Of a stretch of 64,000 nt of DNA, positions 1-64,000 are shown in pieces. Source of the DNA: Salinimicrobium sediminis (lineage in GTDB: Bacteria > Bacteroidota > Bacteroidia > Flavobacteriales > Flavobacteriaceae); NCBI RefSeq assembly GCF_900215295.1, contig NZ_OCMF01000002.1:372001-436000 (forward strand), in the 5' to 3' direction. The notes under the pieces were generated by a model. The model did not search any database, was not told the DNA's origin, and was given only the letters and a program-made list of their open reading frames with translations. The translations under genes were made by a program, and so were the position numbers. Each line of letters begins with the position of its first letter. Position 1 is the first letter of the stretch.

Positions 1-175
1 GCATGAGATCCTCAATAACCGGACAGATGTCTATGAATCTCTGATGAAAGATCTTTACATGCTGGGAATCGTCCTTAACCGGAAATATTATCTTCTAAGA
101 ATTACCTATACGGTCTTCATGATAGGAATTATCCTCAGTGTCCTGAGCTTTATTGTTACTTACTATCTGGTCTAA
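1..175 (+). CDS. C-terminal end of a Pycsar-type membrane effector (partial)
   Basis: Only the last 57 codons are in the window, in frame from base 2 to a TAA at 173-175. The peptide contains LMKDLYMLGIVLNRKYYLLR followed by a hydrophobic segment of about 20 residues that ends the protein. This closely resembles, from memory, the tail of flavobacterial HD-domain/DUF5706 'Pycsar system effector' proteins: a conserved amphipathic DxYxLGxVLxxKYxLLR segment and then the last membrane helix. If so, the full protein would be an inner-membrane protein that may respond to cyclic pyrimidine nucleotides, although many DUF5706 proteins are not near a cyclase. The final 81 bases overlap the convergent GAF gene. 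The N-terminal part is outside the window, so the family call is moderate. Confidence 0.6.
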   Translation, partial: HEILNNRTDVYESLMKDLYMLGIVLNRKYYLLRITYTVFMIGIILSVLSFIVTYYLV

Positions 176-2542
176 GACCTTTTCAAGATCTTCATAAGTG
201 AAAATTTGTTCTGAGTGGTTTTCATCTTCGAGATGGTAAAGGATATTTACCCTTATCGCTTTAAGACCTATTACTCCCTGAACATCTTCCAATTCAAGTA
301 ATTCCACCTGGTCACCCAGGTATTTTTTAGCCTGCAAATATTTAATGTAGCGAAGGTACTCCCGCTCATCCCTCCTGTTGGAATAAATTATAGCAATTTT
401 TCCCTTTTGAGTAATACGCTCTTCAGAACCTTTTACATTGGCCTTATCAATTCTTTTTTTGATGATCTCATACCTTGCATTATAAGTTCCATCAACATCG
501 AATTGCTTTTCATCCATTCTGTATCTTATGGAAAGGGTACTGTTGTACACCAAAATAAGAGAAGCAGCCTCTAGTTTTAAAGGCATATTTTCCTGTATCT
601 GATAGAACCTGTTTTCCATTTCGCACATGGTGGTGAGCTGCCATAATCGTAGGTTAAAAAGATAAACTTCATCAAAAGGCTTAATTCTACTATTTGTCAG
701 CGATGCTCCAATATATATATTGTGCTCTACTCCGTCTGTCTTATATCTTTCAAAATAATGAGGATATATCTTTTGGGCATCCACCTGTTTTCGGTCGATA
801 TACCTGGCCATGGTACGATTGATCTGCTGCACCGCTTCATCATAATTCTTACGATGATTATAGATGATCCCGGTTTCTGAATTAATGTTCTTTCTGTAAT
901 CAGAAACCATATTTTTAAGCTGCGGAGTCTGCTTTTCAATGTGGTTCATTACAGGCTCGATTTCCCTCTGAAGCAGATTAAATACCTTTTGCTCACTTGA
1001 AGCATTAAGATTTTCTGAAAGCTCCTCTACAAATTCAGCTATTCTGAATTCTACCTGCTCATAAATGTTGAGCTTTTCGACTTCTTTAGCTTCACAGATG
1101 ATCTTATTGATCTCTTGCAGTTGATCCAGAAGATCCTGCTGAATAGCTTCATTTCGTGCTTCCGAAGAAGCTACGATATCAATTTCACCATAAAGCGGAA
1201 AAACGTCAGGAAAAGTAATGTCTTTAAAGGATGCCAAACCATCCTCATCAAGATCCTTGATGAATTTCCTTGCTTCCTTCTCAAAGATCCAGAGCACGCT
1301 GGGATGAATCGAAGTACATTCGCTCTGGATCACAGCTTTGACCCTGTTTTCAAATTCTGTCCTGCTACGTTCTACTGCAGTTACAATAAAAGGAAGAATG
1401 TCCTCAAGTTTAGTAGCGTTAACACTGTTAAGCACATTCTTTTGATAGGAGATCAATTCCAGAACTCCCAGTAAAGTATCATTTTTGGCAATTGGAGCAA
1501 TGATGGCACTTTTTGCATTTTCAGCTTTTAAAGAATCAGCTAAAAAATTGGTGGCAGTGTTCTTAGCAAAAAGATCCACATTTGGTATACTAAGGTTATG
1601 ATGGTTGACCACCAGTTTTTGATAAGCATCTTCATCAAGAGCAGCCCGGCAGTCGATTTGCTTTTCGTTTCTCAACATGAAGCTGGGGGCCCTGTTGCCC
1701 ATCATTTTTTCAAACGTGGAATCCTGCTCATTGTACATAGTGAACCCCACCCGTAACTTCGGAATCTGATAAATAGATTTGAAAATTTCTTCAAATTTCT
1801 CCATTTCCTCCCTTCCGGAAGTATTTTGCTGTAAAAGCGTGGTCTTTAGATCTGAAATAGCATCATCAACAGTGACATCTGTAAGAGAAATAATAGTAAA
1901 ACCTTTGAAGATCCAACTTTTTCGTGGGAATTTTTCTTTCCACAGCTTTACATCCTCTATATTCTGAATAAGAAGGTCAACATCCTTTTCGGTAATTTCC
2001 TTGTGTCCTTTACCCGGATGTATCTCTACAAAATCTGAATTGAGGTCAATCCGGAAATGTCTCAAAATGCCGTTGGAATCGGGAATATCGTAGTACAGTG
2101 GCCTTGAAAAATCAATGTCGTAACCATAATATGTATTCAGAATAAGAATGCAGCCGAAAATATAATCCAGGTCTTCATCAAGATTCCTCATAGACAGGGA
2201 AAAATCCTCTCCTGCACAGGCCAGGATCTCCCTGAATTTTTTTGTTGAATTAAAGATTATATTATGAAAAGGTATAGAAATAGCCTTGATCTGGTTTTCC
2301 GAAAGTATCTCCGGAAAAAGATCTTTCATCAGGATCCTTATTGGATCTTTCAACTTTACCAGATCTTCGGTGTTTTCAATACCATCTGTCAATGCCGGGA
2401 ATGAAGAAATATATTCCAGAACCTTTCCAATGTACTCCCTGGAAATATTGCTGGGCTCTGTCTCCAGCTGCTTTTTATATTGCTCGACAACCTTTTGAAA
2501 ACTTATCTTAAGATCAAGAGGAAATTCTTTTTGTTGCTTCAT
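95..2542 (-). CDS. GAF domain-containing protein
   Basis: This 815-residue soluble protein has no signal peptide or membrane helix. Residues about 255-400 look like a GAF fold: an alternating strand region (LRVGFTMYNEQ) is followed by KSAIIAPIAKNDTLLGVLEL, the usual end of a GAF sheet. The rest is helical and charged, with a predicted coiled-coil-like stretch at about 470-560. Large GAF proteins of this size are common in Flavobacteriaceae, but their ligand and output are unknown to me. There is no kinase, cyclase or phosphodiesterase signature. Its 3' end overlaps the convergent partial gene at the window edge by 81 bp. No clear TAnnTTTG element was found upstream of the ATG. Confidence 0.75.
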   Translation of the reverse strand: MKQQKEFPLDLKISFQKVVEQYKKQLETEPSNISREYIGKVLEYISSFPALTDGIENTEDLVKLKDPIRILMKDLFPEILSENQIKAISIPFHNIIFNSTKKFREILACAGEDFSLSMRNLDEDLDYIFGCILILNTYYGYDIDFSRPLYYDIPDSNGILRHFRIDLNSDFVEIHPGKGHKEITEKDVDLLIQNIEDVKLWKEKFPRKSWIFKGFTIISLTDVTVDDAISDLKTTLLQQNTSGREEMEKFEEIFKSIYQIPKLRVGFTMYNEQDSTFEKMMGNRAPSFMLRNEKQIDCRAALDEDAYQKLVVNHHNLSIPNVDLFAKNTATNFLADSLKAENAKSAIIAPIAKNDTLLGVLELISYQKNVLNSVNATKLEDILPFIVTAVERSRTEFENRVKAVIQSECTSIHPSVLWIFEKEARKFIKDLDEDGLASFKDITFPDVFPLYGEIDIVASSEARNEAIQQDLLDQLQEINKIICEAKEVEKLNIYEQVEFRIAEFVEELSENLNASSEQKVFNLLQREIEPVMNHIEKQTPQLKNMVSDYRKNINSETGIIYNHRKNYDEAVQQINRTMARYIDRKQVDAQKIYPHYFERYKTDGVEHNIYIGASLTNSRIKPFDEVYLFNLRLWQLTTMCEMENRFYQIQENMPLKLEAASLILVYNSTLSIRYRMDEKQFDVDGTYNARYEIIKKRIDKANVKGSEERITQKGKIAIIYSNRRDEREYLRYIKYLQAKKYLGDQVELLELEDVQGVIGLKAIRVNILYHLEDENHSEQIFTYEDLEKVLDQIVSNNKAQDTEDNSYHEDRIGNS

Positions 2543-2638
2543 ATGTTAAAATTAATCGATTTTAGTACCAAGCCTGCTCCCCTTCCATATATTAACAATT
2601 ATTTATATTATAATTCCCTACAGGTGATAAAGGATAAT

Positions 2639-2646
2639 TATTTTTG
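2639..2646 (+). promoter_or_regulatory. Bacteroidota -7 element for the thioredoxin-like lipoprotein gene
   Basis: TATTTTTG matches TAnnTTTG and sits 15 bases before the ATG at 2662, a spacing seen at other genes in this window. No convincing -33 TTG was found. Confidence 0.5.
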
Positions 2647-2661
2647 TGAAAAATGTAAATA

Positions 2662-3786
2662 ATGATACGTAAGATTTTATTAGTTGCTCTAATTGCCCTT
2701 TTAGGCGCCTGCGAAGATTCCAGCAATAATGGTTACTATATAAGCGGGACAGTAAACAATGCAACAGAAGGTCAGCAAATTATAGTTTCCGAACTTAATG
2801 ACACTAACACTCAGGCTATACCAATAGATACAGCTGTGGTGAAAGACGGTAAATTCGAACTTGACCTTCCTGAAAAAGATAACCCTACAATAAGTTTCTT
2901 AAACCTTGAAGGTACCCGCGGTAATATCCTTTTTATAGCAGACAATACTCCTATTTCCTTTGAAGTTTATCCGGACAGTTTGTTTGCTTCAGAGGTTACC
3001 GGCGGAAAGGATAATGAAGTTCTTTATACCTATTTAAAGGATGTGAGGAATAGCAATTCCCGTATGACCGAAACCAGAAATTCCATGCGTGCAGCTTTCC
3101 AGGCTCAGGATACTGCAACTTTAAAAACTCTGGAAGATAATCAGAAGGAATCTTTTGAAATGGATAAGAATAATAGAAAAGAGCTCATAAAGAATAACCC
3201 CGGTTCCATAGTGTCCATTATGATCCTACAGGATATGTTGAATACAAAAGCTTATTCTTCTTCAGAAATGAAGTCTCTTTATGAACAGTTAGATCCTGAA
3301 GTGCAACAAACTTCACTTGCTCAAACTTTTAAATCAAGCCTCGATAGAATGAGTAAAACCGATATAGGAAGCCCGGCGCCCAATTTTAGTGCACCTACTC
3401 CTGAAGGTAAGGAACTTGCTTTAAAAGATGCATTAGGAAAGGTGACCCTGGTAGATTTCTGGGCTGCCTGGTGTCGCCCCTGCAGAATGGAAAATCCAAA
3501 TATTGTAAAGGTTTATAATGAATATCATGATAAAGGTTTCAATATCATTCAGGTGTCACTTGATCGGCCAGGTCAAAAAGATAAATGGGTACAAGCTATT
3601 GAGGAAGATAACCTTGGCCAGTGGAATCACGTTTCTAACCTAATGTTTTGGCAGGACCCTATTGCTGCAGAATATGGAATCAGAGCAATCCCTGCTGCCT
3701 TTTTATTGGATGAAGACGGCAAGATCATTGCAAAAGATCTAAGAGGACCTGCTTTGGGGCAAAAAGTTGGTGAATTACTGGATTAA
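2662..3786 (+). CDS. TlpA-family thiol-disulfide oxidoreductase lipoprotein (DUF4369 plus thioredoxin fold)
   Basis: The N terminus is a lipoprotein signal with lipobox LLGAC and lipidated Cys17. Residues about 25-120 match the DUF4369 beta domain usually placed before thioredoxin-like domains in Bacteroidota. A helical linker covers 125-230. An AhpC/TSA-Redoxin fold follows from about 236, with GSPAPNFSAPTPEGK, VDFWAAWC and the redox pair C271-R-P-C274; a cis-proline region (IRAIPAAFLLD) lies near the end. It probably reduces or isomerises disulfides in envelope proteins or delivers electrons to cytochrome maturation. It stands alone between a divergent GAF gene and a convergent SIMPL gene and ends at a strong terminator. 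Confidence 0.88.
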   Translation: MIRKILLVALIALLGACEDSSNNGYYISGTVNNATEGQQIIVSELNDTNTQAIPIDTAVVKDGKFELDLPEKDNPTISFLNLEGTRGNILFIADNTPISFEVYPDSLFASEVTGGKDNEVLYTYLKDVRNSNSRMTETRNSMRAAFQAQDTATLKTLEDNQKESFEMDKNNRKELIKNNPGSIVSIMILQDMLNTKAYSSSEMKSLYEQLDPEVQQTSLAQTFKSSLDRMSKTDIGSPAPNFSAPTPEGKELALKDALGKVTLVDFWAAWCRPCRMENPNIVKVYNEYHDKGFNIIQVSLDRPGQKDKWVQAIEEDNLGQWNHVSNLMFWQDPIAAEYGIRAIPAAFLLDEDGKIIAKDLRGPALGQKVGELLD

Positions 3787-3810
3787 AAGAAACTATAACA
3801 GATCAACAAA

Positions 3811-3832
3811 AAAGGTGCTTTTCAGCACCTTT
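3811..3832. terminator. Bidirectional intrinsic terminator
   Basis: A 9-bp perfect stem (3811-3819 with 3824-3832) and a 4-base loop are flanked by A-runs on the left and T-runs on the right. It lies between convergent genes and can serve both. Confidence 0.85.
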
Positions 3833-3854
3833 TTTTATTCATCCTTTATCAATC

Positions 3855-4526
3855 CTATTTAAGCAGGAAGTCTACATTTACCTTCACCCTTACCTCCATC
3901 TCTCCCGGAGCGATAGTTTCCTGTTCTGAACTATCCTGTTTCATTTCCATCACCCTATACACCGGCTGATAATGATCGGTCTGTATTTCTGAAATTCTAA
4001 TTGCTTTTCCGATTTCCTGTCCCAAAGCTTCAGCGTATTCCTTTGCTTTCATTTGTGCGTCAAGAACAGCCTTCTTCCTGGCTTCAGATTGTAATTCCTC
4101 TTTTTTGGAAGTCATAAATTCAATTCCGTCGATCCTGTTCAAACCTGAATTTAATAATCCACTCATGATGTCTTCGTACTTCTTCAAATCCTGAAGCTCA
4201 ATTGAAATAGCCTGGTTGGCCGAATAAAAAGTATCCTTAGTGTTGTAGTTAAATTCCTTATTTAGTCGAATATACTCGGTTTGAATATTTTCCGAAGCTA
4301 TTCCCTGGGATTTTAGATACCTGATCACATCATTTACAACGTTATCATTCTGCTTTTTTACTTCTACGGCAGACTTGCCGGTATGCTCAATTCGTGAGTT
4401 GATCAAAACCTTATCCGGGATAATATTTACGGTACCCGTTCCTATTACCGATACAGTATTCTGTTCTTCCTGTGCAAAGGTGGCGGCTCCCATGAGCATC
4501 ACCAGTAGTAGCAATATTCTTTTCAT
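3855..4526 (-). CDS. SIMPL domain-containing periplasmic protein (DUF541)
   Basis: The 223-residue product starts with a signal peptide ending at ...ATFAQ and continues directly into VSVIGTGTVNIIPDKV, the typical first strand of the SIMPL (DUF541, Oxidative-stress/BP26-like) fold. The domain fills the rest of the protein, with the usual helix rich in charged residues (SEARKKAVLDAQMKAKEYAE). Family members are periplasmic or outer-membrane associated and oligomerise; their biochemical role is unclear. It starts 43 bp after the stop of the upstream rhomboid gene on the same strand, so the two are probably co-transcribed. Confidence 0.85.
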   Translation of the reverse strand: MKRILLLLVMLMGAATFAQEEQNTVSVIGTGTVNIIPDKVLINSRIEHTGKSAVEVKKQNDNVVNDVIRYLKSQGIASENIQTEYIRLNKEFNYNTKDTFYSANQAISIELQDLKKYEDIMSGLLNSGLNRIDGIEFMTSKKEELQSEARKKAVLDAQMKAKEYAEALGQEIGKAIRISEIQTDHYQPVYRVMEMKQDSSEQETIAPGEMEVRVKVNVDFLLK

Positions 4527-4569
4527 AAAATGGTTGTTTAGCAGCTGTGATTCAATTTCAATGCCAATG

Positions 4570-5220
4570 TCAGATTTTCCCTGTTTTTTGTAGGAAAAAT
4601 AACAAGATGATCGGAATTGCCAATAGAATGACCATAAAGAGATTGGTCACAAACAAAGCGGGAATAAAGATAAGAGTAAGTAAATAACCTCCCACGGCAC
4701 CTCCAAAATGAGCATCATGCCCAATGTTCCCCAGTTGTCTTTTCATTCCGTAGATAGAGTACAACATATAACCTATCCCAAAAATGTATGCAGGAATAGG
4801 AATGGGAATAAAGAACAGGTACAGGCTCATATCCGGATAAAGTAATATGGCGGCATAAATGATCCCCGAAACTGCCCCACTCGCTCCTACAGCATTATAG
4901 TGTGGTTCATCTTTATGAAAGTAATAGGATAACAAATTACCTATCAAGAGGCTGGCCAGGTAGATGATAATGAATTTTAAGCTCCCAAAAATGGCAATAA
5001 CCACATCGGCAAAGAAGTATAGGGTAAGCATATTAAGGAAGAGATGAGCAGTATCCACATGCAAAAATCCTGAAGAAAAGATCCTTATCTTTTCTCCTCT
5101 CTTTACCGCGGCAGAATTAAATTTATATTTTTCAAAGAATGCTCTGTCATTAAATCCTTTAAAAGAAATGATCACATTGGCAGCTATGATGACGATAGTT
5201 ACCAGGTTTAAATCTCCCAT
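4570..5220 (-). CDS. Rhomboid-family intramembrane serine protease
   Basis: This is a 216-residue polytopic membrane protein with about six hydrophobic segments, the minimal rhomboid core size. The catalytic dyad is visible: Ser114 in GASG (112-115) on TM4, and His171 in the AHFGGAVGG motif on TM6. The oxyanion-helping HxxxN motif (H59, N63 in AHLFLNML) is also present. It should cleave single-pass membrane substrates in the inner membrane; the substrate is not predictable. It shares a divergent promoter region with the acyltransferase gene and is probably the first gene of a two-gene unit with the SIMPL gene. Confidence 0.9.
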   Translation of the reverse strand: MGDLNLVTIVIIAANVIISFKGFNDRAFFEKYKFNSAAVKRGEKIRIFSSGFLHVDTAHLFLNMLTLYFFADVVIAIFGSLKFIIIYLASLLIGNLLSYYFHKDEPHYNAVGASGAVSGIIYAAILLYPDMSLYLFFIPIPIPAYIFGIGYMLYSIYGMKRQLGNIGHDAHFGGAVGGYLLTLIFIPALFVTNLFMVILLAIPIILLFFLQKTGKI

Positions 5221-5239
5221 GTATGCTTAAGTTTAGTGC

Positions 5240-5258
5240 CAAATATACCATATATTTG
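5240..5258. promoter_or_regulatory. Back-to-back divergent -7 elements forming a palindrome
   Basis: The 19-base sequence CAAATATACCATATATTTG contains TATATTTG on the + strand (5251-5258, serving 5275) and the same element on the - strand (5240-5247, serving 5220). It is palindromic except for the central CCA. Both elements imply leaders of about 10-15 bases. Confidence 0.6.
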
Positions 5259-5274
5259 CCTAAATTATTTTTCC

Positions 5275-6186
5275 ATGCAGCGTTTAGTTTTCTGGCTGGT
5301 CTACCCTTTTCTCCTTCTTATTTCCATACTCCCGTTTAAGCTGTTCTATGCCTTTTCAGATTTAGTATATGTAATAGTTTATTATGTTGCCGGTTACAGA
5401 AAGCAAACGGTAAGAGAAAACCTAAAGCTGGTTTTTCCCGGCAAACCTGATGCTGAAATCAATCAAATCACTAAAGATTTTTACCACCACATGGTAGATA
5501 TGTTTCTGGAAATGGTGAAGAGTATCTCCATACCCAATGACGAGCTGAAGAAGCGTTTTGCCTTTGCCAATATTGAAGAGGTCCACAAAATTAGAGAAAT
5601 GGACAAAAGCATTCTTCTTGCATGCGGGCATTATGCGAGCTATGAATGGATGAATGCCCTGCAGCTTTACGGACTCGACTATCGTGGTTTCGGAGTTTAT
5701 AAGAAGATCAAAAATCGCTTTTTTGATCAAATGGCTAAAGATATCAGAGGCAGGTATAATGGAGTGCTGATTCCCACCACCAAAGCCACAAAAACAATCA
5801 TTGCAAATGAGAAATCCGGAATACGCGGGGTGTATGCCATGATCGCCGATCAATCCCCAAAATTAGACAGGGCAAAAGCCTGGACAGATTTTATGGGAAT
5901 TCAGGTGCCGGTCTTTACCGGATTGGAAAACTTATCGAGATCCCTGGATATGCCGGTGATCTATCTGCATGTTGAAAAAGTAAAAAGAGGCCATTATTTA
6001 GCCTCTTTTAAAACGCTTTCTTATGCACCGGGGAAAGAACCGGAATATTTCATTACCAAAAGATATTTTGAAGAACTGGAAGCCCAGATCAAAAAAGATC
6101 CTCAGTATTATTTATGGACGCATAAAAGATGGAAACACCAAAATGCTCCTATTTCTAAAAATGCTGTAGTTATTAAACGAGATTAG
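5275..6186 (+). CDS. Lipid A biosynthesis acyltransferase (LpxL/HtrB family)
   Basis: The 303-residue protein has an N-terminal hydrophobic anchor (VFWLVYPFLLLISILPF) and the acyltransferase HX4E motif, H119-YASY-E124. It has the family's later DQSP motif (MIADQSP) and a C-terminal WTHKRWKH. It should transfer a secondary acyl chain onto the lipid A precursor at the inner leaflet of the inner membrane. An upstream GTG at 5236 is in frame, but it lies before the -7 element, so the ATG at 5275 is the start used here. The last 14 bases overlap convergent glmM. Confidence 0.88.
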   Translation: MQRLVFWLVYPFLLLISILPFKLFYAFSDLVYVIVYYVAGYRKQTVRENLKLVFPGKPDAEINQITKDFYHHMVDMFLEMVKSISIPNDELKKRFAFANIEEVHKIREMDKSILLACGHYASYEWMNALQLYGLDYRGFGVYKKIKNRFFDQMAKDIRGRYNGVLIPTTKATKTIIANEKSGIRGVYAMIADQSPKLDRAKAWTDFMGIQVPVFTGLENLSRSLDMPVIYLHVEKVKRGHYLASFKTLSYAPGKEPEYFITKRYFEELEAQIKKDPQYYLWTHKRWKHQNAPISKNAVVIKRD

Positions 6187-7564
6187 CTATTTTTTTTATC
6201 TCCCCGATCATTTGCTCTGCTACTTCATCGGCCTTTTCCTGGGACTTAGCTTCGGTGTAAATTCTAATAATGGGTTCTGTATTGGATTTTCTCAAATGCA
6301 CCCAATGTTCAGGGAAATCAATCTTTACTCCATCAATGGTCGACACTTCTTCTTCGGAATATTTTGCTTCAACTTTTTGAAGTATATCATCCACATTAAG
6401 TTGTGGGGTGAGTTCAATTTTATTCTTACTCATAAAGTAGGATGGATAGGTCTTCCGAAGCTCTGAAACCTTCATTTTCTTTTCTGCCAAAAAGGTTAAA
6501 AATAAAGCTACTCCCACCAGGCTGTCGCGACCGTAATGAAGTTCCGGATATATGATCCCGCCATTGCCTTCACCTCCTATTATGGCATTAGTATCCTTCA
6601 TGAGCTGCACGACATTCACTTCTCCTACTGCACTAGCTTCATAGCTGCCTCCGTGCTTTTGGGTAACATCTCTCAAAGCCCTGGAGGAAGAAAGATTGCT
6701 CACCGTATTTCCAGGGGTTTTGCTCAATACATAATCTGCACAGGCCACCAAGGTATATTCTTCCCCAAACATTTCCCCGTCTTCACTTATAAATGCTAAA
6801 CGATCTACATCGGGGTCCACAACCACTCCAAGATCGGCCTTTTCCCGCTTTACAAGCTCGCAAATTTCTGTTAGATGTTCTTTTAGAGGTTCGGGATTAT
6901 GTGGAAAATGCCCTGTTGGTTCACAGTACAATTCGATCACATTTACTCCCAGTCTTTTCAATAATTTCGGAATGGCAATCCCTCCTGTAGAATTCACTCC
7001 GTCCACCGCAACTGTAAAATTAGCTTCAGCTATTTTTTTTGCATCCACCAGTGGAAGCATTACTACCTCCTCAATATGTGTGTCGATGTAATGATCAACC
7101 CTTTCTATTTTTCCCAAAGCGTCAACTTCAGCAAAAGTAAAATCTGCCTTTTCTGCCATTTCCAAAATTTGGGCACCTTCGTCCCCGTTTAAGAATTCTC
7201 CTTTTTCATTTAGCAGTTTTAAAGCATTCCATTGTTTAGGATTATGACTTGCTGTAAGGATAATTCCACCGTCGGCTTTTTCCAAAGGCACGGCAACTTC
7301 CACTGTGGGTGTCGTAGAGAGATCCAGGTCTATCACATCTATTCCCAATCCAATTAAAGTGTTCATTACCAGCTGCTGGATCATGGAGCCGGAGATTCTG
7401 GCATCCCGACCCACGACCACCTTCAGTTTTCCTTTTTTACTGCTGTTTTTAAGCCAGCTTCCGTAAGAGGAGGCAAATTTAACAGCATCTATCGGGGTAA
7501 GGTTTTCTGAAGGTTTTCCTCCAATGGTTCCGCGTATTCCTGAAATCGATTTTATTAAGGTCAT
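6173..7564 (-). CDS. glmM: Phosphoglucosamine mutase
   Basis: The 463-residue product is an alpha-D-phosphohexomutase. The active-site serine is in TASHNP (104-109; Ser106), the metal loop is DPDVDR, and the phosphate-binding tail motif is RKSNTEPIIRIY. The N terminus (SISGIRGTIGG) is typical of the Bacteroidota/archaeal-type GlmM. It converts glucosamine-6-phosphate to glucosamine-1-phosphate for UDP-GlcNAc, needed for peptidoglycan and LPS. A longer reading frame begins at 7651 but runs through the promoter -7 element; the ATG at 7564 gives the normal family start. Phosphomannomutase/phosphoglucomutase activity is a less likely alternative. Confidence 0.88.
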   Translation of the reverse strand: MTLIKSISGIRGTIGGKPSENLTPIDAVKFASSYGSWLKNSSKKGKLKVVVGRDARISGSMIQQLVMNTLIGLGIDVIDLDLSTTPTVEVAVPLEKADGGIILTASHNPKQWNALKLLNEKGEFLNGDEGAQILEMAEKADFTFAEVDALGKIERVDHYIDTHIEEVVMLPLVDAKKIAEANFTVAVDGVNSTGGIAIPKLLKRLGVNVIELYCEPTGHFPHNPEPLKEHLTEICELVKREKADLGVVVDPDVDRLAFISEDGEMFGEEYTLVACADYVLSKTPGNTVSNLSSSRALRDVTQKHGGSYEASAVGEVNVVQLMKDTNAIIGGEGNGGIIYPELHYGRDSLVGVALFLTFLAEKKMKVSELRKTYPSYFMSKNKIELTPQLNVDDILQKVEAKYSEEEVSTIDGVKIDFPEHWVHLRKSNTEPIIRIYTEAKSQEKADEVAEQMIGEIKKIANLV

Positions 7565-7590
7565 AAGTTTTTCTAAAGGTTGTTCTAAAA

Positions 7591-7604
7591 TGTCATTTTT
7601 GACG
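7591..7604. promoter_or_regulatory. TGTCA-N4-TGACG near-palindrome in the glmM leader
   Basis: TGTCATTTTTGACG lies 27 bases upstream of the glmM ATG, downstream of the inferred transcription start. A perfect version (TGTCATTTTTGACA) sits upstream of dnaK at 39611-39624, and the flanking bases match too. Possible operator; function inferred only. Confidence 0.35.
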
Positions 7605-7648
7605 CCTCTTCTTCCGTAGAAATCTAAACTACAAAAACAGAAGCGCGG

Positions 7649-7680
7649 CAAAGATACAGCCCTTCTACAGCAGTCCCAAA
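7649..7680 (-). promoter_or_regulatory. glmM promoter (-33 TTTG, -7 TATCTTTG)
   Basis: On the - strand TTTG (7677-7680) and TATCTTTG (7649-7656) are separated by 20 bases, matching the Bacteroidota sigma consensus. Transcription would begin near 7642. Confidence 0.7.
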
Positions 7681-7723
7681 CCTTAACAAAAAATAAACAC
7701 TCAGAAAGCTTATCTTAGCCTGC

Positions 7724-8308
7724 ATGAATTTTCTTGCGCATATATATTTATCCGGTGACAATGAAGAATTGATCCTGGGAAATTTTATTGCCGATTCTAT
7801 AAAAGGGAAAAAATATTTAAATTATCCCCCCGGAATTCAAAAAGGTATTTTACTACACCGCAGAATAGATCATTTTACAGACACACATCCCATAGTTAGA
7901 AGAAGTTCTTCAAAGCTCCATAAAAATTACAGTCATTACGCGGGGGTAATTGTCGATATTTTTTACGATCATTTTTTGGCTTCTAATTGGGAAGAATATT
8001 CTAATGTGCCCTTAGAAAATTTCGTTGCAGACTTCTATATCCTTCTCAAAAAGAATTTTGACCTCCTGCCCACTCCTATTCAAAGTTTCCTGCCCTACAT
8101 GGTTGCAGAGAATTGGTTGCTAAGCTACGCAAGTATAGATGGCATTAGCAGGATCCTGTACCAGATGAACATACGTACAAAAAATATTGTTCAAATGGAC
8201 AAGGCTGTAAATGAACTGCGGGAACATTATTCTGAATTCGAAAAAGACTTTTCCGAATTCTTTCCCATCCTTAAAAATTTCTCTGCTGAAAAAATTAAGC
8301 TTCTTTAG
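7724..8308 (+). CDS. Acyl carrier protein phosphodiesterase (AcpH/DUF479 family)
   Basis: The 194-residue protein begins MNFLAHIYLSGDNEELILGN, and LLHRRIDHFTDTHP follows at about residue 44, both hallmarks of the AcpH family; the conserved His/Asp residues (HRRIDHFTDTH, VIVDIFYDHFLA) form the HD-like metal site. AcpH removes 4'-phosphopantetheine from holo-ACP. The gene is divergent from glmM with a 160-bp spacer; an imperfect -7 (TATCTTAG) lies just before the ATG. Biological role in Bacteroidota is not established; the family call is firm. Confidence 0.85.
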   Translation: MNFLAHIYLSGDNEELILGNFIADSIKGKKYLNYPPGIQKGILLHRRIDHFTDTHPIVRRSSSKLHKNYSHYAGVIVDIFYDHFLASNWEEYSNVPLENFVADFYILLKKNFDLLPTPIQSFLPYMVAENWLLSYASIDGISRILYQMNIRTKNIVQMDKAVNELREHYSEFEKDFSEFFPILKNFSAEKIKLL

Positions 8309-8858
8309 TTACTGAGTTTCTTTTCTCTTAAAGATATTCTGATGTGGAGTAGTCAAATTTTAAAAAAACTTCCCGATTATTCTAATAGGTATTCCATTTA
8401 TTGAAATAAAAATTGATTGCTTGCCAAAAAACTGATAATAGAACATTTTTTTTATAATTAGAAAATTATTCATAATAACACCTAAAATTCAGAGCTCTAA
8501 ACTCCTCCGAAAATAAAATTGGACGGTAATAAATTCAGGAAAATCCAAAGTCAGGAAAATATCTGAATTTTAAGACTATCTCCCGGTATTCCAAACAATT
8601 GTCAAATCATAAAATACTTTTGGTAACCTGTGGGTAGGATTATAAAGTCAGCAAAATTACAGGAAGCATTTTTTTTTATACAGAGGAGTAAAATTACTGA
8701 AGCTTCACTAAATCTATTTTTCTCCTGAAAGGCCTTTTTTGAGGAATTCCACACTTCGAAGGTCCACAGTGTGGAAAAATTACACACCAATTTAATAACC
8801 TTCCGGTGGTCCAAATATGGGTTGTATTTTCTGAAATCTAAGATACTAGCATAAAAAA
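8309..8858. other. 550-bp AT-rich spacer with one inverted repeat
   Basis: No supported gene. The only open frame of note (8602-8814, - strand) has no family resemblance, promoter or signal. The one structured item is the inverted repeat at 8747-8776, listed separately. Confidence 0.6.
8747..8776. repeat. Inverted repeat TTCCACACT-N12-AGTGTGGAA
   Basis: Perfect 9-base arms at 8747-8755 and 8768-8776, separated by 12 bases. No T-run follows, so it is not an obvious terminator. It could be an operator or an RNA hairpin. Confidence 0.5.
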
Positions 8859-8880
8859 AACCCGGCTCTGCAGCCGGGTT
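8859..8880 (-). terminator. Terminator of the astacin lipoprotein gene
   Basis: A GC-rich 9-bp stem (8859-8867 with 8872-8880) with loop CTGC; on the - strand it is followed by a T-run (A-run 8853-8860 on +). Confidence 0.85.
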
Positions 8881-8902
8881 ATTATCTCAAAGGGAATTGT
8901 TT

Positions 8903-9952
8903 CTATTTGTAGTACCAATATCCAGATCTTGTTACTACTTCTCTCCAGCCATACACTCTGTGATAGTAGTACCAGGCATCATTGTGTCTCAAAACAGTAA
9001 TTCCATAGATCACATAACTTTGACCATTCACATATACCGGCTCGGTTGTAGAAGATCCCCCGCTATATGGATACATATTATTAATTCCTGTTTTGTCTCC
9101 TGTTGAAAGGCCTGTTCTCTGAACATTAAAAGTACTTCCGTCTTTCTTTACCATTGTTGGTTTCCCATTAGATGAGAAAGAGTAGGAACCATACATCATT
9201 AAAGAACCAAAATCAAGGGAGGAAGTATATTCCTTTCCGTCCATCCCCTGCTGGGAATAAGTGTGAAAATTGTGTTCTCTTCCACTCTGAATATTATCAT
9301 AATTAATGGTAATAAAGTTTCCGCGATCCACACGGCTCTGCTCGTGCCATAGCCCTACAGCATGACCTATTTCATGGATAGTATTTCCGGTAGAACAGCT
9401 GGAAGAAAGGGTGATATTCTGCTTGCCGCCAATCATTCCAACATAAGAAGAACATCCTGATCCAGAAACAAAATATATATAATTTGACTGAGAAGTTCTT
9501 TGGACAAATTTTAAGTTAGTGTTTGATTCCCAGTGTCTTATCGCGTCATGCACTCTGTTTTGATCGCTGAGGTTACCGTCTATGGCATAATAAACGGTGT
9601 TATTTGGCCATCGGCCCGAGGTACGGCCCACACTTTTATTAGTTGATGGGGTTTCATCTTTTTCGAAGACCACTTTCACCTCTTCCTTGCTTACCATATC
9701 GGGTGGTAAAAGGATATCTCCCTGGTATACGTATTCTCCGTTGAATTCTTCTACAGGAAGCTTTTGTCCTGCAAAATAAACTTCAGCTACTCTTCCGGCA
9801 TCCGGAGAAGCTAATTCTATATTTTCCTCGTTAACAGCAATTTCGGTTAACTCTGCATTGTCTATTTCTTCTAATTCATTCGGATTGTCTTTGCTACAGG
9901 AAGCAAAAAGAGCAATTGCAGGAAGAATATAAGCGAATTTTAAATTTTTCAT
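8903..9952 (-). CDS. Astacin-like (M12A) metalloprotease lipoprotein
   Basis: The 349-residue protein has a lipoprotein signal (lipobox LFASC, Cys19). A propeptide-like region runs to about 110. The protease domain then holds the full zinc motif HExxHxxGxxHE (H193, H197, H203) and an astacin Met-turn (M252, Y254 in SLMMYG). A mature-start-like sequence (GRWPNNTVYY) precedes it. The C terminus has an aromatic-rich tail of about 45 residues with many Tyr/Trp. It is probably exported and lipid-anchored. The ATG at 9952 is chosen over an upstream in-frame start because it directly begins the signal peptide. It lies next to the lipoprotein array, separated by a 0.7-kb spacer. A role in processing those proteins is speculation. 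Confidence 0.87.
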   Translation of the reverse strand: MKNLKFAYILPAIALFASCSKDNPNELEEIDNAELTEIAVNEENIELASPDAGRVAEVYFAGQKLPVEEFNGEYVYQGDILLPPDMVSKEEVKVVFEKDETPSTNKSVGRTSGRWPNNTVYYAIDGNLSDQNRVHDAIRHWESNTNLKFVQRTSQSNYIYFVSGSGCSSYVGMIGGKQNITLSSSCSTGNTIHEIGHAVGLWHEQSRVDRGNFITINYDNIQSGREHNFHTYSQQGMDGKEYTSSLDFGSLMMYGSYSFSSNGKPTMVKKDGSTFNVQRTGLSTGDKTGINNMYPYSGGSSTTEPVYVNGQSYVIYGITVLRHNDAWYYYHRVYGWREVVTRSGYWYYK

Positions 9953-10676
9953 AAGTAGGTTTTTTGCTTTTTCCAACACTAATGCTTTGGGTTCTTCAGT
10001 GTTTTTTGTCTTTTTAATTGTTTCGATGACGTTCAGTTTTTCGTTAAATAAAAGCTTTTAAAAACAAAAGAAAATCTTAATTTCTTTATATCTGCTGTTA
10101 CCTTTGTAATAACTGTGCCAAAATAGATTTTAATAATAATTTAACTTAGTAGGTGGGGTCCGGAGGTTAGAAAAAATACTGTCTGTTTTGTTTGTCCTGA
10201 TTTTTAATTTTTACTATTAACAATAAAAAAATAGAATGTCGACTTCTATAACAGAGATGTAAAAATATAAATTAATATTATTTTAATAGTATTTTTGAAA
10301 ACTTTAACACTCTGAAAATTAAATATTTACGGAGGAAATTTCCTACATGAGGTTTTAAAAAATCCCCTCAAGTAGCGCCAGTGCTTATGGGAATAAGGTA
10401 TAAAAAGAATATTTTTAACGATAAATTCAGTGGATTTTAATCATGTCTTTGAACAGATAAAGTATCGTCATTATCGAATAAGTTTAAAAAGTATTTGTAG
10501 GAAGGACAACTTGGGGTGTTTTTAAAATATTATTTAATCGTACCTGTCTTCGCAAATCCCGTTTCATAATTTCCCTTCAAACGCCTGGATAAATTTTTAA
10601 TATAATTTTATAATGTCTGGCTAATCCTCCGAAGCTAAAAATACCATTAGAAATTTTACATTTTTAACGCATAAAA
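9953..10676. other. 720-bp AT-rich intergenic region
   Basis: No open frame with family resemblance, no RNA gene recognised, and no clear TAnnTTTG element on the - strand for the astacin gene. Confidence 0.55.
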
Positions 10677-10701
10677 AAAGCTGCCCTTTTTGGGCAGCTT
10701 T
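10677..10701 (-). terminator. Terminator of lipoprotein paralogue 4 of the array
   Basis: A 10-bp perfect stem (10677-10686 with 10692-10701) with a five-T loop; A-run on the + strand gives a U-tract on the - strand transcript. Confidence 0.85.
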
Positions 10702-10725
10702 AAAACATTTGGTTGCTGAATTAAA

Positions 10726-12582
10726 TTAATCTGGAGTTCCTATCGGAGCTGTACAATTAACTATGTCAACCTTAACATAGATAGGATAGGAATATTCGAA
10801 ATCGTCAAATGTATTTGAGATTGGGTCAAGTTGGCTTCCCTCTGCAACATTTGTGTTGCAAATAGATTCCCAACAAGTAGAACTCATTACATCACTTTCA
10901 TTTGGACGAACCTCAATTCCATAGGCAGTGATTCTATCATCAGCAAATTCGCCATCAAGAATAACTGTTACCACTGTTCCACTAAGGGAAACAGTAACAT
11001 CACCAAAAGGCTCATCTCCATTTAATCCACCGATTAATTGAAGTTCAGCATCAGAATTCACTTCCACCCATCCATTATTAGATGCGTCAAGCGAAGCATA
11101 GTAGCAATCTGCCGGTAAGGATACTCCGGTATCAAGAGCACATGCTGCGGGAAGATTTTCACATCCTTCTCCGGTAGTTGGATCCTCACATCCATCATTA
11201 TCTTCGTCTACAACAGGATTTTCATTTGGACATGCATCAATTCCATCATAAATTCCGTCACCATCGGTATCTATAGGACATCCGTTAGCATCTACAATTG
11301 CACCTGAAGGAGTATCAGGACAATTATCGCTACCATCCAGTACGCCATCACCATCGGCATCTCCTTCTACAGGACAACCATCGTTATCTGCAGGACCGGC
11401 TTCATTTGGACAAGCGTCAATTCCATCATAAACTCCGTCATTGTCTGAATCAATTGGACATCCATTTGCATCTACAGTAGCACCTGAAGGAGTATCAGGA
11501 CAATCATCATCTCCGTCTAAAACTCCGTCTCCGTCAGAATCAGTATCTCCATTTTCAGGACATCCGTTATTGCTGGCAGGACCGGCTTCATTTGGACAGT
11601 TATCATTTTCATCAATAACTCCGTCTCCATCCGAATCCACGGGTTGGTCATCACCACATCCAAATCTAAAATGTTCATATTCTACATTATCATCACCATC
11701 AAAATTAGCCATGATCTCAGCTCTGCTTAAGCTTCCGGTGATCACCATTTGCTCAACATCACCATAGGCATCTTCATCTTCAGTCCAGTCAAGAAGAGTT
11801 AGCGTATAATCGATATATTCTTCATTATCCTCGTAATCTTCAAGATTTGGAAGTGCAAAACATAATGCTTCGGCAAAAAGATCACCATCATCGTTTCTTC
11901 CTGTAGTATTGACCACATCTTCGTAAATGGTATTTCCATCAATAGAAATATCTACAGAGTATCTTGCAGGGAAATGTCTTCCTTCAGGAGTACAGTAGTT
12001 TGCAAAGAAGCAAAATTCAAAGGCTTCGTTGATATCTAATTCAAAGAATTGGTATCCATAAAGGTTAACATCTCTGTCATCATAACATAGTACAGATACA
12101 TCAACATATTTTTTAACACCGGCACCCAATTCAATAGCTAGTGGTAGAGAATTATCTACAAAAGCTGCAAGAGCACCTCCACGAGGGGCTAACCAGAGCA
12201 GGTCTCCATCTGCATCATAAACCGAAAAGTGGTTTAAGGAGTAGTTACCTGGAGTAAGTTCAAGAGCTTCATCCTCTTCTGTAAACACCTGGCCGGCAAC
12301 AAGATCAACACGATATGGATCTGCTGCAGTTCCTACTACTTCGTTGTCTCCCTGCATCAGCACGATCTCTACATAAGCCGGAGCGTCGTCTGAACAGACC
12401 GGCATGTCTTCAATAGCTGATTGCTTTTCTGTCGACTTGGCTGCCAGGTCTGCTACTATAGCTCCAAAAGAGAGCGTAGCTTTATCTGAATCGGTCGCAT
12501 TGGAGCCTTCATCTTTGCTACATGAGGTAAATAGCAACGCGAAGATTGCTATAAAGCTCAGGTAAATTTTAATTTTTTTCAT
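10726..12582 (-). CDS. Surface-type lipoprotein: array core domain, thrombospondin type 3 repeats, C-terminal module
   Basis: This 618-residue protein is the longest and last of four tandem paralogues. Its signal ends at lipobox LLFTSC (Cys21), followed by SKDEG, matching the lipoprotein surface-export pattern K-(D/E)2 described in Capnocytophaga. Residues about 33-315 form the core shared by all four (start KATLSFGAIV, middle GAGVKKYVDVSVLCYDDRDV, end DDNVEYEHFRFGCG). Residues about 318-480 hold several calcium-binding thrombospondin type 3 repeats (DSDGDGVxDxxDNCPN units). The last 130 or so residues form an unrecognised beta-rich module with cysteines. I do not recognise the core family. 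The protein is very acidic, as expected for a calcium-bound surface protein. It has its own terminator. Confidence 0.8.
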   Translation of the reverse strand: MKKIKIYLSFIAIFALLFTSCSKDEGSNATDSDKATLSFGAIVADLAAKSTEKQSAIEDMPVCSDDAPAYVEIVLMQGDNEVVGTAADPYRVDLVAGQVFTEEDEALELTPGNYSLNHFSVYDADGDLLWLAPRGGALAAFVDNSLPLAIELGAGVKKYVDVSVLCYDDRDVNLYGYQFFELDINEAFEFCFFANYCTPEGRHFPARYSVDISIDGNTIYEDVVNTTGRNDDGDLFAEALCFALPNLEDYEDNEEYIDYTLTLLDWTEDEDAYGDVEQMVITGSLSRAEIMANFDGDDNVEYEHFRFGCGDDQPVDSDGDGVIDENDNCPNEAGPASNNGCPENGDTDSDGDGVLDGDDDCPDTPSGATVDANGCPIDSDNDGVYDGIDACPNEAGPADNDGCPVEGDADGDGVLDGSDNCPDTPSGAIVDANGCPIDTDGDGIYDGIDACPNENPVVDEDNDGCEDPTTGEGCENLPAACALDTGVSLPADCYYASLDASNNGWVEVNSDAELQLIGGLNGDEPFGDVTVSLSGTVVTVILDGEFADDRITAYGIEVRPNESDVMSSTCWESICNTNVAEGSQLDPISNTFDDFEYSYPIYVKVDIVNCTAPIGTPD

Positions 12583-12604
12583 AATAAATAATTTTGATTA
12601 ATAG

Positions 12605-12620
12605 TTAGAATGGTTAATTA
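12605..12620. repeat. Array leader motif, copy before paralogue 4
   Basis: TTAGAATGGTTAATTA, about 23 bases upstream of the ATG at 12582. It matches the motif found once or twice before the other three paralogues. Confidence 0.6.
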
Positions 12621-12623
12621 AAA

Positions 12624-12649
12624 AGGTGGAAGCTTTGCAGCTTCCACCT
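12624..12649 (-). terminator. Terminator of lipoprotein paralogue 3 of the array
   Basis: An 11-bp perfect stem (12624-12634 with 12639-12649) with loop TTGC, and a run of A on + giving U on the - transcript. It lies between two paralogues. Confidence 0.85.
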
Positions 12650-12656
12650 AGTTCTA

Positions 12657-13592
12657 TTATTCACATCCAAAACGGAAATGTTCATACTCTACATCGTCGT
12701 CTCCGGAGAAGTTAGCCATAATATCGGCTCTGCTTAAGCTTCCGGAAATCGTCATTGGAGCAACATCTCCGTAAGCATCTGCTTCTCCAGTCCAATCCAG
12801 AAGGGTAAGAGTATAATCGATATAATCCTCGTTATCTCCATACTCATCAAGGTTTGGAAGTGCAAAACAAAGTGCATCTGCATAAAGATCTCCATCTTCG
12901 TTTCTTCCCACATTATTTTCTACACCTTCATATAGAATTTCTCCGTCAATAGAAAGGGTGACAGCATATCTCGCAGGATAGTGACGCCCGTCTGGAGAAC
13001 AATAGTTAGCAAAGAAGCAGAATTCAAATGCTTCATTAATATCCAATTCAAAGAATTGATATCCATACTCGTTCACATCACGATTATCATAACATAGAAC
13101 AGAAACATCAACATATTTTTTCACTCCGGCACCAAGTGCAATATCCATTGGTAGAGAGTTGTTTACAAATTCTGCTAAAGCACCTCCTTTTGGAGCTAAC
13201 CAAAGCAAGGTTCCATCTGCACTGTAAACAGAAAAATGGGTTAAAGAATAATTACCTGGAGTTAGTTCCAAAGCGGCATCTTCTTCAGTAAAAACCTGTC
13301 CTGAAACAAGATTTACTCTATAAGGATTATCTGCAGTTCCTACTACAGCATTTTCACCCTGCATAAGCACTATTTCGACATAAGCAGCTTCCTCATCTGA
13401 ACAGTCGGGCATATCTTCAATAGCCGATTGACGATTTGTGTTTTTTGCTGTCAGATCCTGTACAATAGCACCAAAAGAAAGGGTCGCTTTGTCGGAATCT
13501 GTAGTTGTAGATGAACTGTCGTCCTTACTACATGAAGTAAATAGCATGGCGAAAACTGCCACGAAGCTCAGGTAAAATTTAATGGTTTTCAT
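12657..13592 (-). CDS. Surface-type lipoprotein: array core domain only
   Basis: The 311-residue paralogue has lipobox MLFTSC (Cys21) followed by SKDDS. After a short linker it consists only of the shared core (about 35-311) and stops at EYEHFRFGCE, exactly where the longer paralogues switch to other modules. It thus defines the core boundaries. It is most similar by eye to the 618-residue paralogue: long stretches differ by only a few residues. No enzymatic motif is visible. The core contains conserved cysteines (LCYD, CFFANYC, DALCFALPNL, FGCE) that could form disulfides in an exported protein. Function unknown; a structural surface or adhesion role is an inference from lipidation and repeats in its sisters. 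Confidence 0.82.
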   Translation of the reverse strand: MKTIKFYLSFVAVFAMLFTSCSKDDSSSTTTDSDKATLSFGAIVQDLTAKNTNRQSAIEDMPDCSDEEAAYVEIVLMQGENAVVGTADNPYRVNLVSGQVFTEEDAALELTPGNYSLTHFSVYSADGTLLWLAPKGGALAEFVNNSLPMDIALGAGVKKYVDVSVLCYDNRDVNEYGYQFFELDINEAFEFCFFANYCSPDGRHYPARYAVTLSIDGEILYEGVENNVGRNEDGDLYADALCFALPNLDEYGDNEDYIDYTLTLLDWTGEADAYGDVAPMTISGSLSRADIMANFSGDDDVEYEHFRFGCE

Positions 13593-13617
13593 AATAAATT
13601 TGGTTATTGATTAATAA

Positions 13618-13654
13618 TTGAATGGTTAATAAATATGAATGGTTAATAAATACT
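13618..13654. repeat. Array leader motif, two copies before paralogue 3
   Basis: TTGAATGGTTAATAAAT (13618-13634) and ATGAATGGTTAATAAATACT (13635-13654) in direct tandem, 26-62 bases upstream of the ATG at 13592. Confidence 0.65.
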
Positions 13655-13664
13655 ATTTAAAAAA

Positions 13665-13693
13665 AGGCCGGATAAACCGGGTCCATCCGGCCT
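13665..13693 (-). terminator. Terminator of lipoprotein paralogue 2 of the array
   Basis: A 9-bp perfect GC-rich stem (13665-13673 with 13685-13693) with an 11-base loop and an A-run before it on +. Confidence 0.8.
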
Positions 13694-13703
13694 CATAAAC
13701 TAT

Positions 13704-15125
13704 TTAGTGAAGGTTAGCTACTTCACCACACGCAGTTGGCATGGTAGCAACATACTCTTCTCCTACGTACATTCCATGTACAACTACAGCCAGGTTCTCC
13801 CAGTTGAAGTCGGCTCCATTTAGATCAAATGTTCTCTGATAGGTATAGAATCCAGCAGCATTTGCCATTGGGAAAGTACCGTCTTCATTATCCAAGGCTA
13901 ATTTCACACCTCCATAATATGGAAGGCCTTCAACAAGACTTATATATCCGTCATTATTTGCATCTGCACTCGCAGGAGGACAGGTCGCATTTGCTCCGCT
14001 ATCCAAACCATGGATATGTTGTGGGTGTGTCATATCTGGAGTAACTCCTGCTGCAAGAACAGTAGCCTTTAGAATATCTCCATCCAATTCCAAATAAGTT
14101 AGTGCTACAGATTTGCTTCCGTTTATTGGATATGCGCAAGTCTTGTAATATTCGGTATCAGATTCAGGATCTTCAAAAATTGGAGTGGAATCATCGCCAC
14201 ATCCTTCACCTTCTCTAAAGTGGTAGTAATCCAGGTTGTCTTCTCCATCAAAGAAGTTTCTCACGATGTTATCATTGATCACACCTCTACGAATTACTCT
14301 TTCAGTTACATCTCCATATTCTTCTGAAGATCTAAGGGTGATCTCAAAATAATATTCATCAAGTCCTTCTGTATCAGGAAGTGCAAAACACAATGGATCT
14401 GCATAGAAATCTCCGTTGTCATAATATCCGGTTGTATTGGATACATTGGTGTACAATGCAGTACCTGAAGCATTAGTTCCAGACCATACGCTCACGCTAT
14501 ATTCAGCAGGATAGTGACGTCCGGATGGTGGGCAATAGTTACCAAATACGCAGAATTCAATAGCTTTATTGGTGTCAATATCAAAGAATAGATACCCATA
14601 TTCCACTACATCTCTGTCATCATAACATAGTACTGAAACATCTACATATTTTTTAACCCCTGCACCTAATTCAATAGATAAGGGAAGTGGATTTTCTATG
14701 AACTCTGCAAGAACTCCTCCTCGTGGTGCAACCCATAACAGGTTACCGGCGGAGTCATATACCATAAAGTGTTCAAGAGAATAAGTTCCTGGTTCAAGTT
14801 CCAGTTCAGGAACTTCTTCAGTAAATACCTGGCCGTTTACAAGATCAACTCTAAAAGGATCTTCGGTAGTTCCAACTACAGCGGTGGCACCTTCATAAAG
14901 TGCAATTTCCACATAAGCTGCGGTAGCACCATCTGTACATTCAGGTAAATCATCTGTACTGGATTGTTTGTTATTGGATTTGGCAAGATCATTTAAAATA
15001 GCTCCAAATGAGAGAGTAGCTTTGTCCGTATCATTTGATACGAGATTGTCTTCTTCTTTACTACATGAAGTAAAGACCATTGCTAAAACAGCAACGTAGC
15101 ATAAGTAGTACGAAATTCTTTTCAT
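13704..15125 (-). CDS. Surface-type lipoprotein: array core domain plus CHRD-like C-terminal domain
   Basis: This 473-residue paralogue has lipobox MVFTSC (Cys21) followed by SKEED. The shared core runs from about 34 to 312 and is the most diverged of the four (it has an inserted WSGTNASGT segment and lacks the LLDWT motif). Residues about 330-473 are a different module containing HPQHIHG, ADANNDGYISLVEG and LAVVVHGM; the paired His-x-His and late VVHG resemble CHRD or Cu/Zn-SOD-like folds, as far as I can judge. A short EF-hand-like DANNDGYIS segment may bind calcium. The function is unknown. Identical spacing and its own leader motif suggest the same regulation as its neighbours. Confidence 0.78.
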   Translation of the reverse strand: MKRISYYLCYVAVLAMVFTSCSKEEDNLVSNDTDKATLSFGAILNDLAKSNNKQSSTDDLPECTDGATAAYVEIALYEGATAVVGTTEDPFRVDLVNGQVFTEEVPELELEPGTYSLEHFMVYDSAGNLLWVAPRGGVLAEFIENPLPLSIELGAGVKKYVDVSVLCYDDRDVVEYGYLFFDIDTNKAIEFCVFGNYCPPSGRHYPAEYSVSVWSGTNASGTALYTNVSNTTGYYDNGDFYADPLCFALPDTEGLDEYYFEITLRSSEEYGDVTERVIRRGVINDNIVRNFFDGEDNLDYYHFREGEGCGDDSTPIFEDPESDTEYYKTCAYPINGSKSVALTYLELDGDILKATVLAAGVTPDMTHPQHIHGLDSGANATCPPASADANNDGYISLVEGLPYYGGVKLALDNEDGTFPMANAAGFYTYQRTFDLNGADFNWENLAVVVHGMYVGEEYVATMPTACGEVANLH

Positions 15126-15152
15126 AGTGGTTTGGTTTTAATTAATTAATAT

Positions 15153-15173
15153 TTAGAATGGTTAATAAATACT
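15153..15173. repeat. Array leader motif before paralogue 2
   Basis: TTAGAATGGTTAATAAATAC is present in one copy 28-48 bases upstream of the ATG at 15125. Confidence 0.65.
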
Positions 15174-15204
15174 TGGTTAGCCTCAGTAGTGGGCAGTTTA
15201 ATAT

Positions 15205-15228
15205 ACCGCCCCGGTTTCCCGGGACGGT
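15205..15228 (-). terminator. Possible weak terminator of lipoprotein paralogue 1 of the array
   Basis: A 10-bp GC-rich stem (15205-15214 with 15219-15228) with one C-A mismatch. No good U-tract follows on the - strand, so readthrough is likely. Confidence 0.45.
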
Positions 15229-15245
15229 TTTAAAATTATAATTGA

Positions 15246-16796
15246 TTAGTCACCGCATACTTCGGCGTGAACGATTACATATACAGGATCCCATCCGTTT
15301 ACGCTATATACATCATCGTCATCATCCAGGTCAAATTGTCCTGGTGCACGGCTATCTGGCCAGTCAGATCCCACATAAATATGGGTATCGTTTATGGTTA
15401 CACCGTCATTAAGTACAATGTCAACTTCAAGGTTGCCTCCTTCTAAAGTGAGTACAACGTGACCGGCTTCCCAACCTTTAGAAATGTCATTTTGACCGGC
15501 TCCTGCATAGAATGGGATTTCCCAAACTCCATCAGCTTCAGCTGCTATGTCGGCTGCAGTAATTTCAAGACCCCAACCCCAGTTATTACCTGGATAGTCA
15601 AGACTGTTCAATTCAACATCTCCAAACATGTAAGCTGTTTCACATCCTTCCCCTACTGGATTGTCCTCACAGTCATTGTCTGGATCGTAAGGGCATGGAT
15701 CGTCATTGTTTGGAAGACAATCTCCGTCGTCATCCATATCTGCAGGAGTGTTTGGACACTCATCACAACCATCTGGGATTCCATCGCCATCGGCATCGGC
15801 GTTATCGTCAAAACCTGGACAAATATCATCGTCATTTGGCACTCCGTCATTGTCATCATCCGGTGGAGTAGTTCCATCACATCCGAATCTGATGTGTTCG
15901 TAGTTCACGTTGTCATCTCCATCGAAATTAGCTTCAACTTCATTACGGCTTAAGCTGCCTGTAATAACAGTACCCGGTCCATCATAAACTCCATCCCAAT
16001 CCAATAATGTAATGGTATAATCAAGATATTCTTCATCATCTCCATACTGTGGAAGATCTGGAAGAGCAAAACAAATTGGTCTTGCATAATTATCACCCGC
16101 AGCGTTTACACCTACTTCATTAATGTTCTCTGCAGCTGTATAGATTACAGTTCCGTCAATAGAGAATTCTACTGAGAATCTGGCTGGGAAGTGTCTTCCT
16201 TCCGGAGTACAATAGTTCGCAAAGAAGCAAAACTCAAATGCTCTGGTAGTGTCGAACTCAAAGAATAAATATCCGTATTCGTTAACATCTCTGTCATCAT
16301 AACAAACAACAGAAACATCTACATACTTTTTAACTCCTGCACCAAGATTGATACTCAATGGAAGTGGAGCATCAACAAATTCAGCAAGAACACCTCCTTT
16401 TGGAGCTATCCAGGTTAGATTACCGGCTGCATCATATACAGCAAAATGCTCCAGAGAGTAAGTTCCGGGATCAAGTTCCAAAGCCGGATCTTCTTCTGTA
16501 AATACCTGTCCGCTCACAAGATCAACTCGGTAAGGTGCATCTCCACCTACAATATACTCGTCCCCTTGCATTAGTACAATTTCTACGTAAGCAGGAGCAG
16601 CATCTGAACATTCAGGCAAATCGGAAAGATCTGATTGTTTGTTGGTGGACTGGCTAGCAAGATCAGCCACTATCGCACCAAAGGATAGAGTAGCCTTTTC
16701 AGTGGTGGGATCCACCCCTGTCTCTTCCTTGCTACAGGAAGAGAATAGCAGCGCGAAAACCGCTAGACCTGCCAGGTAATTTTTGAAATTTTTCAT
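15246..16796 (-). CDS. Surface-type lipoprotein: array core domain, thrombospondin type 3 repeats, distinct C-terminal module
   Basis: The first gene of the array encodes 516 residues with lipobox LLFSSC (Cys21) and SKEET. The core covers about 32-308. Thrombospondin type 3 repeats follow (about 312-385: DDDNDGVPNDDDICPG, DADGDGIPDGCDECPN and others), arranged differently from the 618-residue paralogue. Residues about 388-516 form another module (GEGCETAYMFGD at its start, then an aromatic and acidic beta-rich stretch) that does not match the C termini of the sisters. It lies downstream of the LuxR-type regulator gene on the same strand, with a 174-bp spacer that contains two perfect 20-bp repeats. 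Confidence 0.8.
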   Translation of the reverse strand: MKNFKNYLAGLAVFALLFSSCSKEETGVDPTTEKATLSFGAIVADLASQSTNKQSDLSDLPECSDAAPAYVEIVLMQGDEYIVGGDAPYRVDLVSGQVFTEEDPALELDPGTYSLEHFAVYDAAGNLTWIAPKGGVLAEFVDAPLPLSINLGAGVKKYVDVSVVCYDDRDVNEYGYLFFEFDTTRAFEFCFFANYCTPEGRHFPARFSVEFSIDGTVIYTAAENINEVGVNAAGDNYARPICFALPDLPQYGDDEEYLDYTITLLDWDGVYDGPGTVITGSLSRNEVEANFDGDDNVNYEHIRFGCDGTTPPDDDNDGVPNDDDICPGFDDNADADGDGIPDGCDECPNTPADMDDDGDCLPNNDDPCPYDPDNDCEDNPVGEGCETAYMFGDVELNSLDYPGNNWGWGLEITAADIAAEADGVWEIPFYAGAGQNDISKGWEAGHVVLTLEGGNLEVDIVLNDGVTINDTHIYVGSDWPDSRAPGQFDLDDDDDVYSVNGWDPVYVIVHAEVCGD

Positions 16797-16820
16797 AATT
16801 AAAAGGTTTTTGATTAATAA

Positions 16821-16860
16821 ATACTTAGAATGGTTAATAAATACTTAGAATGGTTAATAA
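16821..16860. repeat. Two perfect tandem copies of the 20-bp array leader motif
   Basis: ATACTTAGAATGGTTAATAA occurs at 16821-16840 and again at 16841-16860, plus a partial GATTAATAA at 16812-16820. Lies 25-64 bases upstream of the ATG at 16796. Confidence 0.75.
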
Positions 16861-16970
16861 ATTTGCCTTTAGGTTATTTTTACAGCAAATGGGACACTTA
16901 ATTTTAAGATTCCCCCTTCAATGTAGGATTTCTCTTATCCTGCCACAATAGGGGAAAACCCTGCTTTTCC

Positions 16971-17969
16971 TCATATTTCTATCATTTTATGGTTAAGTGC
17001 ATATATGATGCTCTCGAGAATAGTTCCCGAGTGGGTCCGTCGTACAATATTTGCCCTGTGCTTTTCAATGGTCTTAGCCGAAATACACAGAGCTTCAGAA
17101 ATTTCCTTGGTTTTATATCCTTTACATAAAAGGGAGATGATCTCTTTTTCTCTTTTAGTAAAAGCCTGTTCTTCAGTAATATGGTTTTTGGAAAAATAAG
17201 TTTCAGTTTCGGGGGAAGAAGTACCTACTTCTGCTTTTAAAGGAAAGTCATTACCGGTAAAGTTGATCATCATGATTAATTGACCACATAAAGATTTATC
17301 CAATTTTGAAAAAGTAATCTTCGCTTCTCTCAATTTCTCCTTCATGAGCAGAGTTGTCTTGGTAGTAGCTTTCATATGTTTACCTTTCACAAACTTCTTA
17401 AGGGTTTCCTTTACTTTTAGTTTATTCTTTTCAACTACCAGATCAGATAATCTAATTTGCTGCCTGCCGGTAATAAAAAAGTCATTTTTAAAGGAATCAT
17501 TCATTGCCACGATCTTTTCGTCCTGCAATAGAATCACGGGGTGGTCCAATAGATTGAATAACCCCATAAAAGAGTCTTTCCAATAATTGGTAAGACATCG
17601 TTTTAATTGAATCCTTTCTTCGATCTCTTCTATGATTTGATAATAGGATCCTTTATCATAAATGATCCCATCTACCAGCTCCTTAAAGTTTTTATCCAAA
17701 GATTTTTTATTCTCCTGGTCCCCAAAAAGAAAGAGGAAAGATTTATTTAAAAAATGAGTGGATTTAAATTTCTCCAGGTTCTTAAGACTTTCAAGTCCTA
17801 AAGAAGAGTAATCTATCAGAATAACATCCGGGAGCATGTTAAGAGCCAAAGGATAACCTGCATGTACACTACCAACTATTGTGGTATCGAAATCATTGAT
17901 AGCTTCTGTTTGAACGCTCTCGGAAAAATCCTGATTTTTGGTAATTAGTAGAAGTAGTTTCTTTTCCAT
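16971..17969 (-). CDS. LuxR-type DNA-binding regulator with degenerate receiver-like and PAS-like domains
   Basis: The 332-residue protein has three parts. Residues 1-115 resemble a response-regulator receiver: the LLLLITKNQDF start and VILIDYSS with an Asp near 53 fit, but the acidic pair expected after strand 1 is missing. Residues about 130-250 resemble a PAS fold (LLDHPVILLQDEKIVAMNDSF, then SDLV). Residues about 262-332 form a GerE/LuxR helix-turn-helix (FTKREKEIISLLCKGYKTKE, then AKTIEKHRANI). It probably regulates transcription without classical phosphorylation. It lies immediately upstream of the lipoprotein array on the same strand, so it is a natural candidate regulator of that array; this is inferred from position only. 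Confidence 0.82.
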   Translation of the reverse strand: MEKKLLLLITKNQDFSESVQTEAINDFDTTIVGSVHAGYPLALNMLPDVILIDYSSLGLESLKNLEKFKSTHFLNKSFLFLFGDQENKKSLDKNFKELVDGIIYDKGSYYQIIEEIEERIQLKRCLTNYWKDSFMGLFNLLDHPVILLQDEKIVAMNDSFKNDFFITGRQQIRLSDLVVEKNKLKVKETLKKFVKGKHMKATTKTTLLMKEKLREAKITFSKLDKSLCGQLIMMINFTGNDFPLKAEVGTSSPETETYFSKNHITEEQAFTKREKEIISLLCKGYKTKEISEALCISAKTIEKHRANIVRRTHSGTILESIIYALNHKMIEI

Positions 17970-18277
17970 ATTCTTACAAGCTATTTTTGGGTTTTTCTCT
18001 TAAATCGATTTCAACCTCAAATTTCGGCTCATCCCTTATTTCAAGAGTAAAGATAGATAAGCATGTTTAAAAGTAATCCTAAACTTGTGTGGTATTCTTC
18101 TGACTTCTAAATAGTTAAAATCTGTTTTTTCCTACAGAATTATGTTTAATTAACCAAAATTTAATCTTCGAGGAGCATTTTTGGGAAAACCTTTGACAGA
18201 AAAATTTTAGCATTTGTAAGATAACCGGGGTCCATTTGTAAGAAGGTTATCTGCTTTATTAATTACTGCAGTTTCAG
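17970..18277. other. Divergent intergenic region between the LuxR regulator and uvrA
   Basis: About 300 AT-rich bases. The uvrA -7 element lies at its right end; no clear -7 was found for the regulator gene, and no RNA or hairpin stands out. Confidence 0.5.
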
Positions 18278-18285
18278 TACCTTTG
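18278..18285 (+). promoter_or_regulatory. uvrA -7 element
   Basis: TACCTTTG matches TAnnTTTG, 18 bases before the ATG at 18304. This excludes the in-frame TTG at 18283 as a start. Confidence 0.6.
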
Positions 18286-18303
18286 CCCCCTTGCAAAAAT
18301 TTT

Positions 18304-21135
18304 ATGGCAGTAACAGAAGAATACATTGATATTTTAGGTGCCCGGGTACATAATCTCAAGAACATTGATGTAAAAATTCCCAGGGAAAAGTTGGTTGTGA
18401 TCACGGGCCTATCGGGTTCCGGAAAATCTTCTCTCGCCTTCGATACTATTTACGCCGAGGGTCAACGTCGATATATCGAAACTTTTTCAGCTTACGCAAG
18501 GCAATTCCTAGGAGGCCTGGAAAGACCAGATGTAGATAAAATCGACGGATTATCTCCTGTAATTGCCATTGAACAAAAGACTACCAGCAAAAGTCCGCGC
18601 AGTACGGTTGGAACGATTACCGAAATCTATGATTTCCTGCGTTTGCTATTTGCAAGAGCCGGTGATGCCTACAGTTATAATACCGGTGAAAAAATGGTAA
18701 GCTACAGCGATGAGCACATACAAGAGCTCATCCTGGAGACTTTCAGGGATAAAAAAGTCAATATTCTTGCTCCTGTCATCAGGTCCCGAAAAGGGCATTA
18801 CAGAGAGCTTTTTGAACAAATAGCCAAACAGGGATTTGTAAAGGTAAGAGTTGATGGGGAAATAAGGGATATAGTAAAAGGAATGAAACTGGACCGCTAT
18901 AAGGTTCATGATATTGAAATTGTTGTAGACCGAATTAAAATCTCTTCTCTGGAAGATACCGGAAAACGTTTAGCTGAAAGTATTAAGACCGCAATGTACC
19001 ATGGGGAAGATGTGCTCATGATCATGGAACAGGATAGTGGAGAGATAAAATACTTCAGTCGAAACTTAATGTGTCCTTCCACCGGAATCTCCTACCCCAC
19101 CCCGGAACCCAATAATTTCTCCTTTAACTCGCCCAAAGGTGCATGCCCTGTCTGTAATGGTATCGGCACCCTGCACAAGGTGAATGAAAAGAAGATCGTG
19201 CCTGATGCTTCTAAAAACATAAAAAAAGGAGCTCTTGCCCCTCATGGGCCTCAGAAAAAGAACTGGATCTTTAATCAGCTGGAATTAATAGCGGAACGTT
19301 TTGACTTCAGTCTTAATGATCCCTGGAAGGATATTCCTGAAGAAGCTGTGAAAATGATCCTTTATGGAGGAAAAGAAAAATTCACCAAAGAATCCAAAAC
19401 TTTAGGCATTACCCGGGATTATAAAATAGATTTTGAAGGGGTGGCTACGTTTATCGAGGAGACCTATCACAAAAATGAATCTGCTTCCCTCCGTCGATGG
19501 GCTAAGGATTATATGGACAAGATCCTTTGTCCCGAATGTGAAGGCAGCCGACTACGAAAAGAGTCCTTATATTTTAAGATAAACGGAAAAAATATTGCTG
19601 AACTCGCCCAAAAGGATATTGTTGATCTTGCCAAATGGTTTGAGAAGCTGGAACCACAGCTTTCTGAAAAACAGAAGAAGATCGCTTCCGAAGTAATTAA
19701 AGAAATTAGTGTTCGCCTGCAATTCCTGGTGGATGTGGGCCTGAATTACCTGTCCCTTAACCGCGGCTCAAAAAGCCTCTCGGGTGGAGAGGCGCAGCGT
19801 ATAAGATTAGCAACCCAAATTGGATCTCAACTGGTAGGAGTTCTGTATATCCTGGATGAACCAAGTATAGGGTTACATCAACGCGATAACGAAAAACTTA
19901 TTAATTCTCTTGTTGCGCTTCGGGACCTTGGCAATTCAGTTATCGTGGTAGAACATGATAAGGACATGATCGAGCGGGCAGACCACGTTATTGACATAGG
20001 TCCGGAAGCCGGAAGACATGGAGGCGAAATCATTAGCCAAGGAACTCCGGCAGAAATTAAAACCCACAATACCATTACTGCCAATTATCTCAATGGCAGT
20101 ATGGAGATCGAGGTCCCAAAAAAGCGTCGTAAAGGGAACGGCAAAAAAATAGAACTTAAAGGTGCCACCGGGAATAACCTAAAAAATGTCTCGGTTACTT
20201 TTCCCCTCGGAAAAATGATAGCGGTGACAGGAGTTTCCGGAAGCGGGAAATCTACCCTTATCAACGAGACCCTCTACCCCATCATGAATGCTCATTATTT
20301 CAATGGCGTAAAAAAACCGCAGCCTTACAAGAGCATCAAAGGCCTGGAGCATATTGATAAGGTCATTGATATCAATCAAACACCTATAGGTAGGACGCCA
20401 AGATCAAACCCTGCAACTTATACAGGAGTTTTTTCTGAAGTAAGGAATTTATTCACCAAAACTCCCGAAGCCATGATACGGGGTTATAAACCCGGTCGTT
20501 TTAGCTTCAACGTGAAAGGGGGAAGATGTGAAACTTGTAAAGGAGGCGGATTACGGGTGATCGAGATGAGCTTCTTGCCAGATGTTTATGTGGAATGTGA
20601 AACCTGTCAGGGAAAGCGCTTTAACAGGGAAACCCTTGAAATTAGGTATAAGGGTAAATCAATTTCAGATGTGCTGGACATGACCATCAATGAATCTGTT
20701 GTTTTCTTTGAAAATATTCCGAAGATTTACAGGAAGTTAAAAACCATACAGGATGTAGGTCTTGGTTACATCACATTAGGTCAACAAAGTACCACCCTTT
20801 CCGGAGGAGAAGCCCAGCGTATCAAACTCGCTACAGAACTTTCAAAAAGAGACACGGGAAACACTTTTTATATTCTTGATGAACCAACCACGGGTTTACA
20901 TTTTGAAGACATCCGTGTTCTCATGGAGGTGCTTAATAAACTGGCAAACAAGGGGAACACCGTCCTTATTATAGAACACAACCTCGACGTCATCAAAATG
21001 GCCGATCATGTTATTGATATTGGCTACGAGGGAGGTAAGAACGGCGGAAAAGTTGTCGCTACGGGAACCCCCGAAGAGGTTGCAAAGGACAAAAAGAGCT
21101 ACACTGCAGAATTCCTGCGAAAAGAACTAAATTAG
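18304..21135 (+). CDS. uvrA: Excinuclease ABC subunit A
   Basis: The 943-residue protein has the two-ABC-domain layout of UvrA. Walker A motifs are GLSGSGKS (35-42) and GVSGSGKS (643-650). Two zinc-binding cysteine clusters (CPVCNGIG and later [12 protein letters not shown] with CETCQG) and two ABC signatures ([24 protein letters not shown]) are visible. It recognises distorted DNA and loads UvrB in nucleotide excision repair. Length is normal. The LOG gene follows after 16 bp on the same strand and is probably co-transcribed. Confidence 0.97.
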
Positions 21136-21151
21136 CCGCAATTATATTTTT

Positions 21152-21841
21152 ATGAGAACAGAGACAAGAAACAAAGGTTGGAATGAAATAAAAACAAATG
21201 ACTCCTGGGCGATCTTTAAGATCATGGGAGAGTTTGTAAACGGTTATGAAAAATTAAGTCAAATTGGTCCCTGTGTTTCCATTTTTGGATCTGCACGTAC
21301 CAAACCCGATCATAAATACTACAAGCTTACAGAGGAAGTAGCAAAAAAAATAGTAGAACATGGGTACGGTATCATTACCGGGGGTGGTCCCGGGGTGATG
21401 GAAGCCGGGAATAAAGGTGCCCATCTTGCCGGTGGTACCTCGGTTGGTCTCAACATACACCTTCCTTTTGAACAACATGACAACCCTTATATAGACAGTG
21501 ATAAAAACATCAATTTTGACTACTTTTTTGTTAGGAAGGTAATGTTCGTAAAATATTCTCAGGGTTTTGTCGTCATGCCGGGAGGATTTGGAACTCTTGA
21601 TGAACTTTTTGAAGCTATCACCCTAATACAAACCAATAAGATCGATAAGTTCCCCATAGTTTTGGTAGGAAGAGAATTTTGGAGCGGTTTGATCGATTGG
21701 GTCCGAACCACATTATTGGACAGCTTTCAGAATATTAGTGCAGGAGATATTGATATCCTGCAGGTGGTAGACACAGCCGAGGAAGTTATAGAGATCCTCG
21801 ATAAATTCTATGACGAATATAATCTGAGTCCTAATTTCTAA
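21152..21841 (+). CDS. LOG family protein (TIGR00730 Rossmann fold)
   Basis: The 229-residue protein shows both LOG motifs: GGGPGVMEAGNKGAH and MPGGFGTLDELFEAITLIQT (PGGxGTxxE). LOG proteins are lysine-decarboxylase-like in fold, and characterised ones are nucleoside 5'-monophosphate phosphoribohydrolases that release free bases; cytokinin production need not be the bacterial role. The FGSARTKPDHKYY N-terminal pattern fits the bacterial type II-like group. It follows uvrA closely and ends at a terminator. Confidence 0.88.
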   Translation: MRTETRNKGWNEIKTNDSWAIFKIMGEFVNGYEKLSQIGPCVSIFGSARTKPDHKYYKLTEEVAKKIVEHGYGIITGGGPGVMEAGNKGAHLAGGTSVGLNIHLPFEQHDNPYIDSDKNINFDYFFVRKVMFVKYSQGFVVMPGGFGTLDELFEAITLIQTNKIDKFPIVLVGREFWSGLIDWVRTTLLDSFQNISAGDIDILQVVDTAEEVIEILDKFYDEYNLSPNF

Positions 21842-21865
21842 TTTAAGAATACCTGGAAATTATGC

Positions 21866-21887
21866 AACAGCCTTTTTTAAGGCTGTT
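21866..21887 (+). terminator. Terminator of the uvrA-LOG unit
   Basis: A 9-bp stem (21866-21874 with 21879-21887) with a T loop, followed by T residues. Confidence 0.75.
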
Positions 21888-22043
21888 TTCAATTATATCT
21901 TCCCAAAAACAGCTTCTTGACTATATTTTATATTTAAATTTTTCCTGCTAAATTATTACTAAAGAAAGCAGTAATCTGTATTGAAATAATATCTTGCAGC
22001 ACAATTGAATATCAAGTTAAACCCTATCTGCCTAAAATTTAAG

Positions 22044-24857
22044 TTGAATAAAAACTTCCTTCTTTTATCCCTTTTAACATTCCTGTGCATTCCGCTATAC
22101 GGGCAGCATAATGTTACTGTAAAAGCAGAACTTACGGATTCCGTAAAGTCCCTGTACATTCAGGAAAGCATTGAATATCGAAATTTAAGCCAGGACACTT
22201 TGCGGGAAATCTACCTTAGCGACTGGATAAATGCCTTTTCGGATACCCGAACTCCGCTGGCCCGACGTTTTTTTGAAGATTATGATCGCAGCTTTCATTT
22301 TGCACGGCAGGAAAAACGTGGTGCTACAACAATAAATTCCATTACCGGCGAATCTTTTGAGCCTATTAAATGGGAACGGGTTAAAGATCACCCCGATCTT
22401 ATTAGGGTAATACCTCCCTCTCCTGTTGCTCCACGGGAAAAATACATCATCAATTTAAACTACAGCGTAAAATTACCCAGTGAAGAATTCACCAGGTATG
22501 GATACCAAAACAAGGGAGATTATAAGCTGAGATATTGGTTTATTGTTCCGGGAGTTTACCGGGATGGCTGGCAGGTTCACAGCCACAAGAACATGAGTGA
22601 CCTTTTTATACCAAAACTGGAACTTGATATAAAATTGACAATCCCTCCAGGTCTTGCTCCTATTTCGGCCTTTGAAGTGGAAAGTATGGGGCTGGAAGAT
22701 GGGAAGAAAGTGGTTCACCTAAAAGGAAATGAAAGAATAGATACTGAACTTCACCTGACAAAAGAGGTGATCTTTGATGATTTTCAGGTGGATAGTTTAA
22801 ATGTTCTCACCAACATTGCCGATGACGGATTAAATCCTGTAATGAAATCCTTTTTTGTGACACGTGTCATAGAATTCCTTCAGGAGAACCTCGGGAGTTA
22901 TCCGCACCCGTCCCTGCTGTCGACTCAGGAAGATTATGCTTCTAATCCCGTATATGGGCTTAACCAGCTACCGAAGTTTTTGCGTCCCTTTCCTGAAGGT
23001 TTTGGATATGAATTGAAGCAGTTAAAAACGCTTTCAGAAAACTACCTGGAAAACACTTTACTGCTAAATCCCAGGGAAGAAAAGTGGGTCTATGATGCAA
23101 TCCAGATCTATCTTATGATGGAATATATCGAGGAATTTTACCCCGATCTTAAATTGCTTGGCAGCCTTAGCGATGTTTTCGGTGTCCGCTGGTTTCATGC
23201 TTCCACTCTTGACTTTAATGATAAATATGCGCTTATGTACCTTTTCATGGCGCGAAAGCACCTGGATCAACCGTTGACCACTCCGCAAGACTCGCTGATA
23301 AAATTTAATAAGACCATTGCGAATCCATTTAAGGCGGGCGTTGGGCTTAAATACCTTGACCAATTTTTAGAAGATAACACTGTTCCTTATTCCATCAAAG
23401 AATTTTATAACGAACATAAGCTGAAACCGGCAACTGCCTTAGATTTTCAAAAGGTGCTTACCAGGAATGCCGGTAAAGAAATCGGGTGGTTTTTTGATGA
23501 ATACGTAGATTCCAATGCAAAACTGGATTTTAGAATCCGGACAGTTTCCAAAGAGGGAGATTCTCTTAGAATAACTATTAAGAATAAAACAGGAACTGAA
23601 GCTCCTGTACAGGTTTATGGCCTTAATGATAACCAGATCGTTTATAAGACCTGGGTGGAACATACCCAGGATGTGCGCACTGTCCATATCCCCTCAAAAA
23701 GGGTAAAAACCGTCGCTGTTAATTATGAAGGTATCGTCCCCGAAATCAACCAGAGAAACAACTATCGCACTGTTGGGGGTATTATGAACAAGCCGCTTCA
23801 GTTCAGATTGTTTAAAGATGTTGAAGATCCCAGGTATCAACAGATATTTTTTATGCCCGAATTTCAATACAACCTTTATGACGGGCTGGCATTAGGGCTA
23901 AAACTTTATAACAAGACTGTGCTGGACCGAAATTTCAACTACAATATTTCCCCTTACTATGGATCCAGAAGTAAAACTCTCGTGGGAAGTGCAGGATTAT
24001 CGCACCAAATATTCTTTGAAGATGATAATCTCTACATGATCAACTACGGAATTAGCGGAAGTCGCTTTTCCTATGGCTATGATCTCATGTACCAGCGGTT
24101 AACACCGTTTTTGTCTCTTTATTTCCGGAATTCGTATATGAGAAATGCACGCACCGAAAGGATCCTTTTAAGAAATGTAAATGTTTATCGTGATGAAGAC
24201 CCTGCTGTTCCTTTAGAAGTGCCAAATTATAGTGTTTTCAATATCAATTACAGTTACAGCAATCCCGGGTTGGTAACCCATTTAGCAGGTAGCGTTGATT
24301 TCCAGGTAGCAGAGCAGTTTAGCAAGTCCTCCATAACCGTGGATTACCGACACCTGCTGGAAAATGACCGGCAAATAAGTTTTCGCTTCTTTGGTGGCGC
24401 ATTTATTTATAATGACATGCCCAATTCAGATTATTTTAGTTTTGCTCTCGACCGTCCTACAGATTATTTATTCGACTACAATTACTACGGAAGAAGTGAA
24501 ACCAGTGGAGTATTCAGCCAACAGATCATTCTTGCTGAAGGGGGCTTCAAATCTATGTTAGAGCCTGAATTTGCAAACCAATGGATTACTACAGTCAATG
24601 GTAGCGTCACCCTTTGGAAATGGATTTATGCCTATAGCGATGTGGGGATGATAAAGAACAAGAATCATTCTGCAAAAGTCCTTTACGACTCAGGAATAAG
24701 GTTAAGTCTGGTCCAAAATTACTTTGAAGTATTTTTTCCAATTCATTCCAGTGACGGATGGGAATTTAATGACGGAAATTATGATCAAAAAATAAGATTT
24801 ATAGCCACTCTTGATTTTCCCACTCTGGCGAAGTTATTTACAAGAAACTGGTTTTAG
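22044..24857 (+). CDS. M1 peptidase-like domain lacking HExxH, fused to an outer-membrane beta-barrel-like domain
   Basis: No ATG precedes the signal peptide. TTG at 22044 is chosen because it directly gives a standard signal (NKNFLLLSLLTFLCIPLYGQ); TTG at 22005 is the alternative. The 937-residue product then has an N-terminal beta domain like that of M1 aminopeptidases (VKAELTDSVKSLYIQESIEY, later VIPPSPVAPREKYIINLNYS). A helical middle (about 340-470) follows, where the zinc HExxH and its downstream Glu are expected but absent. A beta domain precedes residues about 590-937, which have alternating aromatic/polar strands ending in ...LFTRNWF, as in outer-membrane barrels. It is likely a non-catalytic outer-membrane protein. 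Called from memory of related flavobacterial proteins annotated as aminopeptidase. Confidence 0.65.
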   Translation: MNKNFLLLSLLTFLCIPLYGQHNVTVKAELTDSVKSLYIQESIEYRNLSQDTLREIYLSDWINAFSDTRTPLARRFFEDYDRSFHFARQEKRGATTINSITGESFEPIKWERVKDHPDLIRVIPPSPVAPREKYIINLNYSVKLPSEEFTRYGYQNKGDYKLRYWFIVPGVYRDGWQVHSHKNMSDLFIPKLELDIKLTIPPGLAPISAFEVESMGLEDGKKVVHLKGNERIDTELHLTKEVIFDDFQVDSLNVLTNIADDGLNPVMKSFFVTRVIEFLQENLGSYPHPSLLSTQEDYASNPVYGLNQLPKFLRPFPEGFGYELKQLKTLSENYLENTLLLNPREEKWVYDAIQIYLMMEYIEEFYPDLKLLGSLSDVFGVRWFHASTLDFNDKYALMYLFMARKHLDQPLTTPQDSLIKFNKTIANPFKAGVGLKYLDQFLEDNTVPYSIKEFYNEHKLKPATALDFQKVLTRNAGKEIGWFFDEYVDSNAKLDFRIRTVSKEGDSLRITIKNKTGTEAPVQVYGLNDNQIVYKTWVEHTQDVRTVHIPSKRVKTVAVNYEGIVPEINQRNNYRTVGGIMNKPLQFRLFKDVEDPRYQQIFFMPEFQYNLYDGLALGLKLYNKTVLDRNFNYNISPYYGSRSKTLVGSAGLSHQIFFEDDNLYMINYGISGSRFSYGYDLMYQRLTPFLSLYFRNSYMRNARTERILLRNVNVYRDEDPAVPLEVPNYSVFNINYSYSNPGLVTHLAGSVDFQVAEQFSKSSITVDYRHLLENDRQISFRFFGGAFIYNDMPNSDYFSFALDRPTDYLFDYNYYGRSETSGVFSQQIILAEGGFKSMLEPEFANQWITTVNGSVTLWKWIYAYSDVGMIKNKNHSAKVLYDSGIRLSLVQNYFEVFFPIHSSDGWEFNDGNYDQKIRFIATLDFPTLAKLFTRNWF

Positions 24858-24968
24858 CCAAATAGGATTTTCCTTAGCAACCTGCACTAAAACGATTGCG
24901 CTTTAAAATATTCCTATTATTAAGCCTGTTTTGTTACGAAAAATTTTATCAAAACCTAATTTACTGAA

Positions 24969-24999
24969 TTGTAATTAATCATTGTTTTAGTTACATTTG
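24969..24999 (+). promoter_or_regulatory. Promoter of the 2-oxoacid dehydrogenase E1 gene
   Basis: TTG (24969-24971) and TACATTTG (24992-24999) are separated by 20 bases, matching the Bacteroidota -33/-7 pair; the ATG is at 25021. Confidence 0.75.
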
Positions 25000-25020
25000 T
25001 GCTAATTATAAATACGTGTT

Positions 25021-27435
25021 ATGCAGAGTGAAACGTCCTCTAAAAGTGCTATATCTTTTGAAGATTTCAAGGAGCAGGTGTTAAGCGATTACAAGCTTGC
25101 GGTAACCAGTCGGGAATGCAGTCTTTTAGGAAGAAGAGAAGTGCTTACAGGAAAAGCAAAATTTGGAATTTTTGGCGATGGAAAGGAGGTGCCTCAACTG
25201 GCATGGGCTAAAGTTTTTCAAAATGGTGATTTCAGGTCCGGTTACTATAGGGATCAAACCTTTATGATGGCCATTGGCGCTCTTAATATTCAGCAATTTT
25301 TTGCGGGCTTATATGCCACTACAGATATTGAACAGGAACCAAGTTCTGCCGGTAGACAAATGGGCGGTCATTTTGCCACTCATAGCTTAAATGAAGACGG
25401 TACATGGAAGAATCTCATGCAGCAAAAGAATTCCAGTGCCGATATTTCTCCAACTGCCGGGCAAATGCCAAGGCTTTTGGGGCTTGCTCAGGCTTCCAAG
25501 ATCTACAGAAATGTTGAAGGCATAGATGCTGAAAAGTTTTCAAATAACGGAAACGAAATTGCCTGGGGTACTATAGGAAATGCCAGTACTTCTGAAGGTC
25601 TATTCTGGGAAACAATCAATGCGGCAGGAGTACTTCAGGTACCCATGGTAATGAATGTTTGGGACGATGAATACGGAATTTCGGTTCATGCAAGACACCA
25701 GACCACTAAGGAAAACATTTCGGAAGTTTTAAAAGGTTTTCAAAGGGATGCCGGAGAAAATAACGGTTACGAGATCTTTACAGTGAATGGCTGGGATTAT
25801 CCTGCGCTTATAGATACCTATGAACAAGCTAGTAAATTAGCTCGTGAAGAACATATTCCTGTGTTGATCCACGTGCAGCAATTAACTCAGCCGCAAGGCC
25901 ACTCTACCTCCGGATCTCATGAACGATATAAGAGTGAAGAAAGATTACAGTGGGAAAGAGAATACGATTGTAATGTGAAGATGCGTGAGTGGATGATCGA
26001 AACCAATATCGCTACAGACGAGGAACTCCAGGAGATTGAAAAAGAGATAAAAAAATTGGTGCGTGATGGCAAAAAAGCTGCCTGGGAAGCGCATGGAAAA
26101 CCTGTAAAGCAGGAAGCTCAAAACCTGCTTCCGCTATTGGATGAAGTAGCAGCTGCAAGTTCAAAAAAAGATTTTATACTTCAGCTTAAGAAAGAAGTTG
26201 CTGAAAATAGAGAACCTTTAAAAAGAGACCTGTTGGCGACCGCACGAAAAGCCTTAAGGTATCTAATAGGAGAAGACTCAGCAGCCAAAAATGAATTGAT
26301 CAGCTGGATCGAAAGCTATAGAAAAGCCATTCAGCCTCAATACAGCAGTCACTTGTACAGCGGTTCAGAATTTAATGCTTTAAAAATAGATCCGGTTGCA
26401 CCAACTTATGAGGATAAAAACGAAGATGTCGATGCAAGATTAATTCTGCGAGACAATTTTGACAAGATCTTTGAAAAATATCCTGAAACTCTCATTTTTG
26501 GAGAGGATACCGGTGAGATTGGAGATGTGAACCAGGGGCTTGAAGGTCTTCAGGAAAAATATGGGGAGCTACGTATTGCCGATACCGGCATTCGTGAAGC
26601 TACCATCCTGGGACAGGGAATTGGAATGGCCATGAGAGGTCTACGTCCCATTGCCGAAATTCAATATCTGGATTATCTGCTCTATTCTCTGCAGATCATG
26701 AGTGACGATTTAGCAACTCTCCAATACAGAACAAAAGGAAAACAAAAGGCGCCGCTTATTATCAGAACCCGGGGCCACAGGCTTGAGGGAATCTGGCATA
26801 GCGGTTCCCCAATGGGCGGAATTCTTAACCTTATTCGTGGTATTCATGTTTTGGTACCTCGAAACATGACCAAAGCCGCCGGATTTTATAATACGCTGCT
26901 GGAGAGCGATGAACCCGCCCTTGTTATTGAATCTCTCAACGGATACCGTCTCAAGGAGAAAATGCCGAATAATTTAGGAGAATTCAAGACAGCCTTAGGA
27001 GTGGTTGAAACTTTAAAAGTGGGAGCAGACATTACTCTTGTTTCTTATGGATCTACATTAAGATTGGTAGAACAGGCGGCAAGAGAGCTACTGGAAGTAG
27101 GTATTGATGCAGAGGTAATAGATGTGCAATCTTTATTGCCATTTGACCTCAATCATGATATTGTTGAGAGTGTGGCCAAAACTAACCGATTGCTCGTTAT
27201 TGATGAAGATGTACCGGGAGGAGCTTCAGCCTTTATCATTCAAAAGGTCATGGAAGAGCAGGACGCATGGAAATATCTCGACAGTAAACCGCAAACACTT
27301 ACTGCCAAAGATCATCGTCCCGCATATGGAACTGATGGAGATTACTTCTCAAAACCTTCTGTAGAAGACATCTTTGAAAAGGTATACGAGATTATGAATG
27401 AAGCAGAACCGGATAAATTTCCGCAACTGAGATAA
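25021..27435 (+). CDS. Fused alpha/beta 2-oxoacid dehydrogenase E1 (branched-chain type)
   Basis: This 804-residue protein joins both halves of a thiamine-diphosphate E1. The alpha-like part (about 60-430) has the TPP region GTIGNASTSEGLFWE and NVWDDEYGIS; the beta-like part (about 460-800) has FGEDTGEIGDVNQGLEGLQE, RTRGHRLEGIWHSGSPMGG and the C-terminal transketolase fold (VIDVQSLLPFD). The canonical GDG of the TPP motif reads GNA here, as commonly seen in this fused family. It should decarboxylate branched-chain 2-oxoacids and pass the acyl group to a lipoyl E2 coded elsewhere. It is monocistronic with a strong promoter and a strong terminator. Confidence 0.88.
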   Translation: MQSETSSKSAISFEDFKEQVLSDYKLAVTSRECSLLGRREVLTGKAKFGIFGDGKEVPQLAWAKVFQNGDFRSGYYRDQTFMMAIGALNIQQFFAGLYATTDIEQEPSSAGRQMGGHFATHSLNEDGTWKNLMQQKNSSADISPTAGQMPRLLGLAQASKIYRNVEGIDAEKFSNNGNEIAWGTIGNASTSEGLFWETINAAGVLQVPMVMNVWDDEYGISVHARHQTTKENISEVLKGFQRDAGENNGYEIFTVNGWDYPALIDTYEQASKLAREEHIPVLIHVQQLTQPQGHSTSGSHERYKSEERLQWEREYDCNVKMREWMIETNIATDEELQEIEKEIKKLVRDGKKAAWEAHGKPVKQEAQNLLPLLDEVAAASSKKDFILQLKKEVAENREPLKRDLLATARKALRYLIGEDSAAKNELISWIESYRKAIQPQYSSHLYSGSEFNALKIDPVAPTYEDKNEDVDARLILRDNFDKIFEKYPETLIFGEDTGEIGDVNQGLEGLQEKYGELRIADTGIREATILGQGIGMAMRGLRPIAEIQYLDYLLYSLQIMSDDLATLQYRTKGKQKAPLIIRTRGHRLEGIWHSGSPMGGILNLIRGIHVLVPRNMTKAAGFYNTLLESDEPALVIESLNGYRLKEKMPNNLGEFKTALGVVETLKVGADITLVSYGSTLRLVEQAARELLEVGIDAEVIDVQSLLPFDLNHDIVESVAKTNRLLVIDEDVPGGASAFIIQKVMEEQDAWKYLDSKPQTLTAKDHRPAYGTDGDYFSKPSVEDIFEKVYEIMNEAEPDKFPQLR

Positions 27436-27454
27436 TGAATACAGATAAAATAGA

Positions 27455-27487
27455 AAAAGCCACAATTGGAATTCAATTGTGGCTTTT
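27455..27487. terminator. Strong bidirectional terminator
   Basis: A 14-bp perfect stem (27455-27468 with 27474-27487) with a 5-base loop, A-run before and T-rich run after, between convergent genes. Confidence 0.9.
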
Positions 27488-27492
27488 CTTTT

Positions 27493-28038
27493 TTACATCC
27501 AGTGGAATTCTGAAATTCTAATCCCTCTGTAACAGTCATCCTGACAACCAATAGGTACAAATCCGCAGAGCATCATCACCCCCACTTCATTGGTTTCAAA
27601 AAAGATCTCATTAGCATCAGTGTTAACAGTTAAGTACTTAGAAAGACAGGTACTGTAAAGATGATCAATAGTGTATGGAGGTGCCCCTAAAGAGTGACTT
27701 CCCAGCTCTTTTTTTGTGTCTTCCTCATAACTGTCGGTAATACTTTTAGAACCGTCTTCATCTGAAATAATAAATGCTATATAATGTCGTCTTTTGACCT
27801 TTCCTTCCTCCACTTCAATAGTGGTCTCACTTCCTGCTCCGGTAAAAGATTGTTCAAGGATGGTGTAAGCATAGGAATTTCCATGTTCTTTTTTCAAATC
27901 TTTCCAGGCAGCCCTGCTCTCCCGGAAATCATAGCCATGTTCACCCTCAATATCCAAAATACTCTGCATGGCATCTGCACTGCAGGAAACAAACATAAAG
28001 GCAACAGGTAGCACAAAAATTAAGTATAGCTTTTTCAT
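27493..28038 (-). CDS. Lipoprotein of unknown function
   Basis: The 181-residue protein starts MKKLYLIFVLPVAFMFVSC with lipidated Cys19, followed by SADAMQ. An extra two-codon start at 28044 is less likely. The mature part is acidic and has conserved-looking segments ESRAAWKDLKKEHGNSYAYT and YIAFIISDEDG, and five cysteines near the end (LYSTCLSKY, MLCGFVPIGCQDDC). The pattern 'W..L....G.SY.Y' resembles a Bacteroidota lipoprotein family known only as hypothetical. No active-site motif is visible. It stands alone, convergent to the E1 gene. Confidence 0.65.
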   Translation of the reverse strand: MKKLYLIFVLPVAFMFVSCSADAMQSILDIEGEHGYDFRESRAAWKDLKKEHGNSYAYTILEQSFTGAGSETTIEVEEGKVKRRHYIAFIISDEDGSKSITDSYEEDTKKELGSHSLGAPPYTIDHLYSTCLSKYLTVNTDANEIFFETNEVGVMMLCGFVPIGCQDDCYRGIRISEFHWM

Positions 28039-28203
28039 AGGCAAAAGGTTTTATCTGAAAGATAAATCATACACAAGAAAAAACATAGAGATTTAAATAA
28101 TTAATTTTCAGGAGCTTACCATATAAAAATGTTGAGAAAACATTAAAATATACTGTCCTCAAACCACGGAAAATGAATACTTCAGAAAGAATTTCAGAAA
28201 ATG

Positions 28204-29718
28204 CTACATCCAGGCTTTTTCAGTCACTTCGATCTTATAAAGCAAATAGTTAAGAATAGGTTGCACCTCCTCCTTTTTCACCATTGGAAAACCTATATCT
28301 CCCCCTGCCGAGTGAAAAGTTAAATTGACCAAACCTCTTTTTTTATACCACAGAGGTTGTGAAACCGAAACTGCCTGCAACCGGAAAACTTCCAGATATT
28401 CCTCTTTTTGGATCCATACTCCGGAATGCCTTAGGAGAAATTCTTCGGAAATTCCCAGTTGAAGGTTTTTGAAATAGAAGAAATTATATACACTTAAAAG
28501 CACAATATATACTGAGGCTATTCCCAGGAACCAGGAAAGGCTAATCAGCTGTACATAGAAGAATAAAAAAGCTGAGATGATGACCAAAGGAATGAGTCCC
28601 CTGGAAATTTTTTTAAATAGGAGATATTTACTCGGTTTAATCCTGAAATTCTCACGAATTTTTGATTGGTAGAAATATTCTTTCACCTGCTCCACCACAT
28701 GGGGTGGTAAGCCAACTACTTTGATCTGGTTCTTTTCCAGATCATTTTCACTACTCGCCAGGGATATCTTCACCTGGAAGAGGTCCATCTTCTTCTGAAT
28801 TGGATTGGTAAGTACCTGCAGCAACTGAATTCGGCTGGCCTTAAGGTTCACCTTCGTATTGTTCCGCAGCCCCATTTCCACCTGCAGCGTATCTTTGTAC
28901 TTCTGCAAATGGAGGCCGAAATATTTCACCACTATCTCCCCAACTGTAAGCAGCATCCCCACCAAAAGGAGGAAAATGATGAAAAAATATTTACCCTGGG
29001 AGAAATATACCTGTGGTTCCTGAAGTTGTGCAGAAAGATCTTCATTAAACATGAACTGCTCCCTCAGGGTAAAATAAAAAGCTACAATAATCCCTACTCC
29101 CCGAAGATAATTGGAAGTAAGACCTAATTTTACCAGGGTCCAAAGGCTCACCTTATGTTCCCATTGTGGTAAAGCTTTAGTAGAGTCCGGGCTGATTAAT
29201 TCAGAATCATCTAAAGAACTTTCTGCAGCAGCTTCGGCCCTTTCCTCTTCGGCAAGAGCCATAAGTCTTTCAGCCAGAACATTAGCCTTCTCCTCAGAAA
29301 GTGCTTTGATTTCCACTTCCTTATCCTGACTCCCAGCTGTTTCCACCACCACGCTATATACCCCTATAATGCGCTGCAAAATATTCCTTCGGAAATTAAC
29401 CTGCTGGATCTTCCGAAATGGGATATTTATAACATCGGTCGAAAAAACTCCTTTTTGAAGCACAAATTCCTCGTTCTTCTGATCTATGTGGAACTTGAAA
29501 TTCAGAAAATAAATGATGCTATAAGCAAGGCTGAGCAACAATAAAAACATTAATCCCGCACCGGCAAAGAACAGGGTGCGTTGGTCAACTTCCTTAAATG
29601 CAAAATAAAATACCACCACCCAGAGGTTCCTCCCAATGTGATAGAGAGACGTGGCAAAGATCAATACCAAACCTACACCCGACTGCCGCTGAGGCTCAGA
29701 AAAATTGAAGTCAGGCAT
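28204..29718 (-). CDS. PH domain-containing membrane protein (YdbT-like, bPH_2 repeats)
   Basis: The 504-residue protein has paired transmembrane helices (about 13-60, 205-260, 375-410), each followed by a bacterial PH_2 (DUF304) domain: FVLQKGVFSTDVINIPFRKIQQVNFRRN, then VEMGLRNNTKVNLKASRIQLLQV, then LLRHSGVWIQKEEYLEVFRLQAVSVSQ. The repeated pattern of a turn followed by 'R.Q.V' is the family signature. Homologues YdbS/YdbT in Bacillus are linked to resistance against certain antimicrobial compounds; the role here is unknown. It overlaps the upstream PH-domain gene by 8 bp, so the pair is translationally coupled and probably forms a complex. Confidence 0.85.
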   Translation of the reverse strand: MPDFNFSEPQRQSGVGLVLIFATSLYHIGRNLWVVVFYFAFKEVDQRTLFFAGAGLMFLLLLSLAYSIIYFLNFKFHIDQKNEEFVLQKGVFSTDVINIPFRKIQQVNFRRNILQRIIGVYSVVVETAGSQDKEVEIKALSEEKANVLAERLMALAEEERAEAAAESSLDDSELISPDSTKALPQWEHKVSLWTLVKLGLTSNYLRGVGIIVAFYFTLREQFMFNEDLSAQLQEPQVYFSQGKYFFIIFLLLVGMLLTVGEIVVKYFGLHLQKYKDTLQVEMGLRNNTKVNLKASRIQLLQVLTNPIQKKMDLFQVKISLASSENDLEKNQIKVVGLPPHVVEQVKEYFYQSKIRENFRIKPSKYLLFKKISRGLIPLVIISAFLFFYVQLISLSWFLGIASVYIVLLSVYNFFYFKNLQLGISEEFLLRHSGVWIQKEEYLEVFRLQAVSVSQPLWYKKRGLVNLTFHSAGGDIGFPMVKKEEVQPILNYLLYKIEVTEKAWM

Positions 29719-30244
29719 GATTATATATTCTTCCTGAAATTTCCTCTTTTACAGAGGTAGCTGTTTCAGGTTTGATCCCCGGAATACTCACATCACTACC
29801 CGATCCTCCTGCGGTAAACACTTTTAAAGTTGCAATGTTCAACATCTTGTCAAGAAAGGATCGCTCAACAGTGACGTGCTGAATGCGGTTGAATGGAACA
29901 ACTGTAGTTCTTTCGAACAGGAAACCGCGTTTAAAGATAATATCCTGCTCCCGCAATGCATAGCCGCTCTTCTTCACGTACATGACGTTGTTAAAGATGG
30001 ACCATACAAAAAGAAACAAGGTTAGTGCAACCGCCCAGAAAAGATAGCTGTGAAATTCGGCAGGTAAAAAGGTATACCCAAGAAATATTCCCACGGCAAA
30101 AAAGATAAATGAGAGGGTTGTTCCCACCTGTAACTTCACGAGATATTTTTTGGAAATAGGATGTAGCTTCACTTCCTCAAATTTGGGAAGGGAAGCTACA
30201 TTCAGCTCAAAATTTGAAAATTCTTCAGCAGTTATGGGATCCAT
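29711..30244 (-). CDS. PH domain-containing membrane protein (YdbS-like)
   Basis: The 177-residue partner has two adjacent transmembrane helices (about 45-90) and one bPH_2 domain with DIIFKRGFLFERTTVVPFNRIQHVTVERS and a C-terminal GGSGSDVSIPGI. The arrangement small one-PH gene before large three-PH gene matches the YdbS-YdbT pair. Its start overlaps the end of menB by 13 bp, so menB and the PH pair are likely one transcript. Confidence 0.85.
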   Translation of the reverse strand: MDPITAEEFSNFELNVASLPKFEEVKLHPISKKYLVKLQVGTTLSFIFFAVGIFLGYTFLPAEFHSYLFWAVALTLFLFVWSIFNNVMYVKKSGYALREQDIIFKRGFLFERTTVVPFNRIQHVTVERSFLDKMLNIATLKVFTAGGSGSDVSIPGIKPETATSVKEEISGRIYNHA

Positions 30245-31071
30245 TTCTTTTCGAAATTTGGTTTTCTTTTCTCCAGAAAAGCATTACGGCCTTCTTTGGC
30301 TTCATCTGTCATATAAGCCAATCTGGTTGCTTCTCCTGCAAATACCTGTTGCCCAACCATGCCATCATCGGTAAGGTTCATGGCAAACTTCAACATTTTA
30401 ATAGAAGTCGGTGATTTAGCAAGGATTTCCTGAGCCCATTCGTAAGCAGTATCTTCCAGTTCCTCATGCGGAATAACAGCATTGACCATTCCCATGTCGA
30501 AAGCTTCCCGGGCAGAGTAATTCCTTCCTAAAAAGAAGATCTCCCGTGCCTTTTTCTGGCCCACCATTTTTGCTAGGTACGCAGAACCGTATCCCCCGTC
30601 GAAGCTGGTAACATCGGCATCTGTTTGCTTGAAGATCGCGTGTTCCTTACTTGCTAAAGTTAAATCACATATCACATGTAAACTGTGTCCTCCTCCTACT
30701 GCCCATCCGGGTACTACCGCTATCACAGCCTTTGGCATAAATCTGATCAATCGCTGCACTTCAAGAATATTCAGGCGGTGCATTCCGTCCTCTCCCACAT
30801 ACCCCTGGTGTCCTCTTGCTTTCTGATCGCCTCCACTGCAAAAGCTGTAGACTCCGTCTTTTGGAGAAGGACCTTCGGCAGAAAGTAAAACAACCCCAAT
30901 GGAGGTATCTTCCTGAGCGTCATAAAAGGCGTCATAAAGTTCACTTGTGGTTTTAGGCCTAAAGGCATTGCGAACTTCGGGACGATTGAATGCAATACGG
31001 GCTACTCCATTGCATTTTTTATAGGTGATATCTTCGTATTCTTTAGCTGTTTTCCAATCAATAGTCGTCAT
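30232..31071 (-). CDS. menB: 1,4-dihydroxy-2-naphthoyl-CoA synthase
   Basis: This crotonase-fold protein of 279 residues has the MenB features: RNAFRPKTTSELYDAF near the N terminus, the oxyanion-hole segments SFCSGGDQKARG and GWAVGGGHSLH, and the DVTSFDGGYGSAYLAKMVGQ segment that separates MenB from general enoyl-CoA hydratases. It closes the second ring in menaquinone synthesis. The other men genes of the window (menD, menF, menI-like) lie 2 kb away on the same strand. The PH-domain genes follow with overlaps. Confidence 0.95.
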   Translation of the reverse strand: MTTIDWKTAKEYEDITYKKCNGVARIAFNRPEVRNAFRPKTTSELYDAFYDAQEDTSIGVVLLSAEGPSPKDGVYSFCSGGDQKARGHQGYVGEDGMHRLNILEVQRLIRFMPKAVIAVVPGWAVGGGHSLHVICDLTLASKEHAIFKQTDADVTSFDGGYGSAYLAKMVGQKKAREIFFLGRNYSAREAFDMGMVNAVIPHEELEDTAYEWAQEILAKSPTSIKMLKFAMNLTDDGMVGQQVFAGEATRLAYMTDEAKEGRNAFLEKRKPNFEKKWIP

Positions 31072-31125
31072 AGTCTAAATAATTTCCTGTAAAAATAAAC
31101 CTTTCCCATAAGAATGTCGAATAAA

Positions 31126-31152
31126 AAAGTCCGGCCTAAAGAGCCGGACTTT
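31126..31152 (-). terminator. Terminator of the DUF2059 gene
   Basis: A 10-bp perfect stem (31126-31135 with 31143-31152), 7-base loop; on the - strand followed by a T-run. Confidence 0.85.
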
Positions 31153-31174
31153 CTATAACATTTTTTGGCAGATA

Positions 31175-31582
31175 TTACTGTTGCATGTATTTCATCATAA
31201 TTGGCTGCAGTTCCTGCCCCCACTGTTGGCCTATTTCCATTCCTTTTCTGGTGAGTTCAGGGGTGATTTCTCTCATCTTTTGGCCTACCGGTGTGTTATA
31301 AAACGCCAGGATTTGGTCGATTTCTGCTTCTGTGAACTCTTCTGTATATATCTGTGCCATTTGTCCGTACAGGCTTTCTAAACTGGCTACAACTTCCGCT
31401 TTAAAAGCTTTTCTGTTGTCCTCTGGCACCATCTTTACAATAGGATCTAACATAACATCAAATTGTTGTCCCGAGGTCATTTTTATTAGTTCAATGGCTT
31501 TTTGGTTAAGATCAGTTTTTTCCTGCGCCTGAGATTGGATTCCGATAAAAATCAGGAACAGGAGGCATAGTGCTTTTTTCAT
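31175..31582 (-). CDS. DUF2059 domain-containing secreted protein
   Basis: The 135-residue protein has a signal peptide (MKKALCLLFLIFIGIQSQAQ) and a helical mature part with the DUF2059 hallmark LAFYNTPVGQKM near residue 93, preceded by YTEEFTEAEIDQI. The family is periplasmic and of unknown function. The gene lies upstream of menB on the same strand but is separated from it by a terminator. Confidence 0.87.
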   Translation of the reverse strand: MKKALCLLFLIFIGIQSQAQEKTDLNQKAIELIKMTSGQQFDVMLDPIVKMVPEDNRKAFKAEVVASLESLYGQMAQIYTEEFTEAEIDQILAFYNTPVGQKMREITPELTRKGMEIGQQWGQELQPIMMKYMQQ

Positions 31583-31676
31583 TATAAAGGTTTTTTAGGT
31601 TGCGGTAAAAATAAAATATAATTTCAGGTATTAAAGAATTAAAATGAAATAGAAGTGTTTTAAAACTTAAGAGCTA

Positions 31677-31684
31677 TAAATTTG
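31677..31684 (+). promoter_or_regulatory. -7 element for the secreted hypothetical protein at 31719
   Basis: TAAATTTG matches TAnnTTTG, 34 bases before the ATG at 31719. Confidence 0.5.
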
Positions 31685-31718
31685 TACAGTTTTTGATTCT
31701 CTTGAGCAAATGGGTAAA

Positions 31719-32243
31719 ATGAATAAATACTTATTTCTGATATTTTTAAGCATAACCACTTTGGGAAATGCTCAGGAACTTAATTCTTCTGTTGAAGTAC
31801 CAGACTTTCAGGAAACAGAATTTACTTCTCCTGAAGGCCTGTACATTAAATTCGGAAATATGAGTCGTCCCAGCCTTTCCCTACTTGCTCCTCAATTTCC
31901 GGAAAGCAGAATGCACCTCACTGAAATCAACTGGAACAGGGAAGAGAAACGGGAAGTGAACCTAATGGCTATGATGGAGCGCGAAAGATATGAAAGAGAA
32001 CGAGGCTACGTGGAATTAGATGCACCCATGCCCACCCTGGGCAAAGCTGAAAAATCGCTGATCGAGGTCACCAATGATATCAGGATCCATGACCGTAGTT
32101 CCAATTATGATATTTACACTGGAAAGAAAAAGATTCCGGCTTATGAGGAAATGCGGGTGCCACTCTTTAGCAGTCCATATCATTCCCGGGCAAGAGTAAG
32201 AGGTTATGTTTCCCCTTTTTACCCTTCTCCTTATTTAAGATAA
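31719..32243 (+). CDS. Secreted protein of unknown function
   Basis: The 174-residue protein has a signal peptide (MNKYLFLIFLSITTLGNAQ). The mature part is rich in Met, Arg and Pro and has no domain that I recognise; segments such as YIKFGNMSRPSLSLLAP and SPYHSRARVRGYVSPFYPSP look extended rather than globular. ATG at 31719 is preferred over the in-frame ATG at 31710 because it starts the signal peptide directly. The final 13 bases overlap the convergent CvfB-like gene. Confidence 0.65.
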   Translation: MNKYLFLIFLSITTLGNAQELNSSVEVPDFQETEFTSPEGLYIKFGNMSRPSLSLLAPQFPESRMHLTEINWNREEKREVNLMAMMERERYERERGYVELDAPMPTLGKAEKSLIEVTNDIRIHDRSSNYDIYTGKKKIPAYEEMRVPLFSSPYHSRARVRGYVSPFYPSPYLR

Positions 32244-33061
32244 ACACCGTTGTCTTTGATATCTACCTTTCTTTGTTTATAAAGATTTCCCAAAGCGCGT
32301 TTGAAACTTTTCTTGCTCATTTGCACTGATTTCTGGATTTCTTCGGGCGAAGATTTATCGGTCAGTGGTAAAAAACCACCTTTGATCTCAAGGAGAGTCA
32401 AAAGTTCCTGGGCGTTTGGTTCTATACTGCGATAACCGGGACGTTGAAGGGTAATATCCAGTTTACCATCAGTTCTGGTCTTTTTCACAAAGCCTTTTAA
32501 CCGATCCCCCACATGTAATTTCTGAAATACCTCATCTTTATAAAGCAATCCCTTGTGAATCTCGTTCACGATCACATTCCAGCCCAGGTCTGTAGGATTG
32601 GCAATGATCAAATCTACTTCTTCAAATGGTTCAACTGTAAGCTGGGAATTATCAAGGAAAGCATCAACCTTGCTGGAACCCACCAACCTGTCACTTAATT
32701 CATCCAAATAGCAAAAAATGAGGTACCGTTCTCCTTTTCGAATTTTCATTGCCTGTTCTTTAAAAGGCACAAAAAGATGTTTTTCAAGACCCCAATCCAT
32801 AAAGGCACCAATTTCACTCACTTCCGCACATTTTAGAAGGGCGAATTCATCCAGCTTAACAAAAGGTTTTAAAGTGGTTGCCACCGGCCTTTCCTCATGA
32901 TCCAGGTAAACGAAAACAGTGAGTTCATCACCAATTTCAAAACTCGCAGGTTTGTATTTATTAGGTAGTAAAACCTCATTTCCATCATCATCTTTAAGAA
33001 AAAGTCCGGGATCAGTATCGCGGTCGATCTTCAACGTATGGTATTCCCCAATGGCAAGCAT
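32231..33061 (-). CDS. CvfB-like S1 RNA-binding protein
   Basis: The 276-residue protein begins MLAIGEYHTLKIDRDTDPG, then PNKYKPASFEIGDELTVFVYLDHEERPVATT, the S1-like modules of the CvfB/YitL family. A third S1-type region (KLHVGDRLKGFVKKTRTDGKLDITLQRPG) lies at about 185-215, and a winged-helix-like tail (FKRALGNLYKQRKVDI) ends the protein. CvfB affects virulence gene expression through RNA in Staphylococcus; here it is only a family assignment. It directly follows menD on the same strand, with its own -7 element. Confidence 0.87.
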   Translation of the reverse strand: MLAIGEYHTLKIDRDTDPGLFLKDDDGNEVLLPNKYKPASFEIGDELTVFVYLDHEERPVATTLKPFVKLDEFALLKCAEVSEIGAFMDWGLEKHLFVPFKEQAMKIRKGERYLIFCYLDELSDRLVGSSKVDAFLDNSQLTVEPFEEVDLIIANPTDLGWNVIVNEIHKGLLYKDEVFQKLHVGDRLKGFVKKTRTDGKLDITLQRPGYRSIEPNAQELLTLLEIKGGFLPLTDKSSPEEIQKSVQMSKKSFKRALGNLYKQRKVDIKDNGVYLK

Positions 33062-33075
33062 AAAAATATTTTTGG

Positions 33076-33083
33076 CAAAGTTA
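33076..33083 (-). promoter_or_regulatory. -7 element for the CvfB-like gene
   Basis: TAACTTTG on the - strand, 15 bases before the ATG, within the 36-bp spacer after menD. Confidence 0.5.
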
Positions 33084-33097
33084 GTTATAATAAACGG

Positions 33098-34828
33098 CTA
33101 TTTCACGAAGCTGAAATATTCCAGCAACACCTCGTCATTCACTTTTCTCGGAGTAAAGATCTCCAGAACTCTCGCCTTTTCTGAAGTGTCAAAAAAGCCA
33201 TTTAGAGCCTGTTCTATTTCTTCGGAAGTATGAGCCTCCGCATAGTCAAAGCCGTACATCTCGCAAAGAGACCTGGCATTGAGATCGTGAACCGTCTCGA
33301 AATACTCATCAAAGGTTTCCGAATTCTTATCACCCGGAAGTATCCTGAAGATTCCTCCTCCTCTGTTATTAAGAATAATGATCCTGAAATTCTTCGGAAT
33401 ATGTTTGTTCCATAACGCATTGCTGTCATAGAAAAAGCTTAGGTCCCCGGTGATCATCAACACCGGCTCTACTGAGATCATTGCAGCTCCCACCGCAGTC
33501 GAAATACTGCCATCAATGCCGCTGGTTCCCCTGTTACAATAGATCTTTAAGCTCTCTTTCCACCTAAACAGCTGTGCATACCGAATCGTGGAACTGTTTG
33601 CAAGCTGCACGATATAATTCTCCGGTACCGCCGGACAAATCAGCTGCATTGCCTTAAAATCTGAATACGGGATCCTCCCCATATAATCCTCATGCTTCAC
33701 TTTCCTCCTGCTTCTCACCTCCTGCCAGTATTCGGCATAATTGCTTTCTGAAATTTCAGTGAGTGGAAAGAACTGGCTAAAGAAACTATTCACTGAAGTC
33801 TCAAAATGCTTGTTCAAACAAAAGAAGGTGTTATATGCCTTTTTTGGATCCACATGCCAGTGCTGCTTTGGCTGGTAATTCCGAAGGAAAGCCTTGATCT
33901 TCTTGGACACGATCATTCCGCCGAAAGTGAGAAGGATCTCCGGCTGCAGGTTGTCGAAAAGCTGGTCACGATTCTCATCCTTTTCGATAGGACCTACAAT
34001 GGTGTCAATGCGGGTGAAAAACTTCTCCTGCTGTACATTTGAGGTGGTTTCGGTAAAAACAATCACCGAAGTATCATTAGCCAACCGGTCGAGGAACTCC
34101 TGCTCCACTGCATTTGGTGCAGAAACCCCCACAATCACCATCTTCCTCTTTGCCTTGTTCCAAAGATCGGCATAAGCCTGGAGCTGATTTCTCGAATAGG
34201 TTCTTTCAATGATCTCCGGAAGGATCTGAATGGGATTCACTTCCACATCGTCTACCGTCCCGTACAAGGGTTCGTAAAACGGAACATTGATGTGTACCGG
34301 ACCTTTCTCCTCAATGGCCTTATTCAGCGCCAGATTGATCTCCCGTTCATTGTGCTTCTGAGACTCAAACTGTTTCTGCTGAAGTTTTTTATCTGTCGCC
34401 TCATTTTCCAACACTAATTCTGAATGCAGGTTGGCTGAATACAAAATATGGTTTTCAAAAACGTTTTTTTGACGTATTGTTTGTCCGTCGCCTATGTCAA
34501 CACGCTCAATAGGCCTGTCTGCAGAGATCACCACCAGCGGAATGTCGCTGTAAAAAGCCTCGGCCACCGCCGGATAATAATTGAGCAATGCCGATCCTGA
34601 TGTACAAACCACTGCAACGGGTTTTTGCAGTTGCTGTGCCATTCCTATGGCGACAAAAGCAGCGCAGCGCTCATCAACCACGCTATAGGTTTTTATGTTT
34701 GGGTGATATGCAAAACCATTGGTAAGGGGTGCATTCCGTGACCCGGGAGAGATCACCACATGGTGAATTCCTTTGGCTTCGCAGAGTGCGACAATAGATC
34801 TTGCAACAGGTATTTTGGGGTATTTCAT
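33098..34828 (-). CDS. menD: 2-succinyl-5-enolpyruvyl-6-hydroxy-3-cyclohexene-1-carboxylate synthase
   Basis: The 576-residue thiamine-diphosphate enzyme has the MenD N-terminal motif VVISPGSRNAPLT, DERCAAFVAIGMAQ with the conserved catalytic-type Glu, CTSGSALLNYYPAVAEA, and the TPP/metal motif near MITGDLSFFYDSNALWN with ILNNRGGGIF. It adds 2-oxoglutarate to isochorismate in menaquinone synthesis. ATG 34828 is preferred over the in-frame 34876, which lies inside a palindromic intercistronic element. menF is 78 bp upstream. Confidence 0.95.
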   Translation of the reverse strand: MKYPKIPVARSIVALCEAKGIHHVVISPGSRNAPLTNGFAYHPNIKTYSVVDERCAAFVAIGMAQQLQKPVAVVCTSGSALLNYYPAVAEAFYSDIPLVVISADRPIERVDIGDGQTIRQKNVFENHILYSANLHSELVLENEATDKKLQQKQFESQKHNEREINLALNKAIEEKGPVHINVPFYEPLYGTVDDVEVNPIQILPEIIERTYSRNQLQAYADLWNKAKRKMVIVGVSAPNAVEQEFLDRLANDTSVIVFTETTSNVQQEKFFTRIDTIVGPIEKDENRDQLFDNLQPEILLTFGGMIVSKKIKAFLRNYQPKQHWHVDPKKAYNTFFCLNKHFETSVNSFFSQFFPLTEISESNYAEYWQEVRSRRKVKHEDYMGRIPYSDFKAMQLICPAVPENYIVQLANSSTIRYAQLFRWKESLKIYCNRGTSGIDGSISTAVGAAMISVEPVLMITGDLSFFYDSNALWNKHIPKNFRIIILNNRGGGIFRILPGDKNSETFDEYFETVHDLNARSLCEMYGFDYAEAHTSEEIEQALNGFFDTSEKARVLEIFTPRKVNDEVLLEYFSFVK

Positions 34829-34845
34829 ATTTATATTGGTTATCC

Positions 34846-34898
34846 AGACCTCCCAGGTCTTCATTGCGACCTGCAAGGTTTTGAAAACCTTGTAGGTC
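34846..34898. repeat. Palindromic intercistronic element between menF and menD
   Basis: Two inverted repeats: AGACCT-N3-AGGTCT (34846-34860), and 15-base arms GACCTGCAAGGTTTT (34868-34882) with its complement at 34884-34898 (one G-T pair). Related to the element before argH. Confidence 0.7.
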
Positions 34899-34906
34899 TA
34901 AAAATT

Positions 34907-36082
34907 CTATTTCAACAACACTTTCTTCATCGTCTCCGCCTTGTTCACTGTTTCCTGCCATTCATCTTCGGGCACAGAATCTTTGGTAATCCCGCCACCT
35001 ATATAAAGAATAGCCGTGCCATCTTTAATTTGCATACAGCGCAGGTTAACGTAAAGATCGGTTTCTTTTTTTACAGCACGATACGCGAGATTCTCCACAT
35101 TTCTCCTGGTCCTGCTTCGTTGTACATTTTTTTGCAGATTGAGCTCTCCCAGGAAGCCGGTGTAGAATTCCCTGTCGTAATTTTCTTCTGAAAGTATGAA
35201 TTCTTTCGCTTTTTCCCTTGGTAATCCGCACACGGCTGGAGTTGGATGAAGGGCTGATATTATTTTTTCTGCTGATCCAGGATTATTATTTGGAATTTGG
35301 AATTTGGAATTTGGAATTTTCCCATTTATATCGGTTCGCAAATGCAGCAAATTCCCCGCCCTGGCAGTATATGGCTCTGAGCTCTCGACTCCGCTCGAGC
35401 TGACACCTGCTTTTTCAAGGCCTTGTCGAATAGAATCAGTAACAAATTGCTGTTCCTGCTTCTCTTTTTCGCCCCATTCCACATCTGTGGTGCCCTGAAA
35501 TTTCTGAGTTCCGGCGAGGGCCATTGTTTTAAATCGGTTTCCTTCGACCTTCAGGAGCGTCTCAGGCGTTGCGCCAAGCCAACAACCGACTTTAGGGTGA
35601 TACCAGCAGTAAACAAAGGCTGTAGGATAAGTAATAAGCAGGTCCCTAAAGAGCTTAAGCGGATCTTTCTCTTTAAGCTCTACTTCTTCCCTGCGGGAAA
35701 GCACCACCTTCTCCATTTCTCCGGCTTTTAAAGCCTCCACTGCTTTTGTTACCAGCTCAATATGAGTCGACTTTTTTTCTCCGGAAATTTCCCCTTTTTG
35801 AAAGGTAACGGGAGCCGGAACTTCTTCAGGAACTACCTGCTCAAAAATTAGCTTTTCCGAAGCATTTTCAGGAAAGAGAATGGCTTTTCCTGAGGTGTCA
35901 AAAGGGGCAAAAACAAACCCGCTTTCTGTGAAATCCTTTGAATGATAAAGTTGCTCATCCTGCTGAAGAATTGCCGTGACTTCATTTTTTTTTCCGTTAA
36001 GAATTGGCTTCCGGTACGCTACAAAAGGTAAACCTGAGGCATATTGCCCTTCCAGCCGATCAAAAAATTCAGCTTCAGGCAT
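34907..36082 (-). CDS. menF: Isochorismate synthase
   Basis: The 391-residue chorismate-binding enzyme has the family features EKVVLSRREEVELK, AFVYCWYHPKVGCWLGATPE, TMALAGTQ, the SEPYTARAGNLLHLRTDI segment, ALHPTPAVCGLPREKAKEF and YIGGGITKDSVPEDEWQET. It makes isochorismate, the first step to menaquinone. Two odd in-frame segments look like inserted repeat DNA: codons around 35380-35405 match an intergenic repeat found near dnaK, and 35289-35316 is four copies of a 7-mer. These give the peptides SSSGVES and NSKFQIPNNNPGS, which I do not expect in the family. It overlaps the menI-like gene by 8 bp. Confidence 0.9.
   Translation of the reverse strand: MPEAEFFDRLEGQYASGLPFVAYRKPILNGKKNEVTAILQQDEQLYHSKDFTESGFVFAPFDTSGKAILFPENASEKLIFEQVVPEEVPAPVTFQKGEISGEKKSTHIELVTKAVEALKAGEMEKVVLSRREEVELKEKDPLKLFRDLLITYPTAFVYCWYHPKVGCWLGATPETLLKVEGNRFKTMALAGTQKFQGTTDVEWGEKEKQEQQFVTDSIRQGLEKAGVSSSGVESSEPYTARAGNLLHLRTDINGKIPNSKFQIPNNNPGSAEKIISALHPTPAVCGLPREKAKEFILSEENYDREFYTGFLGELNLQKNVQRSRTRRNVENLAYRAVKKETDLYVNLRCMQIKDGTAILYIGGGITKDSVPEDEWQETVNKAETMKKVLLK
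35289..35316. repeat. Four perfect 7-bp repeats inside menF
   Basis: TTTGGAA x4 on the + strand. Seven is not a multiple of three, so gain or loss of one unit would shift the menF frame. Confidence 0.85.
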
Positions 36083-36503
36083 TGTCTTTCTTTTTCGGAA
36101 GGGTAATGGTAGTCAGTTTTACCACTGAGATAAGATTTTCAGCTTCATCTGTGATCCTGATGTTCCAGAGTTGAGTGGTACGACCTTTATGTAAATAGGT
36201 GGCTTTGGCGTAAACAAACCCTTCAGAAATGCTTTTTAAGTGATTGGCAGAAATTTCAATTCCGCGTACATAATAATCATCGGTATTTAAAAAAACGAAG
36301 CTGGCCATACTACCCACAGTCTCGGCCAGAGCAACGGTCGCGCCTCCGTGCAGCACGCCATCCGGCTGATGGACCTTTGGAGTCACGGGCATTTTTGCGA
36401 TGAGATAATCTTTCCCTACTTCAGAAACCTCGATATCAAGAGTTTCCATGAGGGTGTTTTTGCATATCTTTTTCAACAGCGCGTGAGTTTCCTCTTTGGT
36501 CAT
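36075..36503 (-). CDS. menI: Hotdog-fold thioesterase, probable 1,4-dihydroxy-2-naphthoyl-CoA thioesterase
   Basis: The 142-residue PaaI-type hotdog protein has the core HQPDGVLHGGATVALAETVGS (conserved HGG and the catalytic-type Glu in AET), and NHLKSISEGFVYAKA. ATG at 36503 gives the usual family start; an in-frame ATG at 36542 would add 13 unlikely residues. It is the first gene of the menI-menF-menD cluster, and its overlap with menF supports a role in menaquinone synthesis, hydrolysing DHNA-CoA. General acyl-CoA thioesterase function cannot be excluded. Confidence 0.82.
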   Translation of the reverse strand: MTKEETHALLKKICKNTLMETLDIEVSEVGKDYLIAKMPVTPKVHQPDGVLHGGATVALAETVGSMASFVFLNTDDYYVRGIEISANHLKSISEGFVYAKATYLHKGRTTQLWNIRITDEAENLISVVKLTTITLPKKKDNA

Positions 36504-36550
36504 AGCAAATAGATTGGTTTCTTTGTAAAAGTACAAAACCATCAGATAAT

Positions 36551-37189
36551 ATGGATGAAAAGCAGGTTTCTTATCGCGCTACCAATACCTATAGCACATT
36601 AAACCAACTTACCGACAAAACAGAAAATGTCTGGGTGGTTTTCCACGGCATCGATTACCTGAGCCGCTTTTTCCTGAAGTACTTTCGCCACCTCAACCAG
36701 GAGAAGAATTATATCATTGCTCCCCAGGCACCTTCCAAGTACTACCTCAATGGCAAATATGAGCACGTTGGAGCTTCCTGGGCTACACGTGAAAATACTG
36801 AGCTGGAAATTGAGAATGTGCTGGCATACCTCGATGAGGTCTATGAAAATGAAGGTCTCAAAAGAGCCAAAAACCTTGTACTTTTCGGATATTCCCAGGG
36901 CGTCTCTGTCGTAACCCGGTGGATAGCGAGAAGAAAGATCAGCCCTTCACAACTCATCCTGAACTCGGGAAGAATTCCGAAGGAAATAAAGCCGGAGGAT
37001 TTTGCCTTTTTGGAAGGTACAGAGATCTCCTTCGTCTACGGAACGGAAGATCCTTTTGTGAATAAAGAATTCCTTGAGTCAGAGGAAAAGAGGATACGTG
37101 AGCTATTTCCAAAGAACCTGAAATTTATTCCCTTTGATGGCGGACATGAGGTAAACCAACAAGTCATTATTAAACTGGCGGGAGAATAG
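36551..37189 (+). CDS. Alpha/beta hydrolase (carboxylesterase/phospholipase-like)
   Basis: The 212-residue protein has the oxyanion region VWVVFHGIDYLSRFF, the nucleophile elbow GYSQG (Ser near 119), an acid in YGTEDPF and a His in FDGGHEV, giving a full catalytic triad. Serine hydrolase of the phospholipase/carboxylesterase group; substrate unknown. It is divergent from the menI gene with a 48-bp spacer and ends in a repeat-rich region. Confidence 0.85.
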   Translation: MDEKQVSYRATNTYSTLNQLTDKTENVWVVFHGIDYLSRFFLKYFRHLNQEKNYIIAPQAPSKYYLNGKYEHVGASWATRENTELEIENVLAYLDEVYENEGLKRAKNLVLFGYSQGVSVVTRWIARRKISPSQLILNSGRIPKEIKPEDFAFLEGTEISFVYGTEDPFVNKEFLESEEKRIRELFPKNLKFIPFDGGHEVNQQVIIKLAGE

Positions 37190-37493
37190 GTGCGTAAAAA
37201 GAGCCTGGACCGCTGCGCTGCTAGAGACTAGAGTCAAGACTATTTTGAATCGAAATTCTTTTGGTGTTTTCGTCATCCTGAACTTGTTTCAGGATCCTTG
37301 AGAAGCTGAAACTCCCGAAGCGTCGGGACAGCTTGACGATTCATGTCACCTCGAGCGGAGTCGAGAGGTCTCTTTCAATAATCTTATTTAGTCAGGTAAA
37401 GTTGGCGCGGATTTGTAATCCGTGCCGAGGTCTACCTTCCCCATCCCGACCTGCGCCCCCCCCTCCGCCGGAGGGGACGATTCAAAACAAAAT
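37190..37493. repeat. Mosaic of short palindromic repeats between the hydrolase gene and dnaK
   Basis: No gene. Visible units: ATCCTGAA-N5-TTCAGGAT (37275-37295), CCCGAAGCGTCGGG (about 37314-37327), a CTCGAGCGGAGTCGAGAG unit (about 37351-37368), GGCGCGGAT-N5-ATCCGTGCC (37404-37426) and CCCCTCCG/CGGAGGGG (37460-37476). The third unit also occurs inside menF. Confidence 0.75.
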
Positions 37494-37530
37494 AAAACGC
37501 TGCTCCCGAATAATCGGAAGCAGCGCTTTT
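37494..37530 (-). terminator. dnaK terminator
   Basis: A stem of CGCTGCT (37498-37504) with AGCAGCG (37519-37525), plus an inner CCGA/TCGG; one mismatch. A-rich on the left gives a U-rich tail on the - transcript. Confidence 0.8.
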
Positions 37531-37579
37531 AAAATATTCCCTAGGCTCCCCCTTTTTCAAAGGGAGGCTTGGAGGGGTC

Positions 37580-39520
37580 TTATTTCACCTCTTCGAAGTC
37601 AACGTCTTCTACATCGTCACCTTGCTTGGAGTCACCACCGGCTTGTTGCCCTCCGGCCTGCTGACCGTTTTGAGCTCCCGGTCCACCTTGTGGCCCACCC
37701 GGTTGTCCGCCTTGCTCGGCTTGTGCTTTGTACATTTCTTCAGAAGCTACTTTCCATGCCTCATTGATCTTGTCTAATGCAGGCTGAATAGTTTCTACTT
37801 CTTTAGTCTCATAAGCTTTCTTCAATTCTTCCAAAGCATCTTCGATCGGCTTCTTCTTATCTGCAGAAAGTTTATCACCAAATTCTTTCAGCTGCTTTTC
37901 AGTCTGGAAGATCATAGCATCGGCTTCATTCAGCTTATCTACTTTTTCTTTGGCTTTTTTATCGCTTTCGGCATTCGCTTCAGCTTCCTGCTTCATCTTT
38001 TGGATTTCTTCTTCAGTAAGACCAGATGAGGCCTCGATTCGAATATCCTGAGATTTACCGGTAGCTTTATCAGTTGCGCTTACTTTGATGATACCGTTGG
38101 CATCAATATCAAAGGTCACTTCAATTTGAGGTGTTCCTCTTGGCGCCGGTGGAATTCCGTCAAGGTGGAATCTACCAATTGTTTTGTTGTCATTCGCCAT
38201 TGGACGCTCTCCCTGCAACACATGGATCTCAACAGATGGCTGATTATCGGCCGCAGTAGAGAACACCTGTGATTTCTTGGTAGGAATCGTAGTGTTAGAC
38301 TCGATCAATTTGGTCATCACACCTCCCATAGTCTCGATACCAAGAGAAAGCGGAGTTACATCAAGAAGCAATACATCTTTTACATCTCCTGTAAGTACAC
38401 CACCCTGGATCGCAGCACCAATCGCCACTACCTCATCCGGGTTCACACCTTTAGAAGGTTTCTTTCCGAAGAACTTCTCAACTTCTTCCTGGATCTTAGG
38501 GATACGGGTGGATCCACCAACAAGAATTACCTCGTCAATATCACTTTTTGAAAGTCCGGCATCGCTAAGTGCTTTTTGCACAGGATCCATAGAACGCTTC
38601 ACCAAAGTATCGGCTAATTGCTCGAACTTAGATCTTGTAAGTGTCTCAACAAGGTGCTTTGGTCCGCTAGCGGTAGCAGTTACGTATGGTAGGTTAATTT
38701 CGGTCTGAGAAGAAGAAGAAAGCTCAATTTTAGCTTTTTCCGCAGCTTCCTTCAAACGCTGAAGTGCCATTGGATCTTTTCTTAGGTCGATATCTTCCTG
38801 CTTTTGGAAAGTATCGGCAAGCCAGTCTATGATAACTTCATCAAAATCGTCACCTCCAAGGTGCGTATCACCATTTGTAGAAAGTACCTCAAAAACTCCG
38901 TCTCCCAATTCAAGGATAGAGATATCGAATGTACCACCACCAAGGTCATAAACAGCGATCTTTTGATCCTGGGATTTTTTATCAAGTCCGTAAGCCAGTG
39001 CAGCTGCAGTTGGCTCGTTGATGATCCTTCTCACTTTAAGACCGGCGATCTCACCGGCTTCTTTTGTAGCCTGACGCTGAGAGTCATTAAAGTAAGCTGG
39101 TACAGTAATAACGGCTTCAGTCACATCCTGTCCAAGATAATCCTCGGCAGTTTTCTTCATTTTTTGAAGCACCATTGCAGAAAGTTCCTGCGGAGTGTAC
39201 TTACGTCCGTCGATCTCCACACGCGGAGTATCGTTATCACCTTTTACTACTTTATAAGGAACCCTTCCGGCTTCTTTAGAAACTTCGGAATATTTGTTTC
39301 CCATGAACCTCTTGATAGAGGAAATGGTTTTTTGCGGGTTGGTTACAGCCTGACGCTTTGCAGGATCCCCTACTTTTATTTCGCCTCCTTCTACAAAAGC
39401 AATCACAGAAGGAGTAGTTCGTTTTCCTTCGGCGTTAGGTATAACCGTTGGCTCGTTACCTTCCATTACGGCAACACAGGAGTTGGTAGTACCTAAGTCG
39501 ATTCCAATTATTTTACTCAT
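37580..39520 (-). CDS. dnaK: Hsp70 chaperone DnaK
   Basis: The 646-residue protein has the Hsp70 N terminus [58 protein letters not shown], and a substrate domain with [20 protein letters not shown]. The C terminus is Gly/Gln-rich and ends [12 protein letters not shown], the typical tail. It folds proteins with DnaJ/GrpE, which are not in this window. A sigma-54-like element and TGTCA palindromes lie upstream, suggesting stress control. Confidence 0.98.
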
Positions 39521-39575
39521 AATTCTATAGGTTGTTATTTATTATTTCTGAATTTTTTTGAACAACCTCTTAAAG

Positions 39576-39590
39576 TCAATCATTATGCCA
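39576..39590 (-). promoter_or_regulatory. Sigma-54-like -24/-12 element upstream of dnaK
   Basis: On the - strand TGGCATAATGATTGA: the GG and the GA (consensus GC) are 10 bases apart, as in -24/-12 promoters. One mismatch in the -12 dinucleotide. No TAnnTTTG element was seen for dnaK. Confidence 0.45.
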
Positions 39591-39602
39591 CCTGAAATAA
39601 TA

Positions 39603-39624
39603 TGACAGGATGTCATTTTTGACA
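39603..39624. promoter_or_regulatory. TGTCA/TGACA palindromes upstream of dnaK
   Basis: TGACA-N3-TGTCA (39603-39615) and the perfect palindrome TGTCATTTTTGACA (39611-39624) overlap by one arm. A near-identical site is in the glmM leader. Possible activator or repressor site. Confidence 0.45.
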
Positions 39625-39691
39625 CCTGAATGCGGGCATTTGCTGCAATATTTGGCAAGGATTTTTATTCTGAAATTGCTGAAGGGATTAT

Positions 39692-39699
39692 TACCTTTG
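39692..39699 (+). promoter_or_regulatory. sdaA -7 element
   Basis: TACCTTTG, 17 bases before the ATG at 39717; same sequence and similar spacing as at uvrA. Confidence 0.6.
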
Positions 39700-39716
39700 C
39701 CCGCTAAAGATTGAGA

Positions 39717-41141
39717 ATGGAGAGTATCAGCGTTTTTGACATGCTTAAGGTAGGAGTTGGACCGTCCAGCTCCCACACCCTTGGTCCATGGCGGGCTGCC
39801 GAAAGATGGATCGCGGAATTAAAGGAAGCCGGTAGATTTGATCAGGTAGAAAAAGTAACCATCAACTTGTACGGCTCTCTTTCCCTTACCGGAAAAGGCC
39901 ACGCTACAGATCTGGCTTCTGTGCTTGGACTTTTAGGATATGACCCCGTTACTATACCTGTTGAAAATATAGATCCCGAGATTAATAATATCCAAACATT
40001 TAACCGGCTTAACCTTAACGGGGAACGCAGTATTGACTTTAGCCTCGAAAACGATATCGTGTTCAACAAGAAGTTCCTGCCATTCCACCCTAACGGAATG
40101 AAATTCACTGCGCAGCTTTCCTCCGGAAAAACCACCTCCTCCACCTTCTACTCCATCGGCGGCGGATTCGTGGTAAAGGAAGAACGCAAGAATGCAAAAA
40201 AGCAACTGAAGAAATTTAAGGAGTTTCCGTTTCCTATCGTAAAGGGAACCGACCTGGCTGCATTTTGTAAGCAGGAGAATAAAAAGATCTCCGAAATAGT
40301 TTACGAAAATGAAAAATCCCTTCGGACTGAAGAAGAGATCGACGCCGGACTCAAGGCTATATGGAATGTAATGCTCGAATCTATGTATCTTGGTTGCCAT
40401 ACTGAAGGCACACTACCCGGCGGATTGAACGTACGCCGTCGTGCTCCCGATTCCCACAAGAAGCTTATCGGAGATTCAAAATATGAGACGAAGGAAGAAT
40501 GGATCGAAGCTATTCGCAATACCGAAGTGAAATTCCGTTCCATCCTGAAATGGGTGAGCTGTTTTGCCCTCGGAGTGAATGAAGTAAATGCTTCTTTGGG
40601 TCGTGTGGTTACTGCACCAACTAACGGAAGTGCCGGAGTTATTCCTGCAGTTCTTATGTACTATTTGACCATCGAAAACCACGACGCCGGATTCGAAAAA
40701 ATAAAACAGTTCCTGCTGGTTGCCGGAGAAATTGGTAGCCTGTTCAAGAAAGGTGCAACCATTTCGGCTGCTATGGGTGGATGCCAGGCTGAAATTGGCG
40801 TTTCCTCCTCCATGGCCGCCGGAGCATTAACCGAAGTCATGGGAGGATCTCCCGAACAGGTAATGATGGCTGCCGAAATAGCCATGGAACACCACCTTGG
40901 TCTCACCTGCGACCCCATCGCCGGACTTGTCCAAATCCCCTGTATCGAAAGAAATTCCATGGGTGCCATTAAAGCCATCAACGCCGCCGAAATGGCGATG
41001 GACGCAGATTCCATCCACGCCAAAGTTCCTCTTGACAAAGTTATCGAAACAATGTGGGAGACAGCGAAAGATATGAACTCCAAGTACAAAGAAACCTCTG
41101 AAGGGGGACTGGCCGTGAGGGTGAGTTTGAGTGACTGTTAA
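39717..41141 (+). CDS. sdaA: L-serine ammonia-lyase (single-chain, iron-sulfur type)
   Basis: The 474-residue protein joins the beta (SISVFDMLKVGVGPSSSHTL) and alpha (APTNGSAGVIPAVLMYY, SSSMAAGALTEVMGG) domains. Cysteines for the [4Fe-4S] cluster are in GGCQAEIG, GLTCDP and IPCIERN. It converts L-serine to pyruvate and ammonia. ATG 39717 follows an in-frame TTG at 39711. It is divergent from dnaK. Confidence 0.95.
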   Translation: MESISVFDMLKVGVGPSSSHTLGPWRAAERWIAELKEAGRFDQVEKVTINLYGSLSLTGKGHATDLASVLGLLGYDPVTIPVENIDPEINNIQTFNRLNLNGERSIDFSLENDIVFNKKFLPFHPNGMKFTAQLSSGKTTSSTFYSIGGGFVVKEERKNAKKQLKKFKEFPFPIVKGTDLAAFCKQENKKISEIVYENEKSLRTEEEIDAGLKAIWNVMLESMYLGCHTEGTLPGGLNVRRRAPDSHKKLIGDSKYETKEEWIEAIRNTEVKFRSILKWVSCFALGVNEVNASLGRVVTAPTNGSAGVIPAVLMYYLTIENHDAGFEKIKQFLLVAGEIGSLFKKGATISAAMGGCQAEIGVSSSMAAGALTEVMGGSPEQVMMAAEIAMEHHLGLTCDPIAGLVQIPCIERNSMGAIKAINAAEMAMDADSIHAKVPLDKVIETMWETAKDMNSKYKETSEGGLAVRVSLSDC

Positions 41142-41143
41142 TC

Positions 41144-41178
41144 AGATGTGAGATATTAGATATTAGATCTGAGAATTG
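41144..41178. repeat. 7-bp-period tract, five units
   Basis: AGATGTG, AGATATT, AGATATT, AGATCTG, AGAATTG directly after the sdaA stop codon. Confidence 0.75.
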
Positions 41179-41209
41179 GACCACCCCGCCCTTCGGGCAA
41201 CCCTTTATT

Positions 41210-41244
41210 AGATTTGAGATATTAGTATTGAGTATTCAGATTTC
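41210..41244. repeat. 7-bp-period tract, five units
   Basis: AGATTTG, AGATATT, AGTATTG, AGTATTC, AGATTTC in exact 7-base phase. Confidence 0.75.
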
Positions 41245-41386
41245 ACAAGGCTCCTCTAATGGCTACGCATTCCCGGTAAAATTTAATTTCCTGCCGCAGG
41301 CAGGATGAACGCGAAGCGGAAGTACAATTAAAAATCCTCTCCTCTCGAAGAGAGTGAACGCGAAGCGGAACATTTCTTCGGAACTT

Positions 41387-41494
41387 CCTCCACCTGTGGA
41401 GGGTTTCGCGCAGCGAAATGTCTCAAACAGCTCCCCTCCTTTTTTTAAGGAGGGGTGGCAGGCGAGAGCCTGTCGGGGTGGTCAGGCGCTGCTC
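41387..41494. repeat. GC-rich hairpin repeat, copy A
   Basis: Shares CCTCCACCT, TTTCGCGCAGCGAAATGTC, CAAACAGCTCCCCTCCTT and AAGGAGGGGTGGC with copies B and C. Perfect 9-bp stem 41433-41441/41447-41455. Confidence 0.8.
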
Positions 41495-41542
41495 CTGCCG
41501 CTGGCAGTGTGAACGCGAAGCGGAACAAAATGAAAACAAACT

Positions 41543-41664
41543 CCTCCACCTTTGGATGGTTTCGCGCAGCGAAATGTCTCAAACAGCTCCCCTCCTTTTT
41601 TAAGGAGGGGTGGCTCCGCCGGGAGGTGGAGACGGGGTGGTCAGGCGCCACACCCGCGCAGCGG
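41543..41664. repeat. GC-rich hairpin repeat, copy B
   Basis: Stem 41589-41597/41602-41610; followed by TCCGCCGGGAGGTGGA and GACGGGGTGGTCAG, which are shared with copy C. Confidence 0.8.
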
Positions 41665-41761
41665 AAGTCGTCCCAACTTTTCTATTTGAAAGTTTTGACC
41701 TTTGGGACCCTCTATCTACAAGTTGCAACCAACCTCACTTAAGCTTTTTTTTAGAATGAAT

Positions 41762-41796
41762 GGAACTTGAGATTTGGGATTTGAAATTTGGTATTT
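41762..41796. repeat. 7-bp-period tract, five units
   Basis: GGAACTT, GAGATTT, GGGATTT, GAAATTT, GGTATTT upstream of the alcohol dehydrogenase gene. Confidence 0.75.
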
Positions 41797-41896
41797 ATCT
41801 TAACGGTACTCTCTTTCCTACCTGCTTTTAACGCTACATTAAAGCTATATGGCATTAATTATCAATAACTTCAACAACCTAAACCATTTAGAAATT

Positions 41897-42901
41897 ATGA
41901 AAGCAGCTCAAGTCCAGGAGAAAGGTGGTGATTTTAAAATTGTTGAACTTGAAAAACCAACCCCAAAAGCAAAGGAAGTACTCATTAAAGTAGAGGCATG
42001 CGGCATTTGTCACAGTGACGCCTTTGTTAAAGACGGAACTTTTCCGGGAATAGAATATCCAAGAGTTCCGGGGCATGAAGTGGTGGGTACGATCGAAGAA
42101 GTCGGCAAGGAGGTAAAAATGTGGAAGAAAGGCCAAAGAATTGGAGTGGGTTGGCATGGTGGGCATTGTTTTGAGTGTGATCCCTGCAGGAGAGGGGATT
42201 TTATCAACTGCCAAAATGCCAAGGTAAGCGGAATCTCCTATGATGGCGGATATGCCGAATATATGACTGCGCCGCAGGAAGCTGTTGCCTCAGTTCCCGA
42301 AGAGCTATCTTCGGCAGAAGCCGCTCCCCTGCTTTGTGCAGGAATAACAGTATACAATGCCTTAAGGAATTCCGGTATCAAACCCGGGGATCTGGTCGCC
42401 GTGCAGGGAATTGGAGGCCTTGGGCATCTGGCTGTTCAGTACGCTGTAAAAATGGGAATGCGCACAGTAGCCGTTTCCCATAGCGACAGCAAAAAAGAAC
42501 TGGCAAAAGAACTCGGGGCTCAGCACTTTATTAATACTGATAAAGAAGATCCGGCGAAGGCACTTCAGAATCTGGGTGGAGCAAGATTAATACTCGCAAC
42601 TGCCCCGGTGAGCAAAGCTATTACTTCGGTAGTTGATGGACTAGGAATCGATGGAAAGCTGCTTATGGTAGCCGCGACGGGAGAACCGGTAGAAGTTTCA
42701 CCAATGCAACTGCTCATGGGTAGAAAATCCCTTTCGGGATGGCCGAGTGGAACTGCTAAAGATTCTGAGGATACTCTTAATTTTAGCGCCCTTACTCAAA
42801 CCGTTCCTAAAATAGAAGAATATCCTCTCGAAAAGGTAAATGAAGCCTATGAGAGAATGATCAGCAATAAAGCGAGGTTTAGGGTAGTGCTTAAACCATG
42901 A
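41897..42901 (+). CDS. Zinc-dependent alcohol dehydrogenase (AdhP-like)
   Basis: The 334-residue medium-chain dehydrogenase has the catalytic zinc ligands CGICHSD and GHE (PGHEVVGTIEEVG), the structural-zinc cysteine set in HCFECDPCRRGDFINC, and a Rossmann motif GIGGLGHLAVQYA. It oxidises alcohols or reduces aldehydes with NAD(P). ATG 41897 is chosen: an in-frame ATG at 41849 would add 16 residues not typical of the family. It is flanked on both sides by repeat-rich spacers. Confidence 0.92.
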   Translation: MKAAQVQEKGGDFKIVELEKPTPKAKEVLIKVEACGICHSDAFVKDGTFPGIEYPRVPGHEVVGTIEEVGKEVKMWKKGQRIGVGWHGGHCFECDPCRRGDFINCQNAKVSGISYDGGYAEYMTAPQEAVASVPEELSSAEAAPLLCAGITVYNALRNSGIKPGDLVAVQGIGGLGHLAVQYAVKMGMRTVAVSHSDSKKELAKELGAQHFINTDKEDPAKALQNLGGARLILATAPVSKAITSVVDGLGIDGKLLMVAATGEPVEVSPMQLLMGRKSLSGWPSGTAKDSEDTLNFSALTQTVPKIEEYPLEKVNEAYERMISNKARFRVVLKP

Positions 42902-42903
42902 AA

Positions 42904-42945
42904 GAGATTTGATTAATGAGTACTAAGTATTGAGTATTGAGATTT
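42904..42945. repeat. 7-bp-period tract, six units
   Basis: GAGATTT, GATTAAT, GAGTACT, AAGTATT, GAGTATT, GAGATTT directly after the alcohol dehydrogenase stop. Confidence 0.75.
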
Positions 42946-43003
42946 TAATCTCCCCAATCTGCCGAAGGCAGGTAAATGCGCAGCGAAATGAAGTACCAGA
43001 CTG

Positions 43004-43125
43004 CCTCCACCTGTGGAGCGTTTCGCACAGCAAAATGTCTCAAACAGCTCCCCTCCTTTTTTCAAGGAGGGGTGGCTCCGCCGGGAGGCGGAGACGGGGT
43101 GGTCAGACCACTCTCCCGCGCAGCG
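43004..43125. repeat. GC-rich hairpin repeat, copy C
   Basis: Stem 43050-43058/43064-43072 and the same flanks as copies A and B, with about 90 percent identity to copy B by eye. Confidence 0.8.
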
Positions 43126-43141
43126 GTTTTGGATAAAAATC

Positions 43142-43169
43142 CCGCAACTCGCAACCCGCAACTGGCAAC
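43142..43169. repeat. 7-bp-period tract, four units
   Basis: CCGCAAC, TCGCAAC, CCGCAAC, TGGCAAC ending at the stop codon of the NTF2-like gene. Confidence 0.75.
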
Positions 43170-43645
43170 TATTTTACCTTCCTCTCCTCACAACCCTCTC
43201 TCCTCCTGGTATCTATCAGGTAAATGATCTTCCATTCTTCATTCTGCTTCAGTAGTTGGAAATTATTCACTCCGCAGTGGCTAAACGTGTCGTTCAGGTA
43301 AAAAGAATAAGGTGTCCAGGCGTTTGCCATGTCACCATCAATTTTAATCACATAATCATGCAGCACCTCTTTAAATTCAGTTTCCAGCGGAATGGCAACA
43401 ATTCCTTTCAGCACCTTTTCAAGTTGTTCATTTACTAGTTTTGTTTCCCCTACCTTGGTTTTGCCAATGGTCTGCACCACAGGATCTTTATAAAAAACCG
43501 ATTTCATAATAATGGAATCCCTGGCATGAAAACCTTCGAAAAATGTATTGACAACTTGTTTAACTTTCTCTTCTTCAGAAGAGTTTTGTGCTACCGCGAA
43601 GATTCCAAAAAGTAGAAAAAAAACACAGGTTATAAGTCTTTTCAT
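43169..43645 (-). CDS. Secreted NTF2/SnoaL-like protein
   Basis: The 158-residue protein has a signal peptide ([20 protein letters not shown]) and an NTF2-like cone fold: a first helix [20 protein letters not shown], a loop with [11 protein letters not shown], and final strands [20 protein letters not shown]. The pocket type suggests ligand binding or a small-molecule enzyme, but no catalytic set is identifiable. It is divergent from panB with a 59-bp spacer. Confidence 0.8.
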
Positions 43646-43704
43646 GTAATTATGGTTTTGCGGGTAATTTAGTACTTTTACCTGAATTTAAAATCGGTAC
43701 CCCT

Positions 43705-44523
43705 ATGTCAGTCGCTAAGAAAGAATATAAACGCATTACCACGAAGTCCCTTGTTGAAATGAAATCCAATGGGGAGAAGATCTCTATGCTGACTTCCTAT
43801 GACTTCTCGATGGCCAAAATTGTAGATGGTGCAGGGATAGACGTAATCCTGGTCGGCGACTCGGCGAGTAATGTCATGGCGGGGCATGAAACTACCCTTC
43901 CCATCACCCTTGATCAGATGATCTATCATGCGGCCAGTGTGGTTCGTGCAGTAGAGCGCGCACTTGTGGTTGTAGATCTCCCCTTCGGAAGTTATCAAAG
44001 TGATCCGAAAGAGGCTCTGCGCTCAGCGATCAGGATCATGAAAGAAAGCGGCGGACATGCAGTTAAACTGGAAGGCGGAAAAGAGATCAAAGATTCTGTA
44101 AAACGAATTCTCAACGCCGGGATCCCGGTAATGGGCCACCTTGGGTTGACTCCGCAGTCTATATATAAATTCGGCACCTATACTGTGCGTGCTAAAGAAG
44201 AAGCCGAAGCTGAAAAGCTTAAAACTGATGCATTAATGCTGGAAAAAGCCGGTTGCTTCGCACTTGTTCTGGAAAAAGTTCCTGCCAAACTCGCTAAAGA
44301 AGTAGCTGAAAGTCTTACAATACCTGTAATTGGAATCGGTGCCGGAAATGGCGTGGACGGGCAGGTGCTGGTAGTTCACGATATGATCGGGATGACCCAT
44401 GAATTTAATCCCCGGTTTTTAAGAAGGTATCTCGATCTTTATCATGAGATGACAAAAGCATTTGAACAGTACCGGGATGATGTGAAGAGCGGGAATTTCC
44501 CTTCAGATGAGGAACAATACTAA
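43705..44523 (+). CDS. panB: 3-methyl-2-oxobutanoate hydroxymethyltransferase
   Basis: The 272-residue protein has the PanB motifs [34 protein letters not shown] (split over metal ligands), [30 protein letters not shown] and [19 protein letters not shown]. It makes ketopantoate for pantothenate and CoA. An imperfect -7 (TACTTTTA, 43673-43680) precedes it. It may be co-transcribed with the two genes that follow. Confidence 0.95.
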
Positions 44524-44525
44524 TA

Positions 44526-44553
44526 GTTCAAGGTTCAAGGTTTAAGGTTTATG
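44526..44553. repeat. 7-bp-period tract running into a start codon
   Basis: GTTCAAG, GTTCAAG, GTTTAAG, GTTTATG, followed in phase by GTAGATG, whose ATG (44558) starts the next gene. Confidence 0.75.
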
Positions 44554-44557
44554 GTAG

Positions 44558-44977
44558 ATGAAGATTAAATATTCAAAAAAGCGACTTTATTCCGGATTTT
44601 TCCTCGGAGGCTTATTTGCTTTGTTTGCTCTTCTGCGTTTGATAGATGACCCCGAAAACCCATGGCTTTACTTTTTACAACTCTTCCTGGGGCTATTTGT
44701 AGTCGCTGCTTCCTTATACGAGAAGCATTTTCAATATCTCCTTATAGAAAATGGATTCTTAACCAAGAATACCCTTAGAAGAAAATCCTTTCAGCTCGAC
44801 AAGATCGAAAGAATTCAGTCATTCCCGGGGAAGATCAAACTTTTTACTTCCGAAGAAAACCTGAACATTAATACCGAACTCCTTGAAGACGATTCCAGGA
44901 ATGACTTGTTAAGAGTTCTTGGATCTTTGGAAATTGATAATAATCCTTTCATTGGCTACTCGCCAAAAACCTCCTAA
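44558..44977 (+). CDS. Small membrane protein with PH-like tail, unknown function
   Basis: The 139-residue protein has two transmembrane helices (about 12-28 and 36-53), a short loop, and then a C-terminal region of about 80 residues: FQYLLIENGFLTKNTLRRKSFQLDKIERIQSFPGKIKL. This pattern resembles the small bacterial PH-like modules found in YdbS-type proteins, but I do not recognise the family. It lies between panB and the RluA gene, with 34-bp and 11-bp spacers, so is probably in one operon. Confidence 0.65.
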   Translation: MKIKYSKKRLYSGFFLGGLFALFALLRLIDDPENPWLYFLQLFLGLFVVAASLYEKHFQYLLIENGFLTKNTLRRKSFQLDKIERIQSFPGKIKLFTSEENLNINTELLEDDSRNDLLRVLGSLEIDNNPFIGYSPKTS

Positions 44978-44988
44978 AAATCCCATTT

Positions 44989-45693
44989 TTGGAAGATAAG
45001 ACCCTTTCCACTCCGCAGAACCTGCAGGTATTGTACGAAGACAATCACCTCATCATTGTCAATAAACGACCTGGAGACATTGTTCAGGGTGACAAAACAG
45101 GAGATACTCCTTTAAGTGATGTGGTTAAGGAATACATCAGGGTCAAATATGGTAAGCCCGGAAATGTTTATTTGGGAGTGGTACATCGCCTTGACCGGCC
45201 AACAAGCGGAATCGTTGTTTTTGCAAGGACCTCTAAAGCCCTCCCCCGTTTGAACAAACTTTTCAAGGACAAGGACGCAAAAAAGACATATTGGGCGATC
45301 GTTAAAAACTCTCCTCCAAAACAGCAGGATACGTTGGTGCATTACATGAAGCGCAATCCAAAGCAGAACAAATCATACGCTCATATCAAAGAAGTACCAG
45401 ATTCCAAAAAAGCCATTTTAGAATACCGTATTTTAAAGCAGCTCAATAACTATTTTTTACTGGAGATCGATCTGCAAACCGGCCGGCATCACCAAATAAG
45501 GAGTCAGTTCTCGGCGATTGGGTGCCCGATAAAAGGAGACCTCAAATACGGCTTCGACCGCAGCAACAAAGACGGCAGTATTCACCTGCACGCGCGTAAA
45601 CTTTCATTAGTACATCCTGTGAAAAAGGAAAAACTGGAGATCATTGCCTCACCGCCTCAGGATCCTTTATGGGATGCATGCATTTCTGAATAA
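44989..45693 (+). CDS. RluA-family pseudouridine synthase
   Basis: The 234-residue enzyme has the catalytic motif VVHRLDRPTSGIVVFA with its Asp near 70, and the flanks LYEDNHLIIVNKRPGDIVQGD and LLEIDLQTGRHHQIRSQF. No ATG is available near the family start; the TTG at 44989 gives the expected N terminus (EDKTLSTPQNLQVLYED). It modifies uridines in rRNA or tRNA; the exact site cannot be read. No separate S4 domain is present. Confidence 0.9.
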   Translation: MEDKTLSTPQNLQVLYEDNHLIIVNKRPGDIVQGDKTGDTPLSDVVKEYIRVKYGKPGNVYLGVVHRLDRPTSGIVVFARTSKALPRLNKLFKDKDAKKTYWAIVKNSPPKQQDTLVHYMKRNPKQNKSYAHIKEVPDSKKAILEYRILKQLNNYFLLEIDLQTGRHHQIRSQFSAIGCPIKGDLKYGFDRSNKDGSIHLHARKLSLVHPVKKEKLEIIASPPQDPLWDACISE

Positions 45694-45902
45694 AACATTT
45701 ACACCCAACCAATTATCTTTTTTCGTACCTTTAAGTTCCTCACCAAAAGAGTGTTGCGCTTGATCGAATTCTGAATTCGAAGATCTATGGTTCCATTCGG
45801 AACTTCCGGTAAGCCCCTTTTTTTGTATTGATCGTAGTGCCGGTATTGACCGGAAATGTTACCACAGCATTTTTTTCCCCATTAAACATAAAATTTCATG
45901 TT

Positions 45903-47324
45903 ATGATAGATGAAACAGCAATGAAGGAATTCCGTACCGGTCTAAGAGGAAGTATAATTGAACCGGGTGAAAAGGATTATGAAGAATCGCGCAAGGTGTA
46001 CAATGCCATGATAAGCCGTAAACCCAAAATGATCGTGAAATGCGCCGATGTCGCCGATGTTATCTCGGCAGTAAATTTTGCCAGGGAGAACAAGATGTTG
46101 CTTTCCATTAGAGGAGGCGGACATAATGCCGGAGGTCTTGGTGTTTGTGATGACGGACTGGTGATAGACCTTTCTATGATCCGCTATACACAGGTGGACC
46201 TGCACAATAAGACTATTACCGTAGGTGGAGGCAGCACCTGGGGAGAAGTTGATCATGCAGCTCATGCCTTTGGAATGGCTACTCCCAGTGGTATTATCTC
46301 TACCACCGGAGTGGGAGGATTGACCCTTGGAGGTGGTATGGGATACCTTACCAGAAAATACGGTCTCAGTATTGACAATCTTCTTTCTGTAGACATGGTG
46401 TTGGCCAATGGTAATTTTGTTACCGCAAATGCTATTGAAAATAAAGATCTCTTCTGGGCCGTAAGAGGCGGCGGCGGAAATTTTGGAGTAGTTACAGCAT
46501 TCACCTTCCAGTTGCACGAAGTAGACGAAGTTGTTGGTGGGCCAATGCTTTACGAATTAAGTGAAACTGAAGAAGTACTTAAATGGTACAGGAAGTTCAT
46601 CAAATACGCTCCGGATGACCTCTACGGATTTTTTGCATTTTTGACAGTTCCTCCGGGAGATCCATTTCCCGAACATCTGCACCTGAAAAAGATGTGTGGA
46701 ATTGTATGGAACTACACAGGGCCGAAGGATAAAGCAGAGGAAGTTTTTAAACCGGTTCGAGAATTCAAAAAACCGGCTCTTGACCTGGTGGGACCTCTGC
46801 CCTTCCCTGCACTGCAATCCATGTTCGATCCCTTATATCCAAAAGGTATGCAATGGTACTGGCGTGCAGATTTCGTGAATGAAATTCCGGATGAAGCTAT
46901 AGAAAAGCACAAAGAGTTTGCAGAAAAACTTCCAAGCATGCTTTCTACTATGCACCTCTACCCCATTAATGGGCAGGCTGCACGTATAAATGACAGCGAT
47001 ACCCCATGGAATTACAGGGATGCAACCTGGTCTATGGTAATAGTTGGTGTGGATCCAGATCCTGCAAATGCAGAAAAGATCACGAAATGGACCAAGGATT
47101 ACTATGATGCGCTGCATCCATATTCAGCCGGTGGTGCTTATGTGAACTTTATGATGGACGAGGGTGAAGACCGGGTGAAAGCCACCTATGGTAAGAACTA
47201 TGACCGGCTTGTTCAGATAAAGAACAAATATGATCCAAAGAACCTCTTCTGCATCAATCAGAATATCAAACCTTCTTTGGAAACCCAAAATGAAGCAGAG
47301 GCTGAAGGTCCAGTACTCGCTTGA
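45903..47324 (+). CDS. FAD-binding oxidoreductase of the berberine-bridge-enzyme family
   Basis: The 473-residue protein has a FAD-binding PCMH domain (about 40-215) with SIRGGGHNAGGLG; His74 is the expected flavin-linked residue. The second Cys seen in bicovalent members is absent (GIISTTGVGGLTLGGGMG). The C-terminal BBE motif NFMMDEGEDRVKATYGKNYD ends the substrate domain. It oxidises an unknown hydroxylated substrate with oxygen. ATG 45903 is chosen because the longer frame from 45828 adds residues outside the family. An imperfect -7 (TACCTTTA) is near 45726. Confidence 0.88.
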   Translation: MIDETAMKEFRTGLRGSIIEPGEKDYEESRKVYNAMISRKPKMIVKCADVADVISAVNFARENKMLLSIRGGGHNAGGLGVCDDGLVIDLSMIRYTQVDLHNKTITVGGGSTWGEVDHAAHAFGMATPSGIISTTGVGGLTLGGGMGYLTRKYGLSIDNLLSVDMVLANGNFVTANAIENKDLFWAVRGGGGNFGVVTAFTFQLHEVDEVVGGPMLYELSETEEVLKWYRKFIKYAPDDLYGFFAFLTVPPGDPFPEHLHLKKMCGIVWNYTGPKDKAEEVFKPVREFKKPALDLVGPLPFPALQSMFDPLYPKGMQWYWRADFVNEIPDEAIEKHKEFAEKLPSMLSTMHLYPINGQAARINDSDTPWNYRDATWSMVIVGVDPDPANAEKITKWTKDYYDALHPYSAGGAYVNFMMDEGEDRVKATYGKNYDRLVQIKNKYDPKNLFCINQNIKPSLETQNEAEAEGPVLA

Positions 47325-47340
47325 TCATTGATCAGTCAAA

Positions 47341-47386
47341 AAAGGTCCGGAAAATCCCTTTTTGAAGGGGTTACTTCCGGACCTTT
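47341..47386. terminator. Bidirectional terminator between the FAD oxidase and argH
   Basis: A 10-bp stem (47341-47350 with 47377-47386) with an inner hairpin, A-run on the left and T-run on the right. Confidence 0.85.
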
Positions 47387-47406
47387 TAATATATGTATGA
47401 CAATGA

Positions 47407-48687
47407 TTATCTAAGATTCTTTTTCTTTTCAGCGATCTTATCAAGAGCAAGATTGTCCTTACTGCCAATATGGGAGTGATCTTTTAGATCTGTAGGTTCA
47501 TAAGTGCCATTTTGCACCTGTTCCCCTATTTGTTTGTAAGCATCCCTGAAAGAACTTCCCTGCACCACCAGGTCATTTATACTGTCTACGGTAAAGAGAT
47601 ATCTGTATTTTTCATCTTTCAGATCAATATCCTTCACCATAATCTGGCCAATAGAAAAAGTGAAAATATCCAGGATCTCTTTAATATTTTCAACAGCGTA
47701 AATACTGTTCTCCTTGATCAATTGAAGATCCCTGTGGTACCCGCTTGGAAGATTATTAGTGATAAGGATCATTTCATTAGCGATCGCCTGCAGTTTATTA
47801 CATTTCCCCCTGATAAGTTCAAAAACATCCGGGTTCTTCTTATGAGGCATAATACTGGAACCGGTAGTAAGTTCATCGGGAAAGCTTATGAATTCAAAGT
47901 TCTGACTCATATAAAGGCAAATATCCATAGCAAATCTTGACAGGGTATTTGCCAGGGAAGCTATATTGGAGGTCACTGTCCGCTCACATTTCCCTCTGCT
48001 CATTTGGGCGGCTACCACATTGTATTTTAAAGTTGAGAATCCCAGTTCTTTGGTAGTTAATTCTCTGTCAATAGGGAATGATGATCCATAGCCTGCCGCC
48101 GATCCCAAAGGATTCTGATCAACGATCTTCAAACCTGCATCCAATAAATACAGGTCGTCTATCAGTATTTCGGCGTAAGCTGAAAACCATAAGCCGAAAG
48201 AAGAAGGCATTGCCACCTGCAGGTGAGTGTATCCCGGCAATAGTTTATCCTGGTGTTTTTCAGCAAGCCCTAAAAGGACATCTATCAATTCGGAAGTTTT
48301 TCCGGAAATTTCCTGCAGATTCTCCTTGAAGTATAACTGCATGGCAACCAAAACCTGGTCATTCCTGGAACGTGCGGTATGTATCTTTTTACCGGTATCA
48401 CCCAATGCCCTGGTCAGTTCAAATTCAATTTTTGAATGCACATCCTCAAAATCCTTTTCGATTTGAAAGCTTCCCGACTCCACTTGCTGCTGAAGTTTTT
48501 CAAGTTCAGAAAGAATAGCATTTACTTCTTCCGTGTCAAGAATTCCGATCTCCCCTAGCATTTTTGCGTGTGCAGCCGAGGCTGTTAGATCATACTTCGC
48601 CAGATGCATATCCAGTTCCCTGTCGTTTCCAACGGTGAACTTCTCTATTTTTTGATCTATAGAGTTTCCTTTGTCCCAGAGTTTCAT
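47407..48687 (-). CDS. argH: Argininosuccinate lyase
   Basis: The 426-residue protein has the fumarase/ASL signature GSSIMPHKKNPD and the HTARSRNDQV segment of ASL. It splits argininosuccinate into arginine and fumarate. It is the last gene of the operon and ends in a strong terminator. A palindromic element lies between it and the upstream argE. Confidence 0.96.
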   Translation of the reverse strand: MKLWDKGNSIDQKIEKFTVGNDRELDMHLAKYDLTASAAHAKMLGEIGILDTEEVNAILSELEKLQQQVESGSFQIEKDFEDVHSKIEFELTRALGDTGKKIHTARSRNDQVLVAMQLYFKENLQEISGKTSELIDVLLGLAEKHQDKLLPGYTHLQVAMPSSFGLWFSAYAEILIDDLYLLDAGLKIVDQNPLGSAAGYGSSFPIDRELTTKELGFSTLKYNVVAAQMSRGKCERTVTSNIASLANTLSRFAMDICLYMSQNFEFISFPDELTTGSSIMPHKKNPDVFELIRGKCNKLQAIANEMILITNNLPSGYHRDLQLIKENSIYAVENIKEILDIFTFSIGQIMVKDIDLKDEKYRYLFTVDSINDLVVQGSSFRDAYKQIGEQVQNGTYEPTDLKDHSHIGSKDNLALDKIAEKKKNLR

Positions 48688-48700
48688 ATTTATACCATTT

Positions 48701-48733
48701 AGACCTCACAGGTCTTGGAGACCTGTGAGGTCT
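48701..48733. repeat. Palindromic element between argE and argH
   Basis: Perfect 15-base arms AGACCTCACAGGTCT (48701-48715) and AGACCTGTGAGGTCT (48719-48733) with a 3-base loop. Each arm is itself near-palindromic. Followed by the same ATG-proximal TATAAATATGAAA as before menD. Confidence 0.8.
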
Positions 48734-48742
48734 GTTAAAATT

Positions 48743-49813
48743 TTATTTCTTTACCGCCTTTTCCAACAGCTTAATATACTTCTCTATTCCTTCTTCGATC
48801 TCCTTCACAAAGATGTATTCATCTGCGGAATGAGATCTTGTGGAGTCTCCCGGCCCCAGTTTTAAAGAGGGGCAACTCAGCATTGCCTGGTCAGACAGGG
48901 TTGGCGATCCATAAGTGTTCATTCCCAGAGACATTCCTGCTTTCACCAGCTCGTGATCCAACGGAATTGAAGATGAATTCAATCTGAGAGATCTGGCAGT
49001 AATACTGTCAACCGGAGCATTTTTCTGCAGGACCTCTTCGATCTCCTTATTGGAATACTGGTCATTTACTCTCACATCAATTACAAGCTCTACCTGTCCC
49101 GGCACTACATTGTGCTGACTCCCGGCATTGATCTGAGTGACCGTAAGCTTCACCTCTCCCAGCACATCAGATTTCTTTTCAAACCTAAAATCCTCGAACC
49201 ATTTCAAAACATTAGCTGTCCTATAGATGGCATTATCATCATTGGGATGTGCCGCATGTGAAGGCGTGCCCTTAACCACCGCGTCAAAAACGACCAGGCC
49301 TTTTTCGGCTATAGCCAGATCCATTAAAGTCGGTTCTCCCACAATTGCGACATCTACCTTCGGGATAACCGATAAAAGACAGGCGATTCCGTTCTTTCCA
49401 TTGATCTCCTCTTCGGCAGTACCTGCAAAAAGCAGATTGTATTCCAGATCTTCAGCTTCATAGAACCAGGTGAATGTAGCCAGAAGTGAAACCAGACAGC
49501 CACCGGCATCATTGCTTCCCAACCCATAGAGTTTCCCGTTCTCGACCCCGGCCTCAAAAGGATCTCTTGTATATCCTGAATTAGGTTTTACCGTATCATG
49601 ATGAGAGTTCAAAAGCAAGGTAGGTTTTAGAGGATCAAAGTTTTTATTGACCGCCCACACATTATTCAGGTAGCGTTCGAAAGGAATGTTCCTGCTCTTA
49701 AACCACTTTTTTAAATGACCTGCCGTTCCTTCTTCCTCTCCCGAAAAAGACCGGGTTTGGATAAGCTCTTTCAATAATTCTAACGCTTCCTGTTGTAGAT
49801 TTTCAAGTTTCAT
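48743..49813 (-). CDS. argE: M20-family deacylase of arginine synthesis
   Basis: The 356-residue metallopeptidase-fold protein has the M20 metal ligands LLNSHHDTVKP, the GLGSNDAGG Asp, and the catalytic Glu in GTAEEEINGKNG. Within the arginine operon it should remove the acyl group from N-acyl-citrulline (argF' pathway) or N-acyl-ornithine. Its ATG overlaps the argB stop by one base. Confidence 0.9.
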   Translation of the reverse strand: MKLENLQQEALELLKELIQTRSFSGEEEGTAGHLKKWFKSRNIPFERYLNNVWAVNKNFDPLKPTLLLNSHHDTVKPNSGYTRDPFEAGVENGKLYGLGSNDAGGCLVSLLATFTWFYEAEDLEYNLLFAGTAEEEINGKNGIACLLSVIPKVDVAIVGEPTLMDLAIAEKGLVVFDAVVKGTPSHAAHPNDDNAIYRTANVLKWFEDFRFEKKSDVLGEVKLTVTQINAGSQHNVVPGQVELVIDVRVNDQYSNKEIEEVLQKNAPVDSITARSLRLNSSSIPLDHELVKAGMSLGMNTYGSPTLSDQAMLSCPSLKLGPGDSTRSHSADEYIFVKEIEEGIEKYIKLLEKAVKK

Positions 49814-50589
49814 TACTTCACGATTTCAGTGGCGTTTGCATTTTCAGTTATTACCCGGGCATCGCCTAAAAAGATCTTCTTCACTCCATTTTCAAGGGCT
49901 CCAAAACAGTTAAGGAGCTTTGGTAACATACCGTCAGTTATAGCTTTCTGATCCAGCAGATCCTGATACATTTTTTTATCAAGAGTTTTTATCACCGAAT
50001 TTTCATCCATAGAATTTGCCAAAACCCCCTTTTTCTCAAAACAGTAATAAAGTTCTGTATTGTATTTCTCACTTAATGCCTTTGCTATTTCCGCGGCAAC
50101 AGAATCGCCATTCGTATTCAACAATTCCCCTTCCCTTGTACAGGAAATAGCTGAAAATACCGGTACCACCCCCTGCTCCAAAATGGAAGAAATAAAATCT
50201 GAATTCACAACTTCAATGTCTCCCACATATCCATAATCTATTTCCTTTACTTCTCTTTTTTTGGAAATAATACTCCTGCCATCAGCACCGCATAAGCCTA
50301 AAGAATTTACATCCAGAGCCTGCAATTTCGCCACTATGCGTTTGTTGATAAGGCCGGCGTAGGTCATAATGATCACTTTTAAGGAATTGGCATCTGTAAT
50401 TCTTCGGCCATCTATCATTTTGGTTTCATAACCAAGCTTTGAAGCTATTTCCGTAGCCATGTTTCCTCCTCCGTGAACCAGTATTTTCAGGCCTTCGAGC
50501 TCTGAGAAATCTGAAAGAAATGCCTGCAACTTGTTCTCATCTTCAATAAGCTTTCCTCCTACTTTTACAATTTTTAATGTCTTTTTCAT
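49813..50589 (-). CDS. argB: Acetylglutamate kinase
   Basis: The 258-residue kinase has KVGGKLIEDE, VHGGGNMATEIA and the NTNGDSVAAEIAKAL segment of the amino acid kinase fold. It phosphorylates N-acylglutamate. It overlaps argF' by 4 bp upstream and argE by 1 bp downstream. Confidence 0.95.
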   Translation of the reverse strand: MKKTLKIVKVGGKLIEDENKLQAFLSDFSELEGLKILVHGGGNMATEIASKLGYETKMIDGRRITDANSLKVIIMTYAGLINKRIVAKLQALDVNSLGLCGADGRSIISKKREVKEIDYGYVGDIEVVNSDFISSILEQGVVPVFSAISCTREGELLNTNGDSVAAEIAKALSEKYNTELYYCFEKKGVLANSMDENSVIKTLDKKMYQDLLDQKAITDGMLPKLLNCFGALENGVKKIFLGDARVITENANATEIVK

Positions 50590-51536
50590 TTCTTACTGTT
50601 TTCCAGAATTCTCTTCAATACAGCCTGAGCAGCGAAAGTCCTGTTTCCTGCCTGTTGAATGACCACGGAATTTTTTCCGTCTAAAACTTCATCAGCAATA
50701 ACTACATTCCTTCTAACCGGAAGGCAATGCATTATCTTTGCTGCGTTGGTAAGACCTAGTTTTTTATTATCAAATGTCCAGACCGGGTCTTCACTCAGTA
50801 TCTTTCCATACTGCTCATAACTGCTCCAGTTCTTGACATATACAAAATCTGCGTCTTTTAAAGCTTCGGCTTGTTCATGAACAACAGGAGTGTCTTTGGT
50901 GATCGCAGGATTAAGATCATAACCTTCAGGATTTGTGACTACCAGGTCCACATCCATTTTTTGCATTACCTCCACAAAAGAATTAGGCACTGCCTGCGGC
51001 AACGCGCGTGGATGCGGCGCCCATGTTAGAACTACCTTTGGCTTTTTCTCGCCTTTCAGTTCAGACACCGTCATCGCATCGGTAAGCGCCTGTAAAGGAT
51101 GACCTGTAGCGCTTTCCAGGTTGACTACAGGCACCGTAGCATATTTCTCAAATCCTGCCAATACCACATCAGCTTCATCTTTTTCACGATCTACCAGCCC
51201 GGGAAAAGCTCTCACAGCTATAATATCGCAATATTGTGAAAGCACTGCCGCAGCTTCTTTGATGTGCTCTGCCTTATTGGAATTCATTACGGCCCCATCT
51301 TCAAATTCAAGAGCCCATCCGTCCTTATCAGCATTCATGACCATCACCTCCATTCCAAGCAATTTTGCCGCTTTTTCGGTGCTTAAACGGGTACGAAGGC
51401 TCGGGTTAAAAAATAACATTCCCAAGGTCTTCCCTTTTCCAACTTCTGCCGCAGAATTCTGTTTCTTAAGTTCTCTGGCCTCAAAGATCAATTCCTCTAA
51501 ATTCTCGATATCTTCTAAACTTGTGTAGTTCTTCAT
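50586..51536 (-). CDS. argF': N-acylornithine carbamoyltransferase (argF' type)
   Basis: The 316-residue transcarbamylase has the carbamoyl-phosphate site FFNPSLRTRLS (normally S-T-R-T-R), HPLQALTDAMT and HCLPVRRNVVIADEVLDG. The SLRTR form, the DGWALEFEDG loop and the KNWSSYEQYGK segment mark the N-acetyl/N-succinyl-ornithine branch rather than ordinary OTCase. The specificity position is Ala89 here (acetyl enzymes have Glu, succinyl enzymes Pro), so acyl preference is unclear. The downstream argE must then deacylate citrulline. It overlaps argB by 4 bp. Confidence 0.93.
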   Translation of the reverse strand: MKNYTSLEDIENLEELIFEARELKKQNSAAEVGKGKTLGMLFFNPSLRTRLSTEKAAKLLGMEVMVMNADKDGWALEFEDGAVMNSNKAEHIKEAAAVLSQYCDIIAVRAFPGLVDREKDEADVVLAGFEKYATVPVVNLESATGHPLQALTDAMTVSELKGEKKPKVVLTWAPHPRALPQAVPNSFVEVMQKMDVDLVVTNPEGYDLNPAITKDTPVVHEQAEALKDADFVYVKNWSSYEQYGKILSEDPVWTFDNKKLGLTNAAKIMHCLPVRRNVVIADEVLDGKNSVVIQQAGNRTFAAQAVLKRILENSKK

Positions 51537-51548
51537 TTTCTAATGCTA

Positions 51549-52682
51549 TTAGTCGTTCAGGGCTTTTTTCAATGCCTCAAAGAACTCATCAAAATGTTCT
51601 TCTTGAATATTTAATGGTGGCAGGATCCTCAATAATTTTTTATTGGAGGCAGCACCCGTAAAAACCCGGTGTTCAAAAAGAAGTTCCTTTCTAAGGGATG
51701 CGATCTCAAAATCAAACTCCAGGCCTATCATTAGTCCCCTGCCTTTCAATTTCTTGATCTGCGGAATTTCTGCAGCCCTTTCTTTTACGTACTGAAACAA
51801 CTTTTCCGCATTTTCGAGCAGGTTCTCTTCCTTTAAAATATCCAGCACTGCAATTCCGGCAGCACAGGCAAGGTGATTTCCACCAAAAGTGGTTCCCAGC
51901 AATCCATGTTTAGGCTGAATCCTAGGATTCATCAGGATCCCTCCAACAGGAAACCCATTGCCCATTCCTTTTGCTACGGAAATTATATCCGGTTTAATTC
52001 CGTGTTTCTGAAAGGCGAAAAAATCTCCTGTCCTTCCATATCCACACTGAACTTCATCGGCTATCAACAAAGCTTCATGTTTCCTACACAGATCTGAAAC
52101 TGTCCGGATAAATTCCGAAGAAGCTTCTTCCAGCCCTCCTACTCCCTGGATGACCTCAAAAATAACAGCTGCGACATCCTCTTTTTGAAGTTCTTTTTCA
52201 AGCGCTTCAACATCTTCAAAAGCGAGTTTTGTCACCGAATGCTGTTGATTGAACGGTGCCTTAATCGATTCATTATCGGTTACTGCGACTACCCCTGAAG
52301 TTCTTCCGTGAAAAGCATTTTCGAAATAGATCACCCTGCTTTTACCGGTATGGAAAGACGCTAGTTTCAAAGCATTCTCATTGGCCTCGGCACCTGAATT
52401 GCACAGAAACAGTTTATATTCTGAGCATCCCGATAAGTCACCAAGCTTTTTGGCCAGTTCTTCCTGCAAGGGATTCTTTACTGAATTGGAATAAAATCCC
52501 AATTTCTCAACCTGCTCAGAAAGCGCCTTTACATATTTTGGATGCGCATGACCTACAGAGATCACTGCATGGCCCCCATAAAGATCAAGGTATTTTGTGT
52601 CGTTTTCATCATACACATAGGCTCCCTTCCCTTTTACAGGGGTAATATCATAAAGCGGATATACATCAAATAATTCCATCAT
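51549..52682 (-). CDS. argD: N-acylornithine aminotransferase
   Basis: The 377-residue class III PLP aminotransferase shows SAEN-type motif NSGAEANENALKLA, LIADEVQCGYGRTG, the PLP lysine in ISVAKGMGNGFPVGG and GTTFGGNHLACAAG. It produces N-acylornithine. Located between argC (6 bp) and argF' (12 bp). Two ATGs open the frame. Confidence 0.95.
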   Translation of the reverse strand: MMELFDVYPLYDITPVKGKGAYVYDENDTKYLDLYGGHAVISVGHAHPKYVKALSEQVEKLGFYSNSVKNPLQEELAKKLGDLSGCSEYKLFLCNSGAEANENALKLASFHTGKSRVIYFENAFHGRTSGVVAVTDNESIKAPFNQQHSVTKLAFEDVEALEKELQKEDVAAVIFEVIQGVGGLEEASSEFIRTVSDLCRKHEALLIADEVQCGYGRTGDFFAFQKHGIKPDIISVAKGMGNGFPVGGILMNPRIQPKHGLLGTTFGGNHLACAAGIAVLDILKEENLLENAEKLFQYVKERAAEIPQIKKLKGRGLMIGLEFDFEIASLRKELLFEHRVFTGAASNKKLLRILPPLNIQEEHFDEFFEALKKALND

Positions 52683-52688
52683 TTTCTT

Positions 52689-53654
52689 TTAAAAATAACT
52701 GGCTTTCAACTGCAGGCCCTGGTTTTCAGGAAAGCCAAACATCAGGTTCATATTCTGAACCGCCTGGCCAGAAGCTCCTTTTAAGAGGTTATCCAGCACA
52801 CTTGTGATAAGCAGCTTGTTTCCGAATTTTTGCAATCTTATAAGACATTTATTGGTGTTTACCACCTGTTTTAAATGCACTTCTCCCTCTGTTACAAAAG
52901 TAAAGGCAGCATCTTCGTAAGCTTTTTGGTAGATTTCTTTGGCTTCTTCCTGGCTCCCTTCAAAATGAGTATAAGCGGTACAATGAATTCCTCTGGAAAA
53001 ATTCCCCCTGTTGGGAATAAAATTTAAAGTAGATCTAAAATCAGACTGTAATTTCTTTACGCTATGATTGATCTCTTCCAAATGCTGATGTTCAAACGCC
53101 TTGTAGGAAGAATAATTATTGTCTCTCCAGGTAAAATGTGTGGTTTCAGATAGGGAAGTTCCAGCGCCGGTTGCTCCCGTTACCGCGTTTATATGCACAT
53201 CTTCCTTTAACAGGTCATTAGCTGCCAATGGCAGAATGGCCAGGCTGATCGCTGTGGCAAAACAACCGGGATTGGCTATAAATTTCGCATCGCTGATCTT
53301 TTCCCTGTTGAATTCCGGTAAGCCGTAAACGAAGGAATGGCTGTCAGCAGCTATCCTGTAATCGGTACTCAGGTCGACGATCTTTGTTTTATCTGAAAAA
53401 CTATTGTCATTCAGGAATTTAACAGAATTTCCATGGCCCAGGCACAAAAAGACGACATCTGCTTCCGGATTTATTTCCCCGCTAAAAATGAGACCTGTTT
53501 CCCCTGTTAGATCCTGGTGGATCGAACTCACCGGTTTTTCCGCCTGGGATGTGCTGTATATGAAATTCAGGTTCACTTCAGGGTGTCTGAGAAGAATTCT
53601 TATAAGTTCCCCTGCCGTATAGCCGGCACCTCCTATTATTCCTGCTTCTATCAT
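52689..53654 (-). CDS. argC: N-acetyl-gamma-glutamyl-phosphate reductase
   Basis: The 321-residue reductase has the nucleotide-binding start GIIGGAGYTAGELIRILLRHP and the active-site cysteine in NPGCFATAISLAILPL. It reduces N-acylglutamyl phosphate. Overlaps argG by 4 bp. Confidence 0.95.
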   Translation of the reverse strand: MIEAGIIGGAGYTAGELIRILLRHPEVNLNFIYSTSQAEKPVSSIHQDLTGETGLIFSGEINPEADVVFLCLGHGNSVKFLNDNSFSDKTKIVDLSTDYRIAADSHSFVYGLPEFNREKISDAKFIANPGCFATAISLAILPLAANDLLKEDVHINAVTGATGAGTSLSETTHFTWRDNNYSSYKAFEHQHLEEINHSVKKLQSDFRSTLNFIPNRGNFSRGIHCTAYTHFEGSQEEAKEIYQKAYEDAAFTFVTEGEVHLKQVVNTNKCLIRLQKFGNKLLITSVLDNLLKGASGQAVQNMNLMFGFPENQGLQLKASYF

Positions 53655-54838
53655 GATTCCTGTTTTACGTGTTGATAGATCTTTCCGGAATTTGAAAGTA
53701 TCTTAATGAAGCCTTTGGCATCATTCGCTGTCCAGGCATTGTTCTCTTCCCCGTACTTTCCGAAGCCGCTATTCATTAGATCAAACTTTGATTCTATACC
53801 ATCCAGCACGAACCTGTAAGGATGTAAGGTCAAAAATACCGTTCCGCTTACCTGTTCCTGGGAACTTTGTAGAAAGGCTTCAAAATCCCTCATTACAGGA
53901 TCCAAATATAAACCTTCATGTAGGTGCATTCCATACCAGTTAGCGATGTAATCTTTATGCTGAAGCTGCCATTTGCTCAGGGTGTGTTTTTCCAGCAAAT
54001 GGTGCGCTTTTATGGTAATAAGAGCGGCTGCAGCTTCAAAACCTACTCTACCCTTGATCCCAATAATGGTATCGCCCACGTGTATGTCTCTGCCAATGGC
54101 AAACTTAGACGCGATGTTTTCCAGGATCTCAATATTTTTCTCAGGGGAATTTACCGTGCCGTTTACTTCAGTAAGCTCTCCTTTATAAAAACTAAGACTA
54201 ATTTGTTTAGGCTCCTGTTCCTGAAGCTGTGACGGATATGCACTTTCGGGCAAGGGTTTTTCTGAAGTAAGGGTCTCAGCTCCTCCCACACTGGTTCCCC
54301 ACAGACCTTTATTGACCGAATATTTGGCCTTCTCCCAGTTCATGTCAACGCCATTGGCCGTAAGGTATTCTATCTCCTCCTGTCTGCTGAGTTTTTTGTC
54401 TCGAATGGGAGTGATGATCTCGATTTCGGGCGCAAGGGTTTGAAATATCATATCAAATCTCACCTGGTCGTTTCCGGCACCGGTGCTACCGTGCGCGATG
54501 TATTTGGCACCAATTTTCTTGGCGTGGTTCACGATCTCGATCGCCTGAATGATCCTTTCGGCACTCACCGATAATGGATAGGTGTCATTTTTCAATACGT
54601 TCCCGAAAATGAGATATTTCACCACCCTTTGGTAAAAGGAAGAAACCGCATCGATATTGGTATAAGAGGTCGCTCCTATTTTTTGAGCATTGCTCCCTAT
54701 TTTTTCGATTTCTTCTGAAGAAAATCCGCCGGTGTTAACGCTCACGGCGTGCACCTCAAAATTTTCTTCTTTTGACAAATATTTGGCGCAGTAGGAAGTA
54801 TCCAATCCGCCGCTATATGCTATTACTACTTTTTCCAT
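53651..54838 (-). CDS. argG: Argininosuccinate synthase
   Basis: The 395-residue enzyme has the ATP-pyrophosphatase P-loop AYSGGLDTSYCAKYL, HGSTGAGNDQVRFD and the substrate-binding segments of ASS. It condenses citrulline and aspartate. Second gene of the operon, 29 bp after the GNAT gene. Confidence 0.97.
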   Translation of the reverse strand: MEKVVIAYSGGLDTSYCAKYLSKEENFEVHAVSVNTGGFSSEEIEKIGSNAQKIGATSYTNIDAVSSFYQRVVKYLIFGNVLKNDTYPLSVSAERIIQAIEIVNHAKKIGAKYIAHGSTGAGNDQVRFDMIFQTLAPEIEIITPIRDKKLSRQEEIEYLTANGVDMNWEKAKYSVNKGLWGTSVGGAETLTSEKPLPESAYPSQLQEQEPKQISLSFYKGELTEVNGTVNSPEKNIEILENIASKFAIGRDIHVGDTIIGIKGRVGFEAAAALITIKAHHLLEKHTLSKWQLQHKDYIANWYGMHLHEGLYLDPVMRDFEAFLQSSQEQVSGTVFLTLHPYRFVLDGIESKFDLMNSGFGKYGEENNAWTANDAKGFIKILSNSGKIYQHVKQES

Positions 54839-54867
54839 TTTATAAAATTTTGCTTTACAAGAAGAAT

Positions 54868-55500
54868 TTAGCTTACCGCTTTTTCCTTCTCTTTCTTGTA
54901 AAAAAGTGTTTGTTTGATATTCTTTAATCTCTTAAAAGCCTTTTCATTCAGCTTTTCTCTCTTTTCGATAGGTTTCTTTTTTGCAGGATCATACAGCATG
55001 CCGGTACACAGGCACATCTTGCGCTCGGTACGGGTGAGAATGTCAAAGTTCTTACAGGTTTGACAACCGCTCCAAAAAGTCTCATCATCGGTAAGTTCTG
55101 AGAAAGTTACCGGTTGATATCCCAGCTCGTAATTGATCTTCATGACCGCAAGCCCGGTAGTTATCCCGAAGATCTTAGAGTTGGGATACTTTTTCCTTGA
55201 CAGCTCAAAAACGGCTTTTTTGATATCTTTTGCCAGTCCCTGGTTTCTATAATCAGGATGTACGATGAGCCCGGAATTGGCTACGAATTTCTCATGACTC
55301 CAGATCTCGATGTAACAGAACCCCGCGAACTTGTCCCCGTCTAAAGCAATGATCGCATTACCATTAGACATCTTTTTCAGAACGTATTCGGGGCTTCTTC
55401 GGGCAATACCCGTCCCTCGAACCTTGGCCGATTCTTCCATCGTGTTACAAATGATCTCCGCATACTTTGCATGAGACTCGTTAGCAATGACAATTTTCAT
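54868..55500 (-). CDS. GNAT N-acetyltransferase, probable N-acylglutamate synthase of the arg operon
   Basis: The 210-residue GNAT protein has the acetyl-CoA region VHPDYRNQGLAKDIKKAVFE, with the Q/RxxGxG/A variant QGLAK. A cysteine-bearing C-terminal extension (SGCQTCKNFDIL, ERKMCLCTGM) is unusual and may bind metal. It is the first gene of the eight-gene operon and no other first-step enzyme is present, so it probably acylates glutamate. That function is inferred from position. An arginine-rich leader frame precedes it. Confidence 0.82.
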   Translation of the reverse strand: MKIVIANESHAKYAEIICNTMEESAKVRGTGIARRSPEYVLKKMSNGNAIIALDGDKFAGFCYIEIWSHEKFVANSGLIVHPDYRNQGLAKDIKKAVFELSRKKYPNSKIFGITTGLAVMKINYELGYQPVTFSELTDDETFWSGCQTCKNFDILTRTERKMCLCTGMLYDPAKKKPIEKREKLNEKAFKRLKNIKQTLFYKKEKEKAVS

Positions 55501-55545
55501 ATGCTAAAAATTTTTAGTGAAAAGATTAATAAAGATTTTAAAGGG

Positions 55546-55563
55546 GGAACTCAAAAAAGTTCC
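55546..55563 (-). promoter_or_regulatory. Hairpin between the Arg leader and the arg operon
   Basis: On the - strand GGAACT-N6-AGTTCC, 6 bp, followed by CCC and a short TTT. Terminator-like, but the U-tract is weak. An upstream hairpin CGCAC-GTTT-GTGCG covers the Arg codons of the leader. Confidence 0.45.
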
Positions 55564-55569
55564 GGAAAA

Positions 55570-55674
55570 TCAAGCGCGCACAAACGTGCGGCGGAGACCA
55601 ATACGACGCCTAAAAGAATATTCAGGAGAGATCCTGAAAACAAAAACTAAAACTATGTGGAAAAAATGACTCAA
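55570..55674 (-). CDS. Candidate Arg-rich leader peptide of the arginine operon
   Basis: A 34-codon frame starts with TTG at 55674 and ends with TGA (55570-55572), 70 bp before the GNAT gene. It contains seven Arg codons, five of them in the last 13 codons as AGG-CGT-CGT ... CGC-CGC ... CGC (peptide end RRRIGLRRTFVRA). The frame begins after a -7-like element, and is followed by hairpins. Such an arrangement suggests ribosome-stalling attenuation. Start codon is not ATG, so the exact N terminus is uncertain. Confidence 0.5.
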   Translation of the reverse strand: MSHFFHIVLVFVFRISPEYSFRRRIGLRRTFVRA

Positions 55675-55713
55675 TATGGTAAACTCAAATAATTAAACAC
55701 TGCGACGGAAAGA

Positions 55714-55721
55714 CAAATATC
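55714..55721 (-). promoter_or_regulatory. Possible -7 element of the arg operon
   Basis: GATATTTG on the - strand, one mismatch to TAnnTTTG, 40 bases before the leader TTG. Confidence 0.35.
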
Positions 55722-56260
55722 CTTACCTGCGACGATTGTATAACCGGCGCCTTAAAAGCGTTCTTATTATTTGAAGTATTGAATTCACGGGGTAAAAATA
55801 TATTTTATTTTAATACCAAGACAAAAACTTGTTTTAAAATTAGAAGCAGCACCTGTTAAAATATAATTATTTAAGGTTCTGATGGTTATTGACCATATTT
55901 CTAGGCATTAATATATTAGACTCGTTAGGTATTAATGATTTTCCGGGTTTTTTGTTCTCAATGCTTCTAAAAAAATGAAAAAGCCAGAACCATTGTCCCC
56001 AGATCCTTAAATGCCTGCTATAGGCTGAGAGAATAAATATTATTCCAAATTGGATTACACCACATAATCAACTGAAAATCATTATTGTACCATAATTTTA
56101 TTCTTGTTTTTCATATCTTTATATAGAAGAAGAAAAAACATCTGACTTTCTTTTTCTCTTTTTAAGACGTATTAAATCTCCAAATCTTGATAAAAATTTA
56201 ATGAATATTGCCTTTATCAGTGCCTTTTAGTTTCCCCTCAACGATGTAAATTTTATAGCC
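55722..56260. other. AT-rich divergent spacer upstream of the arg operon
   Basis: About 540 bases without a supported gene. A-T rich with no repeats or RNA gene recognised; the Cache protein gene starts at its right end. Confidence 0.5.
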
Positions 56261-58009
56261 ATGAGAAAGTGCCTTTTTTTCGGTTCTCTAATTGGAATTT
56301 TATCCTTACAGGCTCCTTTAAATGCTCAAACAAGTTTGAACCTTGGCCAAAGTTCAAAATTCTCTGCTGAAGCAAATTATTTATTACAAGACTCCTTAAA
56401 ACTAATCAAAGCTCTTGTTTACGATGCTGCGGACTTAGTACGATCAAAGGGAGATGCTGCTTTTGAGGAATTTCGACAACCCGAAAGTCAATGGCGAAAT
56501 GGAGAAACTTATATATTCATTCTTGATGAAAAGGGAAATATGCTGGTGCATCCGGACACGAATTTGGAAAACAAGAACCAACTAAATCTAAAGGATGTCA
56601 ATGGAAGATTTATAGTCAGGGGAATTTTAGCAGCCGCAAAGGGTGGACAGGAAAAACAGGAAGGCTGGTTCCATTATCAATGGCCGGTACCGGAAGGACT
56701 GCTTCCGCGATGGAAAAGCAGCTTTGTGCAACTGGTAGAGGCACCTGACGGAAAAGAATATGTCATTGGGAGCGGTTTATATGATGATCAAATGAATAAG
56801 GAATTCGTGGTCGACTTAATAGAGACTGCAGCAAAACAGATAAAAAAGGAAGGCAGGAAAGCTTTCGATAAATTTTACGATCCTGCGGAGGTATTTCTAG
56901 TCAAGGACACTTATGTTTTTGTTTTGGATACAATGGGGATAGATCTGGTAAATCCCGCTTTTCGTAATCTGGAAGGCCGGAATCTCATAACTCAAAAGGA
57001 CACTCAGGGGAAATTAGTGGTGCGTGATATGTTTAAAGCTGTTGAAAAAGACAGTACCGCCTGGATAGAATACATGTGGCCAAAGCCGGGAGATAATCTC
57101 TCTACACAAAAATCTACTTACATAAAGAAGGTACCATTAGGGAATAGTTGGGTACTCCTTGGAGCAGGTGTATATCTTGCCGATGCTCCAAAAATTAATG
57201 TAAGTAAAGAAAATATCTCTCCTTTTGACTTAAAGAATTTCGTTATTGATGCTGCGGCTAAACTTGAAAAAGAAGGGGAAGCAGCCTTCGGGGAATTTAA
57301 AATGAAGGACTGGCACTGGTTTGATGGAAAAAAATATGTTTTTGTGTGCAACCTGGACGGAAAAGTAAAATTTCATGCTGCCGATCCTACACTTGAAGGA
57401 GAAATAATTAAATACCGCGAAGATGCCCTGGGTCGTCTATACGGCAGGATGTTTCTAGAAACAGCATCGTCTGAAGCGGGACAGGGCTGGGTACATTATG
57501 TCTTTCCGGAACCAGGAGATATTTTTCCGGCCTGGAAGTCGAGTTTTATTAAAAGGGTAACCTTTCCTTCAGGAGAGGAGCACCTTGTAGGCAGCGGAAT
57601 TTATAATATGGAAATGGATGAATTTCTCATTGAAGAAATGGTCTACCAGGCTGCCGCTTTGGTTCAGAAGGAAGGACGGGAAGCTTTTGAAAAACTAAGA
57701 GATAAAAAAGGGCCCTTTTATTTCATGGACACCTATGTTTTTGTCTTAAGTCCGGACGGTACAGAATTGGTGAATCCTGCCCAACCTTCTCTTGAAAGAA
57801 AAAATCTTATTGACATGAAAGACCTTAACGGAAAATATGTCGTGAAGGAAGAACTCGCTTTAGCCTTAGATCACGGGAGTGGCTGGTTAGAAACCTCATG
57901 GTTTAGGCCCGGCACCAACACCCCTTCTCCTAAAATGACTTTTGTAAAAAGGGTTAAATTCCGGGGAGAGACTTTCATTGTGGGATCCGGTTATTATCCA
58001 ACAAAATAA
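56261..58009 (+). CDS. Secreted protein made of four tandem single-Cache domains
   Basis: The 582-residue protein has a signal peptide (MRKCLFFGSLIGILSLQAPLNAQ) and four Cache_2-type units: about 50-172, 180-308, 325-455 and 460-582. Each begins with a helix (e.g. KALVYDAADLVRSKGDAAFEE), has a YIFILDEKGNMLVHP-type strand, then an 'L..KD..G...VR' turn, a W-x-x-Y/P strand and ends in GSGxY. No membrane helix, HAMP, kinase or methyl-accepting domain follows. Cache domains bind small ligands outside the cell; a free-standing array is unusual. It is monocistronic. Confidence 0.82.
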   Translation: MRKCLFFGSLIGILSLQAPLNAQTSLNLGQSSKFSAEANYLLQDSLKLIKALVYDAADLVRSKGDAAFEEFRQPESQWRNGETYIFILDEKGNMLVHPDTNLENKNQLNLKDVNGRFIVRGILAAAKGGQEKQEGWFHYQWPVPEGLLPRWKSSFVQLVEAPDGKEYVIGSGLYDDQMNKEFVVDLIETAAKQIKKEGRKAFDKFYDPAEVFLVKDTYVFVLDTMGIDLVNPAFRNLEGRNLITQKDTQGKLVVRDMFKAVEKDSTAWIEYMWPKPGDNLSTQKSTYIKKVPLGNSWVLLGAGVYLADAPKINVSKENISPFDLKNFVIDAAAKLEKEGEAAFGEFKMKDWHWFDGKKYVFVCNLDGKVKFHAADPTLEGEIIKYREDALGRLYGRMFLETASSEAGQGWVHYVFPEPGDIFPAWKSSFIKRVTFPSGEEHLVGSGIYNMEMDEFLIEEMVYQAAALVQKEGREAFEKLRDKKGPFYFMDTYVFVLSPDGTELVNPAQPSLERKNLIDMKDLNGKYVVKEELALALDHGSGWLETSWFRPGTNTPSPKMTFVKRVKFRGETFIVGSGYYPTK

Positions 58010-58156
58010 CGATCATTTCCCCGATCTTTTCAGAATAAAACAGGTACCGACATTGCATTCCTGAAAAAGCCAAAAATATCTTGTCCAGATTTCCGGAGAT
58101 GTTTAAGTTGCGCTGCTGTAACTGGTGTAGTATTTTAGCTACTTATTACTCTTTTC

Positions 58157-58879
58157 ATGAAAAAACTTTTATTCTTTAGTTTCCTTATTTCTTCGACCTT
58201 TTCTTTCTCTCAGGATACCATTTACCTCGATTCAGATTATAAAGAAGTCCTACCGGTAAATGCGGTTTACTTTCAGGTAGAAGACCGCACAGCTCCAGGA
58301 AAACAGGACCTGTTGACCAGCCTCTTTCGTATTAATGGAGAAATTATGAAACAGCGATCCTTTTTGGAAAAAGGTAAAAAAACCATCCTTCACGGACTCC
58401 AAAAAACCTGGTATGATAACGGGCAACTTTTCTACCAGGAAACATATAAAAATGGCAAAAGACACGGAGATCTCATGGCCTATTGGGAAGACAGTAGCAG
58501 GAGACGACATGACACTTTCAAAAATGGCAAATTAAAATCAGGAAAAATATGGAATAGAAAGGGGCAGGAAGAGGAACATTATCCCGTGATGATCTCTGCT
58601 GAATTTCCCGGAGGTCAAAAAGGTATTGCAGATTATCTGAGAAAAAGTCTCCCTATTCCTGAAACTCAGAAATCCGGAACCGAAGTTCGCCTATTGGTGA
58701 GAATACGTATTGGCAAAGATGGATTTATAGACCAAATTGACATTATTGAAGGGGCACCCCAATGGTATAATGCAGTAACGACCAATGCTCTTCTCAATAT
58801 GCCTCAATGGAAACCGGGATATTTCATGGGTGATCCTGTGAATGTATGGTACACCTTACCGGTAACTTTCCGAAAGTAA
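58157..58879 (+). CDS. Energy transducer TonB-like protein with MORN/YwqK-type repeat
   Basis: The 240-residue protein has a signal peptide (MKKLLFFSFLISSTFSFSQ), then a YwqK/MORN-like region (GLQKTWYDNGQLFYQETYKNGKRHG, about 85-115), and a TonB C-terminal domain (about 150-240) with EFPGGQKGIADYLRKSLPIP, VRIRIGKDGFIDQIDIIEG and MPQWKPGYFMGDPVNVWYTLPVTF. It lacks an N-terminal membrane anchor of classical TonB, so it is probably periplasmic. Role unknown. Confidence 0.82.
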   Translation: MKKLLFFSFLISSTFSFSQDTIYLDSDYKEVLPVNAVYFQVEDRTAPGKQDLLTSLFRINGEIMKQRSFLEKGKKTILHGLQKTWYDNGQLFYQETYKNGKRHGDLMAYWEDSSRRRHDTFKNGKLKSGKIWNRKGQEEEHYPVMISAEFPGGQKGIADYLRKSLPIPETQKSGTEVRLLVRIRIGKDGFIDQIDIIEGAPQWYNAVTTNALLNMPQWKPGYFMGDPVNVWYTLPVTFRK

Positions 58880-59032
58880 AATCTTGCTCTACCTTTTAAC
58901 GATTCAAATCTACCACTGTTTTCCTCTACTTCGGGGAACAAAATTAAAAAATCGGTAAAAGTGGAAAACATTTTCCTAACCTGTGGGTAGCCTTTTATTG
59001 GCAATATAAAATATTGTATTTTGTAAAGAAAA

Positions 59033-60436
59033 ATGGCCGAAGCGCTATCCATTCATTCTGAAGTCGATATTTCGAAATTATTATCCTCTCAAATAGCCTT
59101 TTTTGAGGCAGGTAATAGTTTAGATGTTGCTGAAAGAATATCGAAGCTCAGGAAGCTCAAAACTATCATTGAAGAAAAAGAAGAAGAAATTTCTGCCGCG
59201 CTTTTTGCCGACTTCCGCAAGCCAGAATTTGAAACCTACGCTACGGAGACCGCACTTATTTTAAGCGAGCTTAAGTTCACTATCAAAAAATTGAAGAAGT
59301 GGGCAAAGCCAAAAAAGGTTAAAAGCACCTTCCTCAACTTTCCTTCCAAAGATTATATCTATCCTCAGCCATATGGAAATGTGCTGGTGCTGGCACCGTG
59401 GAATTATCCTTTTCAGCTGAGTGTTTCTCCTGCTATAGGGGCTTTGGCTGCGGGGAATACAGTAATCCTCAAACCAAGCGAATACGCGCCCGCCACTTCT
59501 CAATTAACCAAAGAGATCTTTGCTGAAGTCTATACAGAAGAGGAAGTAGCAGTTATATTGGGCGGCGTAGCAATCTCTGAAGAACTGCTGAAGCTCAAGT
59601 GGGATTATGTCTTCTTCACCGGAAGCGTTCCGGTAGGCAGAATCGTAGCAAAAGCCATTGCACCTCATCTCACCCCTGCTACCCTGGAACTTGGAGGTAA
59701 GAATCCATGCATTATTCACAGCTCGGCAAAAATCGACCTGGCAGCAAAAAGGATCGTATGGGGTAAGTTCATCAACGCCGGACAAACCTGCATCTCCCCC
59801 GATTATATCCTCATCGATAAAAAGAAGAAAACCGAATTTACAGAGGCTGTAAAAAAGGAAATAAAAGCTGCTTTTGGAGAGGATCCACGGAATTCATCCG
59901 ATTATGCCCGAATCATCAATAAGAAGAACTTTGAACGGCTTCAGGCGATGTTACAGGAGCAAACGATCATCACAGGAGGTGAGACTGCCCCTGATGACAA
60001 TTACATCGCTCCTACGCTCTTAAATGAACCTTCTTTGGATGCTGAAGTGATGCAGGATGAAATTTTTGGTCCCATTCTTCCGGTGCTCACTTTTTCAGAT
60101 GAAACGGAAATAGAAAAGATCATCTGTCACTACCCCGACCCTCTTGCCCTATATGTTTTTGCTGAAGACAAGGATTTTTCAGAAAAGATCCTTCAAAAAT
60201 ATCGTTTTGGAGGGGGTGCTTCCAACGATGTGGTGGTGCACATAGCGAATAAGAATCTGCCGTTTGGCGGCGTGGGTAGCAGCGGCTATGGTGGATACCA
60301 TGGCAAATTTTCCTTTGACACATTTACACATAAAAAAAGCATCAGCAAACGAGCCACCTGGATAGATATTCCGCTTCGGTATGCACCATACACTGGAAAA
60401 CTCCCTCTTATTAAAAAAGTGATGAAAAGACTTTAA
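59033..60436 (+). CDS. Aldehyde dehydrogenase (class 3-like)
   Basis: The 467-residue enzyme has the catalytic Cys in FINAGQTCISPDYIL and the general-base Glu in LELGGKNP, plus the KPSEYAPATSQL and FTGSVPVGRIVA NAD-binding segments. The short N terminus and the C-terminal hydrophobic/basic tail (FDTFTHKKSISKR) resemble ALDH3. It oxidises long-chain or aromatic aldehydes. The - strand nitrilase gene converges on it across a terminator. Confidence 0.92.
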   Translation: MAEALSIHSEVDISKLLSSQIAFFEAGNSLDVAERISKLRKLKTIIEEKEEEISAALFADFRKPEFETYATETALILSELKFTIKKLKKWAKPKKVKSTFLNFPSKDYIYPQPYGNVLVLAPWNYPFQLSVSPAIGALAAGNTVILKPSEYAPATSQLTKEIFAEVYTEEEVAVILGGVAISEELLKLKWDYVFFTGSVPVGRIVAKAIAPHLTPATLELGGKNPCIIHSSAKIDLAAKRIVWGKFINAGQTCISPDYILIDKKKKTEFTEAVKKEIKAAFGEDPRNSSDYARIINKKNFERLQAMLQEQTIITGGETAPDDNYIAPTLLNEPSLDAEVMQDEIFGPILPVLTFSDETEIEKIICHYPDPLALYVFAEDKDFSEKILQKYRFGGGASNDVVVHIANKNLPFGGVGSSGYGGYHGKFSFDTFTHKKSISKRATWIDIPLRYAPYTGKLPLIKKVMKRL

Positions 60437-60557
60437 AAAAGGTTTTATAAGCTTTCTTATATTTTCAGCTTTAAACAAAGAAGTTTAGCGCATATCTATA
60501 AATATTTTAGAATTGAAAGTTGTAAATCAGGTTCAATTCCCGCTGAGTAGAAACTAA

Positions 60558-60596
60558 AAAAGCCGGATCAACAGAATTTCTGTTGATTCGGCTTTT
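60558..60596. terminator. Strong bidirectional terminator
   Basis: A 17-bp stem (60558-60574 with 60580-60596) with one G-T pair and a 5-base loop, A-run before and T-run inside the right arm; between convergent genes. Confidence 0.88.
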
Positions 60597-60612
60597 ACAT
60601 TTTAATCTATAA

Positions 60613-62136
60613 CTATTTTTTAAGCTTAAGAGAATAAAGGTCTTTTCGACGGTCCTTCAGGTTTCTTACGCTTCCAAAGTTGTGCAGCTCCTTTAGCAGA
60701 TCAAGATCCACATCAACAAGCAGGGTGCTTTCGGTATTGGGAGTAGCTTCAGCCTTAATTCCGTTCACCGGAAATGAAAAATCGGAAGGCGTGAAAACTG
60801 CACTCTGGGCATACTGAATATCCATATTGTTCACCTTCGGCAAATTCCCGACAGATCCTGCAATAGCCACGTAACATTCATTTTCGATCGCACGACTCAT
60901 GGCACATAACCTAACTCTGGAATATCCGTTTTGAGTATCGGTCATAAAAGGGACAAAAAGAATGTTCATGCCTTGTTCGGCCAGGATCCTTCCCAGTTCC
61001 GGGAATTCCACGTCATAACATATAAGCACTCCAATTTTTCCGCAGTCGGTATCAAAGGTCTTCACCTGGCTTCCGCCTTTCATACCCCAGGCAGAACCTT
61101 CGGCCGGGGTGATGTGCAGCTTTTCATAGCGTTCGTAACTTCCGTCACGACGACACAGGTAACCTACATTATACATGTGTTCCCCAATGATCTGCGGCAT
61201 GCTGCCGGTAATGATATTGATGTTATAGGTGATCGCAAAATCCACGAAAGTTTCCAGCAGCCTGTCAGTATAAGAAGCGAGGGAGCGAATAGCTTCAGCT
61301 TCGTTGAGATGGTTGTATTCAGCCATTAAAGGCGCGTTGAAGAGCTCCGGAAACAGGATAAAATCACTCTGGTAATCGCTTACGGCATCTACAAAGAATT
61401 CTATCTGGGACACCAGGGCATCAAAATCCCTGAACAAACGCATTTGCCACTGCACCAGCCCCAGCCTTACCACAGTTTTAGCGGTATTGATAAGCTTATC
61501 CGGTTTGGTGTAGTAGATATTATTCCACTCCATGAGCGTAGCAAACTCCTTACTTTCATGATCACCCGGCAGGTAACCTTTAATCACCTTTTTTACGTGG
61601 AAATCATTCGAAAGCTGAAATGAAAGCACGGGATCATGGATCTCCTTTACCTTTACCTTTTCGATATATTGTTTTGGCGTAAGTTCTTCGGCATATTCAG
61701 CATAATTGGGAATTCGACCCCCAAAAACTATAGATTTCAGGTTGAGTTGTTCGCATAGTTCTTTACGCGCTTCATACAACCTTCTACCCAGCCTCATTCC
61801 GCGGAATTCAGGATGTATAAAGACATCAATTCCATAAAGCACATCCCCGGTCTTGGTATGTGTGGAGAAATTTTCACCACCTGTGATCTGCTCATAAGTA
61901 TGATTATCATCGAATTTGTGATAATCCACAATGATCGATAACGCGCACCCGGCGATCTTCTCATTGATCACAATACAGAACTGCCCGTCGGGGAATTTTT
62001 TGATAAGGTTCTTGATCTCCCGTTCACTCCAGTATTCATTAGCAAGAGCATCATAGCTCTCGATCATGGAGATCTTAAGTTCCTTATAATCCTTTACACT
62101 TAAATTTCTTAATTCAATTTTCGCAGAATCTATCAC
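60613..62136 (-). CDS. Fused GNAT acetyltransferase and carbon-nitrogen hydrolase
   Basis: The 507-residue protein starts with GTG. Residues about 8-190 are a GNAT domain (VFIHPEFRGMRLGRRLYEARKEL); residues about 225-507 are a nitrilase-fold domain with the E-K-C triad in LFPELF, YEKLHITP and LICYDVEFPELG. This bifunctional layout is known in many Bacteroidota and Proteobacteria and is annotated as amidohydrolase; the substrate is not known. Confidence 0.9.
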   Translation of the reverse strand: MIDSAKIELRNLSVKDYKELKISMIESYDALANEYWSEREIKNLIKKFPDGQFCIVINEKIAGCALSIIVDYHKFDDNHTYEQITGGENFSTHTKTGDVLYGIDVFIHPEFRGMRLGRRLYEARKELCEQLNLKSIVFGGRIPNYAEYAEELTPKQYIEKVKVKEIHDPVLSFQLSNDFHVKKVIKGYLPGDHESKEFATLMEWNNIYYTKPDKLINTAKTVVRLGLVQWQMRLFRDFDALVSQIEFFVDAVSDYQSDFILFPELFNAPLMAEYNHLNEAEAIRSLASYTDRLLETFVDFAITYNINIITGSMPQIIGEHMYNVGYLCRRDGSYERYEKLHITPAEGSAWGMKGGSQVKTFDTDCGKIGVLICYDVEFPELGRILAEQGMNILFVPFMTDTQNGYSRVRLCAMSRAIENECYVAIAGSVGNLPKVNNMDIQYAQSAVFTPSDFSFPVNGIKAEATPNTESTLLVDVDLDLLKELHNFGSVRNLKDRRKDLYSLKLKK

Positions 62137-62298
62137 TTACAATTTTTTTACAAAGATATTCCTTTCCCTGCAGCTATTAAAATTATCTGCATCAGGCCCT
62201 AAAAGGATAATTTTTAAAGACCTTTTTTATTTTGATAAGACCGTCAAAAACCCTAATTTAATACATCAATTTTTATTCTTTAAAATTTTGAAAGAAAG

Positions 62299-62359
62299 GA
62301 TGTCATTCAAAAGATGTTTCACGATGTAGGGGAGTGAGGCCATCTTGTTGTCTGACATC
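62299..62359 (-). terminator. Long nested hairpin after pxpC
   Basis: GATGTCA (62299-62305) pairs with TGACATC (62353-62359), with an inner AAGATG/CATCTT pair. A T-run (62360-62368) follows on the + strand, while the - strand tail is only moderately T-rich. Confidence 0.5.
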
Positions 62360-62383
62360 TTTTTTTTATTTTACCCGTTTGAC

Positions 62384-63241
62384 TTACAGGTAATTTACAA
62401 GTTTTATATAAAGTTCTTCTCCAGGTAATTTTTGCGCTAAAATATCCATTCCTTCTTCAGTTATTTGCAGGATCCTGGGGTATCCACCGGTGGTTTGACC
62501 ATCTCTCATTAAAGAAATCATGACGCCCGAAGGAGTTAGCTGAACGGTACCCGGGAGTACAGGTCCTGTGATGATAGGCGCTAATGAATTCTGAAGCTTC
62601 TCTTGGAACCTGATCCCCATTCGATCGCTATCCTTTCCTACTGAAAAGTGCCCTTTTCTAAGCCTCTCTTTTTCTGAAGCTGAAAGCAATTCAAATTCAG
62701 GCCCGGGAAAAGCTTCAATGACTTCTGAAGTCAAATAAGCATCAGATCTAACCGTCGAAAATTTTTCTGAAGCTGAAATATCACCCTTCAAAAACGGGAT
62801 TTCCATTCCCTTTTCCATTCGGTGATGCGGGGTGACCCCTTTGCACCAGGATCGGCTTTTTAAAATCTTAGGGCTTTGAAAACCATTTTTTATCCCCACA
62901 TATGCTCTAAAGCCTGATATCCTGCCGCCAAACTTCAACACCTGTCCCTCTTTGACAGGCACGGTGTGATTATTAAAAAGCTTTTCCCCATCAAGTACAG
63001 GAGAAAGATCTGCTCCCGTAACTACAATTTCAGCAGCTTCCTGAAACATCAGCACCGGCCCCTGTAGAGTGATCTCAAGAACTGCAGCGTTTGGTTCATT
63101 TTGCAGCAGTAGATTAGCCATACCTGCAGCTCTTTGATCCATCGCACCACTTAGCGGCACCCCATATTTTCTGAAGCCAAACCTCCCCAGATCCTGGATA
63201 CTGGAATATAGACCAGGCATTAAAACTTCTATTTTAGCCAT
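62384..63241 (-). CDS. pxpC: 5-oxoprolinase subunit C (biotin-dependent carboxyltransferase family)
   Basis: The 285-residue protein has the family segments MPGLYSSIQDLGRFGFRKYGVPLSGAMDQRAAGMAN and SDRMGIRFQ, with the conserved GSxxDRMGxR-like loop. With PxpB and PxpA it opens 5-oxoproline to glutamate. It overlaps pxpB by 8 bp. pxpA is probably just beyond the right edge of the window. Confidence 0.93.
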   Translation of the reverse strand: MAKIEVLMPGLYSSIQDLGRFGFRKYGVPLSGAMDQRAAGMANLLLQNEPNAAVLEITLQGPVLMFQEAAEIVVTGADLSPVLDGEKLFNNHTVPVKEGQVLKFGGRISGFRAYVGIKNGFQSPKILKSRSWCKGVTPHHRMEKGMEIPFLKGDISASEKFSTVRSDAYLTSEVIEAFPGPEFELLSASEKERLRKGHFSVGKDSDRMGIRFQEKLQNSLAPIITGPVLPGTVQLTPSGVMISLMRDGQTTGGYPRILQITEEGMDILAQKLPGEELYIKLVNYL

Positions 63242-63965
63242 CGTATTCCTCCTTCCGGAATTTGAATTCTCCTTTCTCCACCACTTCCAAAATCTCCTGA
63301 TGTTCTTCCAGACTCACCTCATAGAACCTCATCTTATCTCCCGCCTTGATCTCACAGGGAGGATCTAAATAAGGATCAAAAAGCGGCACCGGGGAATTCC
63401 CTATAATATTCCAGCCGCCCGGACTTTTTTGAGGGTAAATCCCGGTCTGTTTTTCACCTATTCCCACAGCACCTTTCGGCACCTCGAGGCGGGGATGTTC
63501 CCGGCGTGAAAAATGGAGCTCTTCCGGCAGGCCTCCCAGGTATAAAAATCCGGGTAAAAATCCGGTGAAATAGACAGTATATAAAGCCGTAGAATGAAGG
63601 CCAATTATTTCCCTAATTTGAAGCTCCTTTGCTTGAGAAATTTCCTGAAGATCAATACCAAATTTTTGATCATAACAAACAGGAATATGGAACAGGTGAG
63701 ATTTAAAATTATCTTGTATCTTCGTCCGCTCCAACTCCTCTTTTAGCTGCAAAAAGCCATCATAGGTAATTTCTATAGCAGTGTTATAAGTTATTAATAA
63801 TGAATTGTATGTGTTGATTACCTCAACCCCTTCTTTAAGTATTTTTTCCTGAAGTATTTTTTGATAAGCCAGCACTTTTTTAAGCACTTTTTCACTGATC
63901 TCCGGCTCAAACTGAAGCAGAATTGCCCGCTCCCCCATCCTGGATATCTTTGGAAATTCCTGCAT
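63234..63965 (-). CDS. pxpB: 5-oxoprolinase subunit B
   Basis: The 243-residue protein (KipI-like allophanate hydrolase subunit 1) has GERAILLQFEPEISE, HLFHIPVCYDQKFGIDL and YFTGFLPGFLYLGGLPEELHF with REHPRLEVPKGAVGIGEKQTGIYP. It forms the 5-oxoprolinase complex with PxpC. Its ATG is at 63965. Confidence 0.93.
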   Translation of the reverse strand: MQEFPKISRMGERAILLQFEPEISEKVLKKVLAYQKILQEKILKEGVEVINTYNSLLITYNTAIEITYDGFLQLKEELERTKIQDNFKSHLFHIPVCYDQKFGIDLQEISQAKELQIREIIGLHSTALYTVYFTGFLPGFLYLGGLPEELHFSRREHPRLEVPKGAVGIGEKQTGIYPQKSPGGWNIIGNSPVPLFDPYLDPPCEIKAGDKMRFYEVSLEEHQEILEVVEKGEFKFRKEEYDG

Positions 63966-64000
63966 TACCCTCTTGAAATTTTTACATTTTTGGCACCCAA

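Follow-up and report, generated by a model that had tools for sequence, protein, structure and literature searches.

What controls arginine synthesis in Salinimicrobium sediminis? The window, which is the whole stretch of 64,000 nucleotides analysed here, contains an arginine operon on the minus strand. Its first gene (54868-55500) encodes a GNAT acetyltransferase-like protein that scores 26.8 bits, below the model cut-off, and shares 99% identity with its Salinimicrobium catena counterpart. There follow an argG-like gene (53651-54838; 255 bits with TIGR00032, for a cut-off of 268), argC (52689-53654, over the cut-off), an argD-like transaminase gene (51549-52682; best model TIGR00707, below cut-off), and two further genes over their cut-offs, those for N-acetylornithine carbamoyltransferase (50586-51536) and argB (49813-50589). 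The frames after argB are presumably argE and argH.

No ArgR (PF02863) was found in 60 relatives, the window's genome included, with a control search that was positive in 8 of 14 control genomes, a Bacteroides among them; the operon is accordingly not assigned to ArgR and ARG boxes. A first-pass annotation of this DNA had proposed a candidate attenuator, perhaps acting on translation, with a single arginine-codon leader behind a -7-like element and hairpins after it, the terminator U-tract being weak. Conservation in relatives bears out the arginine-codon leader before the operon. The place of the promoter, the single leader and the canonical terminator are not sustained: the leaders are two in tandem, and the hairpin after the stop codon is of another kind.

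Two arginine-rich frames in tandem

The annotated frame, a minus-strand frame of 34 codons with a TTG start and seven arginine codons, is present at 55570-55674, and we call it leader B. Its C-terminal 13 residues are RRRIGLRRTFVRA, and six of them are arginine, where five had been counted. The start codon had been left in some doubt; all 18 tandem-leader sequences that were aligned have the TTG at this place. Upstream on the same strand lies a second frame, leader A (MNSILQIIRTLLRRRLYNRRR, 55723-55788), with a GTG start and seven arginine codons among its 21, which the first-pass annotation had overlooked; it was included in a shuffle control and aligned with 17 relatives.

For that control a minus-strand stretch of 301 nt was shuffled 5000 times with its dinucleotides preserved, and each shuffle was scored for frames that open with a start codon, run to at least 20 codons and have five or more arginine codons among the last 13. 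One or more such frames arose in 11 of the 5000 shuffles and two in none, whereas the window has two. Features of this strain such as the TTG start, together with the degenerate form of its second hairpin (below), might suggest that frame and hairpins are chance features devoid of function, but given these counts and the conservation across the family that is hardly credible. The arginine-rich frame and both annotated hairpins are real and above chance.

The sequence TTTG-N19-TATATTTT (55795-55825, minus strand), read from the sequence, resembles a promoter consensus. A like arrangement stands directly before leader A in tandem-leader relatives and before the single leader in the other relatives inspected. 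Leader A starts six bases past it and therefore looks promoter-proximal, so that the frame first annotated becomes the second of the pair. The promoter is thus probably at 55825-55795 and not at the -7-like element near 55720, which is not kept in either relative aligned there (S. catena and L004).

For the spacer of the tandem leaders RNAalifold predicts no common structure in the 18 aligned sequences. There is moderate evidence for a possible long-range helix, P0, that would link leader A with the stretch before leader B on the minus strand, its 5' arm (UCAAAUAAU) at 55766-55774 and its 3' arm (AUUAUUUGA) at 55685-55693. In the alignment 87.4% of P0 cells are paired, a value reached by none of 500 shuffles. 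The value for pairs changed on both sides is reached by 107 of 500, and two of the five measures are no higher than in shuffles. Taken singly, nine of the 18 sequences reach the level attained by at most five of 100 shuffles; the window is equalled by 15 of 100.

Arginine codons in the leaders of relatives

We compared the leaders upstream of the GNAT gene in relatives. The 80 named relatives were chosen for the similarity of their GNAT proteins and are not independent, since some genera contribute more than one. Overall 211 of 213 loci passed the filter, and these contain 193 distinct leaders. At least three arginine codons are found in the last 15 codons of the best frame in 189 of the 193, a figure that is favoured because the frame was chosen by its arginine count. 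In 148 of the 193 the arginine codons are followed by a proline codon and the stop, located at the first hairpin. Within these 148, with the final two codons left aside, the preceding 13 contain 458 arginine codons in frame, compared with 95 and 49 in the other two frames, of 1924 codons each. All of them have arginine at position -2, 95% have it at -3 and 66% at -4.

A short frame rich in codons for the operon's own amino acid thus lies upstream of the operon, as in attenuators generally, and it is conserved as coding sequence in relatives, judged by the frame bias and the unchanging TTG. The check proposed in the first-pass annotation, comparison with relatives, comes out in its favour: throughout the family the frame, its arginine codons and the hairpins have persisted while the sequence drifted. 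These counts are strong support for an arginine leader peptide ahead of the arg operon.

Could the peptide itself be the sensor? Fungal AAP, TnaC and SpeFL are arrest peptides that sense their ligands, and TnaC has a proline before its stop codon, as do 148 of the 193 leaders. A nascent chain that detects free arginine in this way is nevertheless improbable. Beyond the codon run we find no conserved residues other than the last proline, and all the rest vary. The proline codon moreover belongs to the arm of the first hairpin, and the leaders of Salinimicrobium, Salegentibacter and Gillisia have other endings.

Hairpins H0, H1 and H2

Three hairpins can be drawn on the minus strand. H0 (UUCAGGA-UCUC-UCCUGAA, 55621-55638) lies inside leader B and comes from single-sequence folds, with hairpins at a similar place in relatives by eye. 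H1 (CGCAC-GUUU-GUGCG, 55577-55590) has a 5' arm that is read as arginine codons in relatives. H2 (55546-55563) follows the stop codon. The latter two are where they had been annotated, as CGCAC-N4-GTGCG (55590-55577) and GGAACT-N6-AGTTCC (55563-55546).

A covariance model of H1 and H2, named R1, was built from 27 sequences and matched all 100 of the sources tested, the window included, which also form the covariation alignment. The window matches at 55603-55543 with 21.0 bits (E 0.0017), and only one of the 100 scores lower. In the alignment 96.5% of cells pair, and the covariation score is 0.395 compared with 0.182 for shuffled alignments and was reached by none of 500. These figures are flattered, since the sequences share ancestry and were aligned to the model itself. 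Changes on both sides occur somewhere in all six pairs of H2 and in one of the five pairs of H1, whose outermost pair is broken in 23 of the 100. Single-sequence folds give no consistent mutually exclusive antiterminator pairing; the overlap of H1 with the arginine codons could be a simpler switch.

In its conserved form H2 combines a covarying stem and a bulged A with the loop GGUG(A/U)GUCC. Upstream of the GNAT gene GGTGAGTCC is found in 79 of the 80 named relatives and GGTGTGTCC in L109, and this corresponds to the H2 loop. Over 211 loci the loops comprise 176 GGTGAGTCC, 25 GGTGTGTCC, four GGTGCGTCC, two GATGTGTTC and four single variants. In L201, L268 and L273 A-U replaces G-C, in support of an inner helix of 2 bp above the bulged A; in L261, with GATGAGTTG, the outer pair of this helix is broken. 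Relative to S. catena, the window has lost the conserved loop (AGG is replaced by TTT, with a gap of four bases) and retains the complete stem GGAACU/AGUUCC. By this comparison the hairpin previously taken for a terminator with a weak U-tract is a degenerate remnant of the conserved RNA element H2, which has no U-tract.

The element appears to be outside Rfam. No match at the gathering score was obtained in the window or in nine loci, and a search with four loci gave only sub-threshold matches elsewhere. The H2 loop AGGUGA-UCC resembles what we take to be the complement of the 16S 3' end, and pairing between the two was considered; natural variants such as GGUGUGUCC and GAUGUGUUC, among others, weaken this. 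We also considered H2 as a general element and rejected this. Its exact pattern has 46 matches in 26 of 60 genomes, and of 30 such loci 11 are arg leaders with the stem and 19 lie elsewhere with no matching stem by eye. Outside arg, the best match of an H2-only model (E 0.021) is inside a trkA-like gene. The Salinimicrobium form is poorly detected by that model (E 0.008 to 0.45).

Distribution of the element

With strict filters, one match per genome and E ≤0.01, R1 is found in 175 of 299 Flavobacteriaceae genomes and 145 of 236 genera. The remaining 124 genomes have no match under these filters, the window's own among them. In the order (246 genomes) there are 13 matches, all in Flavobacteriaceae. 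In the phylum (296 genomes) 37 matches at E ≤0.1 comprise 12 in Flavobacteriaceae and 25 in other families; the latter have E values from 0.0013 to 0.09, and all of the 37 that are better than 0.001 are in Flavobacteriaceae. Spread beyond the family was rejected, the best match elsewhere (L180, E 0.0013) overlapping long open frames.

The GNAT gene is directly downstream of the element in 38 of 39 strong loci inspected. In the other, L165 of genome G185, a different acetyltransferase gene comes first and then argG, with leader and H2 kept. The element therefore goes with the arg operon.

In the genus g146, which we suspect to be Flavobacterium, 10 of 11 genomes searched carry the GNAT gene, and none of the 10 loci inspected has H2 upstream of it. 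A different conserved leader is seen in L202-L208 (and L282-L285), consisting of a promoter-like sequence and then a frame such as MNKISLHITSLSRTNSPITSPEVRTLSL. It has three small hairpins and no arginine run, and is present in seven of the 10 loci (seven aligned), with L209, L210 and L213 lacking it. L282-L285 have no Rfam match for it. The frame is possibly an arrest peptide.

Other hairpins occupy the place of H2 at two further sites. In G066 (L212 and L286) the arginine leader FRFDFRRRLLA-stop is followed by the hairpin GUGAUGU-UCCG-UACAUCAC, which has no H2 loop. In L027 (G037, from another family of the order) a leader read by eye as RRRPVRV-stop precedes AUGGU-UACGU-ACCAU and a U-rich tail. 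H2 may have replaced a terminator like that of L027, a suggestion drawn from one sequence and thin evidence.

H2 and the terminator of the his operon

The his operon of the same genomes provides a comparison. A His-codon leader is visible in all 14 loci inspected from a set of 20, and the terminator pattern was found in 18 of the 20. In all 18 at least six of the next nine bases are T, whereas this is true after H2 in 7 of 193 loci. H2 is therefore rejected as an intrinsic terminator, the U-tract that such a terminator before the first arg gene would carry being lacking in all but those seven loci. The window's own genome is among the 18, its his locus L324 (G000:C7 near 55300) having, like the 17 others, a His-codon leader and the canonical terminator CCCGUUUGAG..CAAACGGG with its U-tract.

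In position the two are alike. From the end of the H2 loop to the first ATG of a long frame the median is 56 nt (203 of 211 loci), with eight of these at 90 to 216 nt, some of them perhaps through a misplaced start; from the end of the his terminator to hisG the mean is 49 nt. H2 thus stands at a place similar to that of the his terminator. The 30 nt after H2 contain 18% C and 5.5% G, and the his equivalent 18.7% C and 13.9% G. This composition fits Rho or a plain unstructured 5' UTR, and was left unused as evidence for Rho.

Alternatively, H2 might bind a regulator of its own, either a protein or a small molecule, that affects how well the mRNA is translated or how stable it is, so that leader and H2 would be two separate inputs. 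Known protein-binding hairpins combine an invariant loop with a freely covarying stem, as H2 does. The lack of a U-tract would fit, as would the distance from loop to start codon, which is 50-61 nt in all 80 named relatives. Against this, L165 has a different gene next in line, with 216 nt up to its start codon, and a comparable spacing is seen for the his terminator, an element that works at the level of transcription. We regard such a regulator as unlikely, though a serious contender.

Of 20 genomes, ilvD (TIGR00110) is matched in 18; the exceptions are the window's genome (G000) and G002, which have perhaps lost the branched-chain pathway.

A model for the control of arginine synthesis

The comparisons support the reading frame, the arginine codons, the structures of H1 and H2, their link with the arg operon and their position. 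That the operon responds to arginine, that ribosomes stall, at which level control is exerted and what H2 does are inferred from these. This is probably an arginine-sensing switch that ends in a hairpin instead of the usual stop signal. Transcription would start just upstream of an almost leaderless arginine-rich leader, or in this genus of the tandem A and B, with a ribosome trailing the RNA polymerase. If charged Arg-tRNA is scarce, the ribosome would stall in the arginine run, which is the 5' arm of H1; H1 would not form, and the polymerase would enter the arg operon. If arginine is plentiful, the ribosome would finish the leader, H1 and then H2 would form, and expression would be shut off. 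H2 stands at the place of other operons' terminators and lacks a U-tract, so it would most likely pause or end transcription with the aid of a factor that reads its loop. H2 is the weakest link in this scheme. Since it could form regardless of the ribosome, the switch is more likely to be H1, with H2 as its output.

We favour this ribosome-mediated attenuator, with two tandem leaders in this genus and H2 as a factor-dependent output, with reasonable but not high confidence. Counted against it are the possible formation of H2 independently of the ribosome, the absence of an antiterminator from the folds, of a U-tract and of the window's H2 loop, the 124 family genomes unmatched under strict filters, the 10 g146 loci lacking H2, the tandem spacer without structure in RNAalifold, and H1 with its one covarying pair and often broken outer pair. 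A bolder proposal, to which we give somewhat less than even credence, is that H2 is a new small RNA effector, a sequence-specific hairpin with covarying stem, bulged A and loop GGUGNGUCC and no U-tract. A Bacteroidota factor would recognise it and either make transcription pause or stop or else block the mRNA; the result would be an attenuator dedicated to arginine that needs no intrinsic terminator. The leader-peptide switch, with its 175 genomes, is a concrete candidate for the control of arginine synthesis where ArgR was not found in 60 relatives.

Relation to known attenuators

Ribosome-mediated amino acid attenuators, the his leader of the same genomes included, share with this locus a leader rich in codons for the product, hairpins after it, and a position directly before the biosynthetic operon. 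The differences here are arginine, the invariant H2 loop, the lack of a U-tract, the lack of an antiterminator in our folds, and tandem leaders in some genera. The kind of attenuator is thus already known; what is new is that it concerns arginine, that leaders occur in tandem and that H2 is present. Within the titles and abstract openings searched, no arginine leader-peptide attenuator in Bacteroidota was found.

In the same family, Flavobacterium psychrophilum has clues to leader-peptide attenuation before amino acid operons (PMC9723704); the accessible part of that report names neither an arginine leader nor an H2 hairpin. Cys leader peptides in Mycobacterium likewise have a codon run and no obvious terminator, and the authors suggested Rho (PMC1262725). 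They differ in amino acid and phylum and, in the portion available, in having no conserved hairpin. The carA gene of Pseudomonas aeruginosa, which serves both arginine and pyrimidine synthesis, also has a leader peptide (PMC4997734). There attenuation is tied to pyrimidines, gene and phylum are different, and no H2-like hairpin is described in the available text. Nor is an H2-like element described in the parts of PMC8632094 and PMC7366714 that were covered. H2 is compact and strongly conserved, and identifying what binds it might bring to light a factor for termination or translation in a phylum that has received little study. For such comparison the window strain, with stem kept and loop lost, is a natural H2 variant.
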